Positions 1-64,000 of a DNA stretch of 64,000 nucleotides are shown in pieces. Location of the stretch: positions 1 through 64,000 of the forward strand of contig NZ_JAGDYL010000013.1 of the NCBI RefSeq assembly GCF_017565705.1. The letters run 5' to 3'. A program made the translations under genes and the position numbers. The number at the start of each line of letters is the position of its first letter. Within the stretch, counting starts at the first letter, position 1. The stretch is from Leucobacter ruminantium (GTDB taxonomy: Bacteria > Actinomycetota > Actinomycetes > Actinomycetales > Microbacteriaceae). Below the pieces are notes generated by a model. That model ran no database searches. It worked only from the letters and a program-made list of their open reading frames with translations, and was not told the DNA's origin.

Positions 1-929
1 TGCTGTCGGCAGGCGAACCCGCAGGATCGCTCACCGAGGAGGGTGCCCGGCTGCTCGACCCGACGGGCGGCCTCGTCGCGGGCATCCCGATGTGCCCGCC
101 CGAGGGCGACGCCGGCACCGGCATGGTGGCGACCTGCTCGGTCGCCCCGCGCAGCGCCAACGTCAGCGTCGGTACGAGCGTCTTCGCGATGGTGGTGCTC
201 GAGCGAGGGATCTCGGCTGCGCATCACGAGATCGACCTCGTCACGACGCCCTCGGGCGACCCCGTGGCGATGGTGCACTGCAACAACGGGGCGAGCGAGC
301 TCGCGGCGTGGGCGGGGCTGTTCCGGGAGTTCGCGGCCGCCGTCGGCTCCCCGGTCGCCGCCGACGACGCGTTCGCCGCGCTCTACGGGGCCGCGAGGCG
401 CGGTGCGACCGACGGCGGGGGCCTGCTCGCCTACAATCACCTCTCGGGCGAGCCGATCGTCGGCCTCGTCGAGGGCAGGCCGCTCGTGGTGCGCACCCCC
501 GGCTCGGAACTCTCCCTCGCGAACTTCATGCGCGTCCAGCTCTACGGCGTGTTCGCCACGCTGAGCCTCGGCATGGAGGTGCTCGCCTCGGAGGGGGTCG
601 CCATCGACCGCGTGCGCGCGCACGGCGGCGTGTTCCGCACCGCCGGTGTCGCCCAGCAGGTGCTCGCCGACGCGCTCGGAGCTCCCGTCGCAGTCGCGGA
701 TACCGCGTCCGAGGGAGGGGCCTGGGGCATGGCCGTGCTCGCCGCGTACCTGCACCGCGCCGAGACGCCGCTCCACGAGCACCTCGAGCGGCGCGTCTTC
801 GCCACGACGGAGGTGAGCGTGCTCGATCCCGAGCCCGACGGGGCCGTGGGCTACGCCGCCTACCTCGGCCGATACCGAGCGGGCCTCGCGGCCGAGCGCG
901 CGGCGCTCGCCGCGCTCCCCGCGGGCTGA
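1..929 (+). CDS. FGGY-family carbohydrate kinase, C-terminal part (5' end outside window)
   Basis: The reading frame is open from the left edge (first full codon at position 3), so the gene is truncated by the window; about 308 residues remain, which is the C-terminal half of a roughly 530-residue FGGY kinase. The segment GDAGTGMVATCSVAPRSAN followed by VSVGTSVFAMVV is the glycine-rich ATP-binding part of the YoaC/xylulokinase-like branch, and the C-terminal AHGGVFRT and EGGAWGMAV segments are the usual FGGY nucleotide loop and helix. It lies 63 bp upstream of araA in the same orientation, so it probably phosphorylates L-ribulose made by AraA and replaces a classical AraB. That role is inferred from position; xylulokinase activity is the alternative. 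Confidence 0.85.
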   Translation, partial: LSAGEPAGSLTEEGARLLDPTGGLVAGIPMCPPEGDAGTGMVATCSVAPRSANVSVGTSVFAMVVLERGISAAHHEIDLVTTPSGDPVAMVHCNNGASELAAWAGLFREFAAAVGSPVAADDAFAALYGAARRGATDGGGLLAYNHLSGEPIVGLVEGRPLVVRTPGSELSLANFMRVQLYGVFATLSLGMEVLASEGVAIDRVRAHGGVFRTAGVAQQVLADALGAPVAVADTASEGGAWGMAVLAAYLHRAETPLHEHLERRVFATTEVSVLDPEPDGAVGYAAYLGRYRAGLAAERAALAALPAG

Positions 930-992
930 CCCGCGCCGCCGGCTCGGCGACCCCGGACTCCACCACTCAAGACCCCGACGGAAGGACCTTCC

Positions 993-2510
993 ATGCCATC
1001 CACGCGCACACCGCTGACCACCTCGCTCGACGGGTACGAGGTCTGGTTCGCCACGGGCAGTCAGCTGCTCTACGGCGAGGAGACGCTGCGCCAGGTCGCT
1101 GAGCAGTCGCGCGAGGCGGCCGCGGGCCTGTCCTCGCTGCCCGTGAGGGTCGTGTGGAAGCCGGTGCTCACCGACGGCGAGTCGATCCGCCGCCTCGCGC
1201 TCGAGGCGAACGCCGATGACCGCGTCATCGGCGTGATCGCCTGGATGCACACCTTCAGCCCGGCGAAGATGTGGATCGCGGGGCTCGACGCACTGCGGAA
1301 GCCGCTGCTGCACCTCCACACGCAGGCGAATGTGGAACTGCCGTGGAGCGAGATCGACTTCGACTTCATGAACCTGAACCAGGCCGCGCACGGCGACCGC
1401 GAGTTCGGCTACATTCAGACCCGGCTCGGCGTTCACCGCAAGACGGTCGTGGGCCACGTGTCGGACCCCGCGGTGCGCGCGCAGATCGAGCAGTGGCAGC
1501 GTGCGGCCGCCGGTGCCGCCGCCTCGCGCTCGCTGAAGCTCGCCCGTTTCGGCGACAACATGCGCTACGTCGCCGTCACCGAGGGCGACAAGACCGAGGC
1601 CGAGCTCGTCTTCGGCGTGCAGGTGAACACCTGGGGCATCAATGAACTCGCCGATGCGGTCGCCCGCGTCTCGGAGTCGGACGTCGACGCGCTCGTCGCC
1701 GAGTACGTCGAGCTCTACGACGTCGCCCCCGAACTGCTGCCCGGGGCGGAGCGGGCCTCGTCGCTGCGCGACGGCGCGGCGATCGAGCTCGGGCTGCGCT
1801 CCTTCCTGGAGGAGGGCGGCTTCGGGGCGTTCACGACGAGCTTCGAGGATCTCGGGGCGCTGAAGCAGCTGCCCGGGCTCGCCGTGCAGCGTCTCCAGGC
1901 CGAGGGCTACGGATTCGGGGCCGAGGGCGACTGGAAGACGGCCGTGCTCACCCGCGTCGCCAACGTGATGGGGGCCGGGCTTCCCGGCGGGGTGAGTCTC
2001 ATGGAGGACTACACCTACGACCTCGTGCCCGGCGCCGAGCGGATCCTCGGCGCGCACATGCTCGAGGTGTCGCCGAGTCTCACGACCGCGAAACCCCGGC
2101 TCGAGGTGCACCCGCTCGGCATCGGCGGCAAGGACGACCCCGTGCGCCTCGTGTTCACGGCGGATCCCGGCGCCGCGCTCGTCGTCTCGCTCGCAGACAT
2201 GCGCGACCGCTTCCGCCTCGTGGCGAACACGGTCGAGAACGTCGAGGCACCGGATCTGCCGAAGCTTCCCGTCGGCCGCGCCGTCTGGAAGCCGGCGCCC
2301 GACTTCCAGACCTCCGCCGGCTGCTGGCTCGCCGCGGGCGGCGCGCACCACACCGCCATGACCACGCAGGTCGGGATCGAGGTGTTCCGGGACTTCGCCG
2401 ACATCACGGGCGTCGAACTCGTCGAGATCGGCGAGGGCACCACCGTGCAGGGCTTCCACCGCGAACTGCAATGGAACCAGGCCTACTACCGCCTGGCCCG
2501 GGGGCTGTGA
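993..2510 (+). CDS. araA: L-arabinose isomerase
   Basis: Cytoplasmic Mn-dependent isomerase that converts L-arabinose to L-ribulose. The 505-residue length matches the family (about 500). The conserved block HLHTQAN...ELPW...[19 protein letters not shown] is present, and the four catalytic/metal positions of E. coli AraA have counterparts: Glu near 309 (GAEGDWK), Glu near 337 (MEDYTYD), His near 354 (LGAHMLE) and His near 451 (GGAHHT). The ATG is preceded by GGAAGGA. It is the middle gene of a kinase-araA-epimerase operon; no araD-type ribulose-5-phosphate 4-epimerase is visible, so it must lie to the left of the window or elsewhere. Confidence 0.97.
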
Positions 2511-2586
2511 GGCGGCACGGCACGGCCGCCACGGCAGCCAGGCACGGCCGCCGCCGGGGAGGTCAGGCGATGAGGAGGGGCGGAGC

Positions 2587-3531
2587 GTGACGGAGAAGAC
2601 CCCGATCTCGGGCGAGCAGTTCGAGATCTCGCGCGGCGATCAGCGCGCCGTGATCGCGTCGGTCGGAGCGAGCCTGCGCGAGTACACCGTGGACGGCCGC
2701 AACCTCGTCGTGCCCTTCGCCGCCGACGAGCTCCGGCCGAACTTCCGCGGCACGACCGTGGCGCCCTGGCCCAACCGCGTGGTCGACGGACGCTTCGCGT
2801 GGAACGGCGTCACCATGCAGCTGGCGCTCACCGAGGCGGATCGCGGCCACGCCCTGCACGGGTTCACGCCCTGGCTCGCCTTCGCCGCGGTCGAGCGGGA
2901 GGCGAGCGCCGTCGTCCTGCGCGGGACGGTCGAGCCGCAGAGCGGTTACCCCTGGCGGATCCGGATCGATACCCGGTACGAGCTCACGGACCGCGGGCTC
3001 GCCCAGACCGTCGTCGCGACGAACCTCGGCGACACGGACGCGCCCTACGGCGCCTGCCCGCACCCCTATCTCGTGGCGGGTGAGGGGCCGCTCGATACCT
3101 GGCGGCTCGAGCTCCCCGCATCCCGAGTGCTGACGGTCGACGAGGAGAGGTTGATCCCTCGGGGGCTCGAGAGCGTCGAGGTCGACGCGGCCCGCTTCGA
3201 CTTCCGCGATCCTCGCCCCATCGGCGAGGCGAGGATCGACCACGCCTTCACCGGGCTGCGCCGCGACGCGGCCGGCGAGTCCCGCGTCGAACTGCGCGCC
3301 GCCGACGGCTGCGGCGTCGCGATGGTGTGGGGTGCGGGCTGCGACTGGCTGCAGATCCACACTGCGGATCTCCCCGGGGCGACCCGCGCGGAGAACCGCC
3401 TCGGTCTCGCGGTCGAGCCGATGACGTGCGCCCCCGACGCCTTCAACGCGGGCATGGACGTCGGTCTCGTGGTGCTGCCTCCGGGGGCCTCGCACGAGGT
3501 CGGATGGCGGATCGAGCCGCTCGCCTCCTGA
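2587..3531 (+). CDS. Aldose 1-epimerase family protein (mutarotase-like)
   Basis: Interconverts alpha and beta anomers of an aldose, here probably L-arabinose because the gene follows araA with a 76 bp gap in the same direction. The 314-residue protein has the galactose-mutarotase fold landmarks: HALHGF near residue 88, CPHPYL with the general-acid His near 159, and EPMTCAPDAFN with the general-base Glu near 278. The start is GTG, chosen because AGGAGG sits about 8 nt upstream. Substrate is inferred from context only; members of this subfamily also act on hexose 6-phosphates. Confidence 0.9.
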   Translation: MTEKTPISGEQFEISRGDQRAVIASVGASLREYTVDGRNLVVPFAADELRPNFRGTTVAPWPNRVVDGRFAWNGVTMQLALTEADRGHALHGFTPWLAFAAVEREASAVVLRGTVEPQSGYPWRIRIDTRYELTDRGLAQTVVATNLGDTDAPYGACPHPYLVAGEGPLDTWRLELPASRVLTVDEERLIPRGLESVEVDAARFDFRDPRPIGEARIDHAFTGLRRDAAGESRVELRAADGCGVAMVWGAGCDWLQIHTADLPGATRAENRLGLAVEPMTCAPDAFNAGMDVGLVVLPPGASHEVGWRIEPLAS

Positions 3532-3565
3532 TGTGCGACCCGACCCTGCCCGAACCCGGTTCGGC

Positions 3566-4420
3566 TCAGTCCTCCGGGTCCTCGGGATCGATGGGCGCGT
3601 GGTGGTCGAAGTTCGCCATGCCGCGCTTCCAGTAGCCGCTGAGTGCGTACTGCTCGCGCGGCACTCCGTACTCGTACTTCAGGAGTCGGCGCAGCGGCAC
3701 GAGGCGCGAGGCCTCGCCCGCAGCGAAGAGGAAGGTTCGCTCGTCGATGCCCGCGTCGGCCGCCGCGTCGGCGAGGCTGCCGTAGGGTTCGACGGCGTCG
3801 ACTGCGCGGCCGCTCTGCTCGCGCAGGTAGTGCTCGGCCCACTCGAGGTCGGCGGGCGAGACGTCGACCACGACCTCGACGTCGGTGGATTCGGGAACCT
3901 CGGCGATGAAGCGGCCGGCGGCGGGGAGGGCAGAGGGATCGACGATGCACAGCAGCCGGTCGGCGCCCTGCGGAGCCGAGACCGAGCCTCGGGGTCCGAC
4001 GGCGACGATGCGGTCGCCGGGCTTCGCCGATGCGGCCCAGGCGGATGCGGGGCCCGGATCCTCGTGCTGCAGGAAGTCGACGTCGAAGGCCCGCAGGCCG
4101 CTCTCGGGGTCGGTGCGCACGTTCAGGGGGGTGAAGTCGCGGGGGAACATGGGGGCCTCGGGGCGCACGATGCCGTCCTCGCCCGGGCCGACCGGGGCGG
4201 GAGCGACGAGCTCGCCCGTGATCGGGTGCGGGAAGAAGAGGCGCACGTGGTCGGCCGGCCCGCTCGAAACGAAGTCGTGCAGCTCGGCGCCGGTGAAGGT
4301 GACGCGCAGGAACGGGCCCGCAGCGGGGGCCACTGCCGATACCGCGATCTCGCGCGCGGTGAAGCGGTGGCGCGTGCGTTCGCGTGCGAAGCGGGCGGTG
4401 GGGGTCAGATCGTCGCTCAC
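3566..4420 (-). CDS. Siderophore-interacting protein / ferric-siderophore reductase
   Basis: NAD(P)H:flavin-type reductase of the SIP family, which reduces ferric siderophores in the cytosol to release iron. Visible landmarks are the FAD-binding RDFTPLNVR motif (an R-x-F-T version of RxYT), the GDRIVAVGPRG turn, and the family C-terminus ALSGYWKRGMANFDHHAP. I place the start at the GTG at 4420 (protein begins MSDDLTPTAR), because GAAGGG lies 6 nt before it; an in-frame ATG two codons earlier (4426) is directly abutted by that Shine-Dalgarno sequence and is less likely. It is convergent with the araA operon and stands alone, with no siderophore gene beside it. About 284 residues, normal for the family. 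Confidence 0.88.
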   Translation of the reverse strand: MSDDLTPTARFARERTRHRFTAREIAVSAVAPAAGPFLRVTFTGAELHDFVSSGPADHVRLFFPHPITGELVAPAPVGPGEDGIVRPEAPMFPRDFTPLNVRTDPESGLRAFDVDFLQHEDPGPASAWAASAKPGDRIVAVGPRGSVSAPQGADRLLCIVDPSALPAAGRFIAEVPESTDVEVVVDVSPADLEWAEHYLREQSGRAVDAVEPYGSLADAAADAGIDERTFLFAAGEASRLVPLRRLLKYEYGVPREQYALSGYWKRGMANFDHHAPIDPEDPED

Positions 4421-4426
4421 GGGCAT

Positions 4427-4667
4427 CCCTTCATCAGATGTATTCTTCGAGGCTAGCAGCCGGTGCCGGCGGGCTCGATGATATGAGGGATCAGCGGAAC
4501 GCCGCACTGCACATCGTGTTGTCCGCTGCACACGGTACTTCCCGGCGATAGCGTGTGCGACGGACGTTACGGTGCGCACCGGGCGCTCCGGCGCGTCGAG
4601 GTGTGCACCGCGTGCATCGGCGTGGCATGGACCGAGGGTCGCCTCGGTGCACCAGGATCCCTCGCGG
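4427..4667. other. Non-coding spacer between SIP gene and purB terminator
   Basis: This stretch has no convincing gene; open frames across it have atypical composition and read through neighbouring genes. It must hold the promoter of the minus-strand SIP gene. Two GAGGGATC-type octamers lie in it (near 4484 and 4656). I looked for an IdeR/DtxR iron box and found only a weak TTAGCC-like half site, not a convincing operator. Confidence 0.4.
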
Positions 4668-4705
4668 AAAAACGACGGCCGGCCGGTCCGAGGGGCCGAC
4701 CGGCC
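4668..4705 (-). terminator. Rho-independent terminator of purB
   Basis: On the minus strand a stem formed by GGCCGGTC and GACCGGCC (plus-strand 4681-4688 and 4698-4705, 9 nt loop) with extra GC pairs is followed within about 8 nt by a run of five U (plus-strand A-run 4668-4672). It lies 22 bp past the purB stop codon, as expected for an intrinsic terminator, and is the only textbook one I found in the window. Confidence 0.8.
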
Positions 4706-4726
4706 GCGGCCCGCAGCGGAGGAGCC

Positions 4727-6112
4727 TCAGCGCTGCAGGAAGTCCACGAGTCGCACGGCGTCGCCGATGTAGGTGGCGGGGGTCAGCTCGAGCAGGCGCT
4801 GCTTCGCCTCGTCGCCGATCTCGAGGCCCTGCACGAACTCCACGAGCTCGGCCTGGCCGATGCGGCGGTCGCGCGTGAGCTCCTTGAGCACGGCGTAGGG
4901 ATCGGCGATGGAGGAGCGGCCCGCCGTCACCTCCGCGCGGATCACGGTCTGGATCGCCTCTCCGAGCACCTCCCAGTTGCCGTCGAGGTCGGCTGCGAGC
5001 ACCTCGGGCGCCGCGTCGATCTGCCCGAGGCCGCGCAGGATGTTGTCGAGCGCGAGCACCGAGTGGCCGAGGCCGACGCCGATGTTGCGCTGCGCGGAGG
5101 AGTCGGTGAGGTCGCGCTGCCAGCGGCTCGTCACGAGCGTAGAGGCCAGAGAATCCAGCAGAGCGTTCGAGAGTTCGAGGTTTGCCTCGGCGTTCTCGAA
5201 GCGGATCGGGTTAACCTTGTGCGGCATCGTCGAGGAGCCCGTGGCCCCGGCGACCGGGATCTGACGGAAGTAGCCGATGGAGATGTAGCTCCAGATGTCG
5301 GTCGCGAGATTGTGCAGGATGCGATTCGCGTGCGCGACGCGCGTGTAGAGCTCGGCCTGCCAGTCGTGCGACTCGATCTGCGTGGTGAGCGGGTTCCAGT
5401 CGAGGCCGAGCCCCTCCACGAACTCCTGCGACACGGCGGCCCAGTCGACCGTGGGATCCGCGGCGAGGTGCGCGGCGAAGGTGCCGGTCGCGCCCGAGAA
5501 CTTGCCCAGGTATTCGACGTCGTCGATCTGGTTCAGCTGGCGCTCGAGGCGGTGCACGAACACCGCGAGCTCCTTGCCGAGCGTGGTCGGGGTGGCGGGC
5601 TGGCCGTGGGTGCGGCTCATCATGGGCAGCTCGCGGTACTGCTCGGCCTGGCGGGCGAGCTCGGCGATGACGGCGACGAACTTCGGGCGCCACACGTCGG
5701 CGATGGCCTGCTTCACGGTGAGCGCGTAGGAGAGGTTGTTGATGTCTTCGCTCGTGCAGCACACGTGGGTGAGCTCGGCGAGGTGCCCGAGGCCCTGCTG
5801 CTCGAGGCGCGCGCGCACCAGGTATTCGACCGCCTTGACGTCGTGCTGCGTGGTCTTCTCGGTCTCGGCGAGCTCGTCGATCTCGGCCTGCCCGAAGTTC
5901 GCTGCCCACTCGCGCAGCGACGCCAGCTGCTCGTCGGCGATGGGGGAGCCTCCCAGCAGCGAGTGGGAGGTGAGGTAGGCGAGCCACTCGACCTCGACGT
6001 GCACGCGGGCCTTGTTGAGGCCGGCCTCCGAGAGGGTGTCACCGAGCCCCTCCACCGCCTTGCGGTAGCGGCCGTCGAGCGGGCTGATGGGCTGCGGGGG
6101 GAGCGGGGTCAT
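4727..6112 (-). CDS. purB: Adenylosuccinate lyase
   Basis: Catalyses two steps of purine synthesis: SAICAR to AICAR plus fumarate, and adenylosuccinate to AMP plus fumarate. The fumarase/aspartase-superfamily signature GSSTMPHKVNP is at about residues 293-303, and SRTHGQPATPTTLGKE with the catalytic His is upstream of it. The N-terminus SPLDGRYR is typical of the long E. coli-like PurB subtype (461 residues here, 456 in E. coli). I use the ATG at 6112 because GAGAGG lies 6 nt before it; the frame is open further upstream but that part is not protein-like. A membrane protein gene ends 47 bp upstream on the same strand, so both may share a transcript. Confidence 0.97.
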   Translation of the reverse strand: MTPLPPQPISPLDGRYRKAVEGLGDTLSEAGLNKARVHVEVEWLAYLTSHSLLGGSPIADEQLASLREWAANFGQAEIDELAETEKTTQHDVKAVEYLVRARLEQQGLGHLAELTHVCCTSEDINNLSYALTVKQAIADVWRPKFVAVIAELARQAEQYRELPMMSRTHGQPATPTTLGKELAVFVHRLERQLNQIDDVEYLGKFSGATGTFAAHLAADPTVDWAAVSQEFVEGLGLDWNPLTTQIESHDWQAELYTRVAHANRILHNLATDIWSYISIGYFRQIPVAGATGSSTMPHKVNPIRFENAEANLELSNALLDSLASTLVTSRWQRDLTDSSAQRNIGVGLGHSVLALDNILRGLGQIDAAPEVLAADLDGNWEVLGEAIQTVIRAEVTAGRSSIADPYAVLKELTRDRRIGQAELVEFVQGLEIGDEAKQRLLELTPATYIGDAVRLVDFLQR

Positions 6113-6159
6113 GTGAGCCTCTCGGGATTGGGGATCTCGGTCCGCCCTCCATTCTCCCA

Positions 6160-6819
6160 CTACTCCAGCCCCACCTCGCCGGTCTCGCCGTCGTAGGTGA
6201 AGGTGCGGCCGTCCTGCAGCTCGTAGGTGACGTCGGAGCCGAGCGGCTCCTGCGCGAGCAGGCGCTGTTCGAGGCGCTTGGCGTGCTTCGCGAATTGCGT
6301 CTCCTGCTCCTCGTCGGTGCCGAAGCGGGTGGCCGAGCGCATGTCGGTGAGCATGAACTGGAAGGCGAGGTAGGCGCCCGTGTTCTCCTTCGTCTCGGGC
6401 ATCAGATCCCAGAGCGAGCCGTCGTCGTACATCTGCTGGTAGCGGTCCTCGAGGGCCTGCAGGCGATCGGCGACGGGACCGGTGCCGTCGATCTCGGGGT
6501 CGTCGGGCCCGTAGTTCAGTTCGTCGTCGGCATCGGACCCGGGCTGCGGGCGCTCCGTCTTCGGCGAGGGATCCCGATCCGTCTCGGCCTCGGAGCTGCG
6601 GGCTCGGTCTGCCCTGCTCTCCTCGGTCTTCGGGGTCGAGAACAGCAGCAGTGCGGTGACGACGGAGCCGATCGCGAGCACGGCTCCCGCGGTGATCGCG
6701 ATCGGCAGGATGAGCCGCCGACGCTCGGGGGCCTGCGGTGCCGGGGGCGCGTACGGCTGGGGCTGGGGCGCGTGCGGTTCGTTCGGCCGGGGCGCGTACG
6801 GCTGCTGCGGTTCGTTCAT
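6160..6819 (-). CDS. Small single-pass membrane protein, proline-rich N-terminus
   Basis: I do not recognise a family. The protein (219 residues from the ATG at 6819) has a proline/glutamine-rich cytoplasmic head, one transmembrane helix (RLILPIAITAGAVLAIGSVVTALLLF, given here in shortened form as residues about 35-60), then an acidic Ser/Asp/Glu-rich linker and a soluble C-terminal part with two amphipathic helices (EDRYQQMYDDGSLWDLMPE and AKHAKRLEQRLL). This layout is common in actinobacterial extracytoplasmic proteins of unknown role. The start is supported because the sequence GAGGGATC lies immediately before the ATG, so its GAGG acts as Shine-Dalgarno. It precedes purB by 47 bp. Confidence 0.7.
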   Translation of the reverse strand: MNEPQQPYAPRPNEPHAPQPQPYAPPAPQAPERRRLILPIAITAGAVLAIGSVVTALLLFSTPKTEESRADRARSSEAETDRDPSPKTERPQPGSDADDELNYGPDDPEIDGTGPVADRLQALEDRYQQMYDDGSLWDLMPETKENTGAYLAFQFMLTDMRSATRFGTDEEQETQFAKHAKRLEQRLLAQEPLGSDVTYELQDGRTFTYDGETGEVGLE

Positions 6820-6859
6820 GATCCCTCGCGTCTCTCCGGGTTCCCGATGCGCCCTCAGC

Positions 6860-7336
6860 CTATCCGGCCAACTCGTCGAGCAGCGCGGCGCAGCTGCGCT
6901 CGACCTGCGCGAGCACCTCGTCGAAGGCCCGCTGCTCGGAGTAGTAGGGGTCGAACACGTCGGGGTCTGCGGGCCGGGAGGGATCGAAGGCCGTGAGCAG
7001 CACGACCCGCTCGGATCTCGCACCGAGCCGCAGCAGCTCGCGCTCGTGCTCGCGCGCGAGCGCGATGAGCAGGTCGTTGCCGGCGATGTCGGCGGGGGAG
7101 AGGCGAGCGGCGCGGTGCGCGCGGCCGTCGTAGCCCCCGGCCTCCAGCGCGACGAGGGCGCGCGGATCGGCGGGGTCGCCGATGTGGTAGCCGTTCGTGC
7201 CGCGCGAGGTCACCGCGAAGCGCTCGCCGATCCCTCGTCGTTCGGCCAGTTCGCGGAAGATGACCTCGCCCATCGGGGACCGGCAGATGTTGCCGGAGCA
7301 GACGAAGGTGATGCGGAGGATCTGCGCTGCGCTCAT
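6860..7336 (-). CDS. Low-molecular-weight protein tyrosine phosphatase
   Basis: Cysteine-dependent phosphatase acting on phosphotyrosine, or possibly phosphoarginine as in other Gram-positive members. The P-loop CX5RS appears as CSGNICRS at about residues 13-20, and the general-acid DP motif as DVFDPYY near residue 125. At 158 residues it has the normal family size. A CAGACT hexamer ends 6 nt before the ATG and the region has only a weak Shine-Dalgarno, so a leaderless start with a non-canonical -10 box is possible. Neighbouring genes do not suggest a partner substrate. Confidence 0.9.
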   Translation of the reverse strand: MSAAQILRITFVCSGNICRSPMGEVIFRELAERRGIGERFAVTSRGTNGYHIGDPADPRALVALEAGGYDGRAHRAARLSPADIAGNDLLIALAREHERELLRLGARSERVVLLTAFDPSRPADPDVFDPYYSEQRAFDEVLAQVERSCAALLDELAG

Positions 7337-7369
7337 GATCCCAGTCTGCCCGAGCGGCGGGCGACCGCG

Positions 7370-7780
7370 TCAGTCGTCGCGCTTCTTGCGGTTCGTGCCG
7401 AGCAGGCCGTTCAGGATGCCCGAGAGGATCGACATGACGAGCGCTGCGAGCACACCCCACCAGAAGCCCTCGATGCGCAGGCCGAAGCCCGCGAGGTCGG
7501 AGAGCCACGCGACGACCGCGAAGAGGAAGCCGTTCACGATGAGCCCGAAGAGGCCGAGCGTGATGATGTAGAGCGGGATCGAGACGAAGCGCACCAGCTT
7601 GCCGAGCGTCGCGTTGACGAGACCGAAGACGAGCGCCACGAGCAGCAGGGTGATGAGCGGCGAGTAGTCGTCGGAGCCGATCGGCACGATCCACACGCCG
7701 TGCTCGCCGCTGCCGCCGACGATGAGCGTGGTGAGCCACAGCGCGAAGGCGCTGACGAGCACGCGTATCACGGTTCTCAT
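7370..7780 (-). CDS. Four-helix membrane protein of the YvlD / 'phage holin family' type
   Basis: A 136-residue protein with four hydrophobic helices (about residues 4-22, 42-62, 68-92 and 100-122) and a basic tail NRKKRDD. This matches the so-called mycobacterial 4-TMS phage holin family (YvlD-like), which in chromosomes is a housekeeping membrane protein and is not evidence for a prophage. Its function is unknown. A CAGACT hexamer 6 nt upstream of the ATG mirrors the arrangement seen at the next gene. It ends 33 bp before the phosphatase gene starts and could be co-transcribed with it. Confidence 0.8.
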   Translation of the reverse strand: MRTVIRVLVSAFALWLTTLIVGGSGEHGVWIVPIGSDDYSPLITLLLVALVFGLVNATLGKLVRFVSIPLYIITLGLFGLIVNGFLFAVVAWLSDLAGFGLRIEGFWWGVLAALVMSILSGILNGLLGTNRKKRDD

Positions 7781-7890
7781 GCCGCCAGTCTGCCAGCTCA
7801 GCCTGGGCGCCGCCTCGGGGAGTCGCGCGAGCCGGGGGGCGATGGGGCCGGAGAGTGAGGGAGCGCGACCCTGCCGTCGGAGGCCGAAGG

Positions 7891-7896
7891 TAGCAT
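7891..7896 (+). promoter_or_regulatory. -10 box TAGCAT of a predicted leaderless promoter
   Basis: TAGCAT ends 6 nt before the ATG of the AAA ATPase gene at 7903. With normal -10 to start-site spacing, transcription would begin at or next to the A of the ATG, giving a leaderless mRNA. Confidence 0.6.
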
Positions 7897-7902
7897 TGCA
7901 CC

Positions 7903-9183
7903 ATGTCCGACGTACTGCTCAACAGCCTGGCCGCCGCGGTGGCCGCGTCTCCGGAGGATCCGGAGCTCCGCGCACTCTACGCCGAGCGCCTGGCCGATGC
8001 CGGGCAGCGCGATGTCGCGATCGGGCAGGCGATGGTGGTGCTGTCGAAGAGCCAGGGGCACGCCGGTGCGCAGGCGCTCATCGAGCGGCTGACGGGCGAG
8101 GGATCGACTGGAGCACCCGCCGAGCAGAACGAGCCCGAGTCGCGGTCCTCGATCGGCGAGCCCGATCAGACCGAGGGCGTCGACTGGGGGCGCCTCGAGC
8201 ACGAGATCGGCAATGAGATGCCGCCTCCGTTCGTCGTGCACGAGACGATCGAGACCCCTGAGGGAGTGGTCGCCGCGGTCTCCGACGCGGAAGACTCGTC
8301 GAGCATCGCCGAGGTGAGCCGCGAGACCCTCCGCCTCTCGGACGTCGGCGGCCTTATCGAGGTGAAGCGACGCATACACGAGACCTTCCTCGATCCCATC
8401 GCGCACCCCGAGATCGCGAAGGCCTTCAAGAAGAGCCTCGGCGGCGGCCTCCTGCTCTACGGGCCTCCCGGCTGCGGCAAGACCTATCTCGCGCGCGCCA
8501 TCGCCGGCGAGCTCGGTGCGAGCTTCATCTCGGTGACGCTCGCCGACGTGCTCAGCAAGTGGCTCGGCGAGAGCGAGGGCAACATCCACAAGACCTTCGC
8601 CGAGGCGCGGCAGAAGGCTCCGGCCGTGCTCTTCCTCGACGAGGTCGACGCGGTCGGCGGCAAGCGCAGCTCGCAGAACTCGCAGAGCCTGCGCAACATC
8701 GTGAACCAGCTGCTCATGGAGATGGACGGGGTGGGCAGCGACAACGACGGCCTCTTCGTGCTCGCGGCGACCAACATGCCCTGGGACGTGGACGCGGCGC
8801 TGCTGCGCCCGGGCCGGTTCGATCGCATGGTGCTCGTATCGCCGCCCGACGAGCCCGCACGCGAGGCGATCCTGCGCGGTCACCTCGACCAGCGCCCAGT
8901 ACAGGGCATCGACCTCGAGGTGCTCGTGCGCAAGACCGAGGGCTTCTCGGGCGCAGACCTCAAGCACCTCTGCGACACGGCGGCCGAGAAGGCGCTCGCC
9001 GCATCGATCAAGTCGGGCGCCGTGCAGCCGGTCTCCATGAGTGACATGAACCGCGCCCTGAAAGAGGTGAAGCCCTCGATCGGGCCGTGGCTCGACAGCG
9101 CGCGCAACGTCGCGAACTACGCGAACGGCGACGGCCGTTACGACGACCTCGTGCGACTGCTGAAGCGCTACAAGCGCCTGTGA
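7903..9183 (+). CDS. AAA ATPase with N-terminal TPR-like helices and Vps4-like pore loop
   Basis: Classical AAA ATPase of 426 residues. Residues 1-65 form TPR-like helices, 66-145 an acidic linker, and about 145-390 one AAA module: Walker A GPPGCGKT (187-194), pore loop SKWLGESE right after strand 2, Walker B VLFLDEVDA (about 242-250), sensor LAATN (about 287) and arginine fingers RPGRFDR (about 302-308). The KWLG pore loop and GES sequence are closest to the eukaryotic Vps4/katanin branch; there is no zinc-protease domain, so this is not FtsH. The C-terminal end NYANGDGRYDDLVRLLKRYK is a family-specific cap. It starts a three-gene unit with two TPR membrane proteins. Predicted role, by inference: pulling on or disassembling a membrane-associated protein complex. 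Confidence 0.85.
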   Translation: MSDVLLNSLAAAVAASPEDPELRALYAERLADAGQRDVAIGQAMVVLSKSQGHAGAQALIERLTGEGSTGAPAEQNEPESRSSIGEPDQTEGVDWGRLEHEIGNEMPPPFVVHETIETPEGVVAAVSDAEDSSSIAEVSRETLRLSDVGGLIEVKRRIHETFLDPIAHPEIAKAFKKSLGGGLLLYGPPGCGKTYLARAIAGELGASFISVTLADVLSKWLGESEGNIHKTFAEARQKAPAVLFLDEVDAVGGKRSSQNSQSLRNIVNQLLMEMDGVGSDNDGLFVLAATNMPWDVDAALLRPGRFDRMVLVSPPDEPAREAILRGHLDQRPVQGIDLEVLVRKTEGFSGADLKHLCDTAAEKALAASIKSGAVQPVSMSDMNRALKEVKPSIGPWLDSARNVANYANGDGRYDDLVRLLKRYKRL

Positions 9184-9193
9184 GCGCGTCGCG

Positions 9194-10888
9194 ATGAACG
9201 ATCGGTCGCAAGCGGCGTCGGCGGGCGGGGGGAGCGCAGCCGAGCAGACGCCGGCCCGCTGCTTCGAGCGCGCCGAGGCGCTGAACGGTTTCGGCCGCCG
9301 CGAGGAGGCGATCGCCGAGCTGCGGCGCGGGCTCGGGGTGTTCCCCGATGACCCCGAGCTGCTCGGATACCTCGGCTGGCTGCTGTTCTTCGCGGGGGAG
9401 CAGGACGAAGCGGAGGACCTCGCCCTGCGCACCCTCGCGGTACGCCCCGCGGACGCCCGCGCACTCAACACGCTGTGCGAGGTCACGGTCGCGCAGGCGC
9501 GCTTCGCCGAGGGCGCGGGCTACGCCCGCGAGCTGCTGCGGCACTTCCCCGAGTGGCCCGTCTCCCACCTCCATCTCGCCTACGCTCTCGCGAGCGACGC
9601 GAGCAGGCCGTTCAAGGCGCGCCGGCGGCGTCGTGCCGAGGCGCGGGCGAGCATCGACCGCGCTCTCGAGCTCGCCCCGGAGCATGTCGAGACGCTGCGC
9701 CGCTCGACCGTCCTGCTGAGACGGCTCGGCGATGCCGAGGCCGCGTCCCGCACCCTCGATCGCGGCCTCGAACTCGCTCCCGACGACGAGAGCCTGCTGC
9801 TGCTCGCCGCGCAGCGCGAGAGCGAGAAGACCTCCGGGCCGCAGCACCTGCAGGGGCTCGGCCTGTCGGCCGGTCACCAGGCCGCCGCCCTGCGCATCCT
9901 GTCGGGAGTGCTCGCCGACAATCCCCGGCACCGCGGCGTCGCGCGCGCTGTCAGCGACGACGTGTGGGGCCGCAGCCGGCTCCTCGCCGCGATCGGGCTC
10001 TGGGTCTGCGTTTTCCTGATGCTCTTCGCGTACCTGGTGTTCGGCGAGCCGATGAGCACGAGCCGCCGAACGCAGGTGCGCGCGGGCGAGGCGCTGCTGA
10101 TCCTGCCCGCCGCCTGGTTCGTGCTGTTCTTCACGATCAGGGCAAAGGGTCTGCCCAAGCGGTTCATGCGGCGCCTCTACGCGCCCGTGTGGTGGGTGTG
10201 GATCGGATTCGTCGTGGCGGCGATCGGCGGGCTCGGAGCGCTGCTGTCGGCATTCTCCCTGGCGCTGCGCTCCGGCGAGACGCAGCTGCAGATGCAGGGC
10301 AGCTACGTCGGCGGGATCACGATGATGATCGGCTTCTGCGCCTGGATGCTGCTCATCGCCGAGCTGCTGTTCGTGTTCGCGCGGTTCCGATCCGAGCAGC
10401 GCAGTGGACTCTTCCCGGGTGACGACGAGGGACGGGCTGCGGCGCTCGCCGAGCTGAGGGAGCACCGCTGGTCTCTGGTTCGCGTCGGCATAGCCGCGCT
10501 GCTCGCCTGCGTTCCCCTCGTGGCGGCGCCGGTCGCGATGCGGCCGGAGGCGGCCGGAGGTTTCGCCGCAGTCGCCGCTGCACTCGCGATCCCTCCCTTG
10601 ATCGCTCTGCTGCTGCGGGTCGGCCGGGTCCTGAGCCATCGCCGCGGAGGCGACGGCGGTGCCGGCGCGATGCTGTGGGCCGCGCTCATGCTCGCCGCGC
10701 TCGGAGTCGCCGGGGTGTGGCTGCTCGCCGACCGTCACGCCGCCGAGCACGATCCGCCCCCGACGCCATGGGAGATCGAGATGCGCGAGCATCAGAAGAG
10801 GATGCGCGACTCTATCGGCGACCTCGACATCCCGGATCCGGACGACCTCGACGTGCCGGCCGCGGACCCGCAGGGGTCGGCCCCGTGA
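9194..10888 (+). CDS. TPR-containing multi-pass membrane protein (copy 1)
   Basis: I recognise no named family. The 564-residue protein has a soluble N-terminal half built of TPR-like repeats (for example AEALNGFGRREEAIAELRRG, and ERALELAPEH-type helices; residues about 20-250), then about seven transmembrane helices between residues 262 and 520, and an acidic C-terminal tail ending RMRDSIGDLDIPDPDDLDVP. It begins 10 bp after the AAA ATPase stop codon and its own stop overlaps the start of the next gene, so the three are almost certainly one operon. The N-terminal TPR block resembles that of the following protein (AEALxxFGRxxEAIxEL), which suggests gene duplication. A role as membrane receptor or substrate for the ATPase is an inference. 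Confidence 0.75.
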   Translation: MNDRSQAASAGGGSAAEQTPARCFERAEALNGFGRREEAIAELRRGLGVFPDDPELLGYLGWLLFFAGEQDEAEDLALRTLAVRPADARALNTLCEVTVAQARFAEGAGYARELLRHFPEWPVSHLHLAYALASDASRPFKARRRRRAEARASIDRALELAPEHVETLRRSTVLLRRLGDAEAASRTLDRGLELAPDDESLLLLAAQRESEKTSGPQHLQGLGLSAGHQAAALRILSGVLADNPRHRGVARAVSDDVWGRSRLLAAIGLWVCVFLMLFAYLVFGEPMSTSRRTQVRAGEALLILPAAWFVLFFTIRAKGLPKRFMRRLYAPVWWVWIGFVVAAIGGLGALLSAFSLALRSGETQLQMQGSYVGGITMMIGFCAWMLLIAELLFVFARFRSEQRSGLFPGDDEGRAAALAELREHRWSLVRVGIAALLACVPLVAAPVAMRPEAAGGFAAVAAALAIPPLIALLLRVGRVLSHRRGGDGGAGAMLWAALMLAALGVAGVWLLADRHAAEHDPPPTPWEIEMREHQKRMRDSIGDLDIPDPDDLDVPAADPQGSAP

Positions 10889-12480
10889 CCCGGCCGGAGA
10901 TCGAGGAGAGCCCCACCGGCCGGCCGGGCCCGGGCGACTTCCTGCAACGCGCCGAGGCTCTCGCCGACTTCGGCAGGCCGGACGAGGCGATCGAAGAGCT
11001 GCAGCGCGGCCTCGCCGAGTATCCGGAGCACGCGGCGCTGTGGGCGCACCTCGCCTGGGTGCGCTGGGTGAGCGATGACAGGAAGCTGGCCCGCGCAGCA
11101 GCCGAGGCGGCGCTCTCCTACGACCCTGATCAGCTCGGCGCCCTGCACACCATGGTGCTGCTGGAGGCGCGTGCGCGTGACGCGCCGGGGGCGCATCTCG
11201 CCGCCGACCGCATGCTGCAGCTGGCACCGGACCATCCGGCTTCGCACCTGGACAAGGCGCGGGCGCTCGCGGCCGAGCCCGATGGCTCCCGGCGTCACAG
11301 CCGGCTGATCCGCGATGCCGCCTACTGGGCGATGAGTCTGGATATCGATTCGGCCTCGACGGTGGCGCAGGCCGCCGGGCTGCTGCACGGCGTGGTGGGC
11401 AAGGCCGAGTTCTCCCAGCTCATCTCGCGCGGTCTGGCACTCGACCCCCAGAACGAGGCGCTGCTGTTCTTCGCGTCCGACGCGCATACGAAGCACGACG
11501 GGCAAGTCGTCGACGTGCTCAGTTCGATGCTGGTGCAGAACCCGCAGCAGCGCGACGCGGCGATACAGCTCAATCACATCGTCTGGGAGCGCACGCGTTG
11601 GGTCCCGGCACTCGCGGTGTGGGGCATGCTGGCGATAGCGTTGCCGCAGGCAGCCGTCGCGGTGCTCGTGATGGCGATGGTGAATCTCTGGACTCTGGCG
11701 CACCGTGTGCGCAGGTCCGCGCCGAGAGGTTTTCTGCGGCGCACCTGGGGCGCCTCGGCTTGGAGCCGAACCGGTGTGATCCTCGGTCTTCTGGGAGCGA
11801 GTTGGCCACTGCTTGCGCTGCCGCTCGTGTTCTGGCTGAGGATGCCCGGGCTGCTGGCTCTGGTACCACTGCTGCTGCTCGCGAGCGAGTGCCTCATCGT
11901 CTACGCGGGCGATCGCGAGTTGCGGCGCCTGCTCGCACCGATCGGGCCGCGGGCCGCCGATTACACGCAGGATCTGCACCGCGCGGCGTTGAAGGGGTGG
12001 GTGCGCATCATCGTCGGCGGCATCGCGCTCGTCTGCGGGCTGGTCGGCCTCGTCACGGGCGCGGGCCGGTGGATGCCGCTGATAGTGCTGGCGGGCCTCG
12101 CCTTTGTCATTCCGGCCCTGCTGCGACTCCTGCTGACCCGCGACATGCGGCGGCAGACGGATGAGGGATCCGTGCTCGAACAGCAGCGCGATGTGCGGGC
12201 ACCGCTGGCCGTGATCGCGGTCTGCGCGGTCGGCCTGGCCGCACTGATGATGGTGCAGCCGCCCGAGATCAGCATCGATCAGGGCCCGCGGCGCGAGCAA
12301 CCGTCTCCCGAGGACGTGCAGCGCACACGGGAGCAGCTGCACGACTACCTCCAGAACGAAGAGCAGCGCAGAGAAGACCTCGAACGTTCGATGAGCGAGT
12401 GGAGCGACTCACTGCGAGATGCGCAGCAGAGGGCCGACGATGTCCCGGCGGTGACGGAGGGAAGCGGGGAGGCGGGCTAG
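10885..12480 (+). CDS. TPR-containing multi-pass membrane protein (copy 2)
   Basis: Paralogue of the preceding protein. I choose the GTG at 10885, which overlaps the previous stop codon as GTGA, giving 531 residues and translational coupling; an in-frame upstream extension exists but is only the shadow of the previous gene. Residues about 10-215 are TPR-like (AEALADFGRPDEAIEELQRG), followed by six or seven transmembrane helices between about 238 and 475 and a hydrophilic, probably coiled-coil tail (EQLHDYLQNEEQRREDLERS). Both copies therefore place a TPR platform and a charged tail on the same side of the membrane, likely the cytoplasm with the AAA ATPase. Function unknown. Confidence 0.75.
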   Translation: MTRPEIEESPTGRPGPGDFLQRAEALADFGRPDEAIEELQRGLAEYPEHAALWAHLAWVRWVSDDRKLARAAAEAALSYDPDQLGALHTMVLLEARARDAPGAHLAADRMLQLAPDHPASHLDKARALAAEPDGSRRHSRLIRDAAYWAMSLDIDSASTVAQAAGLLHGVVGKAEFSQLISRGLALDPQNEALLFFASDAHTKHDGQVVDVLSSMLVQNPQQRDAAIQLNHIVWERTRWVPALAVWGMLAIALPQAAVAVLVMAMVNLWTLAHRVRRSAPRGFLRRTWGASAWSRTGVILGLLGASWPLLALPLVFWLRMPGLLALVPLLLLASECLIVYAGDRELRRLLAPIGPRAADYTQDLHRAALKGWVRIIVGGIALVCGLVGLVTGAGRWMPLIVLAGLAFVIPALLRLLLTRDMRRQTDEGSVLEQQRDVRAPLAVIAVCAVGLAALMMVQPPEISIDQGPRREQPSPEDVQRTREQLHDYLQNEEQRREDLERSMSEWSDSLRDAQQRADDVPAVTEGSGEAG

Positions 12481-12509
12481 GCGCCGACGCCGGATACCTC
12501 GCCGATCAT

Positions 12510-12515
12510 TAGACT
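12510..12515 (+). promoter_or_regulatory. -10 box TAGACT of a predicted leaderless promoter
   Basis: TAGACT lies 8 nt before the ATG of the aminotransferase gene. No Shine-Dalgarno sequence is visible between them, so a leaderless or nearly leaderless mRNA is likely. Confidence 0.55.
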
Positions 12516-12523
12516 CTGGTGGC

Positions 12524-13630
12524 ATGAGTGAGACTCCGGCGCCCCCCGTCCGCATTCGTCCCGAGGTGGCGGCAACGCCCGCATACCGCCAGGGCCAGAC
12601 GCCGACGAAGCCCGGCTTCAAGCTCTCGAGCAACGAGAACCCGTTCCCGCCGCTCCCCGCCGTGCTCGACGCGATCGCGCGGCGCAGCGCCGAGACCAAT
12701 CGCTACGCCGCCGCGGGCATGCCCGAGCTGCGGGCCGAACTCGCGGGCCGGTTCGGCGTCGGGCCCGAGCGGGTGCACCTCGCAGCCGGGTCGGTCGCAA
12801 TCCTCTACCAGCTCGTGCAGGCCGTCGCGGGTCCAGGCGAGGAGTACGTCTTCGCCTGGCCGAGCTTCGAGGCCTACCCGGGTCTCGGACTGGCCTCGGG
12901 AGCGACGCCGGTGCCGATCCCGCTCACCGGTGACGCGCGCCACGACCTCGACGCGATGGCCGACGCGATCGGCGACCGCACCCGCGCCGTGCTCGTCTGC
13001 TCGCCCAACAACCCGACGGGCCCGGCCGTGCGACGTGAGGAGTTCGACCGCTTCATGGCGCGCGTGCCCGCCGACGTGCTCGTGGTGCTCGACGAGGCCT
13101 ACCGCGAGTTCGTCACCGATCCCGACGCCGTGCGGGGCGAGGACGTGCTGGGCGCTCACCCGAATCTCGTCGTGCTGCGCACCTTCTCGAAGGCGTACGG
13201 GCTCGCGGCGCTGCGCATCGGCTACGGCGTGGGCGACCCCTCGATCCTGTCGGCCGCGGCGTCCGTCGGCATCCCGCTCTCGGTGACGGGTATCGCAGAG
13301 AGCGCGGCGCTCGTATCGCTGGAGCCGGAGGCGCGCGCCGCGAACGACGAGCGCATCGCCAGGCTCGCCGCGCGCCGCGACGCGCTCGCCGATGAGCTCC
13401 GCGGGCTCGGCCTCGCGGTGCCCGACGCGCAGGGCAACTTCGTGTGGGTGCCGGAGGGACCGGCGGATCGTGGCGGCGTCGCCAGCGCCGCCGGCCTGGC
13501 CGCCGCCTTCGCCGAGGCGGGCACCCTCGTGCGGCCCTTCGCGGGGCACGGCGTGCGCATCTCGGTCGGCGAGCCCGAGAGCGTCGACGAGGTGGTGCGC
13601 GTGGTGCGCGGTCACCTCGCGCGCGTCTAG
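12524..13630 (+). CDS. Histidinol-phosphate / aromatic amino acid aminotransferase
   Basis: Fold-type I PLP enzyme of the HisC subfamily, 368 residues. SSNENPFPPLPAV near residue 33, CSPNNPTGP near 165, DEAYREFV near 190 and the PLP-binding Lys in TFSKAYGLAALRIGYG (about residue 222) are all family landmarks. Actinobacteria usually carry a second HisC-like enzyme (Pat) that transaminates phenylpyruvate and related acids; the isolated position away from his genes favours that, but histidinol-phosphate activity cannot be excluded from sequence alone. The gene has its own leaderless-type promoter and is convergent with a DUF808 gene. Confidence 0.88.
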   Translation: MSETPAPPVRIRPEVAATPAYRQGQTPTKPGFKLSSNENPFPPLPAVLDAIARRSAETNRYAAAGMPELRAELAGRFGVGPERVHLAAGSVAILYQLVQAVAGPGEEYVFAWPSFEAYPGLGLASGATPVPIPLTGDARHDLDAMADAIGDRTRAVLVCSPNNPTGPAVRREEFDRFMARVPADVLVVLDEAYREFVTDPDAVRGEDVLGAHPNLVVLRTFSKAYGLAALRIGYGVGDPSILSAAASVGIPLSVTGIAESAALVSLEPEARAANDERIARLAARRDALADELRGLGLAVPDAQGNFVWVPEGPADRGGVASAAGLAAAFAEAGTLVRPFAGHGVRISVGEPESVDEVVRVVRGHLARV

Positions 13631-13675
13631 GGGCCGCGCGGTTCAGCGTGCGAGGGGTCGGTGCTGCCGCTGCGC

Positions 13676-14623
13676 TCAGTGCGCGGCCGGCGCTCCCCGC
13701 AGTCGCAGCCGCACGCGCGCCACGAGCGCGAGCACGGCCACGACCACCGCGCCCCAGGCGAGGCCGACGACCGCGGAGATGGCGCTCTCGACGAGCCAGG
13801 TCACGATGCCCGGCGCGTGCAGCGCGTGCGTGATGTCGTGCAGCAGCCCGTAGGGCCAGCCCCATCCGACCTCGGCGAGGTTCGCGAGCAGGATGTGCCC
13901 GCCGACCCACAGCATCGCGATCATGCCGACCACGCTCAGCGCCCGGAACACCCACGGCATCGCCTTCACGAGCCATGTGCCGACCACCTTCAGCGCCCGC
14001 GGCCTGCGGCGGCGCAGCCAGAAGCCCACGTCGTCCATCTTCACGAGCAGCCCGACGGTGCCGTAGACCGCCACCGTCATGAGCACGCCGACCACCACGA
14101 GGATCGCGAGCCGCATCACCCACGAGTCCGCGTCGATGTTGGCGAGCGAGATGAGCATGATCTCGATCGACAGCACGAGGTCGGTGCGCACGGCGCTCGA
14201 GACGATCTGCTTCTCGGAGGTCTCGGTGCGTTCGACGACCTCCTCGACGCTGGGCTCGTGGCCGTGCTTCGGCCCGATCCAGTGCCACACCTTCTCAGCG
14301 CCCTCGTAGGCGAGGTAGGTGCCGCCGAGCAGCAGCAGCCACGGGAACACCCAGGGCGCCCAGGTGCTGAGCAGCATGATGCCGACGATGATCGCGGCCT
14401 TGTTCGCGAGGGATCCCTTCGTGATCCGCCACACGACGGGCAGTTCGCGCTTCGGGTTGAGGCCCTGCACGTACTGGGGCGACACCGCCGCGTCGTCGAT
14501 CACCACACCCGCGGCTTTGGCGGATGCTCTCGAGGCGCCTGCGACCACGTCATCGACCGATGCGGCTGCGGCCTTGGCGAGCACGGCGATGTCGTCGAGC
14601 AGTGCGAAGAAGCTTGCGCTCAC
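13676..14623 (-). CDS. DUF808 family membrane protein
   Basis: Multi-pass inner membrane protein of the DUF808/YedI family, function unknown. The N-terminus SFFALLDDIAVLAKAAAASVDDV and the downstream VDDAAVSPQYVQGL-type segment followed by KGSLANKAAII are characteristic, as is GTYLAYEGAEKVWH. About eight hydrophobic helices follow. The start is GTG at 14623, supported by AGAGGA 8 nt upstream. At 315 residues it has the family length. Its neighbours face away or converge, so context adds nothing on its role. Confidence 0.9.
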   Translation of the reverse strand: MSASFFALLDDIAVLAKAAAASVDDVVAGASRASAKAAGVVIDDAAVSPQYVQGLNPKRELPVVWRITKGSLANKAAIIVGIMLLSTWAPWVFPWLLLLGGTYLAYEGAEKVWHWIGPKHGHEPSVEEVVERTETSEKQIVSSAVRTDLVLSIEIMLISLANIDADSWVMRLAILVVVGVLMTVAVYGTVGLLVKMDDVGFWLRRRRPRALKVVGTWLVKAMPWVFRALSVVGMIAMLWVGGHILLANLAEVGWGWPYGLLHDITHALHAPGIVTWLVESAISAVVGLAWGAVVVAVLALVARVRLRLRGAPAAH

Positions 14624-14744
14624 GGTGGGGTCCTCTTGATTCGGTCTGCGGCTGGTGCGGGGGGCCGGTGCGCGAGGAGGGATCCTCGCGGGGAAAAGCG
14701 CCCACCTGCCGAGGATATATCCGACGTCGGACAGTGCGCGTCAT

Positions 14745-14750
14745 TACACT
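14745..14750 (+). promoter_or_regulatory. -10 box TACACT of a predicted leaderless promoter
   Basis: TACACT lies 8 nt before the ATG at 14759 of the E1 alpha gene, and the in-frame sequence upstream of that ATG is not protein-like. This supports a leaderless mRNA and decides the start. Confidence 0.55.
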
Positions 14751-14758
14751 GGGTCGGG

Positions 14759-15940
14759 ATGAGCGAGCACGATATTCTGCACAGCGCAGTCGACCCGGAG
14801 CCGATCCGCTTCCTCGACGACGCGGGCCGCTACGCGCCCTCAGCCACGGCCGCCGAGTTCGCCGAAGAGCTCGCGGGCGTCGGCGTCGACGAGTTCAAGC
14901 AGTGGTACCGCGACATGGTCCACACCCGCGCCTTCGACACGGAGTGCACCCACCTGCAGCGCCAGGGTCAACTCGCGCTGTGGGTGCCGAGCGTGGGCCA
15001 GGAGGGCTGCCAGGTCGGCCTCGGTCGCGCCGCCGAGCCGCAGGACCACATCTTCCCCGCCTACCGCGAGCACGCGATCGCGCGCATCCGCGGCGTCCGC
15101 CTCCTCGATGTCGCCAAGCAGTTCCGCGGCCTCACGCACGGAGGCTGGGACGTCACAGACCCAGCGAACGGCAACTTCCACCTCTACACGCTCGTGCTCG
15201 GCGCGCAGACCCAGCACGCCACCGGCTACGCCCTCGGCCAGCTGCTCGACGCGAAGCGCAACGCCGGGGTCACGAGCATGGACGCGGGTGAGGCCGGCAC
15301 CGCGACGGGCGAGGCCACGATGGTCTTCTACGGCGACGGCACAACGAGCCAGGGCGACGCGAACGAGGCCATGATCTTCGCCGCGAGCTATCAGACGCCC
15401 GAGGTGTTCGTCGTGCAGAACAACCGCTGGGCCATCTCGGTGCCCGTCGCGCGCCAGTCGCGCACCCCGCTCTACCGCCGCGCGCTCGGCTTCGGGCTGC
15501 GCGCCGTGCAGATCGACGGGAACGACCCGCTCGCGGCATACGCGGTGGGTCGACGGTTCCTGCGGGAGGCGCGCGAGGGGGGCGGCCCCGGCTACATCGA
15601 GGCGCTCACCTACCGCATCGGCGCGCACACGACGAGCGACGATCCCACCCGCTATCGCGAGCACGGCGAGCTCGAGCGCTGGCAGCAGCGCGACCCGATC
15701 GCCAGGCTCGAGGCGCACCTGCGGGAGCAGGGCGTCGAAGACGCCTTCTTCGCCGAGGTCGCGGAGGCGGCCGCGAGCGAGGCGATGGCCGTGCGCGATG
15801 CGATCCTGACCCTGCCGGTGCCCGAGGCCGACGCGATGTTCGAGCACGTCTACTCCGAGCCGCACCCGCGCATCGAGGAGCAGCGGGAGTGGCTCGACCG
15901 CTACGAGTCGTCATTCGCGGACGAGGAGGCAGCCCGATGA
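14759..15940 (+). CDS. 2-oxoacid dehydrogenase E1 component, alpha subunit
   Basis: Thiamine-diphosphate-binding alpha subunit of an alpha2beta2 E1, which decarboxylates a branched-chain 2-oxoacid or pyruvate. The TPP motif is GDGTTSQGD at about residues 191-199 with its closing QNNRWAIS near 220; the phosphorylation-loop region [11 protein letters not shown] follows. The protein is 393 residues from the ATG at 14759, normal for the subunit. The stop codon overlaps the ATG of the E1 beta gene (ATGA). E1 alpha, E1 beta and E2 form one operon without an E3 (lipoamide dehydrogenase) gene, so E3 must be shared from another locus. Branched-chain specificity is favoured by overall style but not proven. 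Confidence 0.93.
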
Positions 15941-16938
15941 GCTCCGTCACCACCCTCTCCGAGCGCACGAACCTGCCCCTCGCGAAGGCCGTCAACGAGG
16001 GCCTGCGCGCGGCCATGGCCGCAGACGAGAGCGTCATCCTGATGGGCGAGGACATCGGCCCGCTCGGCGGCGTCTTCCGCGTCACCGATCGCCTGCAGGC
16101 CGATTTCGGTTCGGCCCGCGTGCTCGACACCCCCCTCGCAGAGGCCGGCATCGTCGGCAGTGCGATCGGGCTCGCGATGCGCGGCTACCGGCCCGTCATC
16201 GAAATCCAGTTCGACGGCTTCATCTTCCCGGCGTTCAACCAGATCGTCACGCAGCTCGCGAAGATCACGAGCCGCCACGACGGCGCGATCCCCATGCCGA
16301 TCGTCATCCGCGTGCCCTACGGCGGGCACATCGGCGCCGTCGAGCACCACCAGGAGAGCCCGGAGGCCTACTTCGCGCACACTCCCGGGCTGCGCGTCGT
16401 CGCGCCGTCCACCCCGAACGACGCCTACTGGATGATCCAGCAGGCGATCGCCTCGAACGATCCCGTGCTGTTCTTCGAGCCCAAGGCGAAGTACTGGATG
16501 AAGGGCGACGTGGATCCCTCGGCCCCCGCCGCAGATCTGCACCGCAGCCGCATCGCGCGCGCGGGCACCGACTGCACCGTCGTGGGGCACGGCGCGATGG
16601 TCACGACGCTGCTGCAGGCGGCCGAGATCGCGCAGTCGGAGGGCACGAGCCTCGAGGTCGTCGACCTGCGCAGCCTGTCGCCGATCGATTACGGGCCGCT
16701 GCTCGAGTCGGTGCGCAACACGGGCCGCCTCGTCGTGGCTCAGGAGGCGCAGGGCAACGCGAGCCTCGGCGCGGAGATCGCCGCGCACGTCGCCGAGCAC
16801 GCCTTCTACTCGCTGCAGGCGCCCGTGCTGCGCGTGTCGGGGTACGACGTGCCGTTCCCGCCCGCCCGCCTCGAGGGGTTGTACCTGCCCGACGCGGATC
16901 GCGTGCTCGAAGCCGTCGACCGCACCATGCACTACTGA
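15937..16938 (+). CDS. 2-oxoacid dehydrogenase E1 component, beta subunit
   Basis: Beta subunit that completes the E1 active site with the alpha subunit encoded just upstream. Family landmarks are [38 protein letters not shown] and [18 protein letters not shown], followed by [23 protein letters not shown] take the ATG at 15937, which overlaps the E1 alpha stop codon and gives 333 residues; the frame is open for 16 more codons upstream but these overlap E1 alpha. E2 follows after 20 bp. Confidence 0.94.
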
Positions 16939-16958
16939 TTCACGATCCGGAGCGAGCC

Positions 16959-18290
16959 ATGAGCGAAATGACCTTCCCCCTTCCCGACGTGGGCGAGGGC
17001 CTCACCGAGGCCGAGATCGTCTCGTGGCGGGTGGCGCCCGGCGACGCCGTCGCGCTCAACCAGGTGATCTGCGAGATCGAGACGGCGAAGTCGCTCGTCG
17101 AGCTGCCGTCGCCCTTCGCGGGCACCGTCACCGAACTGCTCGCGGAGATCGGCGACACGGTGCCCGTCGGTCAGCCGATCCTGCGGGTGCGCACCGGGAG
17201 CGATGCGGGGGAGGGATCCCCGGCGCCCGCGGCCGCCCCTGCGGCCGAGGACGAGGAGACCAGGGATCTCGTCGCCGATGCGGCAGCCAGTGTGCAGCAG
17301 GAGGAGACCGGCGGTGCGGTGCTCGTCGGCTATGGAACCGCGGGTGCCGTGCAGAGCCGCCGGCGTCGCGGCGGTGAGCCGCTGCTCGCCGGTGCGCAGG
17401 CCCCGATCCCTGTCGCCGACGCCAACCCGATCATCGCGAAGCCCCCGATCCGCAAGCTCGCGAAGGATCTGGGCGTCGACCTGGCCCGCGTCACGGGCAC
17501 CGGCATCGCGGGCGAGATCCTGCGCGACGACGTCGTGCGAGGCGCGTCGCAGGCGAGCCTGTTCCGCAACCTCTCGACGCCCGCGCCCGAGGCGACGGAG
17601 GCGCGCGAGGAGCGCATCCCGCTCAAGGGCGTGCGCAAGATGACGGCGCAGGCGATGGTCGCGAGCTCCAACGAGGCTCCGCACGTCAGCGTCTTCACCG
17701 ACGTCGACGCGACCCGCACCATGGAGTTCGTGCGCCGCCTGAAGGCCTCGACCGACTTCGCGGGCGTCAAGGTGTCGCCGCTGCTCATCTTCGCGAAGGC
17801 GATGCTGTGGGCGATCCGTCGCAACCCCGCGATCAACTCGACCTTCACCGAGACCGAGATCATCCGCCACCACTTCGTGAACCTCGGCATCGCGGCGGCC
17901 ACCCCGCGCGGCCTCATCGTGCCCAACATCAAGGACGCGCAGGATCTCAGCCTGCTCGACCTCGCACGGGCGATCGAGCAGCTCACGATCACGGCCCGCG
18001 ACGGGCGCACGCAGCCCGCCGATATGTCGAAGGGCACGATCACGATCACCAACATCGGGGTCTTCGGCATGGACTTCGGCACACCGATCCTGAACCCGGG
18101 CGAGGTCGCCATCATGGCGATGGGCACCATCCGCGAGAAGCCGTGGGTGGTCGACGGCGAGGTGCGGCCGCGCATGGTCACGACGGTGGGCGGCTCGTTC
18201 GACCACCGCGTGGTCGACGGCGACGTGATCTCGCGCTTCGTGGCCGACGTGGCGTCGGTGCTCGAGGAGCCGGCGCTGCTGCTCGACTGA
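16959..18290 (+). CDS. 2-oxoacid dehydrogenase E2 (dihydrolipoyl acyltransferase)
   Basis: Core acyltransferase of the complex, 443 residues. Domains in order: one lipoyl domain (residues 1-80, lipoyl Lys in ETAKSLVE near 43), an Ala/Glu-rich linker, a peripheral subunit-binding domain (about 157-192, [21 protein letters not shown]), and the catalytic domain with [10 protein letters not shown] near residue 412-421 carrying the active-site His and Asp. A single lipoyl domain is typical of branched-chain complexes and differs from the two or three of many actinobacterial pyruvate/oxoglutarate E2 proteins. It is the last gene of the operon and is convergent with an IclR regulator 14 bp away. Confidence 0.95.
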
Positions 18291-18303
18291 GATGCTCGCT
18301 CGA

Positions 18304-19167
18304 TCAGCGGGAGGGCGCCCCGAGCTGGCTCGACAGCTCCCGCGCCGCCTTCGCGGTGTATGAGCCGAGCACGTCGAGGCGGTCGCCGATGCGTGCCTTC
18401 GGGGCGCTCACGTTGACGGCTGCGACGATGCGACCCGTGAAGTCGATCACGGGGGAGGAGGCGGCGACCACGCCGCTCTCGAGTTCCTGGTCGGAGGTGG
18501 CGTAGCCGCGCTCGCGCACCGACTTCAGCTCGAGCAGCAGACTGTCGAAGTCGGTGACGGGAGCGGTGCCCGGTTCGGGCTCCGGGAGCACCGGGAAGCC
18601 GAACGGCCCGGTCTCGGGGCTCAGCGGACCGATGAGCGCGCGGTCCTGTCCGTGCGCCTCGTACCAGCGCGTGAGCGAGGTCTCGTCCCAGTCGCTCAGC
18701 AGCACGCGACCCGACGGCGTGCGCCAGGCCGCCGTCGTGCTGCCGGCCCAGCCGGTCGTGCGGACCTCGAGCGGACTGAGCTCGCTGACGAGGGTGAGCA
18801 CGTTGCCGCCCTGCAGCACGCAGAGGTGGCTGGTCTCGCGAGTGACCTGGGTCAGCCTGCGCAGGTGCGCGCGGGACGCCTGCACGAGGGCCGCCTGCGC
18901 CGTGTGCGCCGCGAGCGCGTAGAGGCGCGGGCCGAGGAAGTAGCGGAGCGAGTCGTCGTCGCGGTCGACGAGACCGGCGTCGGCGAGCGTCGCAAGCGCC
19001 CGCGAGACGGCGGCCTTGTCGCGGCCTACGATCTGGGCCACCTGAGAGACGCCGAGGCCGCCGCCGCGCAGCGACTCGGGGGAGGCGAGCGCGTCGAGCA
19101 GATCGAGATCACGCCCGAGTCCTGACGAATTGCGACGTGGCCCGGTCGGCGGTGCGGATGCGCTCAT
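18304..19167 (-). CDS. IclR-family transcriptional regulator
   Basis: DNA-binding regulator with an N-terminal winged helix (LDLLDALASPESLRGGGLGV then VAQIVGRDKAAVSRALATL, residues about 20-70) and a C-terminal IclR effector domain (GSTTAAWRTPSGRVLLSDWD, ERGYATSDQELESGVVAASS, AAVNVSAP). I place the start at the ATG at 19167 because a -35/-10 promoter positions transcription at this codon; the upstream in-frame ATG at 19200 lies within that promoter. The protein is 287 residues. It is divergent from the ABC-SDR-flavoprotein-kinase operon and is the likely local regulator, responding to its substrate or an intermediate. Confidence 0.9.
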   Translation of the reverse strand: MSASAPPTGPRRNSSGLGRDLDLLDALASPESLRGGGLGVSQVAQIVGRDKAAVSRALATLADAGLVDRDDDSLRYFLGPRLYALAAHTAQAALVQASRAHLRRLTQVTRETSHLCVLQGGNVLTLVSELSPLEVRTTGWAGSTTAAWRTPSGRVLLSDWDETSLTRWYEAHGQDRALIGPLSPETGPFGFPVLPEPEPGTAPVTDFDSLLLELKSVRERGYATSDQELESGVVAASSPVIDFTGRIVAAVNVSAPKARIGDRLDVLGSYTAKAARELSSQLGAPSR

Positions 19168-19173
19168 AACAAC

Positions 19174-19202
19174 ACGATAACGTCCCGTTTCCATATTCAC
19201 AA
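19174..19202 (-). promoter_or_regulatory. Leaderless promoter of the IclR gene (TTGTGA-17-TATCGT)
   Basis: On the minus strand TTGTGA (19202-19197) and TATCGT (19179-19174) are separated by 17 nt, and the -10 box ends 6 nt before the ATG at 19167. This is the best-formed promoter in the window and predicts a leaderless mRNA. Confidence 0.65.
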
Positions 19203-19219
19203 CTGACTATGTCTATTTG

Positions 19220-19234
19220 GCTACTCACAGTAGC
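19220..19234. promoter_or_regulatory. Inverted repeat GCTAC-N5-GTAGC, possible IclR operator
   Basis: A perfect 5 bp inverted repeat with a 5 nt spacer lies in the divergent intergenic region between the IclR gene and the ABC importer operon, about 50 bp upstream of the first permease start. Position and symmetry fit a regulator site; binding is an inference. Confidence 0.35.
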
Positions 19235-19287
19235 TTGGGTGCTGTCTCACGACGCAACGACTCAACGAAGAGAGAGGAGGCCGATCC

Positions 19288-19953
19288 TTGACCGGATTCG
19301 ATCTGGACGGGCTGACGACCTTCCTGTCGCGACGCTCCGACGACATCGTCGACCTCGTGGTCGATCACCTCGTCGTGGTGCTCATCTCCCTGGCGCTCGC
19401 CGCGGTGATCGGCATCGGCCTCGGCATCGCGGTGCGCAACCGGCGCTTCGCGCGCTCGGCCGTCATCACAGCATCGGCCGTCGCGATCACCATCCCATCC
19501 CTCGCGCTCCTCGCGCTGCTCAGCCCCGTGCTGGGCCTCGGCTGGACCCCCACGGTCGTGGCGCTCGTCTTCTACTCGCTGCTCCCGATCGTGCGCAACA
19601 CCGTCGTCGGGCTCCGCGAGGTGCCCGTATCGGTGCTCGAGGCCGCGCGGGGCGTCGGCATGGGTTCCGCCCGCGTACTGCTCACGGTGCAGCTTCCCAT
19701 CGCCTGGCCCGTGATCCTCGCGGGCGTCCGCGTCGCCGCCCAGCTCACGGTCGGCATCGCCGCTATCGCGGCCTACGTCGCGGGCCCCGGCCTCGGCGAG
19801 TACATCTTCAAGGGCCTCTCCTCGCTGGGCTCCAAGAACGCCCTCAACTACGCACTGGTCGGCACCGTCGCCGTCATCCTCCTCGCGCTCCTGCTCGACG
19901 GAATCTTCGTGCTCATCTCCCGCTTCACGACTTCAAGGGGTCTCCGTGCCTGA
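19288..19953 (+). CDS. Quaternary-amine-type ABC importer, permease 1
   Basis: Permease of the OpuB/OpuC/OsmF (QAT) family, 221 residues with five or six membrane helices and the EAA-loop EVPVSVLEAARGVGMGSARVL that docks the ATPase. Similar transporters import glycine betaine, choline, carnitine or proline betaine. The start is TTG at 19288, chosen because AGAGAGGAGG lies 7 nt upstream; the preceding ORF frames are not protein-like. The 3' end overlaps the ATPase gene by 8 bp. The operon continues with a second permease, a binding lipoprotein and then sugar-acid/polyol-type enzymes, so the real substrate may not be a betaine. Confidence 0.88.
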   Translation: MTGFDLDGLTTFLSRRSDDIVDLVVDHLVVVLISLALAAVIGIGLGIAVRNRRFARSAVITASAVAITIPSLALLALLSPVLGLGWTPTVVALVFYSLLPIVRNTVVGLREVPVSVLEAARGVGMGSARVLLTVQLPIAWPVILAGVRVAAQLTVGIAAIAAYVAGPGLGEYIFKGLSSLGSKNALNYALVGTVAVILLALLLDGIFVLISRFTTSRGLRA

Positions 19954-21010
19954 CATCTCGACGAACACCGGCATCCTCTCCGCGCTCGCCTCCCGGCAGG
20001 GCGGCGCGTCCATCGAGCTCGACCGCATCACGAAGCTCTACCCGGGCCAGACCGCCCCGGCGGTCGAGGACTTCTCGATGCGCATCGAGCCTGGCGAACT
20101 CGTCATGTTCGTCGGTCCGAGCGGCTGCGGCAAGACGACCACGATGAAGATGATCAACCGCATCATCGAGCCCACCTCCGGCTCGATCCGCATCGACGGC
20201 AACGATGTGCTCTCCCTCGACGCCAACGAGCTGCGCCGCCACATCGGCTACGTCATCCAGCAGATCGGCCTGTTCCCGCACTTCACCATCGCCGAGAACA
20301 TCGGCACCGTGCCCCGACTGCTCGGCTGGTCGAAGCAGCGCATCAAGGAGCGCGTGGAAGAACTGCTCGAGACCGTGCAGCTCGATCCCGGCGTCTTCGC
20401 GAACCGCTACCCGAGGCAGCTCTCCGGCGGTCAGCAGCAGCGCGTCGGCGTTGCCAGGGCGCTCGCCGCGGACCCGCCCGTCATGCTCATGGACGAGCCT
20501 TTCGGCGCCACCGACCCGATCACCCGCGAGCGCCTGCAGGCCGAATTCCTCCGGCTGCAGGCCGAGATCGGCAAGACGATCATCTTCGTCACGCACGACT
20601 TCGAGGAGGCGATCCGCATGGGCGACCGCATCGCGGTGCTCAGCGAGCGCAGCCGCATCGAGCAGTTCGACACCCCGGCCAACATCCTCAAGAACCCGGC
20701 CAACGACTACGTCTCCTCCTTCATCGGCGAGGGCGCGGCGCTCAAGCGCCTCGCGCTCATCCCGTCGGGAGACGCCCCGCTGGGCCCCGTCGATGCCTCG
20801 GCGCCCGCCTCGACCGTGGCCTCGACCGACTCGCTCCGAGAAGCGCTCGATCACCTCGTGTTCACCGGCGCGCCGCGCATCAACGTGACCGAGGGTGACC
20901 GGGCCGTCGGATCCCTCGACTACGCGGCCATCTCCTCCGTGCTCGGTGCCGAGGCGCCCCGCAGCGCGGCGCGGACCGCGGGAACCGCGGCAGCGGAAGG
21001 CCGGCCATGA
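19946..21010 (+). CDS. Quaternary-amine-type ABC importer, ATPase
   Basis: ATP-binding subunit of the OpuCA type, 354 residues. Walker A GPSGCGKTT at about residues 57-65, signature LSGGQQQRVG near 157, Walker B VMLMDEPFGATDP near 175 and switch His in FVTHDFEEA are intact. The C-terminal region (about 255-340) retains one CBS-like unit (SLREALDHLVFTGAPRINVTE) and then an Ala-rich tail, shorter than the paired CBS domains that sense ionic strength in osmoregulated OpuA/OpuC. This points away from a simple osmotic role. GTG start overlaps the upstream permease; the stop overlaps the downstream permease as ATGA. Confidence 0.92.
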   Translation: MPDISTNTGILSALASRQGGASIELDRITKLYPGQTAPAVEDFSMRIEPGELVMFVGPSGCGKTTTMKMINRIIEPTSGSIRIDGNDVLSLDANELRRHIGYVIQQIGLFPHFTIAENIGTVPRLLGWSKQRIKERVEELLETVQLDPGVFANRYPRQLSGGQQQRVGVARALAADPPVMLMDEPFGATDPITRERLQAEFLRLQAEIGKTIIFVTHDFEEAIRMGDRIAVLSERSRIEQFDTPANILKNPANDYVSSFIGEGAALKRLALIPSGDAPLGPVDASAPASTVASTDSLREALDHLVFTGAPRINVTEGDRAVGSLDYAAISSVLGAEAPRSAARTAGTAAAEGRP

Positions 21011-21804
21011 CGACGCAGCAGATCACGCCGTCGCCGACGATGGCGATCCCGAACCCCGCGCCGCCCCGCCGTCCGGGGCGCGCCGGGGGCATCGTGAAGC
21101 GCTGCCTCCCGCTGATCGTGGTCGCGGGCGTGCTGCTGCTCACGCTCCTGTGGGTCTCCGTGCTCGACCTCGACTCGATCGAGTCGCGCACACTCAACGC
21201 CGACTACATCTCCCGGCGCATCGGGGAGCACCTCGTGCTCTCCATCTGCGCCTCCGTGCTCGTCGCGGTGCTCGCCATCCCGGCAGGGATCGCCGTGAGC
21301 CGGTCGAAGTCGCGCGTGTTCAACGGCATCATCGTGGGCATCGCGAACATCGGCCAGGCGACGCCGGCCATCGGCGTCGTGATCCTGCTCGCCATCCTCT
21401 GGAAGACCGGTTTCGCGACCGCGCTCGTGGCGCTCGTCGTCTATTCCTTCCTGCCCGTGCTGCGCAACACGATCACTGGTCTGCAGCAGGTGGATGCGAG
21501 CGTGAAGGAGTCCGCGCGGGGCATGGGCATGACCCCCGGACAGGTGCTGCGCCGCATCGAGCTGTCCCTCGCCTCGCCCGTGATCGTCGCGGGCCTGCGC
21601 ACCGCCCTCGTCTTCGCGGTCGGCGTGGCCACCGTCGCCACCTTCATCAACGCGGGCGGCCTCGGCGACATGATCGTCAACGGTCTCAAGCTGCAGCGCT
21701 ACCCGGTGCTCGTCGTGGGAGCCGTGCTCGTCGCCTCGATCGCTGTGCTCATCGACTGGGCCGCGGGGCTCGTCGAAGACATCCTCAAGCCGCGCGGCGC
21801 ATAG
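21007..21804 (+). CDS. Quaternary-amine-type ABC importer, permease 2
   Basis: Second permease of the importer, 265 residues, with an N-terminal Pro-rich cytoplasmic extension, a first helix at about residues 33-53, and the EAA-loop QVDASVKESARGMGMTPGQVL. ANIGQATPAIGVVILLAIL and the GLGDMIVNGL loop are typical of the OpuB family. Two different permeases with one ATPase and one binding protein is the normal four-gene composition. Starts with ATG inside the ATPase stop codon. Confidence 0.9.
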   Translation: MTTQQITPSPTMAIPNPAPPRRPGRAGGIVKRCLPLIVVAGVLLLTLLWVSVLDLDSIESRTLNADYISRRIGEHLVLSICASVLVAVLAIPAGIAVSRSKSRVFNGIIVGIANIGQATPAIGVVILLAILWKTGFATALVALVVYSFLPVLRNTITGLQQVDASVKESARGMGMTPGQVLRRIELSLASPVIVAGLRTALVFAVGVATVATFINAGGLGDMIVNGLKLQRYPVLVVGAVLVASIAVLIDWAAGLVEDILKPRGA

Positions 21805-21840
21805 CCGCAGGCACCCCCGAACACACGAAAGGCACTCACC

Positions 21841-22782
21841 ATGCAGAAACGAAAGATGGCGCTCGCCGCCTTCGCCGCGCTCGCGGCTGGATCCCTCGCC
21901 CTGACCGGTTGCTCCGGCGGCGGAGGAGGAAGCGCGGACGGCGGCGACGAGCTGAGCGGTCTCACCGGCGAGATCGGCGCGAAGGACTTCTCGGAGCAGT
22001 ACATCCTCGCCCACCTGACGACCGAACTGCTGAACGCGCACGGCGCCGACCTCAAGGCCAACACGAAGCTCGTCGGCTCGGCGAACACCCGCCAGGCGCT
22101 CGAGAACGACCAGTTCGTCGGCTACTGGGAGTACACCGGCACCGGTTGGATCACCTACCTCGGCAACACCGAGCCCGTGCAGGGCGAGGAAGCGCAGTTC
22201 GACGCGGTCAAGGAGGCCGACGCCGAGGCCAACGGCATCGCCTGGCTCGACCCGGCAGGCTTCAACAACACCTACGCCTTCGCGATCCGCGAGAGCGAGG
22301 CCGACAAGCTCGGCGTCAAGACCCTGAGCGACGTCGCCGCACTGCCCGAGGCCGACCAGACCTTCTGCATCGAGAGCGAGTTCTCGACGCGCGACGACGG
22401 TTGGCCCGGCCTCAAGGCCGCCTACGGCTTCCAGGCGCCCGAGTCGAACGTGACCATGCTCGACACCGGCGTCATCTACACGGCCGCCGAGAAGGGCGAT
22501 GACTGCAACTTCGGCGAGGTCTTCCAGACCGACGGACGCATTCCCGCCCTGAACCTCGTGGTGATGGAGGACGACAAGCAGTTCTTCCCGAGCTACCAGG
22601 GCGCGTTCACCCTCAAGCAGGAGACCCTCGACGAGTACCCCGAGATCGCCGACATCATCGGGGTCGTGAGCGAGAAGCTCACCACCGAGGTGATGCAGGA
22701 GCTCAACGCGAAGGTCGACGTCGACGGCGAGGATCCGCAGGACGTGGCCCTCGACTGGCTCGAAGAAGAAGGCCTGATCTGA
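21841..22782 (+). CDS. Quaternary-amine-type ABC importer, substrate-binding lipoprotein
   Basis: Extracellular lipid-anchored binding protein of the OpuAC/ProX family, 313 residues. The signal peptide ends in the lipobox LTGC (Cys near residue 22), followed by a Gly-rich linker. The start of the mature domain EIGAKDFSEQYILAHLTTELL and WEYTGTGWITYLGNT are diagnostic for the family, and the C-terminus LDWLEEEGLI matches too. Known members bind quaternary amines through aromatic cages; here only a few Trp/Tyr/Phe positions are evident by eye, so ligand identity is open. A stem-loop follows the stop codon. Confidence 0.9.
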   Translation: MQKRKMALAAFAALAAGSLALTGCSGGGGGSADGGDELSGLTGEIGAKDFSEQYILAHLTTELLNAHGADLKANTKLVGSANTRQALENDQFVGYWEYTGTGWITYLGNTEPVQGEEAQFDAVKEADAEANGIAWLDPAGFNNTYAFAIRESEADKLGVKTLSDVAALPEADQTFCIESEFSTRDDGWPGLKAAYGFQAPESNVTMLDTGVIYTAAEKGDDCNFGEVFQTDGRIPALNLVVMEDDKQFFPSYQGAFTLKQETLDEYPEIADIIGVVSEKLTTEVMQELNAKVDVDGEDPQDVALDWLEEEGLI

Positions 22783-22796
22783 CGATCGTCCGTCCC

Positions 22797-22820
22797 GGGG
22801 GCGGCGAGCCCGCCGCCCCC
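22797..22820 (+). terminator. Stem-loop after binding-protein gene (attenuator or mRNA stabiliser)
   Basis: GGGGGCGGC and GCCGCCCCC form a 9 bp all-GC stem with a 6 nt loop, 14 bp after the lipoprotein stop codon and 23 bp before the next gene. There is no U-run, so it more likely lowers read-through or protects upstream mRNA, giving more binding protein than downstream enzymes. Confidence 0.5.
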
Positions 22821-22843
22821 GTCGTCACTCCTAAGGAACGACA

Positions 22844-23620
22844 GTGAACATCACCGATTTCTCCCTCGACTGCTTCTCGCTCGCCGGGAAGCGGGCCATC
22901 GTGACGGGGGGGAACACCGGCCTGGGCCAGGCCTTCACACTCGCACTGGCGAAGGCGGGTGCCGACGTCTACGTGCCCGGGCTCTTCGACGACGGCGGCG
23001 AGACCGCACGGCTCGTGCGCGCGGAGGGCCGCGAGTACGCCGAACTCGAGATCGACATCACCGCGCCCGGGGCGCCGGCCCGAGCCGTCGAGCACTGCGT
23101 CGACACGCTCGGCGGGCTCGACATCCTCGTCAACTCGGCGGGCATCAGCCGCATCGCCGACGTCGAGCACTTCGGCCGCGAGCAGTGGGATCCCATGGTC
23201 GCCGTGAACCTGACCGCCGCGTTCGAGATGGGCCACGAGGCCGCGAAGCGCATGATCCCTCGGGGGTCGGGCAAGATCATCAACATCGCCTCGCTGTTCG
23301 CCTTCCTCGGCGGCCTCGGCTCACCCGCCTACGCGGCCACGAAGCACGGCATCGTGGGCTTCACCAAGGCCTATGCCGACGAGCTCGGAGAGCACGGCAT
23401 CCAGGTCAACGCGATCGCCCCCGGCTACTTCGCGACCCCCATCACCACCGACACGCGCAGCGACCCCGAGCGCAATCGCCGCGTCATCGAGCACACCCCG
23501 GCCGGGCGCTGGGGCGACGTCGCCGACCTCATGGGCGCGACCGTCTTCCTCGCGAGCCGCGCCTCCGATTTCGTCAACGGGCACGTGCTCACCGTCGACG
23601 GCGGTTACCGCGTGCGCTGA
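22844..23620 (+). CDS. Short-chain dehydrogenase, KduD/YgcW-like
   Basis: NAD(P)-dependent oxidoreductase of the classical SDR family, 258 residues. Cofactor motif TGGNTGLGQA (about residues 21-30), NSAG structural motif, catalytic Ser in NIASLFAF and the YAATK active-site Tyr/Lys pair are present; the C-terminus NGHVLTVDGGYRVR is standard. Overall it resembles 2-deoxy-D-gluconate 3-dehydrogenase (KduD) and E. coli YgcW (261 residues). The GTG start has AAGGAA upstream. It is followed by a YgcU-like flavoprotein and a YgcE-like kinase, the same trio as in E. coli, which suggests oxidation of a polyol or sugar acid taken up by the ABC importer. Confidence 0.85.
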   Translation: MNITDFSLDCFSLAGKRAIVTGGNTGLGQAFTLALAKAGADVYVPGLFDDGGETARLVRAEGREYAELEIDITAPGAPARAVEHCVDTLGGLDILVNSAGISRIADVEHFGREQWDPMVAVNLTAAFEMGHEAAKRMIPRGSGKIINIASLFAFLGGLGSPAYAATKHGIVGFTKAYADELGEHGIQVNAIAPGYFATPITTDTRSDPERNRRVIEHTPAGRWGDVADLMGATVFLASRASDFVNGHVLTVDGGYRVR

Positions 23621-23693
23621 GCAGCGCGGATCCCTCGCCCTCCTCACACCAGACCATACCCACGACCGCACAGAACAGGACCCCCTCACTCTC

Positions 23694-25154
23694 ATGGTTA
23701 CATCGCGTTCGAGCCTCGACCGAGCCGAGATCGTCTCCCGACTGCAGGCGCTGCTCGGAGCCGAGCAGATCGTCACCGACGAGCAGGAACTGCGCGAGGC
23801 GAGCGTTGACCGCTTCAAGAAGTACACGGCCGTGCACGGCATCTTCGACGGGCCGATCCCGGCCGCCATCGTGAACGCTCGTTCGACCGAGGACGTCGCG
23901 GCCGTGCTCGCCTTCGCCGACGAGCACCTCATCAACGTCGTGCCCCGTACCGGACGCACCGCGACCGAGGGCGGCCTCGAGACGGTCGTGGAGGACACCA
24001 TCGTGCTCGACGGCTCCGCCATGAACCGCATCGTCGAGATCGACCCGGTCGACATGATGGCGACCGTGCAGTGCGGCGTGCCGCTGCAGGTGCTCGAGGA
24101 CGAGCTGCGGGCGCAGGGCCTCACAACCGGCCACTCGCCGCAGTCGAAGCCGATCGCGCAGATGGGCGGGCTCGTCGCCACGCGCTCCATCGGTCAGTTC
24201 TCGACCCTCTACGGCGGCATCGAGGACATGGTCGTGGGACTCGAGGCCGTATTCCCCGGCGGGCATACGAGCCGCGTCAAGAACGTGCCGCGGCGGGCGG
24301 CGGGCCCGGACATCCGACACATCGTCATCGGCAACGAGGGTGCGCTCTGCTTCATCACCGAGGTGACGGTCAAGATCTTCAAGTACCAGCCCGAGAACCT
24401 GCGCTTCCTGGGGTACCTCGTCGATTCGCTTCCCGCCGGAGTCGACGGCCTGCGACGCATCATCGTCGAGGGCTACCGCCCTTCGGTCGCACGTGCCTAC
24501 TCCGAGGAGGACGCGGCGCAGCACTTCTCGCATTTCGCCGGCGGACGCGCCGTGGTGGTCGTCGTCGCCGAGGGACCGAAGGGTGTGGCCGACGCCACGG
24601 CCGCGGGGGTCGAGGAGATCTTCGCAGGCATTCCCCACGAGAAGGTCGACCCGGCGCTCATCGAGCAGTGGTTCGAGAACCTCAACTGGGGGCAGGACAA
24701 GATCGACGCCGAGAAGCGGGAGATGCTCGAGAAGGCCCACCTCGGCTACACGACCGAGGTGTCGATCGACTGGTCGGGAGTGAAGGAGCTGTTCGAATCG
24801 GTCATGCGCCGCGTGCGCACCGAGTTCCCGCGCGCAGCGGACATCACGATGCTCGGAGCGCATTCCTCGCACAGCTACCAGACCGGTACGAACCTCTACT
24901 TCGTCTACGACTACGACATCGACTGCGAGCCCCGCGCCGAGATCGCCGAGTACCACGAGCCCATCAACGCCATCGTGGTGGAGGAGGCGCTGCGCCTCGG
25001 CGGCTCCATGGTGCACCATCACGGCATCGGCAAGTACCGTACGCCGTGGACCCTGGAGGAGCACGGCACCGCATACCCGCTGCTCGAGACGCTGAAGCGC
25101 GGCTTCGACCCCAACGGGATCATGAACAGGGGCACCGTCTTCCCGCTCGCGTGA
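23694..25154 (+). CDS. FAD-linked oxidoreductase, AGPS/YgcU-like
   Basis: Flavoprotein of the VAO/PCMH superfamily, 486 residues from the ATG at 23694. The FAD-binding stretch PRTGRTATEGGLE (near residue 84) and STLYGGIEDMVVGLEAVFPGG match the alkyl-dihydroxyacetonephosphate synthase (AGPS) subfamily, as do SHSYQTGTNLYFVYD and the catalytic histidine cluster HHHGIGKYR near residue 441. E. coli YgcU (484 residues) is the closest named relative I know. The open frame runs further 5' but that part overlaps the SDR gene. Its neighbours, an SDR and an FGGY kinase, point to a small polyol or keto-sugar substrate. Real substrate and electron acceptor are unknown. Confidence 0.85.
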   Translation: MVTSRSSLDRAEIVSRLQALLGAEQIVTDEQELREASVDRFKKYTAVHGIFDGPIPAAIVNARSTEDVAAVLAFADEHLINVVPRTGRTATEGGLETVVEDTIVLDGSAMNRIVEIDPVDMMATVQCGVPLQVLEDELRAQGLTTGHSPQSKPIAQMGGLVATRSIGQFSTLYGGIEDMVVGLEAVFPGGHTSRVKNVPRRAAGPDIRHIVIGNEGALCFITEVTVKIFKYQPENLRFLGYLVDSLPAGVDGLRRIIVEGYRPSVARAYSEEDAAQHFSHFAGGRAVVVVVAEGPKGVADATAAGVEEIFAGIPHEKVDPALIEQWFENLNWGQDKIDAEKREMLEKAHLGYTTEVSIDWSGVKELFESVMRRVRTEFPRAADITMLGAHSSHSYQTGTNLYFVYDYDIDCEPRAEIAEYHEPINAIVVEEALRLGGSMVHHHGIGKYRTPWTLEEHGTAYPLLETLKRGFDPNGIMNRGTVFPLA

Positions 25155-25220
25155 GGCGCGGCCCCATCGGGTCGTTCGCAGACCCCCGTCCCCCGCACAC
25201 CGCCCCGGAAGGGATCGCCG

Positions 25221-26603
25221 ATGACCGACTACGTGATCGCAGTGGACAACGGCTCGCAGAGCACCAAGGTGTCGATCGTCGACGCCCACGGCACGGTGCA
25301 CGCGAGCGCGCGCGCCGCGTTGCGGCCGTACGGCTCTCCGGCCCCCGGGCGCTGGGAGCACCCGGACGACGACCTGTGGACATCGGTCGTCGCCGCCCTG
25401 CGCGGCGCGCTCGATCGCTTCGGGGGCGACCCCTCCGAGATCCGCGCGCTGGGGCTCTGCACGATCCGCTTCTGCCGTGCGGTGCTGCGCGCCGACGGGA
25501 CGCTCGCGCAGCCGATCATGAGCTGGATGGACGAGCGCGTCTCGAAGCCCTTCGTCGCCGAGAGCGACGACGCGAGATACGTCACGACCTCCTCCGGCTA
25601 CATCGCCCACCGCCTCACCGGGCGGCGGCGCGATGCGGCCGGCAGCACCCAGGGTCTCTGGCCGGTCGACGCCGACACCTGGGACTGGAGCAGGGATCCC
25701 TCGGCGTATGCCCGAACCGGAATGCTCCCGGAGATGCTCTTCGAGCTCGTGCCGCCCGGAGGGACCCTGGGCGAGGTCACGCAGGAGGCGGCGGAGCTCA
25801 CCGGCCTGCCGGTCGGCTTGCCCGTCGTCGCGACCTCGAACGACAAGGCCGTGGAGGCGCTCGGGGCCGGATTGCGCGAGGACGGAGAAGCGCTGCTCTC
25901 TCTCGGCACCTACGTCGCGGCGATGACGGTGGGCTCCGGTGCGGAGGCCTCGGAGGGCGCCTACTGGACCAACTTCGGCGCCGAGCCCGGCCGCTATCTC
26001 TACGAGAGCGACGGGGTGCGCCGCGGCATGTGGACCGTCAGCTGGTACCGCGACCTCGTCTCGGGGGGAGGCGCGATCTCCGAGCACGAACTCGGCCTGG
26101 GGGCTGAGGAGGTGCCCATCGGCTCGGGCGGGCTCGTCGTGGGTCTCGACTGGCTGGCACCGAGTGAGGCGCCCGAACGCCGCGGTGCGATCGTCGGCTT
26201 CGACGGCACGCAGGGCACCTTCCACGTCTACCGCGCCATCCTCGAGGCCCTCGCCATCGCGTCATCGGAGGGGGCCGAACGCACCTTCGCCGCGCTCGGG
26301 CGCGAGCTCGAAGAGCTCGTGGTGACCGGCGGGGGAGCGGTGTCCGAGCTCATGCTGCGGATCCTGGCGGCCGTCTACGATGCGCCCGTCAGGCGCCCCG
26401 CGGCGACCGACGCGGCAGGCACGGGCGCCGCCATCTGCGCGGCCGTCGCTGCCGGTATCCACCCCGACTTCGACTCCGCGGTGACGGCGATGGTGCGCAC
26501 CGACCTCCGCGTCTACCCCGACCCCGAGTGGGTCGCCGCCTACAGCGGCCTGCGCGAGCGCTACCGCAGCTTGCTGCCCCGCATCCACGCGATCTACGCG
26601 TGA
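25221..26603 (+). CDS. FGGY-family carbohydrate kinase, YgcE-like
   Basis: Sugar or polyol kinase of 460 residues. The N-terminal phosphate loop AVDNGSQSTKV (residues 7-17), the middle SNDKAVEALGAG segment with the catalytic Asp, and the C-terminal VVTGGGAVSELMLRILA (adenosine-binding) are intact. The sequence WMDERVSKPF and general shape are nearer to YgcE-type kinases than to xylulokinase or glycerol kinase. It is the last gene of the IclR-controlled operon and would phosphorylate the keto-product made by the two upstream oxidoreductases, but which one is unknown. Confidence 0.85.
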   Translation: MTDYVIAVDNGSQSTKVSIVDAHGTVHASARAALRPYGSPAPGRWEHPDDDLWTSVVAALRGALDRFGGDPSEIRALGLCTIRFCRAVLRADGTLAQPIMSWMDERVSKPFVAESDDARYVTTSSGYIAHRLTGRRRDAAGSTQGLWPVDADTWDWSRDPSAYARTGMLPEMLFELVPPGGTLGEVTQEAAELTGLPVGLPVVATSNDKAVEALGAGLREDGEALLSLGTYVAAMTVGSGAEASEGAYWTNFGAEPGRYLYESDGVRRGMWTVSWYRDLVSGGGAISEHELGLGAEEVPIGSGGLVVGLDWLAPSEAPERRGAIVGFDGTQGTFHVYRAILEALAIASSEGAERTFAALGRELEELVVTGGGAVSELMLRILAAVYDAPVRRPAATDAAGTGAAICAAVAAGIHPDFDSAVTAMVRTDLRVYPDPEWVAAYSGLRERYRSLLPRIHAIYA

Positions 26604-26624
26604 GTCGAACCCCGGATGTCCTGG

Positions 26625-26663
26625 GTTTCGACTCCCTCGTGCCTCGGTCGCTCAACCGACGCA
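26625..26663. repeat. Intergenic repeat, GGTTTCGACTC...CTCAACC half-element
   Basis: The spacer between two convergent genes contains GGTTTCGACTCCCTCG followed by GTCGCTCAACC, one arm of the palindromic family described at 41819-41958. No gene fits here. Confidence 0.55.
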
Positions 26664-26671
26664 CGGAGCAG

Positions 26672-27493
26672 CTACGCGGTGCGGAACACGTCGTTCAGCG
26701 TGACCGTGGCGAGGCCCCGGCTCGCGAGCAGCTCGGTGAGCTGCGGGAAGAGGCCGGTCACGGTCGGAGCATTCGCGTGCCCGAGCACGATGTGCGCGGG
26801 CAGCAGCCACTTGCCCGCCTCCTGCAGCATCACCTCGGGAGGGATCAGCCCGGAGTCGCCCAACGATCCGTACCACATGACCGGCTGCGTGTAACCGACC
26901 GCTGCCGCTGCCGCATCGGTGCGGGCGTCGCGGTTGCCGTAGGGCGGCCGGTACCAGGGGCGTGCGTCGACGCCGAAGAGCTGCTGGATGAAGTCGTGGT
27001 TGCGCATGAGGTCGTCCTGGATCTGCGCGTCGCCGATGCTCGTGAGCGAGGGGTGCGAGAAGGTGTGGTTCGCGATCTGCACCTGCCCGGTGGCGATCAT
27101 GGGAGCGAGCACGGGCGCTGCCGGTGTCCAGGCGTCGGCGTACATGCCGTTGATGAAGAAGGTGAGCCTGGTGCCGGTCTGCTGCGCGAAGTTCGCATAG
27201 GCCATCACCACCTCTGGGCTCGCCCCGTCGTCGACCGTCCAGGCGAGCTGATTGCCGACCTCGTCGGGGAGGCCCCAGATCGGTCCGCCCGGCAGGTCGT
27301 AGGCGGGCACGTACTGCGGCGGGGGCGGTGGTTCGGGAGTGGGCACGGGCGTCGGCTCCGCCACGGGCGGCTGCGTCGTCGGGGCGGGCGAGGCCTTCGG
27401 CTTCGGCAGCCGATCGGCCTCGGAGGGCGGCGCCGCGCAGGCGCTCAGGGCGGAGGCGGCGAAGAGCGCGCCAAGGAACATCCGTCGGTCCAC
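26672..27493 (-). CDS. Polysaccharide deacetylase lipoprotein
   Basis: Extracellular NodB-domain carbohydrate esterase (CE4), 273 residues. The N-terminus MDRRMFLGALFAASALSAC combines a twin-arginine RRxFL motif with a lipobox LSAC, so the protein is probably exported folded by Tat and lipid-anchored. A Pro-rich linker (about residues 30-62) precedes the catalytic domain. CE4 motifs: TVDDG (near 85-89, with Val for the usual Phe), NHTFSHPS (near 140-147, metal-binding His pair) and RPPYGNRD (near 179). Likely substrate is N-acetylated peptidoglycan or another cell-wall glycan. The GTG start is supported by a -10 box 6 nt upstream. Confidence 0.88.
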   Translation of the reverse strand: MDRRMFLGALFAASALSACAAPPSEADRLPKPKASPAPTTQPPVAEPTPVPTPEPPPPPQYVPAYDLPGGPIWGLPDEVGNQLAWTVDDGASPEVVMAYANFAQQTGTRLTFFINGMYADAWTPAAPVLAPMIATGQVQIANHTFSHPSLTSIGDAQIQDDLMRNHDFIQQLFGVDARPWYRPPYGNRDARTDAAAAAVGYTQPVMWYGSLGDSGLIPPEVMLQEAGKWLLPAHIVLGHANAPTVTGLFPQLTELLASRGLATVTLNDVFRTA

Positions 27494-27499
27494 GAGTTC

Positions 27500-27505
27500 A
27501 CAGTA
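27500..27505 (-). promoter_or_regulatory. -10 box TACTGT of a predicted leaderless promoter
   Basis: On the minus strand TACTGT ends 6 nt before the GTG start at 27493 of the deacetylase gene, and no Shine-Dalgarno lies between. Confidence 0.55.
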
Positions 27506-27795
27506 TCCGTCGGACGCCTCGCGCGCGAGCGTTTTCCGGGCCGGCGCCCCCGCTCCGTTTCCGGACCACCCCGCTCCGTCATTCGGATATGCACGCTCGT
27601 TCGGATGGATCCGGCCGTTCTCGTCCGAACGAGCGTCCTCGTCCGAACGCGGCGGCGGCCGCGGCGGGAGGGAGGGCGGTGGCCGAGGCTGGAGGGAAGG
27701 CGGCGGCCGAGGGGAGGCGAGGGATCGACCGCGCGCGGAGAACGTGTCACGATGGAATGAGCCGGAGCGATCGGCTCCGGGAGGAGGAGGTCGTC
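27506..27795. other. Repeat-rich divergent spacer with TTCGGA/TCCGAA half-sites
   Basis: No gene fits this 290 bp. It holds four copies of an ATTCGGAT/GTTCGGAT or GTCCGAACG half-site at 27581-27588, 27599-27606, 27623-27631 and 27641-27649; 27595-27605 and 27624-27634 form a perfect 11 bp inverted repeat (GCTCGTTCGGA). Further right, two about 23 nt purine-rich tandem copies (GGAGGGARGGCGGYGGCCGAGG-like) occupy 27667-27712, and a CCGGAGC/GCTCCGG hairpin (27762-27780) abuts the GGAGGAGG Shine-Dalgarno of the next gene. Confidence 0.5.
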
Positions 27796-28146
27796 ATGCG
27801 GTACATGCTTCTGGCGCACGGCCTGGAGTCGGCGCTCATCGAGCGGGGCCCCGTGTGGGTCGAGGAGGTCGTCTCCTTTCTCGCGCGCTTCGAAGACGAG
27901 CTCGCCGGCAACTCGGAGCTGGAGTGGACCGAGGCGCTCGACGGCGATGAGCACGCCGTGGTGGTGGGCCCCGGCGGCGAGACGCGCGAGGGGTGGTACA
28001 ACCGGGAAGGGGAGCCGCTGCGCAGGCTGTGGGTGGTGCGGGTGCCCGATAGGGATCGCGCTCGCGAGCTCGCGGGGCTGCTCGCCGGTGAGCTCGACAC
28101 ATGGGTCGAGGTGCGCGAGTGCCTGCCGACTGCGCAGCGCCCGTGA
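27796..28146 (+). CDS. YCII-related small protein
   Basis: Predicted 116-residue protein beginning MRYMLLAHG, the typical opening strand of YCII/DGPF-domain (dimeric ferredoxin-like) proteins, with a later RRLWVVRVPDRDRARELAGLLA strand-helix element. YCII-like proteins are often linked to ECF sigma factors or act as small enzymes, but no sigma gene is adjacent, so I give no function. The ATG at 27796 is preceded by a very strong GGAGGAGGAGG 5 nt away; upstream in-frame sequence is low-complexity spacer. Confidence 0.65.
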   Translation: MRYMLLAHGLESALIERGPVWVEEVVSFLARFEDELAGNSELEWTEALDGDEHAVVVGPGGETREGWYNREGEPLRRLWVVRVPDRDRARELAGLLAGELDTWVEVRECLPTAQRP

Positions 28147-28211
28147 GGGGGAGGCACTGAGCCCCGCGCCGGGGCACGCTCGTGACTGCTCGGAAGGGGA
28201 CTCGCCCATCC

Positions 28212-28225
28212 GTTCCACGTGGAAC
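28212..28225. promoter_or_regulatory. Candidate parS-like palindrome GTTCCACGTGGAAC
   Basis: A perfect 14 bp palindrome in the spacer between two genes. With the flanking C and A it matches 15 of 16 positions of the bacterial ParB-binding consensus TGTTNCACGTGNAACA. No other copy was noticed in the window. Confidence 0.45.
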
Positions 28226-28293
28226 ATCGCGCATCGGCGCGCGCGCCGCGATCCCTCTTCCCTTCGCAGGGCGACGCCGGGAGAATTGAGCGC

Positions 28294-28914
28294 ATGACCC
28301 TCGCGCACCCCGGCACGCTCTCAGGCAGACTCGTGACACTCGAACCGCTCGCGCACGACCACCACGACGGCCTCGTCGACGCGGTGAACGACGGCGAGAT
28401 GTGGCGGCTCTGGTACACGGGCGTGCCGACGCCCGACGGCATGCGCGCCGAGATCGACCGCCGCCTCGGCCTCCAGGACGAGGGATCGATGCTGCCGTTC
28501 ACGGCCCGTCGCACCGACACGGGGCGTGTCATCGGCATGACGACGTACATGAACATCGACGCGGCCACGCCGCGGGTGGAGATCGGCTCGACGTGGAACG
28601 CGGCGAGCTCTCACGGCACGGGCACCAACCCCGAATCGAAGCTCCTGCTGCTGCGGCACGCCTTCGAGGTGTGGGACTGCCCGGCCGTGGAGTTCCGAAC
28701 CGACTTCCACAACCACCAGTCGCGCGAGGCGATCGCGAGACTGGGCGCGAAGCAGGACGGCGTGCTGCGCGCCCAGATGCGCCGCGGCGGCTACGTGCGC
28801 GACACCGTGGTCTTCTCGATCACGCAGTTCGAGTGGCCGGGCGTGCGCATCGCGCTCGAGCACCGCGTCGCCCGCCACCTCGACACCCCGGAGGGGGCGC
28901 CGAGGCTCGGGTGA
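28294..28914 (+). CDS. GNAT-family N-acetyltransferase (RimJ/RimL type)
   Basis: Acetyl-CoA-dependent transferase of about 206 residues from the ATG at 28294 (GGGAGAA upstream). The order is typical for the RimJ/RimL subgroup: N-terminal VTLEPLAHDHHDGLVDAVND, a central TGRVIGMTTYMNI strand, VEIGSTWN, then a degenerate acetyl-CoA loop with TNPESKLLLLRHAFE and the C-terminal helix NHQSREAIARLGAKQDGVLR. Substrates in this group include ribosomal protein N-termini and small molecules; none is indicated here. Confidence 0.85.
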   Translation: MTLAHPGTLSGRLVTLEPLAHDHHDGLVDAVNDGEMWRLWYTGVPTPDGMRAEIDRRLGLQDEGSMLPFTARRTDTGRVIGMTTYMNIDAATPRVEIGSTWNAASSHGTGTNPESKLLLLRHAFEVWDCPAVEFRTDFHNHQSREAIARLGAKQDGVLRAQMRRGGYVRDTVVFSITQFEWPGVRIALEHRVARHLDTPEGAPRLG

Positions 28915-28924
28915 CGGATAGACA

Positions 28925-28962
28925 CCGACGGTTTCGACTCGCTGGCGCTCGCTCAACCAGCG
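28925..28962. repeat. Intergenic repeat, GGTTTCGACTCGCT...CTCAACCAGCGG
   Basis: Between convergent genes, one full half-element GGTTTCGACTCGCTGG plus GCTCGCTCAACCAGCGG of the same family as at 26625 and 41819. Confidence 0.6.
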
Positions 28963-28991
28963 GGGTGCCGCTCAGCCGGCGGAGAACGGCC

Positions 28992-30254
28992 TCAGCGCTC
29001 GAGCGCGGTCTCGCCCGCCGCGTCGCGCACCGGCACGAGCTTCGTGAGCTGAGTGACGTGCCGCGGCTCGAGCTCCTCGAGCGACGAGACGCCGAGCAGG
29101 GTCATGGTGCGCTCGATCTCGGAGCGCAGGATCGCGATCGCCCGGTCGACGCCCGCGCGCCCGCCGGCCATGAGGCCGTAGAGGTAGGCGCGACCGATCA
29201 GCGTGAACTTCGCGCCGAGTGCGACGGAGGCGACGATGTCGGCGCCGTTCATGATGCCGGTGTCGATCATCACGGTCGCGTCCTTGCCGACCTCGCGCAC
29301 CACGTCGGGGAGCAGGCGGAACGGGATCGGGGCGCGATCGAGCTGGCGGCCGCCGTGGTTGGAGAGGATGATGCCGTCGACGCCGAGGTCGATGAGCTTC
29401 ACGGCGTCGGGCACGTTCTGCACGCCCTTCACGACGAGCTTGCCCGGCCACATCTCGCGGATGATCGCGAGGTCGTCGTAGCTGATGGTCGGGTCCATCG
29501 CGGCGTTGAGCAGGTCGCCGACCGTGCCGCCCGTCGACGACAGCGAGGCGAACTCGAGCTTCGGCGTGGTGAGGAAGTCGATCCACCACCACGGGCGGGG
29601 GATCGCGTTGATCACCGTGCCGAGGCTGAGCTGCGGCGGGATCGAGAAGCCGTTGCGCTTGTCGCGCAGCCGGGCACCCGCGATGGGGGTGTCGACCGTG
29701 AACATGAGGGTGTCGAAGCCCGCGGCCGCGGCGCGCTCGACGAGACCGTAGGAGATCTCGCGCTGGCGCATGACGTAGAGCTGGAACCAGTTGCGCCCGG
29801 CGGGGTTCGCGGTCTTCACGTCCTCGATGGAGGTGGTACCCAGCGTGGACAGGGTGAACGGAATGCCCGCGGCACCCGCGGCGCCCGCGCCGGCGATCTC
29901 GCCCTCCGTCTGCATGAGGCGCGTGAAACCGGTGGGGGCGATGCCGAAGGGCATCGAGCTGCGCCCGCCCAGGATCTCGGTGGAGGTGTCGACGTGCTCG
30001 GCGGGCTTCAGGATGTCGGGGTGGAACTCGATGTCCTCGAACGCGCGGCGGGCGCGGTCGAGCGAGAGCTCGCCCTCGGCGGCGCCGTCGGTGTAGTCGA
30101 AGGCGGCCTTCGGGGTGCGGCGCTTGGCGATGCGCTGCAGGTCGGCGATCGTGAGCGCGGCGTCGAGGCGGCGCCGTCGCGCGTTGAGGTCGGGCTTCTT
30201 GAACTGCATGAGCTCGAAGAGCTCGGCCGGCTTGGGGAGTTGGCGCTTGATCAT
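28992..30254 (-). CDS. lldD: L-lactate dehydrogenase (FMN, quinone-linked)
   Basis: Membrane-associated FMN alpha-hydroxyacid dehydrogenase, 420 residues, converting L-lactate to pyruvate. [40 protein letters not shown] and the active-site block [16 protein letters not shown] (catalytic His and Arg near residue 296) are intact, as is the phosphate loop around [15 protein letters not shown] set the start at the ATG at 30254; the frame stays open far upstream through the next gene, but that is a shadow. It lies directly downstream of the RhaEW gene, whose dehydrogenase half makes L-lactate, so it likely completes rhamnose catabolism to pyruvate. Confidence 0.93.
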
Positions 30255-30296
30255 GGTTTCGAACCTCGCAGGAGTCGGGGAGAGGGATCGCGGGGC

Positions 30297-30445
30297 CGCT
30301 GAGTGCGGCCCTCGTGCCGCGCGGGGGGGGCCGCCCCCCCCCCCCCCCACCCCCCGGCCCAGGGGCACCGGCGGGGGCCGGTGAGTGCGGCCCTCGGGGC
30401 GCGGGGCGGGGCCGGCCGCGACCGGCCCCTCCGCGCGGCACGTGC
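30297..30445. other. GC-only spacer with G7/C15 homopolymers and long inverted repeat
   Basis: The spacer between the RhaEW and lldD genes is almost pure G and C. It includes a G-run beside an approximately 15-nt C-run (about 30324-30348), two copies of GTGCGGCCCTCG (near 30303 and 30385), and a perfect 12 bp inverted repeat CGTGCCGCGCGG / CCGCGCGGCACG at 30313-30324 and 30431-30442 that brackets the rest. No coding signal. Homopolymer length could be a sequencing uncertainty. Confidence 0.6.
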
Positions 30446-32482
30446 TCAGCGGAGGAATGCCGCTGCGACACCGGAGTCGACGGGGATGTGCAGGCCGGTG
30501 GTGCGTGAGAGCTCTGCGCCGGTGAGCACGTAGACCGCGTCGGCCACGTTCTCGGGCACGACCTCGCGCTTGAGGATCGTGCGGTTCGCGTAGAACTGGC
30601 CCAGATCCTCCTCGGCGACGCCGTAGGTCGCGGCGCGGTTGGCGCCCCAGCCCGAGGCGAAGATGCCCGAGCCGCGGACCACGCCGTCGGGGTTGATGCC
30701 GTTCACACGGATGCCGTGCTCGCCGAGTTCGACGGCGAGCAGGCGCACCTGGTGGGCCTGGTCGGCCTTCGTCGCCGAGTAGGCGATGTTGTTGGGGCCG
30801 GCGAAGACGCTGTTCTTCGAGGAGATGTAGACGATGTCGCCGCCCATGCCCTGGGTGATCATGGCGCGGGCGGCCGCCTGCGAGACGAGGAAGGATCCCT
30901 TCGCCATGACGTCGTGCTGCAGGTTCCAGTCTGCCTCGGTGGTCTCGAGCAGCGACTTCGAGAGCGAGAGGCCGGCGTTGTTGACCACGAGGTCGACGCC
31001 GCCGAATGCGAGCACGGCCTCGTCGATCGCGGCCTGCACGGCGGCCGCGTCCGCGACGTTCGCCGCGACGCCGACCGCGACGTCGGTGCTGCCCAGTTCG
31101 GCAGCCGCGGCCTGCGCCTTCTCGAGATCGAGATCGGCGACCACCACGCAGGCGCCCTCCGCTGCGAGGCGGGTGGCGATGGCCTTGCCGATGCCAGAGG
31201 CGGCGCCCGTCACGAAGGCGATGCGTCCCTGGTGCGACTTCGGCTTCGGAGAGCGCAGCAGCTTCGCCTCCTCGAGCGCCCAGTACTCGATGCGGAACTT
31301 CTCGGCGTCGCTGATGGGGGCGTAGCTCGAGAGCGCCTCGGCGCCCCGCATCACGTTGATCGCGTTGATGTAGAACTCGCCGGCGACGCGCGCGGTCTGC
31401 TTGTTCGCGCCGTAGCTGAACATGCCGACACCGGGCACGAGCACGATGAGCGGGTCTGCGCCGCGCATCGCGGGGCTCGACTCGTCGGCGTGGGCCTCGT
31501 AGTAAGCGCGGTAGTCGGCGCGGTAGGCCTCGTGCAGCTCGCCCAGGCGCGCGATCTGCTCCTCGACCGTTGCCGTGGCGGGCAGGTCGAGCACCATCGG
31601 CTTGACCTTGGTGCGGAGGAAGTGGTCGGGGCAGCTGGTGCCGAGGGCCGCGAGGGATCCGAGCTTCTCGCGCGACAGGAAGTCGAGCACCTCGGGGGCG
31701 TCGGTGAAGTGGCCGACCATGGGCTTGTCGTGGGAGGCGAGGCCGCGGATCGTGGGCGCGAGCGCCGCGGCGCGGGCGCGGCGCTCGGTGTCGGGCAGGG
31801 GTTCGTAGCCGGCGACGACGGCGCCGAACGGCTCGGCCGCGCCGTGCTCGGCGATGTATGCGGCCGCGGTGTCGATGATCCACAGCGAGTTGCGCTCGCT
31901 CTCCTCGCTGGTGTCGCCCCATGCTGTGATGCCGTGGCCGCCGAGGATGCAGCCGATCGCCTGCGGGTTCTCGGCCTTGATCGCGGCGATGTCGAGGCCG
32001 AGCTGGAAGCCGGGGCGGCGCCAGGGCACCCAGACGACGCGGTCGCCGAAGATCTTCGCGGTGAGCTCCTCGCCGTCGGCGGCGGTCGCGATCGCGATGC
32101 CCGAGTCTGGGTGCAGGTGGTCGACGTGCGCGGCGTCGACGAGCCCGTGCATCGCGGTGTCGATCGAGGGGGCCGCACCGCCCTTGCCGTGGAGGCAGTA
32201 GTCGAGGGCCGCGACCATCTCGTCCTCGCGGTCGACGCCGGGGTAGACGTTCACGAGCGAGCGGAGGCGGTCGATGCGCAGCGTCGACAGGCCGGCCTCG
32301 GTGAGGGTGCCGAGGTCGCCGCCCGACCCCTTCACCCACATGAGCTCGACATCCTCGCCAGTGACGGGGTCCTGCGCCGTGCCCTTCGCCGAGGTGTTGC
32401 CGCCGGCGAAGTTGGTGTTCTTCTTATCGGCGCCGAGCCGGTTGGAGCGCTCGATGAGCGACTGGACGGTGGGGTGGGTCAT
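30446..32482 (-). CDS. Bifunctional rhamnulose-1-phosphate aldolase / lactaldehyde dehydrogenase
   Basis: Fusion enzyme known as RhaEW (B. subtilis YuxG type), 678 residues. The N-terminal class II aldolase half (about 1-410) carries the zinc histidines in VDHLHPDS and [11 protein letters not shown] and would split rhamnulose-1-phosphate into dihydroxyacetone phosphate and L-lactaldehyde. The C-terminal SDR half starts at about 420 with [10 protein letters not shown], then NNAG, and the YSATKA active site, and would oxidise lactaldehyde to L-lactate. Start ATG at 32482 has GGAGG 6 nt upstream. An operator-like inverted repeat lies just upstream, a DeoR gene precedes it, and lldD follows on the same strand. 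Confidence 0.92.
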
Positions 32483-32503
32483 GGCTGCCTCCGGAATCGC
32501 CTG

Positions 32504-32520
32504 TGTTACTTCGTGTGAAT
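32504..32520 (-). promoter_or_regulatory. Predicted DeoR operator upstream of the RhaEW gene
   Basis: ATTCACACGAAGTAACA (minus strand) matches 14 of 17 positions of ATTCACGCGATATAACA at 33381-33397. On the plus strand TGTTAC-N11-GTAACA (32504-32526) forms an inverted repeat across the same spot. It lies 22 nt upstream of the RhaEW start. Confidence 0.5.
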
Positions 32521-32571
32521 GTAACATGAAACAACATCTAGGACAAGGGTCGCTCGCGCGGAGCCTCGACG

Positions 32572-33333
32572 TCAGATGACGTCGAGGCGGTCCCGATAGG
32601 GATCGAGCCGCGCGTCATCGGGGGAGAGTTCCGTGATGAGCGCGGAGACGTCGCCCGTCTCCAGCGCCATCGCCGTGGAGCGCTTGCCGAGCTTCGAGGA
32701 GTCGAGGCACAGCACGGTGCGGTCGGCGGATGCGGCGAGGCGCCGCTTCACCTCGGCCTCGGCGAGCGAGGCCTCTGAAGTGCCCGTCGCCGTGTCGAAC
32801 GCGTCGGCCGAGGCGAAGAACACGCGCGCGTGGAGCAGCCGCGCGCTCGCGTTGGCGATCGGGCCGACGAGACTGCCCGTCTCGGGCTCGCGGGTTCCGC
32901 CCGTGAGGTGGGCCTCGACGCCTCTGCACCTGCCGAGCAGTTCGAAGGTCTGGATCGAGTTCGTGCACACCACGAGCCCCGCGCGTTCGCCGATGATCTC
33001 GGCCAGCGCGTTCACGGTCGTCGAGGCATCGAGGGAGATCGTGCCGCGCGGGGGCACTAGCTCGAGCGCCTTCTTCGCGATGGTCCGCTTCGCCGTGGCC
33101 CGCACGGCGAGGCGATCGTCGTAACTGCGAGGCGTCGGGGCGACGACGGCGCCGCCGCGCACGCGGCGCACGGCGCCCTCGTGCTCGAGCACTTCCAGGT
33201 CGCGCCGGATGGTCATGGCGGAGACCTCGAAGAGATCCCTCGCCCGCTCGATCGAGATCTCGCCCGAGCTCCGAATGAGCTCGGCGAGCTCCTTGCGCCG
33301 CCGCTCGCCGTCGATGCTGCCGTTGACCGCCAT
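32572..33333 (-). CDS. DeoR-family transcriptional regulator (rhamnose/sugar, 1)
   Basis: 253-residue DeoR/GlpR-type repressor: N-terminal winged helix (ERRRKELAELIRSSGEISIE, SAMTIRRDLEVLEHEGAVRRVRGGA; residues 8-62) and a C-terminal sugar-phosphate-sensing domain with ISLDASTTVNAL, TNSIQTFELL, TGGTREPETGSLVGP and EAEVKRRLAASADRTVLCLDSSKLGK. It lies between the RhaEW and RhaB-like genes and its own promoter overlaps the site shared by both, so it probably controls both directions and itself. The ATG at 33333 has a -10 box 6 nt upstream and no clear Shine-Dalgarno. Its effector is likely a phosphorylated ketose. Confidence 0.92.
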   Translation of the reverse strand: MAVNGSIDGERRRKELAELIRSSGEISIERARDLFEVSAMTIRRDLEVLEHEGAVRRVRGGAVVAPTPRSYDDRLAVRATAKRTIAKKALELVPPRGTISLDASTTVNALAEIIGERAGLVVCTNSIQTFELLGRCRGVEAHLTGGTREPETGSLVGPIANASARLLHARVFFASADAFDTATGTSEASLAEAEVKRRLAASADRTVLCLDSSKLGKRSTAMALETGDVSALITELSPDDARLDPYRDRLDVI

Positions 33334-33339
33334 GGTTCG

Positions 33340-33345
33340 AGCTTA
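33340..33345 (-). promoter_or_regulatory. -10 box TAAGCT of a predicted leaderless promoter
   Basis: On the minus strand TAAGCT ends 6 nt before the ATG of the DeoR gene at 33333; the operator at 33381-33397 lies just upstream, consistent with autoregulation. Confidence 0.5.
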
Positions 33346-33369
33346 GAGGCCGCGCGGGAAATGCGGTGT

Positions 33370-33398
33370 TTGTTGTGAGAATTCACGCGATATAACAT
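33370..33398 (+). promoter_or_regulatory. Promoter and DeoR operator of the RhaB-like operon
   Basis: TTGTTG (33370-33375) and TAACAT (33393-33398) are spaced by 17 nt and point toward the kinase gene at 33445. The candidate operator ATTCACGCGATATAACA (33381-33397) overlaps the spacer and -10 box, so bound repressor would block RNA polymerase. Confidence 0.55.
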
Positions 33399-33444
33399 TG
33401 AACCGCCGCCGTCAGGCGCTCCGACGATCACGAGGATGTGACGC

Positions 33445-34917
33445 ATGAACCTCGCACAGCCGCCCGGCCCAGGGCCCCGCGCCTACGCCGCCGTGGATCT
33501 CGGTGCGTCGAGCGGCCGAGTGGTGCTCGGCGTCGCGAGCGGCGGCACCTGGCGCTTCGACGAGCTGCACCGCTTCCGCAACGGCGTCAGCGAGACCGAG
33601 GCGGGCGAGGTGTGGGACCTCGAGCGGCTCTTCGACGAGACGGTCGCCGGCCTGCGGCTCGCGGCCGGGCGCTGCACGGAGCACGGGTACCGCTTCTCGG
33701 GCATCGGCGTCGACTCCTGGGGTGTCGACTGGGCGCTGCGCACCCGCGCGGGTGAGATCGAGCTGCCGTCGCTCAGCTACCGCGGCGCTCCCGATCCCTC
33801 GCCCACCGTCTCGACCCGGGGCCTCGGCGCCGCCGAGGTCTACGAGATCACCGGCATCCCCGACCAGGCCATCAACTCCGGGCTCAGGCTCGCCGAGCTG
33901 GCCCGCTCACGGAGATTCGCGGGCGAGCAGCTGCTGTTCGTGCCCGACCTCTGGCTGCACTGGCTCAGCGGCTCCGTCGCCACCGACCCGACCATCGCCT
34001 CGACGAGCCAGCTGCTCGACGCGCGCACGGGCGAGTTCTCCGGTCGGCTGCTGGAGGACCTCGGTCTCACGGAACTCGAGATGCCGCCGGTCGAACCCGT
34101 CGGCTCGGTCGCGGGCACTCTGCGCCCCGAGCTCGCCGCGGCGATCGGCGCGCGGGGCGAGGTGCCCGTGTTCCGCGTCGCAGGTCACGACACGGCCGAC
34201 GCCTTCGCATTCGCCGACGAGCAGCGGGCGAGCGGCGAAGCGCTCATCTCGAGCGGCACCTGGTCGATCGTGGGGGCCGCGGTGAGCCGGCCCGACACCT
34301 CCAACGAGGCCCGCGAGGCCGGCTTCTCGAACGAGGCCGGGGCGCACGGCATCCTGCTCGCGCGCAACATCACGGGGCTGTGGATGCTGCAGGAGTGCCT
34401 CCGGGAGTGGGGTGCGCAGCAGGAGCTCGCTCCGCTGCTCGAAGCGGTGAGGGATCGGCCCTTCGACGCGCGCACCTTCGACACCGGCGCACCCGAGCTC
34501 TTCGGGGCCGGCGCGATGGAGCGCCGAGTGCGCGAGGCCTGCGAGCGCGCGGGCCGCCCGCTCGACGCGAGCCGCGAGAGCGTGGTCCACGCGATCATCG
34601 ACAGCCTCGCCGCGGCCTACGCGGCGGGCGTGCGAACCGTCGAGCGGCTGCTCGGCCGCAGCCTCGACCGCGTACGCATCGTGGGCGGCGGCTCCCGGAA
34701 CGAGCGACTGTGCCGTCTCACGGCCGAGCTGACGGGCAAGCCCGTGCTGGCCGGCCCCGCCGAGGCCTCCGCGATCGGCAACATCGCCATCCAGGCCGCC
34801 GCCGACGGCGCCGTCGACCACCCCGCCGACGTCTTCGCCGCGCTCGCCGCCGACGAGACGCACGGCTACGCGCCACCGAATCGAACGACCGCCGACGGCG
34901 AGGAGAAACCCGCATGA
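33445..34917 (+). CDS. Rhamnulokinase-family sugar kinase (RhaB-like)
   Basis: FGGY kinase of 490 residues in the RhaB branch. YAAVDLGASSGRVVLG (residues 14-29), GIGVDSWGVDWALR, SSGTWSIVG, GLWMLQECLREWG and IVGGGSRNERLCRLTAELTG are typical of rhamnulokinases. A second RhaB-type kinase (44638-46038) sits beside the rhamnose isomerase, so this one may act on a related ketose such as fuculose or another 6-deoxyketose or pentulose. It heads an operon with a class II aldolase (ATGA overlap) and a xylulokinase-like gene. The ATG at 33445 is preceded by GAGGATG. Confidence 0.88.
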   Translation: MNLAQPPGPGPRAYAAVDLGASSGRVVLGVASGGTWRFDELHRFRNGVSETEAGEVWDLERLFDETVAGLRLAAGRCTEHGYRFSGIGVDSWGVDWALRTRAGEIELPSLSYRGAPDPSPTVSTRGLGAAEVYEITGIPDQAINSGLRLAELARSRRFAGEQLLFVPDLWLHWLSGSVATDPTIASTSQLLDARTGEFSGRLLEDLGLTELEMPPVEPVGSVAGTLRPELAAAIGARGEVPVFRVAGHDTADAFAFADEQRASGEALISSGTWSIVGAAVSRPDTSNEAREAGFSNEAGAHGILLARNITGLWMLQECLREWGAQQELAPLLEAVRDRPFDARTFDTGAPELFGAGAMERRVREACERAGRPLDASRESVVHAIIDSLAAAYAAGVRTVERLLGRSLDRVRIVGGGSRNERLCRLTAELTGKPVLAGPAEASAIGNIAIQAAADGAVDHPADVFAALAADETHGYAPPNRTTADGEEKPA

Positions 34918-35675
34918 GCGACACCGCACTCTCACGCATCGACGAGATCGTCGAGTTGACCAGAAGGGCGGGCGACCCCGCCCGCTCCTACGCCATCCTC
35001 GGCGAGGGCAACACCTCGCTCCGCACCGATGAGCACCGCATGCTGGTGAAGGCGACGGGCTCCTCGATGAGCGCCGCGACGACCGGCACCTTCGTCGAGG
35101 TCGACCTGCCGATGTACTGGGACGCCATCGACGGAGAGGCGGACGGCGACGACGCGGTGCGCGAGCTCTTCGACCGGGCGAAGACGTGGGGCGAGGGCCG
35201 TCCGTCGGTCGAGTCGGTGCTGCACGCCGTCTGCCAGCGCCTCGACGGCGTCGACGCCGTCGTTCACACGCACCCGATCCCTCTCCTGGCGCTGCTCTGC
35301 TCGGACCGGGCCGAGATGCTGGTCGAGGGATCCCTCTTCCCCGACCAGATCGTCGTGATGGGGCGGCATCCGCTGCTCGTGCCCTACATCGACCCCGGTC
35401 TGCCGCTCGCCCGCGCCGTGTCATCGGCCCTGGAGGAGCACATCGGGCTGCACGGCGAGCGGCCGCGCGTGATCTACCTGCGCAACCACGGGCTGTTCGC
35501 GCTCGCGGGCAGCGCGGAGGAGGCGCTCGCGATCACCGACATGGCCGTGAAGTGCGCCGAGGTGCTGGCGGGCGCGCTCGCGATCGGCGCACCGACCACC
35601 CTCTCCGAGGAGCACGCGGCCCGTATCGACACGCGCCCCGACGAGATCCTGCGCCGCAGTATGCTCAGCAGGTGA
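34914..35675 (+). CDS. Class II aldolase/adducin family protein
   Basis: Zinc-dependent aldolase or epimerase, 253 residues from the ATG at 34914 that overlaps the kinase stop codon. Metal ligands are visible in VVHTHPIPLLALL (about residues 116-128) and YLRNHGLFAL (near 188-195), and GEGNTSLRTDE is the phosphate-binding GNxS segment. It is a stand-alone aldolase, unlike the RhaEW fusion, and differs from AraD and FucA in the region after HTHP, so substrate is uncertain. Being flanked by two kinases it likely cleaves a ketose 1-phosphate, or a phosphorylated sugar acid, made by one of them. Confidence 0.85.
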   Translation: MSDTALSRIDEIVELTRRAGDPARSYAILGEGNTSLRTDEHRMLVKATGSSMSAATTGTFVEVDLPMYWDAIDGEADGDDAVRELFDRAKTWGEGRPSVESVLHAVCQRLDGVDAVVHTHPIPLLALLCSDRAEMLVEGSLFPDQIVVMGRHPLLVPYIDPGLPLARAVSSALEEHIGLHGERPRVIYLRNHGLFALAGSAEEALAITDMAVKCAEVLAGALAIGAPTTLSEEHAARIDTRPDEILRRSMLSR

Positions 35676-35686
35676 CGAAGGCGAAC

Positions 35687-37174
35687 ATGAGCGCAGATCC
35701 AGCAGCATCCGGGCCCATTCCCGTCGTGGCGGGCGTCGACTCGTCCACGCAGTCGTGCAAGGTCGAACTGCGCGAGCTCTCGACAGGTCGCCTCGTCGCC
35801 ACGGGCAGCGCGCCGCACCCGCCGACCGAGCCGCCCCGGAGCGAGCAGGACCCGGAGGCCTGGTGGCAGGCGCTCGTGCGCGCGTTCGGGATCGCGCGCG
35901 AGGCCGCCGGCGCCGTGCGCGTCGAGGCGATCGGCATCGCGGGCCAGTGCCACGGCCTCGTCCCGCTCGACGCCGACGGCGGGGTGATCCGCCCGGCCAA
36001 GCTCTGGAACGACACGACCGCTGCGCCGGAGCTCGCCGAACTGGTCGCCGCCGTCGGCGCCGAGCGCTTCGTCGAGACCACCGGATCCCTCCCAACCGCA
36101 GCCTTCACGATCGCGAAGGTCGCGTGGCTGCGCGCCCACGAGCCCGAGCATTTCGCGGCACTGCGCACCATCCTGCTGCCCCACGACTACCTGGGATACC
36201 GGCTCACCGGACGCTTCGCGACCGACCGCTCCGACGCATCGGGCACCGGCTACTTCGACCCGGCCGCGAACGTCTACCGCCTCGAGCACCTGCGCCGCAT
36301 CGACCCGGACAGGGACTGGGCGAGCATGCTGCCCGAGGTGCTGCCGCCCGACGGCGTCGCCGGATCCCTCGCCCCCGAGGCCGCAGCCGCGCTCGGCATC
36401 GAACCCGGAGCCGTCGTGAGCGCGGGCGGCGGCGATCAGCACGCGTCGGCGCTCGGCCTCGGCATCTGCGAGGGCGACCTCGTATTCTCCTTCGGCACAT
36501 CCGGCGTCGTCGTCACGACGGCATCGGAGCCCGTGCGCGACCCGAGCGGCACCGTGAGCGGCACCGGCGACCTGACGGGCGGCTTCCTCCCGCTCGTCTG
36601 CACGCTCAACGGGGCCAAGGTGACCGACGCCTTCGCGCGCCTGCTCGCCGTCGACCACGACGAGCTCTCGCGGCTCGCGCTCGCCGCGGGCGACGACGGC
36701 CCCGTGCTCGCCGCCTTCCTCGACGGGGAGCGCACGCCCGACAGGCCGGGGGCCTCCGGGTTGCTCGCCGACATCACGACGGGCGTCACCCGCGAGCAGC
36801 TCGCCCGCGCTGCGGTCGAGGGGGTCGTCTTCGGCCTGGTCGCCGGTGCCGAGGGCATCGCCGGCCTCGGCTGCCGCACCGACGGCACCGCCTTCGCGAT
36901 CGGGGGAGGTGCCCGATCGGAGGCGACGACGCAGCTGCTCGCCGACGCGCTCGGACGACCGGTCGCGACGGTCGACGTCGCCGAGCCCGTCGCGAGAGGC
37001 GCCGCCGTGCAGGCCGCGGCCGTGCGGCTGGGGCGGCCCGTGGCGGAGCTCGGGGAGGCGTGGCGCCCTCCCGTGCACCGCCTCGTCGAGCCTCGGAGCG
37101 GCCGGGCTACCGCCGCGCGCTACGCGAGATACCGCGAGGTCGCGGCGGTCACCGAGCTCGACCGCGGGCGGTAG
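35687..37174 (+). CDS. Xylulokinase-like FGGY kinase
   Basis: 495-residue kinase of the XylB type: AGVDSSTQSCKVE (residues 14-26), GIAGQCHGLVPLD, LWNDTTA, a catalytic-Asp loop SAGGGDQHASALG (Asp near 249), FSFGTSGVV and FAIGGGARSEATTQLLADALGRPV. I prefer the ATG at 35687 because GAAGG lies 6 nt before it; a GTG at 35672 overlapping the upstream stop codon (GTGA) is the alternative. There is no xylose isomerase gene in the window, so D-xylulose may come from a pentitol or be delivered by another isomerase. Confidence 0.9.
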   Translation: MSADPAASGPIPVVAGVDSSTQSCKVELRELSTGRLVATGSAPHPPTEPPRSEQDPEAWWQALVRAFGIAREAAGAVRVEAIGIAGQCHGLVPLDADGGVIRPAKLWNDTTAAPELAELVAAVGAERFVETTGSLPTAAFTIAKVAWLRAHEPEHFAALRTILLPHDYLGYRLTGRFATDRSDASGTGYFDPAANVYRLEHLRRIDPDRDWASMLPEVLPPDGVAGSLAPEAAAALGIEPGAVVSAGGGDQHASALGLGICEGDLVFSFGTSGVVVTTASEPVRDPSGTVSGTGDLTGGFLPLVCTLNGAKVTDAFARLLAVDHDELSRLALAAGDDGPVLAAFLDGERTPDRPGASGLLADITTGVTREQLARAAVEGVVFGLVAGAEGIAGLGCRTDGTAFAIGGGARSEATTQLLADALGRPVATVDVAEPVARGAAVQAAAVRLGRPVAELGEAWRPPVHRLVEPRSGRATAARYARYREVAAVTELDRGR

Positions 37175-37181
37175 GGGTAGC

Positions 37182-37222
37182 ACCGCTGGGCGAGCGAGCG
37201 AAGCGAGCCGAAACCGAGGCGC
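37182..37222. repeat. Intergenic repeat fragment (CGCTGGGCGAGCGAGCGAAG...CCGAAACC)
   Basis: The opposite-orientation arm of the same palindromic family (CGCTGG...GAGCGA...GAAACC), just after the kinase stop codon and before the promoter of the next gene. Confidence 0.5.
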
Positions 37223-37235
37223 CGTGCCGCGGCGC

Positions 37236-37241
37236 TACGCT
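37236..37241 (+). promoter_or_regulatory. -10 box TACGCT of a predicted leaderless promoter
   Basis: TACGCT lies 9 nt before the ATG at 37251 of the second DeoR gene; no Shine-Dalgarno is seen. Confidence 0.45.
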
Positions 37242-37250
37242 AGTGCTGAC

Positions 37251-38000
37251 ATGACTTCCTTCGCCGCAGAACAACGATGCGCGTGGCTCCTGCAACGGCT
37301 GCGCGAGACGCAGCGCATCTCGCTCGCCGAGGCGGCGGCGGAGCTGGGCGTCAGCGAGATGACCGTGCGTCGCGACCTCGACCGTCTCGAGAGCGGCGGC
37401 GGCATCCGACGGGTGCGCGGCGGCGCGCTCTACACGGGGCCCGTGAGCTTCCAGGGCCGCGAGCGCTCCTACGCCGAGGAGAAGGCCCGGATCGCCGAGA
37501 AGCTGCTGCCGCTCGTCCCTGATCGGGGCATGATCGGTTTCGACTCGTCGACGACCATGCACCAGCTCGCCCAGCGCATCGTCGGGGGCGGCGACCTCTG
37601 CGTCGTGACGAACGGGATGCTCACCTTCCAGGCGCTGCAGAAGCGGCCGGGGCTCACCGCGATCCTGACGGGAGGAGCGGCCGACCGCCGCAGCGACTCC
37701 CTCATCGGCCCCGTGGCGACAGGCTTCCTGGCGAGCGTGCACCTCGCGGCCTTCTTCTCGTCGGCCGCGTCGCTCGACGCTCGGGGCTGTCACGAGAACA
37801 CGCTCGAGGAGGCCGAGATCAAACGCTCGTTCGCGCGGGCGTCCGACCGCGTGATCATCGGCGTCCACGCCGAGAAGCTCGGCAACACCGCCACGGCGGC
37901 GGCGGTCGCCTTCGAGGAGATCGACACGCTGGCGACCGAGCTGCCCGCCGGGGCGCGCGAGCTCGCCCCCTACCGGGAGCTCGTGCCCGAGATCCTCTAG
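37251..38000 (+). CDS. DeoR-family transcriptional regulator (2)
   Basis: 249-residue DeoR/GlpR-type repressor. Winged helix at residues 8-58 (WLLQRLRETQRISLAEAAAE, SEMTVRRDLDRLESGGGIRRVRGGA), then the sensor domain with IGFDSSTTMHQLAQRI, TNGMLTFQAL, TGGAADRRSDSLIGP and EAEIKRSFARASDRVIIGVHAEKLG. The Arg/Lys-type ligands for a sugar phosphate are in the expected segments. It lies upstream of the ribose-type ABC operon and after the kinase-aldolase-kinase operon, so it may control the ABC importer, whose promoter region carries a related but weaker site. Confidence 0.92.
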   Translation: MTSFAAEQRCAWLLQRLRETQRISLAEAAAELGVSEMTVRRDLDRLESGGGIRRVRGGALYTGPVSFQGRERSYAEEKARIAEKLLPLVPDRGMIGFDSSTTMHQLAQRIVGGGDLCVVTNGMLTFQALQKRPGLTAILTGGAADRRSDSLIGPVATGFLASVHLAAFFSSAASLDARGCHENTLEEAEIKRSFARASDRVIIGVHAEKLGNTATAAAVAFEEIDTLATELPAGARELAPYRELVPEIL

Positions 38001-38119
38001 CGGCGACGGAGCCGCGCAGCGGTCCCGTGAGGGGAGGGCTGCTCCGGCGTGCGCGCGTTCCCGCGGGCACGTTCCTCAGCGGGGCGGCCGGTTTCGGGAG
38101 GATTCCGAGCCCGTTACGC

Positions 38120-38168
38120 ATTCGATATCTAACAATATTTGACAAAAGCTCACAACAAAGAACATGAT
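38120..38168 (+). promoter_or_regulatory. Promoter and possible operator of the ABC importer operon
   Basis: TTGACA (38139-38144), 18 nt spacer, CATGAT (38163-38168) in an unusually AT-rich patch. ATTCGATATCTAACA (38120-38134) keeps the outer half-sites ATTC and TAACA of the DeoR motif found at 32504 and 33381, and CTCACAACAAA in the spacer is the reverse complement of TTTGTTGTGAG at 33369-33379. Confidence 0.5.
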
Positions 38169-38212
38169 GAGTGAACGCACACACGTCACGACGCAGTGAG
38201 GAGCCCCCGGCG

Positions 38213-39739
38213 ATGACATCACCGAGCACGCCAGCAGGCGAGCCCACACCCCCCGGCCTTGCCCTGCAGGTCGACTCCCTCGTGAAGGAGTACCCCGGCG
38301 TCCGAGCCCTCGACGGCGTCAGCCTCGACCTGCGCCCCGGCGAGGTCCACGCGATCGTGGGCGAGAACGGCGCCGGCAAGTCGACGCTGATCAAGACCCT
38401 CGCCGGAGCGATCGCTCCGACCAGCGGCACGATCACCGTCGGCGGCGAGAGCTACGACCGGCTCACCCCGCAGCTCGCACGCGAGCTCGGCATCGCCGTG
38501 ATCTACCAGGAGTTCACGCTCTTCCCGAACCTCAGTGCGGCCGAGAACGTGTTCCTCGGCGAGTTCATCAAGAAGGGCCCCGTTCTCGACCGCAAGACCA
38601 TGGCCGAGAAGTCGAAGGCGCTCTTCACCCGCCTCGGCGTCAAGATCTCGCCCAACGCGCTCGTCGAGACGCTGACGACGGGCTACCAGCAGATCGTCGA
38701 GATCGCGAAGGCGCTCTCGAAAGACGCGAAGCTGCTCATCATGGACGAGCCGTCGGCCCCGCTCACGGCCTCCGAGGTCGAGGCCATGTTCGCGATCGTC
38801 GACACGCTCAAGCGCGAGGGCATGACGATCGTCTACATCTCCCACCGCATGGAGGAGATCTTCCGCCTCTCCGACCGGGTGAGCGTGCTGCGCGACGGCA
38901 GCTACGTCGGCACGGTCGAGACCGCCGAGACCTCCAAGCGGGAGCTCATCTCGCTCATGGTGGGTCGCGAGCTCAGCGAGGGCTACCCCGCCCGCGAGCA
39001 TCAGATCGGCGATCCCTCGCTCACCGTCGAGGGCCTGACGGGCAACGGCGTGCGCGACATCAGCTTCATCGCGCACAGCGGCGAGATCCTCGGCTTCGCG
39101 GGCCTCATCGGCGCGGGCCGCACCGAGCTCATGGAACTCATCTTCGGAGCGAAGAAGCCGGAGTCGGGCGCGGTCAGGCTGCACGGCACCTCGGTGCTCT
39201 CGAAGTCGCCGATCGAGGCGATCCGCAACGGCATCGCCCTCGTCCCCGAGGACCGCAAGCGCCACGGGCTCGTGCTCGAGTTCTCGATCGAGCAGAACAT
39301 CTCGCTGCCGACGCTGAAGCAGCTCACACGCGGCTCGGTCGTGTCGAAGAACGCCGAAGCAGAGCTCTCGGACCGCTACATGAGCGAGCTCCGTGTGAAG
39401 GCGCCGAGCGGCAAGGAGATCGTCGGCAACCTGAGCGGCGGCAACCAGCAGAAGGTCGTGCTCGCGAAGTGGCTCGCAACCGCGCCCGAGGTGCTCATCT
39501 TCGACGAGCCGACCCGCGGCATCGACATCGGCGCCCGACACGAGATCTACACGATCATGAACCGGCTCGCCGAGGAGGGCAAGACGATCCTCATGATCTC
39601 CTCCGACATGGAGGAGCTCATCGGCATGGCCGACCGGGTGGTCGTGCTGCAGGAGGGGGTTCAGCGCGGAACTCTCGAGAAGGAAGACATCACACAGGAA
39701 GCCATCCTGACGCTGGCTTCAGAAGGAGAACTCGTATGA
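38213..39739 (+). CDS. Ribose/AI-2-type sugar ABC importer, double ATPase
   Basis: RbsA/AraG-type ATPase with two fused nucleotide-binding domains, 508 residues. First domain: Walker A GENGAGKST near residue 49, degenerate signature LTTGYQQIVEIAKALS, Walker B LIMDEPSAPL. Second domain: degenerate Walker A GLIGAGRTELMELIFG, canonical signature LSGGNQQKVVLAKWL and Walker B LIFDEPTRGIDIGA. I take the ATG at 38213, with GAGGAG 9 nt upstream; a GTG at 38171 would add 14 residues. Its stop codon overlaps the permease start. Substrate probably belongs to the neighbouring kinase-aldolase enzymes. Confidence 0.92.
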   Translation: MTSPSTPAGEPTPPGLALQVDSLVKEYPGVRALDGVSLDLRPGEVHAIVGENGAGKSTLIKTLAGAIAPTSGTITVGGESYDRLTPQLARELGIAVIYQEFTLFPNLSAAENVFLGEFIKKGPVLDRKTMAEKSKALFTRLGVKISPNALVETLTTGYQQIVEIAKALSKDAKLLIMDEPSAPLTASEVEAMFAIVDTLKREGMTIVYISHRMEEIFRLSDRVSVLRDGSYVGTVETAETSKRELISLMVGRELSEGYPAREHQIGDPSLTVEGLTGNGVRDISFIAHSGEILGFAGLIGAGRTELMELIFGAKKPESGAVRLHGTSVLSKSPIEAIRNGIALVPEDRKRHGLVLEFSIEQNISLPTLKQLTRGSVVSKNAEAELSDRYMSELRVKAPSGKEIVGNLSGGNQQKVVLAKWLATAPEVLIFDEPTRGIDIGARHEIYTIMNRLAEEGKTILMISSDMEELIGMADRVVVLQEGVQRGTLEKEDITQEAILTLASEGELV

Positions 39740-40764
39740 CCTCGAACTTCATGACGCGATTGCACGGGCTCGGGATCGTCCTGGTCCTCGTGCTCCTGAT
39801 CGCCGCGTTCAGCATCATGTCGCCGAACTTCCTCGACGCGAACAACCTGTTCAACATCCTGCGCCAGGTCACCACCCTGGGCATCGTCGCCGTCGGCTTC
39901 GCCTTCGTGCTGCTCACCGGCGGCATCGACCTGTCGGTCGGCTACCAGGTCTCGCTCTACGTCGTGGTCTGCGGCATGCTCATGTCGCAGTTCGACGTGC
40001 CCTGGCCGCTCGCGATCCTCGTCGTGCTCGTCCTCGGCGTCGGCATCGGGCTCATCAACGGCATCATCATCACGGTCACCGGGGTCGCGCCCCTCATCGT
40101 GACGCTGTCGATGATGACAATCCTCAACGGCGTCAGCTACCTGCTCTCCAAGGGCCTGCCCATCTCGGGCTTCCCCCGCGAGTTCTCCGTGCTCGGACAG
40201 GGATCCCTCGGCATCATCCCCATCTCGGTGCTCGTGCTCGCCCTCGTCTGGGCCGTGGGCTACTTCATCGCCAACAAGACCTCGACCGGCCGCTACTTCT
40301 ACGCCATCGGCAACAACGTCGAGGCGGCGCGCCTCTCGGGCGTGAACACCCGCCGCACCCTGCTGTTCGTCTACGCGGTCTGCGGCCTGTTCACCGCGAT
40401 CGGCGCCGTGCTGCTGCTCTCGCGCCTCAACTCGGCGCAGTCCGCGACGGGCGCCGGCTTCGAGTTCAGCGTGCTGACCGCCTGCGTGCTCGGCGGCGTC
40501 AGCGTCATGGGCGGCCGTGGCAGCCTCTTCGGCGCCTTCATCGGCGTGCTCATCGTCGGCGTGCTCGACAACGGCCTCGTGCTGCTGAACGTCAGCGAGT
40601 ACGTGCAGCTCGTCATCAAGGGCGTGATCCTGCTCGCCGCCGTGATCTACGACGCCATGTCGAAGAGCTCGGGCGGGCGCCGCAAGCAGATCGGCGGAGT
40701 ATCGCTCGGCAGGAAGCCGGCCGCCGAGGAGGGCCCCAAGACCTCGACCGTCCCGCTCGGCTGA
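39736..40764 (+). CDS. Ribose-type sugar ABC importer, permease
   Basis: RbsC-like permease of 342 residues with about nine or ten hydrophobic helices. The family motifs GFAFVLLTGGIDLSVGYQ, YAIGNNVEAARLSGVN, ACVLGGVSVMGGRGSLFGAFIGVL and a positively charged C-terminal tail are present. ATG overlaps the ATPase stop codon. Only one permease is encoded, so it likely forms a homodimer. Confidence 0.92.
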   Translation: MTSNFMTRLHGLGIVLVLVLLIAAFSIMSPNFLDANNLFNILRQVTTLGIVAVGFAFVLLTGGIDLSVGYQVSLYVVVCGMLMSQFDVPWPLAILVVLVLGVGIGLINGIIITVTGVAPLIVTLSMMTILNGVSYLLSKGLPISGFPREFSVLGQGSLGIIPISVLVLALVWAVGYFIANKTSTGRYFYAIGNNVEAARLSGVNTRRTLLFVYAVCGLFTAIGAVLLLSRLNSAQSATGAGFEFSVLTACVLGGVSVMGGRGSLFGAFIGVLIVGVLDNGLVLLNVSEYVQLVIKGVILLAAVIYDAMSKSSGGRRKQIGGVSLGRKPAAEEGPKTSTVPLG

Positions 40765-40829
40765 GCCCCACCGGCCCGGACCCACAGACCACCACTCAAG
40801 ATCATCGAAGATCCCGAAAGGAAACACCC

Positions 40830-41801
40830 ATGAAGAAGATCAGCGCACTGATCGCCGCAGGAGCGCTCGCGCTCGGACTCGCGGCGTGCAGCTCGGGCGG
40901 CGGCGCGGACGTGCCCGACGCCGAGTTCACCGTCGGAGTCACCTTCTCCGACCTCTCGAACCCGGTGTGGTCCGAGCTGGTGCAGGAGGCCCAGAGCTAC
41001 GGCGCCGAGGAGGGCATCGCCGTCAACTACGTCGACGCCAAGGGCAAGGCCTCGGAGCAGGTCACCCAGATCGAGAACTTCATCCAGCAGGACGTCGACG
41101 CGATCATTATCTGCGCGGTCGAGTCGAAGGCCCTCGCCGACGTCACCAAGAAGGCGCAGGACGCGGGGATCAAGGTCGTCGGCTACACCCAGGTGCTCGA
41201 GAACTACGACGCGCAGTACCTCGTCGACGCCTACAAGACCGGCTACGCCAACGGCGAGGCGGCCGCCAACTGGATCAACGAGAACTACGGCGACGAGGCC
41301 GTCGTCGAGTGGGGTCTCATGGACCTCCCCGAGTTCCCCGAGATCATCGATCGCGCGAACGGCATCAAGGACGCCGTCGCCGAGCTCGCGCCCAACGCGA
41401 AGCTCGTCGCCACCAAGTCGGCGCTCACCGCAGAGGACGGCGTGAAGAACGCCGAGAACTTCCTGCAGGCCAACCCCGACATGAAGATGATCGCCACCAT
41501 CGGCGGCGGCGGGGCCCAGGGCGGCAACGAGGGCGTGAAGGCCAGCGGCATCACCGACTACGACTCCTTCGGCCTGTTCGGCATCGACGCCACCGAGATC
41601 GAGATCCAGAACATCATCAACGGCGACCCGCAGAAGGCCTCCGTCAGCCTCGGCGGCGGCAAGGCGCACGGCCGCACCCTGATCGACATTACCGCCGGCC
41701 TGCTGAAGGGCGAGGACGTCGAGAAGGATCAGTACATGCCGATCGAGGTGATCGACAAGAGCAACGCGCAGGACTACTTCGACGAGCACTTCGCGAAGTA
41801 G
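40830..41801 (+). CDS. Sugar ABC importer, substrate-binding lipoprotein
   Basis: Type I periplasmic-binding-like lipoprotein of the RbsB family, 323 residues, lipobox LAAC (Cys near residue 20) followed by a short SSGGGA linker. Two-lobe Rossmann landmarks are VGVTFSDLSNPVWSELVQEA, NFIQQDVDAIIICAVESKALADV and IATIGGGGAQGGNEGVKA. FGIDATEIEIQNIINGDPQ near the end is the ligand-site loop. AAAGGA precedes the ATG. The sugar is not readable from sequence; the operon continues with a hydroxyacid dehydrogenase and a kinase. Confidence 0.9.
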   Translation: MKKISALIAAGALALGLAACSSGGGADVPDAEFTVGVTFSDLSNPVWSELVQEAQSYGAEEGIAVNYVDAKGKASEQVTQIENFIQQDVDAIIICAVESKALADVTKKAQDAGIKVVGYTQVLENYDAQYLVDAYKTGYANGEAAANWINENYGDEAVVEWGLMDLPEFPEIIDRANGIKDAVAELAPNAKLVATKSALTAEDGVKNAENFLQANPDMKMIATIGGGGAQGGNEGVKASGITDYDSFGLFGIDATEIEIQNIINGDPQKASVSLGGGKAHGRTLIDITAGLLKGEDVEKDQYMPIEVIDKSNAQDYFDEHFAK

Positions 41802-41818
41802 CGCGCTCTGCGGGCGGA

Positions 41819-41958
41819 CCGCCGGTTGAGCGAGTGCGCGGATCGCAGAGAAGAAATCGCGCCTGCGATTTCTCGCGATCCGCGCCGACGCCACCGCGTC
41901 GGAGTCGAAACCCGGGTACCGGTTTCGACTCGTCGCAAGCTCCTCGCTCAACCGGCGG
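41819..41958. repeat. 140 bp nested palindromic element with 16 bp terminal inverted repeats
   Basis: Terminal arms CCGCCGGTTGAGCGAG (41819-41834) and CTCGCTCAACCGGCGG (41943-41958) are perfect inverted copies. Inside are further perfect arms: GCGGATCGC/GCGATCCGC, GAAATCGC/GCGATTTC, and GAGTCGAAACC/GGTTTCGACTC. The element carries no ORF and looks like a MITE- or REP-like non-autonomous repeat. A degenerate second copy of the right arm (CTCGCTCGACCAGCG) follows to about 41993. Confidence 0.7.
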
Positions 41959-42067
41959 AATCGCTACTCGCGAGCTCCTCGCTCGACCAGCGCCCCCGTC
42001 TCCGTCCGCTCCACCAACCGCTGGCACCGCCGGCCCCAGACCAACCACAGATTCGAGGCAGACACCG

Positions 42068-43126
42068 ATGACACGCATCCTCGCAGCGGGCGACCTCTTC
42101 ATCCGCTCCTCCCACCTCCGCGAATCGCTCGAGCGGGCGCTCGAGGACAGCCGGGCGGAGATCAGGGAGATCGAGTTCGCCTGGCCCGACGCGCCCTTCG
42201 GAAGCGTCGCCGAGGTGCACGAGGCCTCGGGCACCGAGGACGAGCTCATCGAGGCGCTGCAGGGATCCGCGGCAATCGCGACCCAGCTCGCCCCTCTCAC
42301 CGAGCGCGTCATCGCCGAGAGCCCCGACCTCCGCATGATCGCCGTCTCCCGCGGCGGCCCCACCAACGTCAACCTCGAAGCCGCCCGCGCCCACGGCGTG
42401 ATGGTCGCCAACGTGCCCGGCCGCAACGGCGTCTCCACCGCCGAGATGACGATCGGCCTCGCGCTCGCGCTGATGCGACGCATCCCGCTCTCGCACAACA
42501 CGCTGCTCGCCCACGAGTGGCGCGGCGAGTTCTACCGCTACGAGGAGGTCGGCGGCGAGGTCGCGGGTGCCACGATCGGCCTGCTCGGAGCCGGAGCGGT
42601 GGGTGCGCACGTCGCGCGCGTCTTCGCCGCGATGGGCGCCGAGGTCGTCGTCTTCGATCCCTATCTCCCCGAGGGCGTGCTCGACGGCGTCGTGCGCCGC
42701 GTCGACACCGTCGAGGAGGTCTTCCGGGCCTCCGACCTCGTATCGGTGCACGCCCGACTCACCGACGAGACCCACCACCTCGTGAACGCCGAACGGCTCG
42801 CCCTGATGCAGCCGGGCTCCCGCCTCGTGAACGCCGCCCGCGGCGGCCTCGTCGACTACGACGCGGTGGCCGACGCGATCGAGAGCGGCCGGCTCGCGGG
42901 CGCGGCCTTCGACGTGTTCCCCGAGGAGCCGGTAGACTTCGGCAGCCGGATCTTCGCGCTCGCCGCGACCGGGCACGACATCGTGCTCACCCCGCACATC
43001 GCGGGCGCGAGCCGCCAGACCGCGAGCCGCGCGGCCGACGGGGTGGCAGAGGAGATCCGGCGCTTCCTCGCCGGTGAGCCGCTGCTGCACCCGCTCGTCG
43101 AGCTCGAGCCGAGCGCTCGCCGCTGA
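42068..43126 (+). CDS. D-isomer-specific 2-hydroxyacid dehydrogenase
   Basis: NAD-dependent dehydrogenase of 352 residues. Rossmann motif LLGAGAVGAHVA (near 172-183) after the GLALALMRRI hinge, and the catalytic triad Arg in NAARGGLV (near 256), Glu in VFPEEPV (near 285) and His in LTPHIAGASR (near 310) are intact. It resembles SerA/erythronate-4-phosphate-type enzymes more than lactate dehydrogenases. It stands between the sugar-binding lipoprotein and an FGGY kinase, which suggests oxidation or reduction of a sugar acid (for example a C4 or C5 aldonate) in the same pathway. I give no substrate. Confidence 0.9.
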   Translation: MTRILAAGDLFIRSSHLRESLERALEDSRAEIREIEFAWPDAPFGSVAEVHEASGTEDELIEALQGSAAIATQLAPLTERVIAESPDLRMIAVSRGGPTNVNLEAARAHGVMVANVPGRNGVSTAEMTIGLALALMRRIPLSHNTLLAHEWRGEFYRYEEVGGEVAGATIGLLGAGAVGAHVARVFAAMGAEVVVFDPYLPEGVLDGVVRRVDTVEEVFRASDLVSVHARLTDETHHLVNAERLALMQPGSRLVNAARGGLVDYDAVADAIESGRLAGAAFDVFPEEPVDFGSRIFALAATGHDIVLTPHIAGASRQTASRAADGVAEEIRRFLAGEPLLHPLVELEPSARR

Positions 43127-43163
43127 CCGGCACCCACAGTCGCACCCCTCCCGGAACGGTGAA

Positions 43164-44588
43164 ATGAGCAAGCTACTCCTCGGCATCGACGTCGGCACGA
43201 GCTCGGTCAAGGTGGTCGCCACCGACCGCGCGGGCGTGCTCGTGGCGGACGCCGCCCAGCGCTACCCCACGGCGACGGACGGCGCCGCGGCCGAGCAGGA
43301 CGCGAATGCCTGGTGGGAGGCCGTGTGCGCCGTCACCCGGCGCGTGGTCGACGGCCGCGAGGTGGCGGCCGTCGCCGTCACCTCGCAGGCCCCCACGCTC
43401 GTGCCCGTCGACGCCGCGGGCGATCCCACCGCCATGGCGCTCACCTGGCTCGACCGCCGCGCGTCGGACGAGGCGCGGCGCATCGCCGAGATCGTGCCGG
43501 AGTCGCGCAACGGCGCGGATCCCTTCTTCGGCACCGCGAAGCTGCCGTGGCTCGCCGAGCACCGCCCCGAGGCGCTCGCCCGCGCCGAGCACGTGCTCTC
43601 GGCCAACGGCTTCATCGTGCGACGCCTCGGCGGTGAGAGCGTGCTCGACGACACCACCGCAGCGCTCATGCAGGGCTTCGACGACGAGGCGAACGCCTTC
43701 GCTGCCGCCCTCGTCGAGGCCGAGCCCTCGCTCCGCTACCTTCCCCGGGTGGTGCCCTCGACCGAGATCGTCGGCGCGGTGAGCCCCGAGGCCGCGGCGG
43801 CGACCGGGATCACCGCGGGCGCGCGCATCGTCGCGGGCGGTATCGATTCGATCGGCTCTGCGCTCGAGGCCGGCATCCTCGAGCCGGGCGATCCGCTCGT
43901 CGACATGACGGGCTTCTCGAGCGTCACCATCCTGCCGGTGCCCCGCGGCACCCGCGTCCCCGGCTTCCTGCACTCCCGGCACTGCGTGCCAGGCGTCGAC
44001 CTGCTCTTCACGGCGCAGGTCACGGCCGGCGCCACGATCGACTGGGTGAACGGACTCGACGGGCAGAGGGATCTGCGCGACGACTCCGAGCTGCTCGCCC
44101 GTCCGCGCCCGGGGCGTCTGACCATGGTGCCGAGCCTCGCGGGCGAGCGCACCCCGAGCTGGAACCAGCGTGCGCGCGGCGTCATCGACGGCATCGACCT
44201 TGCGGCAGACGGCATCGACCTCATGCTCGCGGCGATGGAGGGCAACGTGCTCGCGCTCGCCCGCGACATCGCCACGATCTCGGAGGCCGGCTATCCCGTC
44301 GACCGCGTCGTCTCGACCGGAGGCGGCTCGTCGTCCGCCGCGTGGCTGCAGATCAAGGCCGACGTGCTCGGCGTGCCCGTCGACCGGCCCGCGAGCGGGC
44401 ACGGCGCCGCTCAGGGCGCTGCGGTGCTCGCGGGGCTCGCGATCGGCGAGATCACCCTCGACACGGTGCGCGGCCTCGGCGGCGAGATCCGCGCGAGCTA
44501 TACGCCGGACCCCGAGCTCACGCGCGCCTACGCGGAGCGGCTCGCGCGCTTCGAGGAGCTGAGCCGGCTCAACGAGACGCGCCGCTGA
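43164..44588 (+). CDS. FGGY-family carbohydrate kinase
   Basis: 474-residue kinase with N-terminal loop LLGIDVGTSSVKVV (residues 5-18), AVTSQAPTLVPVD, a catalytic-Asp loop VAGGIDSIGSALEAG (near 225-239), the MTGFSSVTILP segment and RVVSTGGGSSSAAWLQIKADVLG. TWLDRRASDEARR is the substrate-facing strand. It does not fall clearly with RhaB, XylB, AraB or GlpK by eye. It follows the hydroxyacid dehydrogenase by 37 bp, so the pair probably act in one pathway with the ABC importer. ATG at 43164 follows GGAACGG. Confidence 0.88.
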   Translation: MSKLLLGIDVGTSSVKVVATDRAGVLVADAAQRYPTATDGAAAEQDANAWWEAVCAVTRRVVDGREVAAVAVTSQAPTLVPVDAAGDPTAMALTWLDRRASDEARRIAEIVPESRNGADPFFGTAKLPWLAEHRPEALARAEHVLSANGFIVRRLGGESVLDDTTAALMQGFDDEANAFAAALVEAEPSLRYLPRVVPSTEIVGAVSPEAAAATGITAGARIVAGGIDSIGSALEAGILEPGDPLVDMTGFSSVTILPVPRGTRVPGFLHSRHCVPGVDLLFTAQVTAGATIDWVNGLDGQRDLRDDSELLARPRPGRLTMVPSLAGERTPSWNQRARGVIDGIDLAADGIDLMLAAMEGNVLALARDIATISEAGYPVDRVVSTGGGSSSAAWLQIKADVLGVPVDRPASGHGAAQGAAVLAGLAIGEITLDTVRGLGGEIRASYTPDPELTRAYAERLARFEELSRLNETRR

Positions 44589-44637
44589 GGGAGCCGTCCG
44601 CCGAGCTGGTGGGCGAAGCCGCGCGATCGAAACCGCT

Positions 44638-46038
44638 CTACGGGTCGTACCTCTGCGGCTTGTAGACCCGCGAGACGAGGTCGCGGAGGTCGGCGAGCGA
44701 ACCGCTCAGCACTCCCGCGGCCCGAGCCTGGACGAGGAGGTTGCCGATCGCGCTCGCCTCGACGGGGCCCGCGTAGACCGGAACTCCCGTCCGCCTGGCG
44801 GTCAGTCGGCACAGCAGCGAGTTCCGCGATCCGCCGCCCACGACGTTGACCTGCGTGATCCGCTGCCCCGAGATCCGCTCGATGTCGGCGATGGCGCGGG
44901 CGTAGGCGTCGGCGAGCGACTCGAGGATGCAGCGCGTGATCGCCGCCTTGCCCTCCGGCGGCCTGATGCCGCGCGCGGCGAACCAGCCGCGGATCGCGGC
45001 CGGCATGTCGGCCGGCGCGTAGAAGATCTCGTCCGTCGCGTCGAAGACGGGGACCTCGGCGTCGTGCTCCGCGGCCGCGCGCAGCAGCTCGGTCAGCTCG
45101 ATCCCTTCCCCCTCCGCCTCCCAGGCGCGCTTCGACTCGCTGAGCAACCACATGCCCATGACGTTCTTCATGAACCGGTTGCGTCCGTCGACGCCGCCCT
45201 CGTTCGTGAAGTTCGCGCGCTCGGCGTCCGCGCAGGTGATCGGGTGCGCGGTCTCGACGCCGACGAGCGACCAGGTGCCCGAGGAGATGAACGCGGCGCC
45301 CGAGGCGAGCGGGGCGGCCACGACCGCGGAGGCGGTGTCGTGCGATCCGACCGCGTAGACCTGCGGGTCGCCGTGCACGCCGAAGTGCTCCCGGACGCCG
45401 GGGAGCAGGGGGCCGACCACCGTGCCGGAGTCGATCAGCGGCGGGAGCAGCGACGGCTCGATGCCCAGCATCTCCAGCAGCTCGAGATCCCAGCTCCCGT
45501 CGAGGCGCATCATCCCCGTCGTGGTGGCGTTGGTGCGCTCGATCGCCTGCCGACCCGTCATCCAGTAGTTGAACAGGTCGGGCAGCATCAGCATCGTGTC
45601 GGCCAGCTCGAGCATGCCGCGCTCCCGGTCGACCGACAGCTGGTTGATCGTGGTGAAGGGCATCCGCTGCAGGCCGCAGCGGGCGTAGAGCTCGGGCTGC
45701 GAGATCACCGCGTCGACGAGTTCGAGGCCCCGCTCGGTGCGCGAGTCGCGGTAGGAGTAGGGCACCGAGAGCAGGGATCCCTGTCGCAGCAGCCCGTAGT
45801 CGACCGCCCAGGAGTCGACGGCGATCCCCGAGATCTCGGCCTCGTGCGAGGCGGCGGCGATAGCCTCGAGTGCCTCCGAGAACAGTGTCAGCACCGACCA
45901 GTGCAGGCCGTCGTTCACCATGACCGGCCGGTTGGGGAACCTGGCCGCCTCGGTCAGTTCGAGCTCCTCGGGGCCGACGCGCCCCACCATGACCCGCCCG
46001 CTGGACGCACCGAGGTCGATGGCCGCGAACCGCTGCAC
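44638..46038 (-). CDS. rhaB: L-rhamnulokinase
   Basis: Phosphorylates L-rhamnulose at C1. FGGY kinase of 466 residues with FAAIDLGASSGRVMVG at the N-terminus, GIAVDSWAVDYGLL, GLQRMPFTTINQL, SSGTWSLVGVET, GMWLLSESKRAWE and VVGGGSRNSLLCRLTARRTG, all typical of RhaB. Start is the GTG at 46038, which shares one base with the TAG stop of the isomerase gene upstream, so the two are translationally coupled. The open frame extends far upstream only as a shadow of the isomerase. Confidence 0.92.
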   Translation of the reverse strand: MQRFAAIDLGASSGRVMVGRVGPEELELTEAARFPNRPVMVNDGLHWSVLTLFSEALEAIAAASHEAEISGIAVDSWAVDYGLLRQGSLLSVPYSYRDSRTERGLELVDAVISQPELYARCGLQRMPFTTINQLSVDRERGMLELADTMLMLPDLFNYWMTGRQAIERTNATTTGMMRLDGSWDLELLEMLGIEPSLLPPLIDSGTVVGPLLPGVREHFGVHGDPQVYAVGSHDTASAVVAAPLASGAAFISSGTWSLVGVETAHPITCADAERANFTNEGGVDGRNRFMKNVMGMWLLSESKRAWEAEGEGIELTELLRAAAEHDAEVPVFDATDEIFYAPADMPAAIRGWFAARGIRPPEGKAAITRCILESLADAYARAIADIERISGQRITQVNVVGGGSRNSLLCRLTARRTGVPVYAGPVEASAIGNLLVQARAAGVLSGSLADLRDLVSRVYKPQRYDP

Positions 46039-47198
46039 TACGCCCCCCAGCTCGCCTGCGTGCCGCCGACGCGCTCCTCGGCGATCCGGTCGAGGTAGCC
46101 GGAGGCCAGGAAGGCGCGCATGGGATCCTCGGGCAGACCCCGCTGCGATCGGTACTCGGCGAGCAGGGGGCGCACGTCCGTGCGGAATGCGTCCTCGAAG
46201 ATCTCGTTCGCGAGGAGGACGTCGCAGTCGCGTCGCGCCGCGTCGAGCGCCTCCGTGTCGATGGACAGCGCCTTCGCCACGGCCTCTTGAACGTTCAGCA
46301 CGCTCTTGATCTGACCGGGGATCTTCGCCTCGATGTTGTGGCACTGGTCGAGCACGAGCTGGACGTCGGGGCTCCCGTAGCCGCCGCCCGCGATCAGCTC
46401 TGCGACGATCCGGTACAGCTGATAGGGATCCGCGGCGCCGACGATGAGGTCGTCGTCGGCGTAGAAGCGCGAGTTGAAGTCGAATGCGCCGAGCTTTCCG
46501 AGGCGCAGCAGCTGCGCGACGATGAACTCGATGTTGGTGCCGGGCGCGTGATGACCGGTGTCGAGGACCACCATGGCGCGCTCGCCGAGTGCGGCGCAGT
46601 GGGCGTAGCTCGTGCCCCAGTCGGGGATGTCGGTGTGGTAGAACGCGGGCTCGAAGAACTTGTACTCGAGCACCATGCGCTGCTCCTCGCCCAGGTGCTC
46701 GTAGATCGCGTGAAGCGACTCGGCGAGACGATCCTGGCGGGCGCGGATGGAGTCCTGGCCCGGGTAGTTCGTGCCGTCGGCGAGCCACACCTTCAGGTCT
46801 CGGCTGCCGGTGCGGTGCATGATCTCGATGCACTCGAGATGGTGGTCGACGGCCTTCCGACGGATGCGCGGGTCGGGATGGGTCAGGCTGCCGAACTTGT
46901 AGTCCTCGTCCTGGAAGGTGTTGGAGTTGATGGTTCCGAGCGCGACGCCGAGATCCTGCGCGTGCGCCCGCAGCGCCTCCCAGTCGTCCACCGCATCCCA
47001 CGGGTAGTGCAGAGCGACGCGGGGGGCGAGCCCGGTGTGGGCGTGCACCTGCGCCGCGTCGGACACCTTCTCGAAGGGATCGCGCGGAGTGCCCGGCGTG
47101 CCGAACACGCGGAATCGCGTTCCCGAGTTGCCGTAAGCCCAACTGGGGACCTCGATCGCCAGCCGGTCGAGGTCGGCGTACTGAGGGGTGAGCGCCAT
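46038..47198 (-). CDS. rhaI: L-rhamnose isomerase
   Basis: Metal-dependent TIM-barrel isomerase converting L-rhamnose to L-rhamnulose, RhaI type (386 residues), distinct from the E. coli RhaA type. HYPWDAVDDW, GTINSNTFQDEDYKFGSLTH, WLADGTNYPGQDS, EYKFFEPAFYHTD, LDTGHHAPGTNIE and FDFNSRFYADDDLIVG hold the conserved acidic and His metal ligands. The ATG at 47198 has AAGGAGA 6 nt upstream. It forms a two-gene minus-strand operon with rhaB and is divergent from the DeoR-ABC operon, with a shared operator motif in between. No rhamnose mutarotase gene (RhaM) is visible. Confidence 0.92.
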   Translation of the reverse strand: MALTPQYADLDRLAIEVPSWAYGNSGTRFRVFGTPGTPRDPFEKVSDAAQVHAHTGLAPRVALHYPWDAVDDWEALRAHAQDLGVALGTINSNTFQDEDYKFGSLTHPDPRIRRKAVDHHLECIEIMHRTGSRDLKVWLADGTNYPGQDSIRARQDRLAESLHAIYEHLGEEQRMVLEYKFFEPAFYHTDIPDWGTSYAHCAALGERAMVVLDTGHHAPGTNIEFIVAQLLRLGKLGAFDFNSRFYADDDLIVGAADPYQLYRIVAELIAGGGYGSPDVQLVLDQCHNIEAKIPGQIKSVLNVQEAVAKALSIDTEALDAARRDCDVLLANEIFEDAFRTDVRPLLAEYRSQRGLPEDPMRAFLASGYLDRIAEERVGGTQASWGA

Positions 47199-47257
47199 CG
47201 TCTTCTCCTTTCCGCGCGACGGTGCACGGTTGCCTGCGTCCCAGTCTGCATGAGCAG

Positions 47258-47270
47258 GCGTTTCAAACGC
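47258..47270. promoter_or_regulatory. Operator GCGTTN3AACGC, rhaI side
   Basis: Perfect palindrome GCGTTTCAAACGC. On the minus strand TTGCGT at this spot and CAGACT 18 nt further form a plausible promoter toward rhaI, so the site overlaps its -35 region. The same GCGTT-N3-AACGC pattern recurs at 47426-47438. Confidence 0.6.
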
Positions 47271-47425
47271 AAGGCATTCCGAAACCGCCGTGTGCGGCGG
47301 TCGAGACGCGCGTGAATCACGTGGATGCAAGGCGCAACGGGGTGTGTCAGCGACAGGAGAGCCGGAGGAAACGCAAGAGAGGGAAATTTCGAACGAAGAC
47401 GTTTTGGTTACGATTGCATAAATCT

Positions 47426-47458
47426 GCGTTGCGAACGCGACCCGTGTCGGGCTACGGT
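47426..47458 (+). promoter_or_regulatory. Promoter TTGCGA-18-TACGGT with operator GCGTTN3AACGC
   Basis: TTGCGA (47429-47434) and TACGGT (47453-47458) point toward the DeoR gene at 47493. The palindrome GCGTTGCGAACGC (47426-47438) covers the -35 box and is the second copy of the operator seen at 47258. Confidence 0.6.
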
Positions 47459-47492
47459 TACTCCGACTTCACGCACGAAGGAGTTGCGGAAC

Positions 47493-48317
47493 GTGAACGA
47501 ACGGGAAACCCGGATACTCGAGGCGCTCGAGCAGCAGGGCACGGTTCAGGTCGGAGGCCTCGCCGAAGCTCTGGGGGTCTCTGCCGTCACGATCCGCAAA
47601 GACCTCGAATCCCTCGAGCAGCGTCGGCTGCTGCGGCGCATCCGAGGCGGCGCGACGCGCCCGCAGCCTCATGTCGAGGGCGAGTTCCCCGAGCGCATGG
47701 CCGTCTCCGCGCGGGCGAAGAAGGCCGTCGCGGTCGCCGCGGCCGAGCTCATCGAAGACGGCGACACCGTCGCCTTCGACACGTCGAGCACCGCCCACTT
47801 CATTGCGCGAGAGGTGCTCGGACGCCGCGATCTCGTGGTGATCACCCAGTCGCTTCCCACAGCCACGCTGTTCTTCGAGATGTCGAGCGCGCAGGTCATC
47901 ATGCCGGGAGGGATCCTCCGCAGGGAGTCGAGCGGGCTCGTCGGAACCAGGCCGGAGCACCTCGTCGGCCGCGGACGCATCGCCAAGGGATTCTTCGGGG
48001 TCACCGGTCTCTCCGCCGTGGGCGGGCTCCTGGAACTCGGGCTCGACGAGTCCGAGTCGAAGAGGGTGCTGGCCGAAGCGTGCGACGAGGTCTACGGCGT
48101 CTTCTCGTCCGACAAGGCGAGCGGCTTCGGCTTCCACTCCTTCTGCCCCGTCGAATCCGTCACCGGCTTGATCACCGACGAAGCCTTCCCAGCCGCCGAT
48201 GCGGCGGAGTGGGAGGCGGCAGGGGTCAGCGTGCGGCTCGCCCCGCTGAGCCCGCCTGCCGCGCGAGCGAGCCCGCTGCGCCATGACGCGCTGGCGTCGG
48301 GGACAGCGGCGCAATAG
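47493..48317 (+). CDS. DeoR-family regulator of the rhamnose cluster (3)
   Basis: 274-residue DeoR-type regulator. Winged helix at residues 3-55 (RETRILEALEQQGTVQVGGL, SAVTIRKDLESLEQRRLLRRIRGGA), sensor domain with VAFDTSSTAHFIAREV, TQSLPTATLFFEM, MPGGILRRESSGLVG and DESESKRVLAEACDEVYGVFSSDKASG. The start is GTG at 47493 with GAAGGAG 9 nt before it. It is divergent from rhaI-rhaB and heads the rhamnose ABC operon, so it is the probable local repressor and binds the two GCGTTN3AACGC sites. The C-terminal 25 residues are an Ala/Pro/Ser-rich tail. Confidence 0.92.
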   Translation: MNERETRILEALEQQGTVQVGGLAEALGVSAVTIRKDLESLEQRRLLRRIRGGATRPQPHVEGEFPERMAVSARAKKAVAVAAAELIEDGDTVAFDTSSTAHFIAREVLGRRDLVVITQSLPTATLFFEMSSAQVIMPGGILRRESSGLVGTRPEHLVGRGRIAKGFFGVTGLSAVGGLLELGLDESESKRVLAEACDEVYGVFSSDKASGFGFHSFCPVESVTGLITDEAFPAADAAEWEAAGVSVRLAPLSPPAARASPLRHDALASGTAAQ

Positions 48318-48347
48318 TCCGAAAACCACCGATAGCAAGGAGAGACA

Positions 48348-49373
48348 ATGACAATCAAACGCAAGGTCATGGGTGCTCTGGCGTTGGCCGCGGCGGGTGC
48401 CCTGGTGCTCGCCGGCTGCACCGATCGCAATGCCGCGGACGGCGGCGACAGCGGGGGCGGCGACGGCGACATCACGGTCGCGTTCGTGCCGAAGCTGCAG
48501 GGCATCCCCTACTTCGAGGCGATGAACACCGGCGGCGAGGCTGCCGCCGAAGAGCTCGGTTTCACGTGGCTGTATCAGGGCCCGACCGAGGCCGACGCCG
48601 CCGCGCAGGCCGACATCGTGCGCTCGTTCATCCAGCAGGGCGTCGACGTGCTGCTCGTCGCCCCCAACGATCCCGACTCGATGGGCCCGCTGCTGCAGGA
48701 GGCGCAGAAGGCAGGCATCAAGGTCGCCACGACCGACACCGACGCGCCCGACTCGGTGCGTGAGCTCTTCGTCAACCAGGCGAGCGTCGAGGGCGTCGGA
48801 GAGGCGCTGACCGACCAGCTCCTGGAGGCCATGGGCGGCAAGGGGAAGTACGCGATCGTCTCGTGCGGCGAGACCGCGGCCAACCTCAACGCCTGGATCG
48901 AGGTGCAGAAGGAGTACACCGCCTCGGAGTACCCGGATGCCGAGATCGTCGACATCGTCTACGCGGGCGAGGATCAGGCGCAGGCCACCGCGATGGCGAC
49001 CGACCTCATGAACGCCCACCCCGACCTCACCGGTCTCGTGGGCGAGTGCACCTCGAGTGCCCCCGGCGTCGCCCAGGCGGTGCAGGACGCGGGCAAGATC
49101 GGCAAGGTGCACACGGTCGGCCTGGGCACGCCCCAGTCGATGGCGCCGTACCTCGAGAACGGCTCCTCGGCCGCCTCGGTGATCTGGGACGTCGAGGCGC
49201 TCGGCTACCTCTCGGCGTGGGCCGGCCTGCAGCTCGCCAACGGTGAGGAGATCCCCGAGAAGGTAGAGGCCGGCCCCGCGACGGAGGCGACCTTCGACGC
49301 GAGCAAGAAGGAACTGCTGCTCGGCCCGCCGCTGATCGTCACCAAGGACAACGCCGGCGACTACGACTACTAG
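48348..49373 (+). CDS. Rhamnose-type ABC importer, substrate-binding lipoprotein
   Basis: Type I sugar-binding lipoprotein of 341 residues similar to RhaS/LsrB. Signal peptide with lipobox LAGC (Cys near residue 24), Gly/Asp-rich linker, then AFVPKLQGIPYFEAMNTGGEAAAEELG, a hallmark start for the RhaS/AI-2 group. NDPDSMGPLLQEAQKAGIKVATTDTD and VGLGTPQSMAPYLENGS complete the pattern. It follows the DeoR gene by 30 bp. A large palindrome separates it from the ATPase gene. Substrate L-rhamnose is inferred from the adjacent isomerase and kinase. Confidence 0.9.
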   Translation: MTIKRKVMGALALAAAGALVLAGCTDRNAADGGDSGGGDGDITVAFVPKLQGIPYFEAMNTGGEAAAEELGFTWLYQGPTEADAAAQADIVRSFIQQGVDVLLVAPNDPDSMGPLLQEAQKAGIKVATTDTDAPDSVRELFVNQASVEGVGEALTDQLLEAMGGKGKYAIVSCGETAANLNAWIEVQKEYTASEYPDAEIVDIVYAGEDQAQATAMATDLMNAHPDLTGLVGECTSSAPGVAQAVQDAGKIGKVHTVGLGTPQSMAPYLENGSSAASVIWDVEALGYLSAWAGLQLANGEEIPEKVEAGPATEATFDASKKELLLGPPLIVTKDNAGDYDY

Positions 49374-49392
49374 CAGTCGCCCGGTCCTGCCC

Positions 49393-49458
49393 GCCGGCTG
49401 AGCGAGCGCGAGCGAGTCGGATCCCCTGATCTCGACTCGCTCCGCCCGCTCAGCCGGC
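49393..49458 (+). repeat. Palindromic intergenic element between binding protein and ATPase genes
   Basis: Outer arms GCCGGCTGAGCG (49393-49404) and CGCTCAGCCGGC (49447-49458) are perfect inverted copies and enclose GCGAGTCG / CGACTCGC. It is a member of the CTCAACC/GACTC repeat family placed inside an operon, and its transcript would fold into a strong hairpin that can reduce expression of the downstream transport genes relative to the binding protein. Confidence 0.6.
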
Positions 49459-49498
49459 CGCTGCCCGCCCGCAATTCACAGAAGGAGCAGAGACGCTC

Positions 49499-51007
49499 AT
49501 GGCACACACCGACGCGATACCGCGTCTGCAGATGTCCGGCATATCGAAGAGCTACGGCGGCGTGAAGGCGATCCGCCACGCGGAGATCACGATTCAGCCG
49601 GGCTCGGTCCACGCGCTCGTCGGCGAGAACGGAGCGGGCAAGTCCACGCTGATCAAGATCCTCGCCGGCGCGGAGTCCGCCGACAGCGGGACGATCGAGA
49701 TCGACGGCGAGACGGTCCGCATCCACAACACCTCCGACGCGATCAAACTCGGCATCCAGACCGTCTACCAGGAGCCGCAGCTCTTCGACGAGCTCAGCGT
49801 CGCCGAGAACTTCTTCATCGGCCGTGAGATCACCCGCGGCCCGATGATCGACTGGAACGAGCAGGCACCGCGCATGCTCGAACTCCTCACCCTCGTCGGT
49901 CTCGACCCCAAGCACGCGGCACGCCCGGTCGGCGACCTGTCGATCGCGCAGAAGCAGCTGATCTCGATCGCGAAGGCCCTGCTCGAGAAGGCCTCGGTGC
50001 TGATCCTCGACGAGCCCAGCGCGATCCTCACCGATCGGGAGATCGAGAACCTGTTCTCCGTGGTCAGGAAGCTGACGGCCGACGGGGTGTCGATCATCTA
50101 CATCTCGCACCGCCTCGACGAGCTCTTCCGCATCGCCGACACGGTCACGATCATGCGCGACGGCACCACGGTCGCCCACGAGCCCATCGGCAATCTCTCC
50201 GTGCGCGAGATCGCCGAGCGCATGGTCGGCGGCGTCCTGACCGAGGGCGCGCGCGAGGTCGGCGAGCGCGGCGAGGTCGTGCTCGAGCTCAAGGGACTGA
50301 GCTCGGGCGAGAGCTTCTCCGACGTCGACCTCACGGTGCGCAAGGGCGAGATCGTCGGACTCTACGGGCTCGTCGGCTCCGGCGTGGCCGAGGTCGGCGA
50401 GGTCATCTACGGCATGCGCCAGACCACGGGCGGCACGCTGCTGATCGACGGCGAGCCCACGAGGATCGCGTCGCCGACCGACGCGAAGCGCCGCCAGATC
50501 AGAATGCTGCCGGCGAACCGGGCCCAGCAGGGATCGTTCGCGTTCCAGAGCATCGCGTTCAACACGACGATCGGATCCCTCCCCCGACTCGGCCGCTTCG
50601 GCATCGTGCGCCCCAAGGTCGAGCGCGACATCGCGCGACGGCTGATCGAACGTCTCGGGGTGAAGACGCCGAGCGAGAAGCAGGTGATCAGCGCGATGTC
50701 GGGCGGCAACGCGCAGAAGGTGATCCTCGCGCGGCAGATCGTCGACCGGCCCGAACTCCTCGTGCTCGCAGAACCCACGCAGGGCGTCGATGTCGGTGCG
50801 AAGGAGGAGATCCACCAGATCATCTCCGACCTCGCGGATCAGGGAACCGCGGTCCTGGTGATCACCACCGACCTCGCCGAGGTCCTGCGGATCTCCGACC
50901 GCGTCGTGGTCTTCCGCGAGGGGACGCCGGTGCGCGAGTTCGCAGAGGGGGCGACGCAGGCGGACCTGCTCGCCGTAGCCGCGGGCGCGGAGGAGGAAGC
51001 AGCATGA
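49499..51007 (+). CDS. Rhamnose-type ABC importer, double ATPase
   Basis: 502-residue fused ATPase of the RbsA/RhaT family. First domain Walker A GENGAGKST near residue 42, VYQEPQLFDELSV, degenerate signature LSIAQKQLISIAKALL and Walker B LILDEPSAILTD. Second domain GLVGSGVAEVGEVIYG (degenerate Walker A), signature MSGGNAQKVILARQI and LVLAEPTQGVDVGA, in which the Walker B Asp is replaced by Ala (LAEP), as often seen in this subfamily. The stop overlaps the first permease start. Confidence 0.92.
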   Translation: MAHTDAIPRLQMSGISKSYGGVKAIRHAEITIQPGSVHALVGENGAGKSTLIKILAGAESADSGTIEIDGETVRIHNTSDAIKLGIQTVYQEPQLFDELSVAENFFIGREITRGPMIDWNEQAPRMLELLTLVGLDPKHAARPVGDLSIAQKQLISIAKALLEKASVLILDEPSAILTDREIENLFSVVRKLTADGVSIIYISHRLDELFRIADTVTIMRDGTTVAHEPIGNLSVREIAERMVGGVLTEGAREVGERGEVVLELKGLSSGESFSDVDLTVRKGEIVGLYGLVGSGVAEVGEVIYGMRQTTGGTLLIDGEPTRIASPTDAKRRQIRMLPANRAQQGSFAFQSIAFNTTIGSLPRLGRFGIVRPKVERDIARRLIERLGVKTPSEKQVISAMSGGNAQKVILARQIVDRPELLVLAEPTQGVDVGAKEEIHQIISDLADQGTAVLVITTDLAEVLRISDRVVVFREGTPVREFAEGATQADLLAVAAGAEEEAA

Positions 51008-52014
51008 GCGACACCGCAGTACGTACCGGCTCGCAGAGAGTCAGCACGCGCAAGATACTTCCGCCCTACATCACGGGCCAGGAACTCGTCCTCGTCGGCG
51101 TCATCGCCGTACTGTGGGTCGTGCTGGGCTTCAACACCCCGGCATTCCTCTCGGCGGGATCGATCGGGCCGCTCCTCGTGCAGGTCGCCCCGATCGCCGT
51201 CATCGGAGTCGGCATGACGTTCGTCATCATCACCGCGGGCATCGACGTCTCCGTCGGGTCGATCGTGATGGTCGCGGCCGTCATCACGGCACGATCCCTC
51301 GTCGACTTCGGATTGCCGTTCTGGCCGGCCCTGCTGCTGTCGCTCGTCGTCGGCGCGGCGCTCGGCGCGCTGAACGGCGTGCTCGTGGCCTACGGCCGGG
51401 TGCACGCGATCATCATCACCTTCGGCACCATGAACCTCTTCCGGTTCATCGGCCTGCAGGTGTTCGGCTCGTCGACGGTGAACAACATGCCGCCGACGTT
51501 CAGCGTCTTCGGACGCGGAGAGGCCGGTTCGACGCTCGGCGTTCCCCACGCCTTCGCGATCGCGGTGCTCATCACGGCCGTCGCCTGGTGGTATCTGCGC
51601 TACACCAAGGGCGGACGCAGCCTGTACGCGATCGGCGGCAACGCGAACGCCGCGCGCCTCGCGGGCATCAAGGTGCAGCCGCGCATCTTGGCTGTCTACG
51701 CGCTCACCGGCCTGCTCGCCGGCCTCGCTGCCTGCATGACGCTGGCGGCGGGCACGTCGACGCTGGACCAGTCGGTCGGAAGCGGCCGTGAGCTCCAGGT
51801 CATCGCCGCCGTCGTCATCGGGGGCACCTCCATCGTGGGCGGACGCGGCTCGGTCGTGGGCACCCTTCTCGGTGCGCTCCTCGTGCAGTCGGTGACGAGC
51901 GGCGTCGTGCAGCTCGGCTGGCCGACGCAGCTGGCGTTCTTCTTCGTCGGACTCTTCATCGTCATCGCGGTCGGAACCGACCTCATTCGCGAACGGGCAA
52001 GGAGGCGGTCATGA
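51004..52014 (+). CDS. Rhamnose-type ABC importer, permease 1
   Basis: RbsC-like permease of 336 residues, about nine hydrophobic helices. GVGMTFVIITAGIDVSVGSIVMVAA, YAIGGNANAARLAGIKVQP and AAVVIGGTSIVGGRGSVVGTLLGALL are the standard landmarks. Unlike the importer at 38-41 kb this system has two different permeases, the arrangement seen in RhaPQ and LsrCD transporters. ATGA overlaps at both ends. Confidence 0.92.
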   Translation: MSDTAVRTGSQRVSTRKILPPYITGQELVLVGVIAVLWVVLGFNTPAFLSAGSIGPLLVQVAPIAVIGVGMTFVIITAGIDVSVGSIVMVAAVITARSLVDFGLPFWPALLLSLVVGAALGALNGVLVAYGRVHAIIITFGTMNLFRFIGLQVFGSSTVNNMPPTFSVFGRGEAGSTLGVPHAFAIAVLITAVAWWYLRYTKGGRSLYAIGGNANAARLAGIKVQPRILAVYALTGLLAGLAACMTLAAGTSTLDQSVGSGRELQVIAAVVIGGTSIVGGRGSVVGTLLGALLVQSVTSGVVQLGWPTQLAFFFVGLFIVIAVGTDLIRERARRRS

Positions 52015-53177
52015 GCACCGTGGACAGCGCGCGCAAGGAGCGCTCGGGACCTTCGATGGGCGAGAGGATCGGGATGATCGCGCAGGATCGCGGCGCGCAG
52101 CTCCTCGTCCTCGTCGTCGCGCTCGTCGTCATCATGATGACGCTCAGCGCGGCCGGCGTCACGATCAGCCGGGTCAACTCCGACTACCTGGCGAGTGCGC
52201 TCATCAGCTTCGTGCCGCTGGCGCTGCTCGCGATCGCCCAGCTGTTCGTCATCACCTCGGGCAAGGGCGGCATCGACCTGTCCGTCGGGTCGATGGTGTC
52301 GCTGTCGGGAATGGCTTTCGGCATCAGCCTGGTGGAGTGGGGCTGGTCGGTCTCCGCGGCAGCGGGCTTCGCCGTGGTGGTCGGCATCCTGCTCGGCACC
52401 ATCAACGGCTTCCTGACCGCGTATCTCGGGTACCCGGCGCTCATCACGACGCTCGCGACCTACTACGCCTACCGCTCCATCGCGCTCGTGGTGACCGACC
52501 AGAAGCCGATCTCGGGGCCCGAGATCCAGGGCTTCTACCAGTCGGTCGCCTCGATCGAGCTCCCGGTCATCGGCGGGATGCTGCCGCTCTTCCCTCTGGG
52601 TCTCTTCACCTTCTTCCTCCCCGTCGCGGTGATCGCCTGGCTCGTGCTGAACCGCACCGCCTACGGCCGCAAGCTCTACGCGATCGGCACGAACGACACC
52701 GCCGCGCAGTGGGCCGGCGTCGACACGCGCCGCACGAGGATGACGGCGTTCATGATCTCAGGTCTCCTGTCCGGCCTCGTCGGCGTGTACACGGTGGCGC
52801 AGTTCGCCTCTGCTCGCCCCGACTCCGGCACCGCCGGCGCGGGCATGGCGCTTCCCGCCATCACGATCGCGGTCCTCGGCGGGGTCGCGATCACGGGAGG
52901 CATCGGCAGGCTCGGCAGCGTCGCGCTGGCCGCGCTGCTCATCACCTGGCTCAACGCCTCCATCCTGATGCTGGTCCCCGGCAACGGGGGCGCGCAGGTT
53001 CAGCTGCTGGCGCTCGGCGTCGTGCTCCTCGGGGCATCGCTGCTCGACGGTTGGATGCAGAACCGGCGCAAGCGCGGAGTCGTGAAACCGCCGACCCTCA
53101 CCGCGGCCATCGCGCTGGAGGGCACAGAGAACCGCGACGACGAGCCTCGTCGTCGCACGTCGAAGGAAGGAAGGTGA
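52011..53177 (+). CDS. Rhamnose-type ABC importer, permease 2
   Basis: Second permease, 388 residues. ITSGKGGIDLSVGSMVSLSG, YAIGTNDTAAQWAGVDTRR and LPAITIAVLGGVAITGGIGRLGSVALAALL match the RbsC family. It has a longer N-terminal cytoplasmic stretch and a charged C-terminal tail (ENRDDEPRRRTSKEGR). The ATG overlaps the stop codon of permease 1. Confidence 0.92.
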   Translation: MSTVDSARKERSGPSMGERIGMIAQDRGAQLLVLVVALVVIMMTLSAAGVTISRVNSDYLASALISFVPLALLAIAQLFVITSGKGGIDLSVGSMVSLSGMAFGISLVEWGWSVSAAAGFAVVVGILLGTINGFLTAYLGYPALITTLATYYAYRSIALVVTDQKPISGPEIQGFYQSVASIELPVIGGMLPLFPLGLFTFFLPVAVIAWLVLNRTAYGRKLYAIGTNDTAAQWAGVDTRRTRMTAFMISGLLSGLVGVYTVAQFASARPDSGTAGAGMALPAITIAVLGGVAITGGIGRLGSVALAALLITWLNASILMLVPGNGGAQVQLLALGVVLLGASLLDGWMQNRRKRGVVKPPTLTAAIALEGTENRDDEPRRRTSKEGR

Positions 53178-53180
53178 CCC

Positions 53181-54050
53181 ATGCGTTTTGGTTGTCACGG
53201 GTTCGTATTCTCGGGAACGTTCGACGAGGCGGGCATCCGCACCGCGATCGAGGGGACGCAGCGGGCCGGTTTCGATTTCATCGAGATGCCGCTGATGGAT
53301 CCCTTCTCGTTCGATGAGGAAGTCGCCGCACGCGTGCTCGAGGACACCGGCATCTCGATGACCGCCTCGCTCGGGCTCACCGCGGCCACGGACCTGTCGA
53401 GCGAGGATCCGGCGGTGGTGCGGCGCGGCGAGGAGCTCCTGCGGCGCGCCATCGACATCGTGGCTCACGTGGGCGGCACCGACCTCTGCGGCGTCATCTA
53501 CTCGGCGCTGCAGAAGTACTACTGCGTCGCGTCGGAGGCGAGCCGCGAGAACTCCGCCGCCGCGCTGCGCCGCCTCGGCGACTACGCGGCCGAGCGCGAC
53601 GTGGTGCTGTCGCTCGAGATCGTGAACCGCTACGAGACCAACATCATGAACACGGCCCGCGAGGGCATGCGGTTCCTCGAGCGGGTCGGGCACGACAACG
53701 TCCACCTGCACCTCGACACGTACCACATGAACATCGAGGAGTCGGGGATGTACGAGCCGGTCGTCGAGGCCGGCGATCGGCTGCGCTACGTGCACATCGG
53801 CGAGAGCCACCGCGGCTATCTCGGATCGGGCTCGGTCGACTTCGGGTCGCTGTTCAGGGCGCTCGTCACGTCGGGGTACGACGGCCCCGTCGTCTTCGAG
53901 TCCTTCTCCAGCACCGTCGTCGATGAGTCGCTGACGAAGTCGCTGGGCATCTGGCGCAACCTGTGGGAGGATTCCGACGACCTCGCGGCCCACGCGAACC
54001 GTTTCGTGCGAGACGGCTTCCGCTCCGCGGAGACGATTCGGATGCACTAG
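53181..54050 (+). CDS. Sugar 3-epimerase / TIM-barrel isomerase (tagatose/allulose 3-epimerase type)
   Basis: 289-residue member of the AP-endonuclease 2 TIM-barrel family that includes D-tagatose and D-allulose 3-epimerases. The four metal ligands are found in order: Glu near 145 (SLEIVNRYE), Asp near 179 (HLDTYHMNIEE), His near 205 (YVHIGESHRGYLGSG) and Glu near 240 (VVFESFSS), matching the spacing of characterised enzymes. It is the last gene of the rhamnose ABC operon (3 bp gap, GGAAGGAAGG upstream). A 3-epimerase could bring another 6-deoxyketose into the rhamnulose pathway; the true substrate is unknown. Confidence 0.88.
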   Translation: MRFGCHGFVFSGTFDEAGIRTAIEGTQRAGFDFIEMPLMDPFSFDEEVAARVLEDTGISMTASLGLTAATDLSSEDPAVVRRGEELLRRAIDIVAHVGGTDLCGVIYSALQKYYCVASEASRENSAAALRRLGDYAAERDVVLSLEIVNRYETNIMNTAREGMRFLERVGHDNVHLHLDTYHMNIEESGMYEPVVEAGDRLRYVHIGESHRGYLGSGSVDFGSLFRALVTSGYDGPVVFESFSSTVVDESLTKSLGIWRNLWEDSDDLAAHANRFVRDGFRSAETIRMH

Positions 54051-54094
54051 CGGACAGGCAGGGCCGGCTCCGCCGAGCGAGCGAAGCCGGCCCT

Positions 54095-54240
54095 CCCGCT
54101 GGTCGAGCGGAGCCCCTCCCGCTGATTGAGCGGAGCCCCTACCGCTGATTGAGCGAGGCGGAGCCGAGTCGAAATCGAGGGTCGAAATCAACGCTCGTTG
54201 CCGGGTTTCGACTCCCTCCCTCGTCGCTCGCTCAAGCGGC
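54095..54240. repeat. Tandem plus palindromic intergenic repeat cluster
   Basis: Three head-to-tail 23 nt copies (CCCGCTGRTYGAGCGGAGCC-like) at 54095-54117, 54118-54140 and 54141-54163 are followed by GAGTCGAAA (54166-54174) and its inverted copy TTTCGACTC (54206-54214), then CGCTCGCTCAAGCGGC. The right arm contains the stop codon (54232-54234) of the minus-strand response regulator gene. Confidence 0.65.
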
Positions 54241-55068
54241 GGAGGGGCCGCGCCCGGTGTGCGCCCACACGATCAGCTGGATGCGATCCCTCGCCCCCAT
54301 CTTCTGCAGCAGGTTCGAGACGTGCGTCTTCACGGTCGCCTCGCCGAGGAACAGCTCCGCGGCGATCTCGCCGTTCGAGCGCCCCGCGGCGACCAGCGCG
54401 AGCACCTCGCGCTCGCGCTCGGTGAGCCCGGCGCGGTCCATGGCCGCGATCTCGGCCGATGACGGAGCGGGCCGCCCTGCGGGCGAGGGATCGGCCGCTC
54501 CTTCGCCGGTGCCGCCGTTCCCGGCGGAGGCCTGCGCTGGTCGCGTCTGCGTCTGCGTCGCCGGGCCCGCCGCGGTGGGCGACGCCGCCCGGAGCATGAC
54601 CGCTCGCGTCACATCGGGGCCGAGCAGCGCCTGGCCGTGGGCGAGCGTGCGCACGGCGTCGATCAGCTGCTCGGCGCGCGATGTCTTGAGCAGGAAGCCG
54701 CTGACGCCCGCCGCCAGCGCCTCGAACAGGTAGTTCTCGTGCCCGAAGGTCGTGAGGATCAGCACGGCGGGTCTCCCGTGCCCGCCGTCCTCGGCCGGCC
54801 GGTGATGCGGCCGAGATGCGGCGGTCGCGCGCTCGGCGACGGAGCGACCGGCGCCCGCCAGGATGCGCCTGGTCGCCTCGATGCCGTTCATCACCGGCAT
54901 CTCGACGTCCATGCAGATCACGTCGGGCGCGGTCTCGGCGGCGAGTGCGACGGCCTCGGCGCCGTCGGACGCCTCGCCCACGACCTCGATGTCGGGCTCC
55001 GACTCCAGGATGATGCGGAAGCCCGAGCGCACGAGCTCCTGATCGTCGACGACGAGCACCCGGATCAT
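54232..55068 (-). CDS. NarL/LuxR-type response regulator
   Basis: Two-component response regulator of 278 residues. Receiver domain at 1-125 with phosphorylated Asp near 53 (ICMDVEMPVMNG), the switch Thr in LILTTFGHENY and Lys in FLLKTSRAEQ; an unusual 25-residue insert (AGRSVAERATAASRPHHRPA) interrupts the receiver before LILTT. A Pro/Ala/Gly-rich linker leads to the LuxR helix-turn-helix at about 212-270 (LTEREREVLALVAAGRSNGE, ATVKTHVSNLLQKMGARDR). The ATG overlaps the kinase stop codon. With the adjacent ABC exporter the pair resembles DesKR/LiaRS-like membrane stress or drug-sensing systems. Confidence 0.92.
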   Translation of the reverse strand: MIRVLVVDDQELVRSGFRIILESEPDIEVVGEASDGAEAVALAAETAPDVICMDVEMPVMNGIEATRRILAGAGRSVAERATAASRPHHRPAEDGGHGRPAVLILTTFGHENYLFEALAAGVSGFLLKTSRAEQLIDAVRTLAHGQALLGPDVTRAVMLRAASPTAAGPATQTQTRPAQASAGNGGTGEGAADPSPAGRPAPSSAEIAAMDRAGLTEREREVLALVAAGRSNGEIAAELFLGEATVKTHVSNLLQKMGARDRIQLIVWAHTGRGPSAA

Positions 55069-56492
55069 GCGTCGACCCTCTCGATTCCGGGGATCGCGGT
55101 TCCGCCCGGGGAGGATCCCTCACCCGAGCGCGGTCCCGCGGGCGGGCCCGATGCCTCACCCGCTGAGGATCCTAAGTGCGGGCCCGATCCCTCGCCCGCC
55201 GCGGATCCATCGCCCGGTATCGCGACATGCGGCACGGCCGCCCGCACGATGAAGCCGTCGCGCTCGCGCCGCCCGGCGTAGACCTGGCCTCCCACGGCGC
55301 CGATGCGCTCTCGCATGCCGCGCAGGCCGAGGCCCGAGCCCGTCGAGGGCTCGGCGAGCCTGCGCCGCACCCCGTCGTCGGCGATCTCGACCTCGACCGA
55401 TTCGGGGCCGAAGCGCAGCCGCACCTCCGCCGAGGTGCCGCGGCCGGCGTGCTTGCGCACGTTCGTGAGCGCCTCCTGCACCGCGCGATACAGCGCGACG
55501 TCGACCAGCATGGGCAGCGGCCGCGGTTCGCCCGCCACGATCAGCGTGGTGGGCACGCCCGCGTTCTGCGACTCGGCCACGAGCGCGGGCAGCTGCGAGA
55601 TGCCGATCGTCGTGGACGAGGCCTCCGCCTCAGGGGTGCGCAGGGTGCGCACCAGCCTCCGCAGCTCCTCGATCGCCGCCTGCGCGCTCTGCTCGATCAC
55701 CTCGAGTGATGCCGCCGCCCGCTCGGGCTCGCGTGCCAGCAGCCGCTGCGCCGCGCCCGCCTGAATGCCCATGACCGACACGTGGTGCGCGACCACGTCG
55801 TGCAGCTCGCGGGCGATGCCGAGCCGATCGAGCGCGACGGCCTGCGCCGCGCTCGTCTGCCGCTCGAGCGCGAGCTCGCGGCCCTGCGCCTCGAGCAGCG
55901 CCTGCGTGCGCGCGGCGCGCCAGGACCGCTCGCCGAACAGGAAGGCCGCCCCGAAGTAGAGCAGGTTGGTGATGATCTGGATGGCGGCGAAGGTCGCGAA
56001 GGCCGAGAAGATGCCGGTGCGCGGCAGCCCCGGGAAGAGGTCGGCGTCGGAAGAGGTGACGATCAGGTTGATCACGACCCAGATGAGCATCAGCAGGGTG
56101 ATGCCGAGCCTGGCCCAGAGCGCGAGCGAGCGGTTCTGCTCCCAGGCACCGACCGTGTAGAGGGCGAGGAACATGCAGATCTGCACGATCAGCGCGTCCG
56201 GCACCCCGAACTGGCCGCAGACGAAGAAGCCGATCGCCACCAGCACCATGACGGGCACCGGGTAGCGCCGCCGTGCCGCCAGCGGCAGCGTCGACAGGCC
56301 GATGCCCACCGCCCACACCCACGGCTGCGCGTAGGTCGCGTTCTCGCCGTAGACGCCGGTGCGCATGTACAGCAGGGCCAGCAGGGGCGAGGCGATCGCG
56401 AGCACGACCGCTATGCCGATGTCGGCGCGCAGGCCTGCCGCGGGGGGCCGAGGCCGCACCCACGCGCTGCCGAGGCCGGTGGTCGAGAACAT
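55065..56492 (-). CDS. Sensor histidine kinase (HisKA_3 type)
   Basis: 475-residue membrane sensor. Five or six N-terminal helices (about residues 24-190) without a large extracellular domain, then the dimerisation/phosphoacceptor segment ARELHDVVAHHVSVMGIQ with His near 230, and the ATPase domain with ALTNVRKHA (N box), EIADDG (G1) and GSGLGLRGMRERI (G2). After about residue 425 a 45-residue Gly/Ser/Pro/Glu-rich tail follows the catalytic domain; its DNA holds two copies of the GATCCCTC octamer and several near copies. The gene precedes the regulator with an ATGA overlap and has a leaderless promoter. Confidence 0.92.
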   Translation of the reverse strand: MFSTTGLGSAWVRPRPPAAGLRADIGIAVVLAIASPLLALLYMRTGVYGENATYAQPWVWAVGIGLSTLPLAARRRYPVPVMVLVAIGFFVCGQFGVPDALIVQICMFLALYTVGAWEQNRSLALWARLGITLLMLIWVVINLIVTSSDADLFPGLPRTGIFSAFATFAAIQIITNLLYFGAAFLFGERSWRAARTQALLEAQGRELALERQTSAAQAVALDRLGIARELHDVVAHHVSVMGIQAGAAQRLLAREPERAAASLEVIEQSAQAAIEELRRLVRTLRTPEAEASSTTIGISQLPALVAESQNAGVPTTLIVAGEPRPLPMLVDVALYRAVQEALTNVRKHAGRGTSAEVRLRFGPESVEVEIADDGVRRRLAEPSTGSGLGLRGMRERIGAVGGQVYAGRRERDGFIVRAAVPHVAIPGDGSAAGEGSGPHLGSSAGEASGPPAGPRSGEGSSPGGTAIPGIERVDA

Positions 56493-56498
56493 GGTTCC

Positions 56499-56504
56499 AG
56501 CGTA
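56499..56504 (-). promoter_or_regulatory. -10 box TACGCT of a predicted leaderless promoter
   Basis: On the minus strand TACGCT ends 6 nt before the ATG at 56492 of the sensor kinase gene. The divergent ABC gene starts at 56616. Confidence 0.55.
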
Positions 56505-56615
56505 CGGGGCACCTCCGACAGGCGGATCAGCCGAGCGGGGGAGCCGCCTCCGCCCGACGGGGGAGGTACGGGGAGCGAGGGATCCCTAGCTTTGAAGACA
56601 ACGGAAGGGAGCGAG

Positions 56616-57533
56616 ATGAACATCGACATCGCAGGCATCTCACGCAGCTTCGGCGACCGCCGAGTGCTCGACGACGTCAGCTTCGGGGTCGAGGGAGGCC
56701 GCATGACCGGCTTCGTCGGCGGCAACGGGGCGGGCAAGACGACGACCATGCGCATCATCCTCGGCGTGCTCGCGGCCGACGCAGGCACGGTGAGCCTCGA
56801 CGGCACGCCCCTGACCGCCGCCGATCGCGCGGCGTTCGGCTACATGCCGGAGGAGCGGGGCCTCTACCCCAAGATGAAGGTGCTCGAGCAGCTCGTCTAC
56901 CTGGGCCGCCTGCACGGTATGGCCGCGGGCGACGCGAAGGAGTCGGCATCGTCGCTCGTCGAGCGTCTCGGCCTCGGCGAGCGCGCGAACGACACGCTCG
57001 AGAGCCTCTCCCTCGGCAACCAGCAGCGCGCCCAGATCGCGGCGGCGCTCGTGCACCGGCCCACCGCCCTCGTGCTCGACGAACCCTTCTCCGGACTCGA
57101 CCCGATGGCTGTCGAGGTGGTGCTCGGCGTGCTGCGCGACTACGCCGCCCAGGGCGCGCCCGTGCTGTTCTCGTCGCATCAGCTCGACATCGTCGAGCGG
57201 CTCTGCGACGACGTGGTCGTGATCGGCGAGGGGCGCATCCGCGCGGCGGGATCGCGCGAGAAGCTGCGCGCGGCGCACTCGGGCAACAGCTATGAGCTCG
57301 AGCTCGCCGGTCCCGCGGCCGACGCCGGCTGGGTGCGTGAGCAGTCGGGCGTCGCCGTCACGCACCTCGACGGCGGCTTCGCCCGGTTCGAGGCCGACGA
57401 CGAGGCGACGGCGCAGGCCGTGCTCGCCAGCGCGGTCGCCGCTGCGCAGTCCTCGGGCGGAGCCGCCGTCGTGCGCTCCTTCGCCCGCGTCACCCCATCG
57501 CTCGCCCAGATCTTCAAGGAGGTCGTGCAATGA
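56616..57533 (+). CDS. ABC exporter ATPase (NatA/CcmA-like)
   Basis: 305-residue ATPase of the NatA/DrrA type. Walker A GGNGAGKTT near residue 36, Q-loop region FGYMPEERGLYPKM, signature LSLGNQQRAQ near 130, Walker B ALVLDEPFSGLDPMA and SSHQLDIVE. A C-terminal regulatory domain of about 90 residues follows. ATG at 56616 has GGAAGGGAG upstream. It overlaps the permease gene (ATGA) and is divergent from the sensor kinase, an arrangement usual for two-component-controlled detoxification exporters. The exported compound is unknown (sodium, lipid or peptide antibiotics are all possible). Confidence 0.9.
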   Translation: MNIDIAGISRSFGDRRVLDDVSFGVEGGRMTGFVGGNGAGKTTTMRIILGVLAADAGTVSLDGTPLTAADRAAFGYMPEERGLYPKMKVLEQLVYLGRLHGMAAGDAKESASSLVERLGLGERANDTLESLSLGNQQRAQIAAALVHRPTALVLDEPFSGLDPMAVEVVLGVLRDYAAQGAPVLFSSHQLDIVERLCDDVVVIGEGRIRAAGSREKLRAAHSGNSYELELAGPAADAGWVREQSGVAVTHLDGGFARFEADDEATAQAVLASAVAAAQSSGGAAVVRSFARVTPSLAQIFKEVVQ

Positions 57534-58705
57534 CCACGCAGACCCAGCACCCGCAGGCCGGCCCTTCCGCGGGCGGCCCTTCAGCAGGCGCCCGCTCCGC
57601 AGCCCCGTCGCAGCGTCTGAGCGGCGGCCGTGGCGCCTGGCTCGTCGCCGAGCGCGAGATCACCACGAAGCTGCGCAGCAAGGCGTTCCTCGTCTCGACG
57701 GGCGTGCTGCTGCTGCTCGTGCTCGGCTCGGTGCTCTTCAGCGGCTTCATGGCGAACACCGGGGGCTTCGGCGGCGACACGAAGGTCGCCGCCGTCGGCG
57801 CCGCCGAGCAGGCGGTCGCCCCGCTCGACGGGCACGGCTTCGAGGTGTCGTCGGCCACGGATCGCGCCGAGGCCGAGCGGCTCGTGCTCGACGGCGAGGT
57901 CGAGGCGGCGGTCGTGCCCGGCGGCGACACCGCCGTCGACATGACCGTGCTCGCCAAGGACAGCCCGCCGGTGGAGATCGTGCAGGCGCTCTCCGCGGCC
58001 CCCCAGGTGGAACTGCTCGCCCCCACGACCGACAACCCGTTCCTCGCGTACATCATCTCGATCGCGTTCGGCGTCGTGTTCATGATGAGCGCGATCACCT
58101 TCGGCACGACGATCGCGCAGAGCGTGGTCGAGGAGAAGCAGACCCGCATCGTGGAGATCCTGCTCGCGACCGTCTCGGCGCGCACCATGCTCGCGGGCAA
58201 GATCCTCGGCAACAGCATCCTCGCCCTCGGGCAGGTGGTCGCGATCGCGGCGCTCGCCTCGATCGGCATGCTCGCCACGGGCCAGGACCTGCTGCTCGGA
58301 GAGCTCGGCACCGCGCTCATCTGGTTCGGCATCCTCTTCGCGTTCGGCTTCGTGCTGCTCGCGGCGCTCTACGCCGCGCTCGCCGCACTGGTGTCGCGGC
58401 AGGAGGACGTCGCCGCCGCCGTGAGCCCCGTGATGTGGCTCGTGATGCTGCCCTACATCGCGATCATCATCTTCAACGACAACCCGCAGGCGCTCGCGAT
58501 CATGAGCTACATCCCGTTCTCGGCTCCGGTCGGCATGCCCATGCGTCTCTACCTCGGCACGGCCGAGTGGTGGGAGCCGCTGCTCTCGCTCGGCATCCTG
58601 GTGGCGGCGATCGCGCTCGTGCTCTGGATCGGCGCGCGCATCTACAGCAACTCGATCCTGCGCACGGGCGGCCGCGTGAAGATCGCCGAGGCCATCAAGG
58701 GGTAG
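57530..58705 (+). CDS. ABC-2 exporter permease (NatB-like)
   Basis: 391-residue permease with a Pro/Ser/Gly-rich cytoplasmic N-terminus, one helix at about residues 55-76, a large extracytoplasmic domain of about 100 residues, then five or six helices from about residue 170 to the end. FGTTIAQSVVEEKQTRIVEILLATVSARTMLAGKILGN is the characteristic ABC-2/NatB segment (quoted here only in part: residues about 195-232). Pairs with the ATPase encoded upstream. A strong DNA palindrome follows 80 bp downstream. Confidence 0.88.
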   Translation: MTTQTQHPQAGPSAGGPSAGARSAAPSQRLSGGRGAWLVAEREITTKLRSKAFLVSTGVLLLLVLGSVLFSGFMANTGGFGGDTKVAAVGAAEQAVAPLDGHGFEVSSATDRAEAERLVLDGEVEAAVVPGGDTAVDMTVLAKDSPPVEIVQALSAAPQVELLAPTTDNPFLAYIISIAFGVVFMMSAITFGTTIAQSVVEEKQTRIVEILLATVSARTMLAGKILGNSILALGQVVAIAALASIGMLATGQDLLLGELGTALIWFGILFAFGFVLLAALYAALAALVSRQEDVAAAVSPVMWLVMLPYIAIIIFNDNPQALAIMSYIPFSAPVGMPMRLYLGTAEWWEPLLSLGILVAAIALVLWIGARIYSNSILRTGGRVKIAEAIKG

Positions 58706-58784
58706 GCGAGGGTCACGGCGCGGTTCGAGGGATCCTGGCGTTCGGGCGAGGGATCCCTCACCGCCTCCCGTGCCCGCTCGGTAC

Positions 58785-58859
58785 ATATGGGATCTGCGGA
58801 AGATATGCCGGAAACCGGAGGAACGGACATATCTTCTGCAGATCCCATATCTTCTGCAG
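58785..58859. repeat. 23 bp inverted repeat plus 13 bp direct repeat
   Basis: Arms 58785-58807 and 58828-58850 are inverted copies with 22 of 23 positions matching (both read ATATGGGATCTGC from the outside), separated by 20 nt that hold a CCGGAAACCGG mini-hairpin. ATATCTTCTGCAG occurs twice, 58829-58841 and 58847-58859, 18 bp apart. The patch is far more AT-rich than its surroundings and lies between convergent genes. Confidence 0.7.
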
Positions 58860-58960
58860 CGGCGCGTCTCGATTAAATGGAGATGCCCACCCCCGTCGAA
58901 GACGATCGGAGCGTACACTCCGGTGCGGGAGCCGGGCCCACCGGTCTGAGGTGCAGGGAC

Positions 58961-60373
58961 CTATCCGGCCTCCGTGCCGCCGCGCGCGAGCTCGGCGCCG
59001 TCATCCGCCTCGCCATCCGCGCCGCTGACCGCCGGGGTCGCCTCCGCGAAGCTCCGCACGAGCGTGCGGTAGCTGCGGGTTGCGAAGGCCGCCAGCGCGG
59101 CGATCACGATCACCACGCCGGCCCAGAAGAAGATGAACGCGATCCCTCGCCCCTCGCCATCGCCGAGCAGCCACTCCCAGCTGCCCCGCCCCGCCCCGCT
59201 CTCGATGTAGGGCACGACCCAGAACTCCGCGACGGGCGCGATGAGGAACGAGGTGATCGGCGCCGCGGCCGCCTCGAACGTCATCGCGAGGCCGAAGACG
59301 CGCCCCTGCTTCTCGAACGGCACGACGCGCTGGATCACGGTCTGCTCGGCCGCCTCGACCGCCGGGAAGACGAGCATGAACAGCCAGATCCCCACCACGA
59401 AGGGCCACGTCCAGTCGCGCAGCGCGAGCGTCGCGCCCACGACACCGGTCAGGGCGACCGCGAGCAGCAGCGTGCGCACCGGGTTCCTGCCGAGCCCGAA
59501 CTTCGCGACGAGCGCCCCTCCGACGATGAAGCCCGTGCCCGCGATGCCGAACACGAGGCCCCACACCTCGACGGGGAAGAGGGTGAGCCCGTAGGGGTCG
59601 AGCAGCGCCATGTGCACGCCGCTCACGAAGTTGTTGAACATGGAGAAGAGCACGAGCCCGAAGAGCCCGGGCACCGCGCGCATCGCGATCATGCCGCCGC
59701 GGAAGTCGACGGCCTTGGCACCCTCCTCGGGGGTGCTCGCGGGTTCGTCGATGCGCAGGAAGTAGAGGTGCGCGAGCGGCAGCGCCGTGAACGCCGTCGC
59801 GATGAGCATCGTGGGTCCCATGCCGAGCATGCCGATCGAGATGCCGCTGAACACGCTCGTCACGATGAACGCGAGCCCCTGCACCGTGCCCACGAGGCCG
59901 TTCGCGTTCGCGTGCCGCTCGACGGGCACCAGCAGGGTGACGAGGGTCGAGAGAGCGAGGCTGCGCAGCAGCTCGACCACGCAGCCCGCGAGCACCACGA
60001 GCGTGAAGACCCAGAACCACGGGCGGTCGAGTGCGAGCAGCGTCTCCGACGGCACGAGGAAGAACATCGCCGTGCCGATCGCGAAGGCGACGAGCGAGCT
60101 CCAGGCCGAGAGGCGCATCACGGCGAGCTTGCGATAGCGGTCGATGAGGGATCCGAACCACATCGAGCACACCGCCAGCAGCAGCATGTAGGCGCCGCCC
60201 AGGATGCCGGTGGCGAGGATGCTCCGCGTCTCGAGGTACACCCAGAACACGACCGCGAACCACAGGAAGTTGGTCGTGAGCCCCGCCACCGCGGTGTTGC
60301 CGAGCGCGTGCGCGAAGGTGCGCCAGCCGCCCGGGGGCTGCCGGCGCACCGTCTCCTCCGCCTGCGCGCTCAC
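58961..60373 (-). CDS. MFS transporter, DHA3-type (macrolide/siderophore exporter-like)
   Basis: 470-residue major facilitator with 12 predicted helices. GGAYMLLLAVCSMWFGSLIDRYRK carries the loop 2-3 signature (GSLIDRYRK), and VPFEKQGRVFGLAMTFEAAAAP is typical of the DHA3/enterobactin-exporter and MefA branch. C-terminal cytoplasmic tail is acidic. Start is GTG at 60373, supported by a -10 box 6 nt upstream. It is divergent from another MFS exporter with only 105 bp between them. Substrate unknown; it is not adjacent to siderophore genes. Confidence 0.88.
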   Translation of the reverse strand: MSAQAEETVRRQPPGGWRTFAHALGNTAVAGLTTNFLWFAVVFWVYLETRSILATGILGGAYMLLLAVCSMWFGSLIDRYRKLAVMRLSAWSSLVAFAIGTAMFFLVPSETLLALDRPWFWVFTLVVLAGCVVELLRSLALSTLVTLLVPVERHANANGLVGTVQGLAFIVTSVFSGISIGMLGMGPTMLIATAFTALPLAHLYFLRIDEPASTPEEGAKAVDFRGGMIAMRAVPGLFGLVLFSMFNNFVSGVHMALLDPYGLTLFPVEVWGLVFGIAGTGFIVGGALVAKFGLGRNPVRTLLLAVALTGVVGATLALRDWTWPFVVGIWLFMLVFPAVEAAEQTVIQRVVPFEKQGRVFGLAMTFEAAAAPITSFLIAPVAEFWVVPYIESGAGRGSWEWLLGDGEGRGIAFIFFWAGVVIVIAALAAFATRSYRTLVRSFAEATPAVSGADGEADDGAELARGGTEAG

Positions 60374-60379
60374 GCGTTC

Positions 60380-60385
60380 AGGCTA
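60380..60385 (-). promoter_or_regulatory. -10 box TAGCCT of a predicted leaderless promoter
   Basis: On the minus strand TAGCCT ends 6 nt before the GTG start at 60373 of the DHA3 MFS gene. Confidence 0.55.
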
Positions 60386-60466
60386 CTCGCTGGGGGGCGG
60401 GTGTCGCGATCCCTCATCCCACTGCTCCGACGCCGCACCCCCAGCGCGAGTGTCGGAGGCCCGGAG

Positions 60467-60472
60467 TAGTCT
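60467..60472 (+). promoter_or_regulatory. -10 box TAGTCT of a predicted leaderless promoter
   Basis: TAGTCT ends 6 nt before the GTG at 60479 and abuts an alternative GTG at 60473; the spacing rule favours 60479 as the start of the DHA2 MFS gene. Confidence 0.55.
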
Positions 60473-60478
60473 GTGCCC

Positions 60479-61993
60479 GTGACCAACGCATCAGATACCC
60501 CGCAGCCGAAGCGCGAGATCAGGCCCTGGCCCGCCCTGTGGTCCATGGTGCTCGGCTTCTTCATGATCCTCGTCGACACGACCATCGTGTCGGTGGCGAA
60601 CCCGTCGATCATGAGCGGCCTCGACACGACCATGGTCGCGACCCTGTGGGCGACGAGCGCCTACCTGCTCGCCTACGCCGTACCGCTGCTCATCACCGGC
60701 CGTCTCGGCGACCGCTTCGGTCCGCGCCGCATCTACCTCATCGGCCTCGCGCTCTTCACTGCGTCCTCGCTCGCCTGCGGCCTCTCGCCGAACATCGAGA
60801 CCCTCGTGGCTGCACGCGTCTTCCAGGGGCTCGGCGCCGCGCTCATGACCCCGCAGACGATGGCGGTCATCACGCGCATCTTCAAGCCGCGCGAGCGCGG
60901 TTCCGCGATGGCGATCTGGGGTGTCACGGCGGGCGTCGCGACCCTCATCGGGCCCATTCTCGGCGGTTTCCTCGTCGACAGCCTCGGCTGGGAGTGGATC
61001 TTCTTCATCAACGTGCCCGTCGGCGTGATCGCCTTCGCGCTCGCCCTGCGCTTCGTGCCCGTGCTCGCGACGAGCGCGCACCGCTTCGACTGGCTCGGGG
61101 TGCTGCTGAGCGCCGCGGGCATGTTCCTGCTGGTCTTCGGCATCCAGGAGGGCGAGACCTACGATTGGGGCGTCATCTGGGGGCCGATCTCGGTGTGGAG
61201 CATGATCATCGTCGGCCTCGCGCTGCTGGCGCTGTTCGTCGTGTGGCAGCGCGTGCAGCGCGGGGAGCCGCTGATCCCGCTGCAGATCTTCCGCGACCGC
61301 AACTTCTCGGTCGGCGCCGCCGCGATCGTCACGGTGGGTGTCGCCGTCACGAGCATGGCGCTGCCGCTCATGTTCTATCTGCAGCTCGTGCGCGGCTTCA
61401 CCCCCACGCAGTCGGCGCTCATGATGGTGCCGATGGCCGTCTTCTCGATCGTGCTCGCGCGCCCGGTCGGCGTGTTCATCGACCGCCGCGATCCGCGCCG
61501 CGTCGCGACGCTCGGGCTCGGCCTCGTGGCGCTCGGCCTGGTGCTCTACTACGTCCTGCTGCGCCCGGACACGCCCGTCTGGCAGCTGCTCGTCCCGAGC
61601 GCCGTGCTCGGCCTCGGCAACGCCTTCATGTGGGGGCCGCTCGCCTCGATCACCACCTTCGGGCTCGAACCGCGCCTCGCGGGCGCCGGGTCGGGCGTCT
61701 ACAACACGAGCCGCCAGGTCGGGTCGGTGCTGGGCTCGGCCGCCATGGCCGTGCTGATGGAGTCGCGCCTCACCGCGCAGTTCGGCGAATCGGCGGCCTC
61801 GGCCGGTGCGTTCGGCGGGGAGGGCGCGGGCCTCGGTACGCTGCCCGAGGCGATGCACGAGGGGTTCACGGCGGCCATGGCGCAGTCGGTGCTCATGCCG
61901 GTCTGCTTCATCGTGCTCGGCGCGCTGATCTCGCTGTGGTTCGCGCCGCGACCCCCGAAGACGGGCAGCATCGCGGTGCAGGCCGGGGAGTAG
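60479..61993 (+). CDS. MFS multidrug exporter, DHA2 (EmrB/QacA) type
   Basis: About 504 residues with 14 predicted helices, the DHA2 layout. Motif C-like GVTAGVATLIGPILGGFLVDSLGWEWIFFINVPVG (residues about 145-180, cited only by its ends) and the motif A region GRLGDRFGPRRIYLIG near residue 62 are intact; motif D1-like LDTTMVATLWATSAYLLAYA lies in helix 1-2. The first helix holds the conserved acidic residue in LVDTTIVSVANPSI. The start is chosen from the leaderless promoter rule. Drug range cannot be read from sequence. Confidence 0.9.
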   Translation: MTNASDTPQPKREIRPWPALWSMVLGFFMILVDTTIVSVANPSIMSGLDTTMVATLWATSAYLLAYAVPLLITGRLGDRFGPRRIYLIGLALFTASSLACGLSPNIETLVAARVFQGLGAALMTPQTMAVITRIFKPRERGSAMAIWGVTAGVATLIGPILGGFLVDSLGWEWIFFINVPVGVIAFALALRFVPVLATSAHRFDWLGVLLSAAGMFLLVFGIQEGETYDWGVIWGPISVWSMIIVGLALLALFVVWQRVQRGEPLIPLQIFRDRNFSVGAAAIVTVGVAVTSMALPLMFYLQLVRGFTPTQSALMMVPMAVFSIVLARPVGVFIDRRDPRRVATLGLGLVALGLVLYYVLLRPDTPVWQLLVPSAVLGLGNAFMWGPLASITTFGLEPRLAGAGSGVYNTSRQVGSVLGSAAMAVLMESRLTAQFGESAASAGAFGGEGAGLGTLPEAMHEGFTAAMAQSVLMPVCFIVLGALISLWFAPRPPKTGSIAVQAGE

Positions 61994-61996
61994 GGG

Positions 61997-62138
61997 GCGA
62001 GGGATCCCGGCGCGCGGCTTCGGGCCGCCCTGCTCGCGCTGGGGATACGCGCGGCGACGGCCGCGGCATCGAAGCCGCGAGATCGCTCTGCTCGCGCTGG
62101 GGATACGCGCCTACTGCGAGGGATCCCGGCGCGCGGCT
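61997..62138. repeat. Two pairs of direct repeats in MFS downstream spacer
   Basis: GCGAGGGATCCCGGCGCGCG plus GCT occurs at 61997-62019 and again at 62116-62138; TGCTCGCGCTGGGGATACGC plus GC occurs at 62031-62052 and 62089-62110. The nested order A-B-B-A suggests duplication of a block. No ORF of credible composition crosses this stretch. Confidence 0.65.
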
Positions 62139-62230
62139 CCGGATCCCTCGCGGCCGCTCGGCCCTGCGCGGCGTTGCTGGGTTTCCGGTGCTGTGTAGGT
62201 TTCGGCTGCGCGCGGTGACTCGCGCGACCG

Positions 62231-62316
62231 GCGCCGCCTTCGGCGCGGGGCGTGTGAGTGATCGCGGGGCGTGTTATTTCGCGAAGTAACGCGCCCCGGC
62301 GTGCATAACGCGCCCC
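62231..62316. repeat. Palindrome cluster with GGGGCGTGTNA / TAACGCGCCCC arms
   Basis: A GCGCCG/CGGCGC hairpin (62231-62246) is followed by GGGGCGTGTGA (62247-62257), GGGGCGTGTTA (62266-62276), TTCGCGAA at the centre, TAACGCGCCCC (62287-62297) and TAACGCGCCCC (62306-62316). The two left arms mirror the two right arms with equal spacing of 19 nt, giving two nested near-perfect hairpins. The region 62317-62500 to the next gene shows nothing else except a TAGCGT -10-like box at 62436-62441. Confidence 0.65.
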
Positions 62317-62500
62317 GCGGCGGCCTCTGCTTACGGCCTCGGCTCGCGGCCTCGGTTTGCAGGCGCGGTGCAGACGCAGACGCGGTCGCGCTCAGGGCAG
62401 CGCGGGGCCGATGACCGAGGAAGGCGGCCACCGGGTAGCGTGGAACCCGGCACGTTTCGACCAGAGCCTCGACCAGAGCTTCGACCGGAAGGGAAGCAGC

Positions 62501-62827
62501 ATGATCCTCGCATTCTCCGTAGCACCGAGCGGCGCACCTGCCGGAGGGGCCGAGCGCGCCGACGCATCCGTCTCCGACGCCGTGGCCGAGGCCGTGAGGG
62601 TGGTGCGCGCCTCGGGGCTGCCGCACCGCACGAGCAGCATGTTCACCGAGATCGAGGGCGAGTGGGACGAGGTGTTCGACGTCGTCAAGCGCGCGACCGA
62701 GGCGGTGCTGCCGTTCGGTTCGCGGGTGTCGCTCGTGATGAAGGCCGACATCCGCCCCGGCTATGAGGGCGAGATGGACGGCAAGCTCGAGCGCCTCGAA
62801 CGCGCGATCGAAGCGCCCGGGGAGTAG
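62501..62827 (+). CDS. MTH1187/YkoF-type thiamine-binding protein
   Basis: Small ferredoxin-like protein of 108 residues: ILAFSVAPSGAPAGG, VSDAVAEAVRVVRASGLPHRTSSMFTEIEGEWDEVFDVVKRAT and SRVSLVMKADIRPGYEGEM (given here in parts) are the conserved beta-alpha-beta elements of the MTH1187 family, whose members bind thiamine-like ligands. The ATG at 62501 has GGAAGGGAAG 5 nt upstream; the frame is open further 5' but with atypical composition. It is monocistronic and no thiamine riboswitch or thi gene is adjacent. Confidence 0.8.
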   Translation: MILAFSVAPSGAPAGGAERADASVSDAVAEAVRVVRASGLPHRTSSMFTEIEGEWDEVFDVVKRATEAVLPFGSRVSLVMKADIRPGYEGEMDGKLERLERAIEAPGE

Positions 62828-62928
62828 CGAGCACTCCACTGGCTGTGCGCCGCAGCGGCCCGAGGGAGTCGTCACGGGTCGGTGCGTGTGCATCAGCGAT
62901 CGGCGCTTCCCGAGCGCCCGGTCGAGCT

Positions 62929-63399
62929 CTACTCGGGCGCCGAGATGTCGGCGACGGTCGCGTCGTAGGCGCGGATCAGCTCGTCGGCGTTGACGAAGAT
63001 GCTGCTGCCGTGCGCCCCCGCGCCCGTCGCGATGCGCCGTCCGACGATCGTCTCATCGGCGAACACCGGCCAGGCGGTCGTGCTGCCGATAGGAGTGATG
63101 GTGCCGCGCTCGTAGCCGGTCGCCTCCAGGGCGAGCTCGGCCTCGGGCAGTCGCAGCCGGTTCACGCCGACGACGGCGCGCAGCTTCGGCCACGAGATCG
63201 CCCTGCCGCCGGGGATCAGCGCGAACAGGTACGTGCCGTCCGAGCGCTTGACGACGAGGGTCTTCACGATGTCGGAGGGCTCGATCCCGAGCAGCTGGGC
63301 GGCCTCGGAGAGCGAGCGGGCGGCAGGCCGCTCGCGGATCTCGATCTCGAGGCCGCGCGCGGCGGCGTCTTCGAGTGCGCGTGCGTGCGGTTCAGACAT
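62929..63399 (-). CDS. YbaK/EbsC-type aminoacyl-tRNA deacylase
   Basis: 156-residue editing-domain protein that hydrolyses misacylated tRNA (Cys-tRNAPro or related). The catalytic Lys is in DIVKTLVVKRSDG (near residue 47), and GYERGTITPIG plus ETIVGRRIATGAGAHGSSIFVNADELI form the family core. N-terminal segment is short, as in stand-alone editors. The ATG at 63399 has GGAAGGAAG 7 nt upstream. It follows a VOC gene on the same strand with a 67 bp gap. Confidence 0.9.
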   Translation of the reverse strand: MSEPHARALEDAAARGLEIEIRERPAARSLSEAAQLLGIEPSDIVKTLVVKRSDGTYLFALIPGGRAISWPKLRAVVGVNRLRLPEAELALEATGYERGTITPIGSTTAWPVFADETIVGRRIATGAGAHGSSIFVNADELIRAYDATVADISAPE

Positions 63400-63466
63400 G
63401 CGCGCTTCCTTCCTGCATCGGGGGAGCTCCCGCCCCCGGATCCCATCCTGTCAGAGTCGGCCCTGA

Positions 63467-63988
63467 TCAGGGCGTCCGGAAGCCCGGCCGTTCACGCCGC
63501 GTCTCGGGATTCTCGAGCTCCTGGAACAGCGTGATCTCGAGGCCGGCGGGGGCCTCGAGACGTGAGTTGAGGGATCGCCACGGCGTCTCGCGGGGCGCGG
63601 CGATGAGTTCGGCGCCGGCGTCGAGGAGCTCGGCCGTCGCGGTCTCGCCGTCCTCGACCTCGAAGGCGACTCTGATCCGCGCGCTCGGGTGCCCGTCGGC
63701 CTCGACTGCGTCGATCATGCGCACCTGCCCGGGGCTCGCGAGTTCGAGGGTCGCCATACCGGCGTCGAGGATCGCGACGCGTGCGTCTCCCTCGCCCTCG
63801 AACGCGGCGCGCTCGGGGAGGCCGAGGGCGTCGCGGTAGAACGCGAGTGCGGCGTCGAAGTCATCGACGGCGACGACGAGGCGGAGCTGCTTGACGGGTG
63901 CGGAGGGGCCGACCGGCGCGCCCAGCGCGGCGGATGCGTCGGGGGTGCGGGGTGCGGCGGGGGTATCTGGTGCTGTGTTCTCGCTCAT
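63467..63988 (-). CDS. VOC-family (glyoxalase/bleomycin-resistance) protein
   Basis: 173-residue vicinal-oxygen-chelate protein. After a Pro/Ala-rich N-terminal 30 residues, two beta-alpha-beta-beta-beta modules follow: LRLVVAVDDFDAALAFYRDALGLPE and IRVAFEVEDGETATAELLDAGAEL, ending with the acidic metal ligand in GLEITLFQEL. The first potential ligand (His in typical glyoxalases) is Arg/Val here, so an enzymatic metal site is uncertain. Start ATG at 63988 lies 12 bp from the window edge, so promoter signals are not visible. Confidence 0.85.
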   Translation of the reverse strand: MSENTAPDTPAAPRTPDASAALGAPVGPSAPVKQLRLVVAVDDFDAALAFYRDALGLPERAAFEGEGDARVAILDAGMATLELASPGQVRMIDAVEADGHPSARIRVAFEVEDGETATAELLDAGAELIAAPRETPWRSLNSRLEAPAGLEITLFQELENPETRRERPGFRTP

Positions 63989-64000
63989 GCCCGCTACGTT

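Follow-up and report, generated by a model that had tools for sequence, protein, structure and literature searches.

What does a classical AAA ATPase do beside two TPR membrane proteins in a bacterium? ATPases of the Vps4/p97 kind have mostly been studied in eukaryotes and archaea, and the question is raised here by three genes in the window, the 64,000-nucleotide stretch of Leucobacter ruminantium DNA analysed as a whole. The open reading frames bear out these genes of the original prediction as real and correctly placed, and a promoter-like box precedes them.

7891..7896, + strand: -10-like TAGCAT box, 6 nt 5′ of the ATG (by conservation)
7903..9183, + strand: AAA ATPase, 426 aa, with N-terminal TPR-like region, linker, single AAA domain and C-terminal helices (Pfam, invariant motifs, model)
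9194..10888, + strand: T1, TPR membrane protein, 564 aa (Pfam; model with mean pLDDT 86.7 and pTM 0.78)
10885..12480, + strand: T2, a T1 paralogue, 531 aa from the GTG of GTGA (ORF, Pfam, similarity, partner tree)

As predicted, a 10-bp gap separates the AAA gene from T1, and the T1 stop and T2 start overlap by 4 bp (GTGA). All three genes score as coding by local codon usage with a home-made, unpublished caller whose training set included these very genes; its starts are approximate, and some AAA genes in its calls are split or truncated. The TAGCAT box is kept as GGTAGCAT(N)G(N)ACCATG in the window and in two congeneric orthologues (G030 and G026). Its position fits the leaderless transcript proposed originally, but does not prove it.

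In the AAA protein, the following regions were distinguished.

7906..8106, + strand: TPR-like region of four helices, residues 2-68 (model; weak Pfam TPR_20 match, 0.0057)
8107..8307, + strand: mostly disordered linker, residues 69-135 (10-residue mean pLDDT of 38-70 over residues 71-130 in the model)
8179-8199, + strand: VDWGRLE motif in the linker (sequence motif)
8311..9075, + strand: AAA domain, residues 137-391 (Pfam, invariant motifs, model, fold comparison)
8461-8484, + strand: P-loop GPPGCGKT (motif in the AAA domain)
9076..9180, + strand: C-terminal region of the AAA family, PSIGPWLDSARNVANYANGDGRYDDL... (conservation)

Pfam matches AAA (1.6e-42) and AAA_lid_3 (2.2e-11), with one AAA domain only. 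Across 57 aligned AAA proteins, GPPGxGKT, D246-E247, N291, R302, R305 and the glycine (G222) of KWLG, which we take to be the pore loop, are invariant, confirming the full ATPase core. The predicted lack of a protease domain holds up, as none was found, and neither a Vps4_C domain nor a membrane helix was detected in the protein. The structure model has a mean pLDDT of 86.9, with 10-residue means of 90-98 over residues 1-60. Three features had escaped the original prediction: the N-terminal TPR-like helices, the DW motif of the linker, present as [FIVLMN][DN]W in 37 of the 57 proteins, and the C-terminal end conserved across phyla. In the latter, W396 and G411 are invariant (57/57), and similar ends occur in members from Bacteroidota, Planctomycetota and Verrucomicrobiota. 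Read by eye, several AAA relatives of other phyla appear to have longer TPR regions.

Could the protein belong to FtsH or Mpa/ARC, a placement named at the outset as an argument against a new system? A tree was built by a quick method from rows that included neither Vps4 nor further archaeal or eukaryotic AAA proteins; its sole support measure is SH-aLRT, 25 of its 60 inner branches are open, and some Cdc48-like rows sit on long branches. In it the AAA domains of the family group in a single clade (37 rows, SH-aLRT 99) apart from FtsH (11 rows, SH-aLRT 89; six were checked and these pass the FtsH cut-off) and ARC (8 rows, SH-aLRT 100, all over the pup_AAA cut-off). The protein itself reaches 198.5 of 600 bits for FtsH and 122 of 504.75 bits for pup_AAA. 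Membership in either family was rejected on these scores and the separate clades, and for FtsH also on the lack of a protease domain. ARC had no match in the window genome, the assembly of which is 99.38% complete.

Vps4 was compared by profile, by a PDB sequence search with one fragment and by fold. The fold comparison gave Z scores of 27.5 and 27.2 for Vps4, 27.1 for p97, 26.3 for katanin and 25.9 for spastin, so the modelled fold is of the Vps4/katanin/p97 kind with Vps4 and p97 tied. The Vps4/katanin likeness claimed originally thus stands for the fold, shared with p97, but does not extend to Vps4_C (PF09336), which at E <= 0.001 matched nothing in the window genome, against two archaeal genomes among the 14 controls. 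The MIT domain is itself TPR-like; it is not among the best 25 of 31 Pfam matches (E <= 0.1) of the AAA protein, the N-terminus of which is modelled as four TPR-like helices.

These data bear on an ESCRT-like reading, that a Vps4-type ATPase disassembles an ESCRT-III/PspA-type polymer at the membrane. The two Vps4 chains topping the fold list agree with it, tie with p97 included, and PMC11237479 sets such bacterial genes in an ESCRT context. However, besides Vps4_C, PspA_IM30 (9 of 14 controls match) and Snf7 (a weak probe, matched in 1 of 14 controls and below the cut-off) had no match in the window genome, MIT is missing from the matches above, and the best PDB sequence match among those listed is p97 D2. 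The reading is already weakened and seems to us very improbable.

What are the membrane partners? The parts of T1 are as follows.

9251..9919, + strand: TPR domain of helix pairs, taken as six repeats, residues 20-242 (AlphaFold model)
9932..10747, + strand: membrane domain, seven long helices, residues 247-518 (AlphaFold model)
10748..10885, + strand: C-terminal tail, which carries DIPDPDDLDVP and is predicted to lie outside (model, charge bias)

T1 and T2 are paralogues as predicted, being 28% identical over 335 aa (E 2e-25) and both matching TPR_14 (1.8e-13 and 9.8e-08). About seven membrane helices had been ascribed to each, with their absence on proper prediction as a possible objection. 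T1 does have seven, by hydropathy and in the model. T2 counts six by hydropathy, and seven are likely, with a hairpin in its first hydrophobic stretch (~residues 240-270), which is of hairpin length. Foldseek with whole T1 gave mainly TPR or other helical-repeat chains among the best 50 matches, and the membrane domain was therefore given no fold name.

Lysine and arginine density is 0.196 in predicted inner loops versus 0.073 in outer loops. With the TPRs inside, the inner-loop excess appears in 14 of 14 aligned partners resolved as 7-TM, a count that omits the 13 of 27 resolved as 5, 6 or 8 TM, including T2. In several non-7-TM rows naive parity is reversed, which we put down to a missed hairpin. 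For T1, the TPRs are predicted inside and the acidic tail outside. This predicted topology contradicts the suggestion that DIPDPDDLDVP could be a docking peptide for the ATPase, and the idea was set aside because of the charge bias (14/14) and because 7 of the 27 aligned tails carry at least two Cys. An IPxF-x-VP-like pattern recurs in the tails of 16 of the 27 partners, T1 and T2 themselves not being matched by it.

Is the pairing confined to one species? Similarity searches, a scan of genome contigs among them, yielded at least 137 AAA loci among the matches listed (one counted twice, as L105 and L165 are one record). At 108 of these, spanning six phyla by record title, the +1 co-directional gene falls in the TPR partner cluster or a soluble TPR cluster. 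Binning errors may lie behind the titles of L189 (Melainabacteria) and L202 (Chloroflexi), both of which are high-GC and group with actinobacterial rows. The pairing is thus conserved well outside a single species and is not restricted to one lineage. The partner is a same-strand membrane TPR protein at 94 loci (at least two predicted helices in 91, one in 3) and a soluble TPR protein at 14. Of 80 named loci, 63 show, no more than 60 bp away, a gene that runs in the same direction and codes for 250 aa or more; in 43 of the 63 it overlaps the AAA gene by 4 or 1 bp. All 65 scanned partners (these 63, T1 and T2) match TPR families. Family and phylum searches scored 4 candidates per genome, so their counts may be low.

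The remaining 29 of the 137 loci have neither partner cluster at +1. Contig ends, split gene calls and unclustered TPR membrane genes (L102, L212) account for only part of them. Three AAA genes, at L137, L138 and L140, have no multipass neighbour within the short flanks read. At L058, L059 and L063, membrane genes lie upstream of the soluble-partner unit. A larger system including them was considered and rejected, as other soluble-partner loci lack such genes there. Since the partner is soluble at 14 loci, anchoring in the membrane does not hold throughout.

Loci differ in how many partners they have and in the size of these, and tandem duplication of the partner is seen more than once in the partner tree. 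At the hisC locus of two congeneric genomes (G018 and G021), a lone T2-like gene occurs with no AAA gene there, and G018 has no AAA match genome-wide at E <= 1e-75; therefore T2-like proteins can persist alone. Such lone genes, the variable partners and the recurring tail motif predicted outside would suit T1 and T2 doing the actual work, as a transporter, channel or envelope sensor, with the AAA protein only regulating or assembling them. On the other hand, no transporter family exceeds its curated cut-off for T1 or T2, the matches being weak and sub-threshold (e.g. TIGR03943 permease subunit, T2 at 23 of 88.8 bits), and a soluble partner offers no membrane part to regulate. We regard this arrangement as possible but unlikely.

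The AAA gene is patchy, present in 17 of 54 genomes of the genus, its own included, and the pair is also found on Streptomyces and Actinomyces plasmids. Of the 30 congeneric loci retaining the holin-like neighbour, 19 lack the partner genes upstream of hisC. This distribution, together with the partner being the only widely recurring neighbour (no other family in more than 20 of 137 loci), would suit a role in defence or conflict, with the two genes forming a mobile system that senses phage or competitor at the membrane. PADLOC, however, gives similarity to the AAA core (IetA, TRIP13 and weaker ones) and nothing for T1/T2, in which profile searches matched no effector domain. A defence role is accordingly doubtful in our estimate.

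We favour, with a probability of about 0.55, a membrane-anchored AAA remodelling module, which we judge to be non-proteolytic and a variant of a barely described kind. Beyond the AAA motifs, the single AAA domain, the predicted fold and topology and the cross-phylum pairing, all computed, we infer a hexamer, docking, threading and a client as follows. The AAA protein would probably assemble in the cytosol into a hexameric ring powered by ATP. T1 and T2, embedded in the cell membrane and exposing their TPR domains to the cytosol, would hold the ring at the membrane, probably via TPR contacts together with the N-terminal TPR-like region and linker of the AAA protein. Through its pore loops the ring would act on a membrane-associated client, pulling, unfolding or disassembling it without degradation. 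Assemblies of T1 and T2 may be this client, or else some other membrane protein. Of the two roles suggested originally, remodelling is kept in this conditional form, and secretion assistance gained no specific support.

Msp1/ATAD1-like quality control is a narrower form of this explanation, in which the ring extracts mislocalised or orphan membrane proteins, with T1/T2 as receptor and anchor. Vps4, katanin, spastin and p97 among the nearest folds, KWLG at the pore-loop position and a membrane partner (by model and charge bias) agree with it. But Msp1 carries its own membrane anchor, whereas the AAA protein here has no predicted membrane helix, and presence in 17 of 54 genomes is odd for housekeeping, making us hold this version tentatively, as one of low probability. 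Equally speculative is a trans-envelope machine in which a Vps4-like ATPase would have membrane TPR proteins in place of its ESCRT-III substrate, with outside tails that would sense or grip and a cytosolic ring that would pull. If so, ATP hydrolysis inside would act on a membrane assembly without a protease or an ESCRT-III polymer.

The remodelling module would matter in that several bacterial phyla, and plasmids too, carry a conserved single-domain AAA protein together with a TPR membrane partner of its own. Provided that the two proteins physically pair, they would give a compact model for the recruitment of an AAA ring to a membrane and for its action there without a protease or ESCRT-III. 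Loci with a soluble partner, and those where a T2-like gene stands alone, lend themselves to comparison.

How does the module compare with known systems? It resembles Vps4/CdvC in its single classical AAA domain and fold (Z of 27.5 to Metallosphaera Vps4), but scores only 179.5 of 650 bits on the CdvC model. In a PDB sequence search p97 gave 201.7 bits for D2 and 165.9 for D1. NCBIfam CDC48 is the best model for the AAA protein (228.3 bits), yet its cut-off of 802.65 is missed, there is only one AAA domain, and in the tree the Cdc48-like rows with two domains are separate from the family. Four of the tree loci carry our own label ‘Cpa’, the CDC48 model matching them below its cut-off; actinobacterial Cpa occurs with psd and pssA in two of three Cpa branches, according to PMC6017811. 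IetA shares the classical AAA core (129.5 bits), but its cut-off of 510 is missed, and the partner here matches TPR families and no protease family. Msp1/ATAD1, described in the abstracts of PMC9273213 and PMC7018516 as a non-proteolytic AAA acting at a membrane, is like the proposed module in both respects, but in the latter the anchor would be a separate protein. The conflict systems in the passages considered from PMC7159879 are MoxR-vWA and FtsH ternary systems; the AAA-TPR pair does not feature there.

The closest description is one sentence in PMC11237479 on bacterial Vps4-like ATPases beside a ‘TPRs and a 6TM’ protein. The original claim of no described system is thereby narrowed: literature searches found this descriptive sentence only and no experiment on the pair. 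As there, a classical AAA gene adjoins a TPR multipass membrane gene in the window, as well as at the 94 of 137 loci at +1, and the layout is also met at Verrucomicrobiota, Planctomycetota and Bacteroidota loci. The family of ACB74714.1 (PMC11237479) is presumably that of the window; similarity to the latter was found, among the matches listed, in L218 and L224 (Verrucomicrobiota-titled) and L223 (Puniceicoccales). Relative to the pair as worded in that sentence, the actinobacterial form is distinguished by its short N-terminal TPR-like region, the DW motif of the linker, a partner with seven predicted membrane helices and a tail predicted to lie outside, and tandem duplication of the partner.

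The original prediction described three genes 10 bp apart and then GTGA-overlapped, and the coordinates bear this out, with all three genes co-directional:

7903-9183, + strand, gene of the AAA protein (426 aa)
9194-10888, + strand, gene of T1, after a 10-bp gap from the AAA gene
10885-12480, + strand, gene of T2, with a GTGA overlap with the T1 gene

A TAGCAT box lies 6 nt upstream of the ATG of the AAA gene and is also kept in two congeneric orthologues, as would fit a leaderless transcript.

The AAA protein has a single AAA domain (Pfam, 1.6e-42) with a lid (2.2e-11). It was said to lack a protease domain, and indeed no such domain was matched, as the FtsH and Lon models align to its AAA part only. 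Its predicted structure has a mean pLDDT of 86.9, and its parts are as follows:

residues 2-68, N-terminal region, four TPR-like helices (model)
residues 69-135, linker, mostly disordered (model)
after the linker, AAA domain and then a C-terminal helical end (model)
window 8179-8199, DW motif, within the mostly disordered linker

Across 57 aligned AAA proteins, GPPGxGKT, D246-E247, N291, R302, R305 and G222 of KWLG are invariant, as are W396 and G411 in the C-terminal region. The DW motif, [FIVLMN][DN]W, is found in 37 of the 57, confined to actinobacterial rows, and is possibly a binding motif. It is absent from the non-actinobacterial rows and from all three rows with a soluble partner (L059, L061, L126). 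Five actinobacterial rows whose partner is a membrane protein (L125, L195, L198, L203, L206) lack it too, so the motif does not follow partner type cleanly.

Membership of the FtsH or ARC (proteasomal ATPase) families had been named beforehand as a refuting outcome. In the AAA tree, the protein falls outside both, in a single clade of 37 family rows (SH-aLRT 99) separate from the FtsH clade (11 rows, 89; labels verified for 6) and the ARC clade (8 rows, 100; labels verified). The window genome has no pup_AAA match at 1e-100. The 60 PDB sequences listed (of 311) are headed by Cdc48/p97 chains (D2 201.7 bits, D1 165.9), and in fold comparison Vps4 (Z 27.5, 27.2) and p97 (27.1) are tied. The label 'Vps4-like' thus stands for the fold, but not for a Vps4_C domain or an ESCRT-III partner, as the window genome has no Vps4_C, Snf7 or PspA_IM30 match at 0.001. 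The AAA protein is predicted to work like a Vps4/p97-type ATPase.

The AAA protein has matches in 17 of 54 genus genomes, its own counted (E <= 1e-75), in 44 of 398 Microbacteriaceae genomes (1e-85) and in 10 of 396 genomes of the phylum (1e-70). A scan of named genomes gave 431 relatives, of which the best 80 were kept; they are mainly Actinomycetota, the other record titles being Chloroflexi, Bacteroidetes/Chitinophagaceae, Verrucomicrobia (with Puniceicoccales), Planctomycetes, Thiobaca (Pseudomonadota) and Melainabacteria (titles as given, two doubtful). In 63 of these 80, a co-directional gene of 250 aa or more begins within 60 bp downstream of the AAA gene; 43 of the 63 overlap it by 4 or 1 bp, and 59 encode at least two predicted helices. 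The remaining 17 comprise eight where the gap is larger or the call short, five on the opposite strand, three contig ends and one without an AAA call. All 65 partners scanned (the 63, T1 and T2) match TPR families.

Over all 142 loci compared, the AAA gene was called in 137, and the same-strand gene next downstream encodes a TPR membrane protein like T1 and T2 (the partner cluster) in 94, a soluble TPR protein in 14 and neither in 29. Every one of the 94 has at least one predicted helix. The pairing therefore reaches beyond one species, including 13 of the 16 loci with non-actinobacterial titles; among the exceptions (L212, L218, L226), L212 has a TPR 7-TM protein next downstream, though outside the partner cluster. 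Neighbour clustering gave no other neighbour family of the AAA gene in more than 20 loci. At L139, L134 and L198, multipass genes of partner size flank the AAA gene on both sides rather than following it in tandem; one L139 flank and the L198 downstream gene were scanned for TPRs. Sixteen plasmid records also match the AAA protein, and in all six read, by our own gene calls, the gene directly downstream encodes 357-396 aa and two to four predicted helices; four of the downstream genes are annotated, two as TPR. These large records (L142-L147) are from Streptomyces, Nonomuraea and Actinomyces oris, and the Nonomuraea 'plasmid' is, at 11.85 Mb, probably a chromosome.

T1 and T2 themselves match TPR families (Pfam) and are paralogues (28% identity over 335 aa, E 2e-25). 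The predicted structure of T1 (mean pLDDT 86.7) has seven membrane helices and helix pairs read as six TPRs. Of 27 aligned partners, 14 resolve as 7-TM, which leaves out 13 including T2. With the TPRs placed inside, the inner loops of the 14 have a K/R density of 0.196 and the remaining loops one of 0.073, with the same direction in 14/14. From this bias, the T1 tail is predicted to lie outside. Naive topology parity is reversed in several of the other 13 rows, probably because a hairpin is read as a single helix. An IPxF-x-VP-like tail pattern occurs in 16 of the 27 partners, T1 and T2 not being caught by it, and at least two tail cysteines in 7. T1 and T2 belong to two sister groups of the partner tree, both within a supported seven-row set (97), and the tandem pair of L096 forms its own clade (99); L102 also has two adjacent copies. 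The T1 orthologue in genus member G026 (L026, G026:C1 about 3187038-3188656) is read in two frames, reflecting either a disrupted gene or an error in the assembly.

The unit lies at the hisC locus. hisC matches 41 of 54 genus genomes, and 30 loci were read. Nineteen have a holin-like neighbour at most 1.5 kb away and lack any TPR-membrane match (holin match end at most 450 bp from hisC in 15, about 1.2 kb away in 4); TPR-membrane matches occur in four, the window among them, and seven have neither. Genus members G018 and G021 carry a lone T2-like gene at the syntenic place, without AAA or T1 there:

L029 about 7704-9116, lone T2-like TPR membrane gene
L032 about 7222-8631, lone T2-like TPR membrane gene

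Elsewhere in its genome, G021 carries an AAA gene of the soluble-partner type; G018 has no AAA match genome-wide at E <= 1e-75.

The soluble-partner loci are L058, L059, L061, L062, L063, L064, L122, L123, L124, L126, L127, L129, L130 and L131. Their TPR proteins, mostly 420-450 aa, have no predicted membrane helix; those read share a conserved C-terminal LxWHDGQ... region, and two scanned with Pfam gave TPR families only. Two genes lie upstream of the unit at L058, L059 and L063 (three genus genomes): one encodes about 910-945 aa with 12-13 TM and is probably MMPL-like, the other encodes about 680-755 aa with 6 TM and is probably YhgE/Pip-like.

We favor, at a probability of about 0.55, a model in which the TPR membrane proteins anchor an AAA ring on the cytosolic side of the membrane. 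The ring would there remodel a client associated with the membrane, or take it apart, and leave it undegraded. Motifs, predicted fold and topology, and conserved pairing are computed; the hexamer, contact, threading and client we infer. Counted against this model are the 14 loci with a soluble partner, the lone T2-like genes, the 29 loci with neither cluster next downstream, and the AAA genes of L137, L138 and L140, which have no multipass neighbour within short flanks. The observation in the original prediction is confirmed, and its interpretation is supported in part.

No experimental study of such a pair was found in the literature searched, most subscription papers lying outside its coverage. 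According to the abstract of PMC10936438, homologues of ESCRT can be identified in archaea but not in bacteria. Cpa, the actinobacterial Cdc48-like protein, is described in PMC6017811 (section 11) as sharing its locus with psd and pssA in two of its three branches. The pairing of an AAA protein with a TPR membrane protein is of a kind already described, in one sentence: section 18 of PMC11237479 places bacterial Vps4-like ATPases beside a protein with 'TPRs and a 6TM', the same layout as here.
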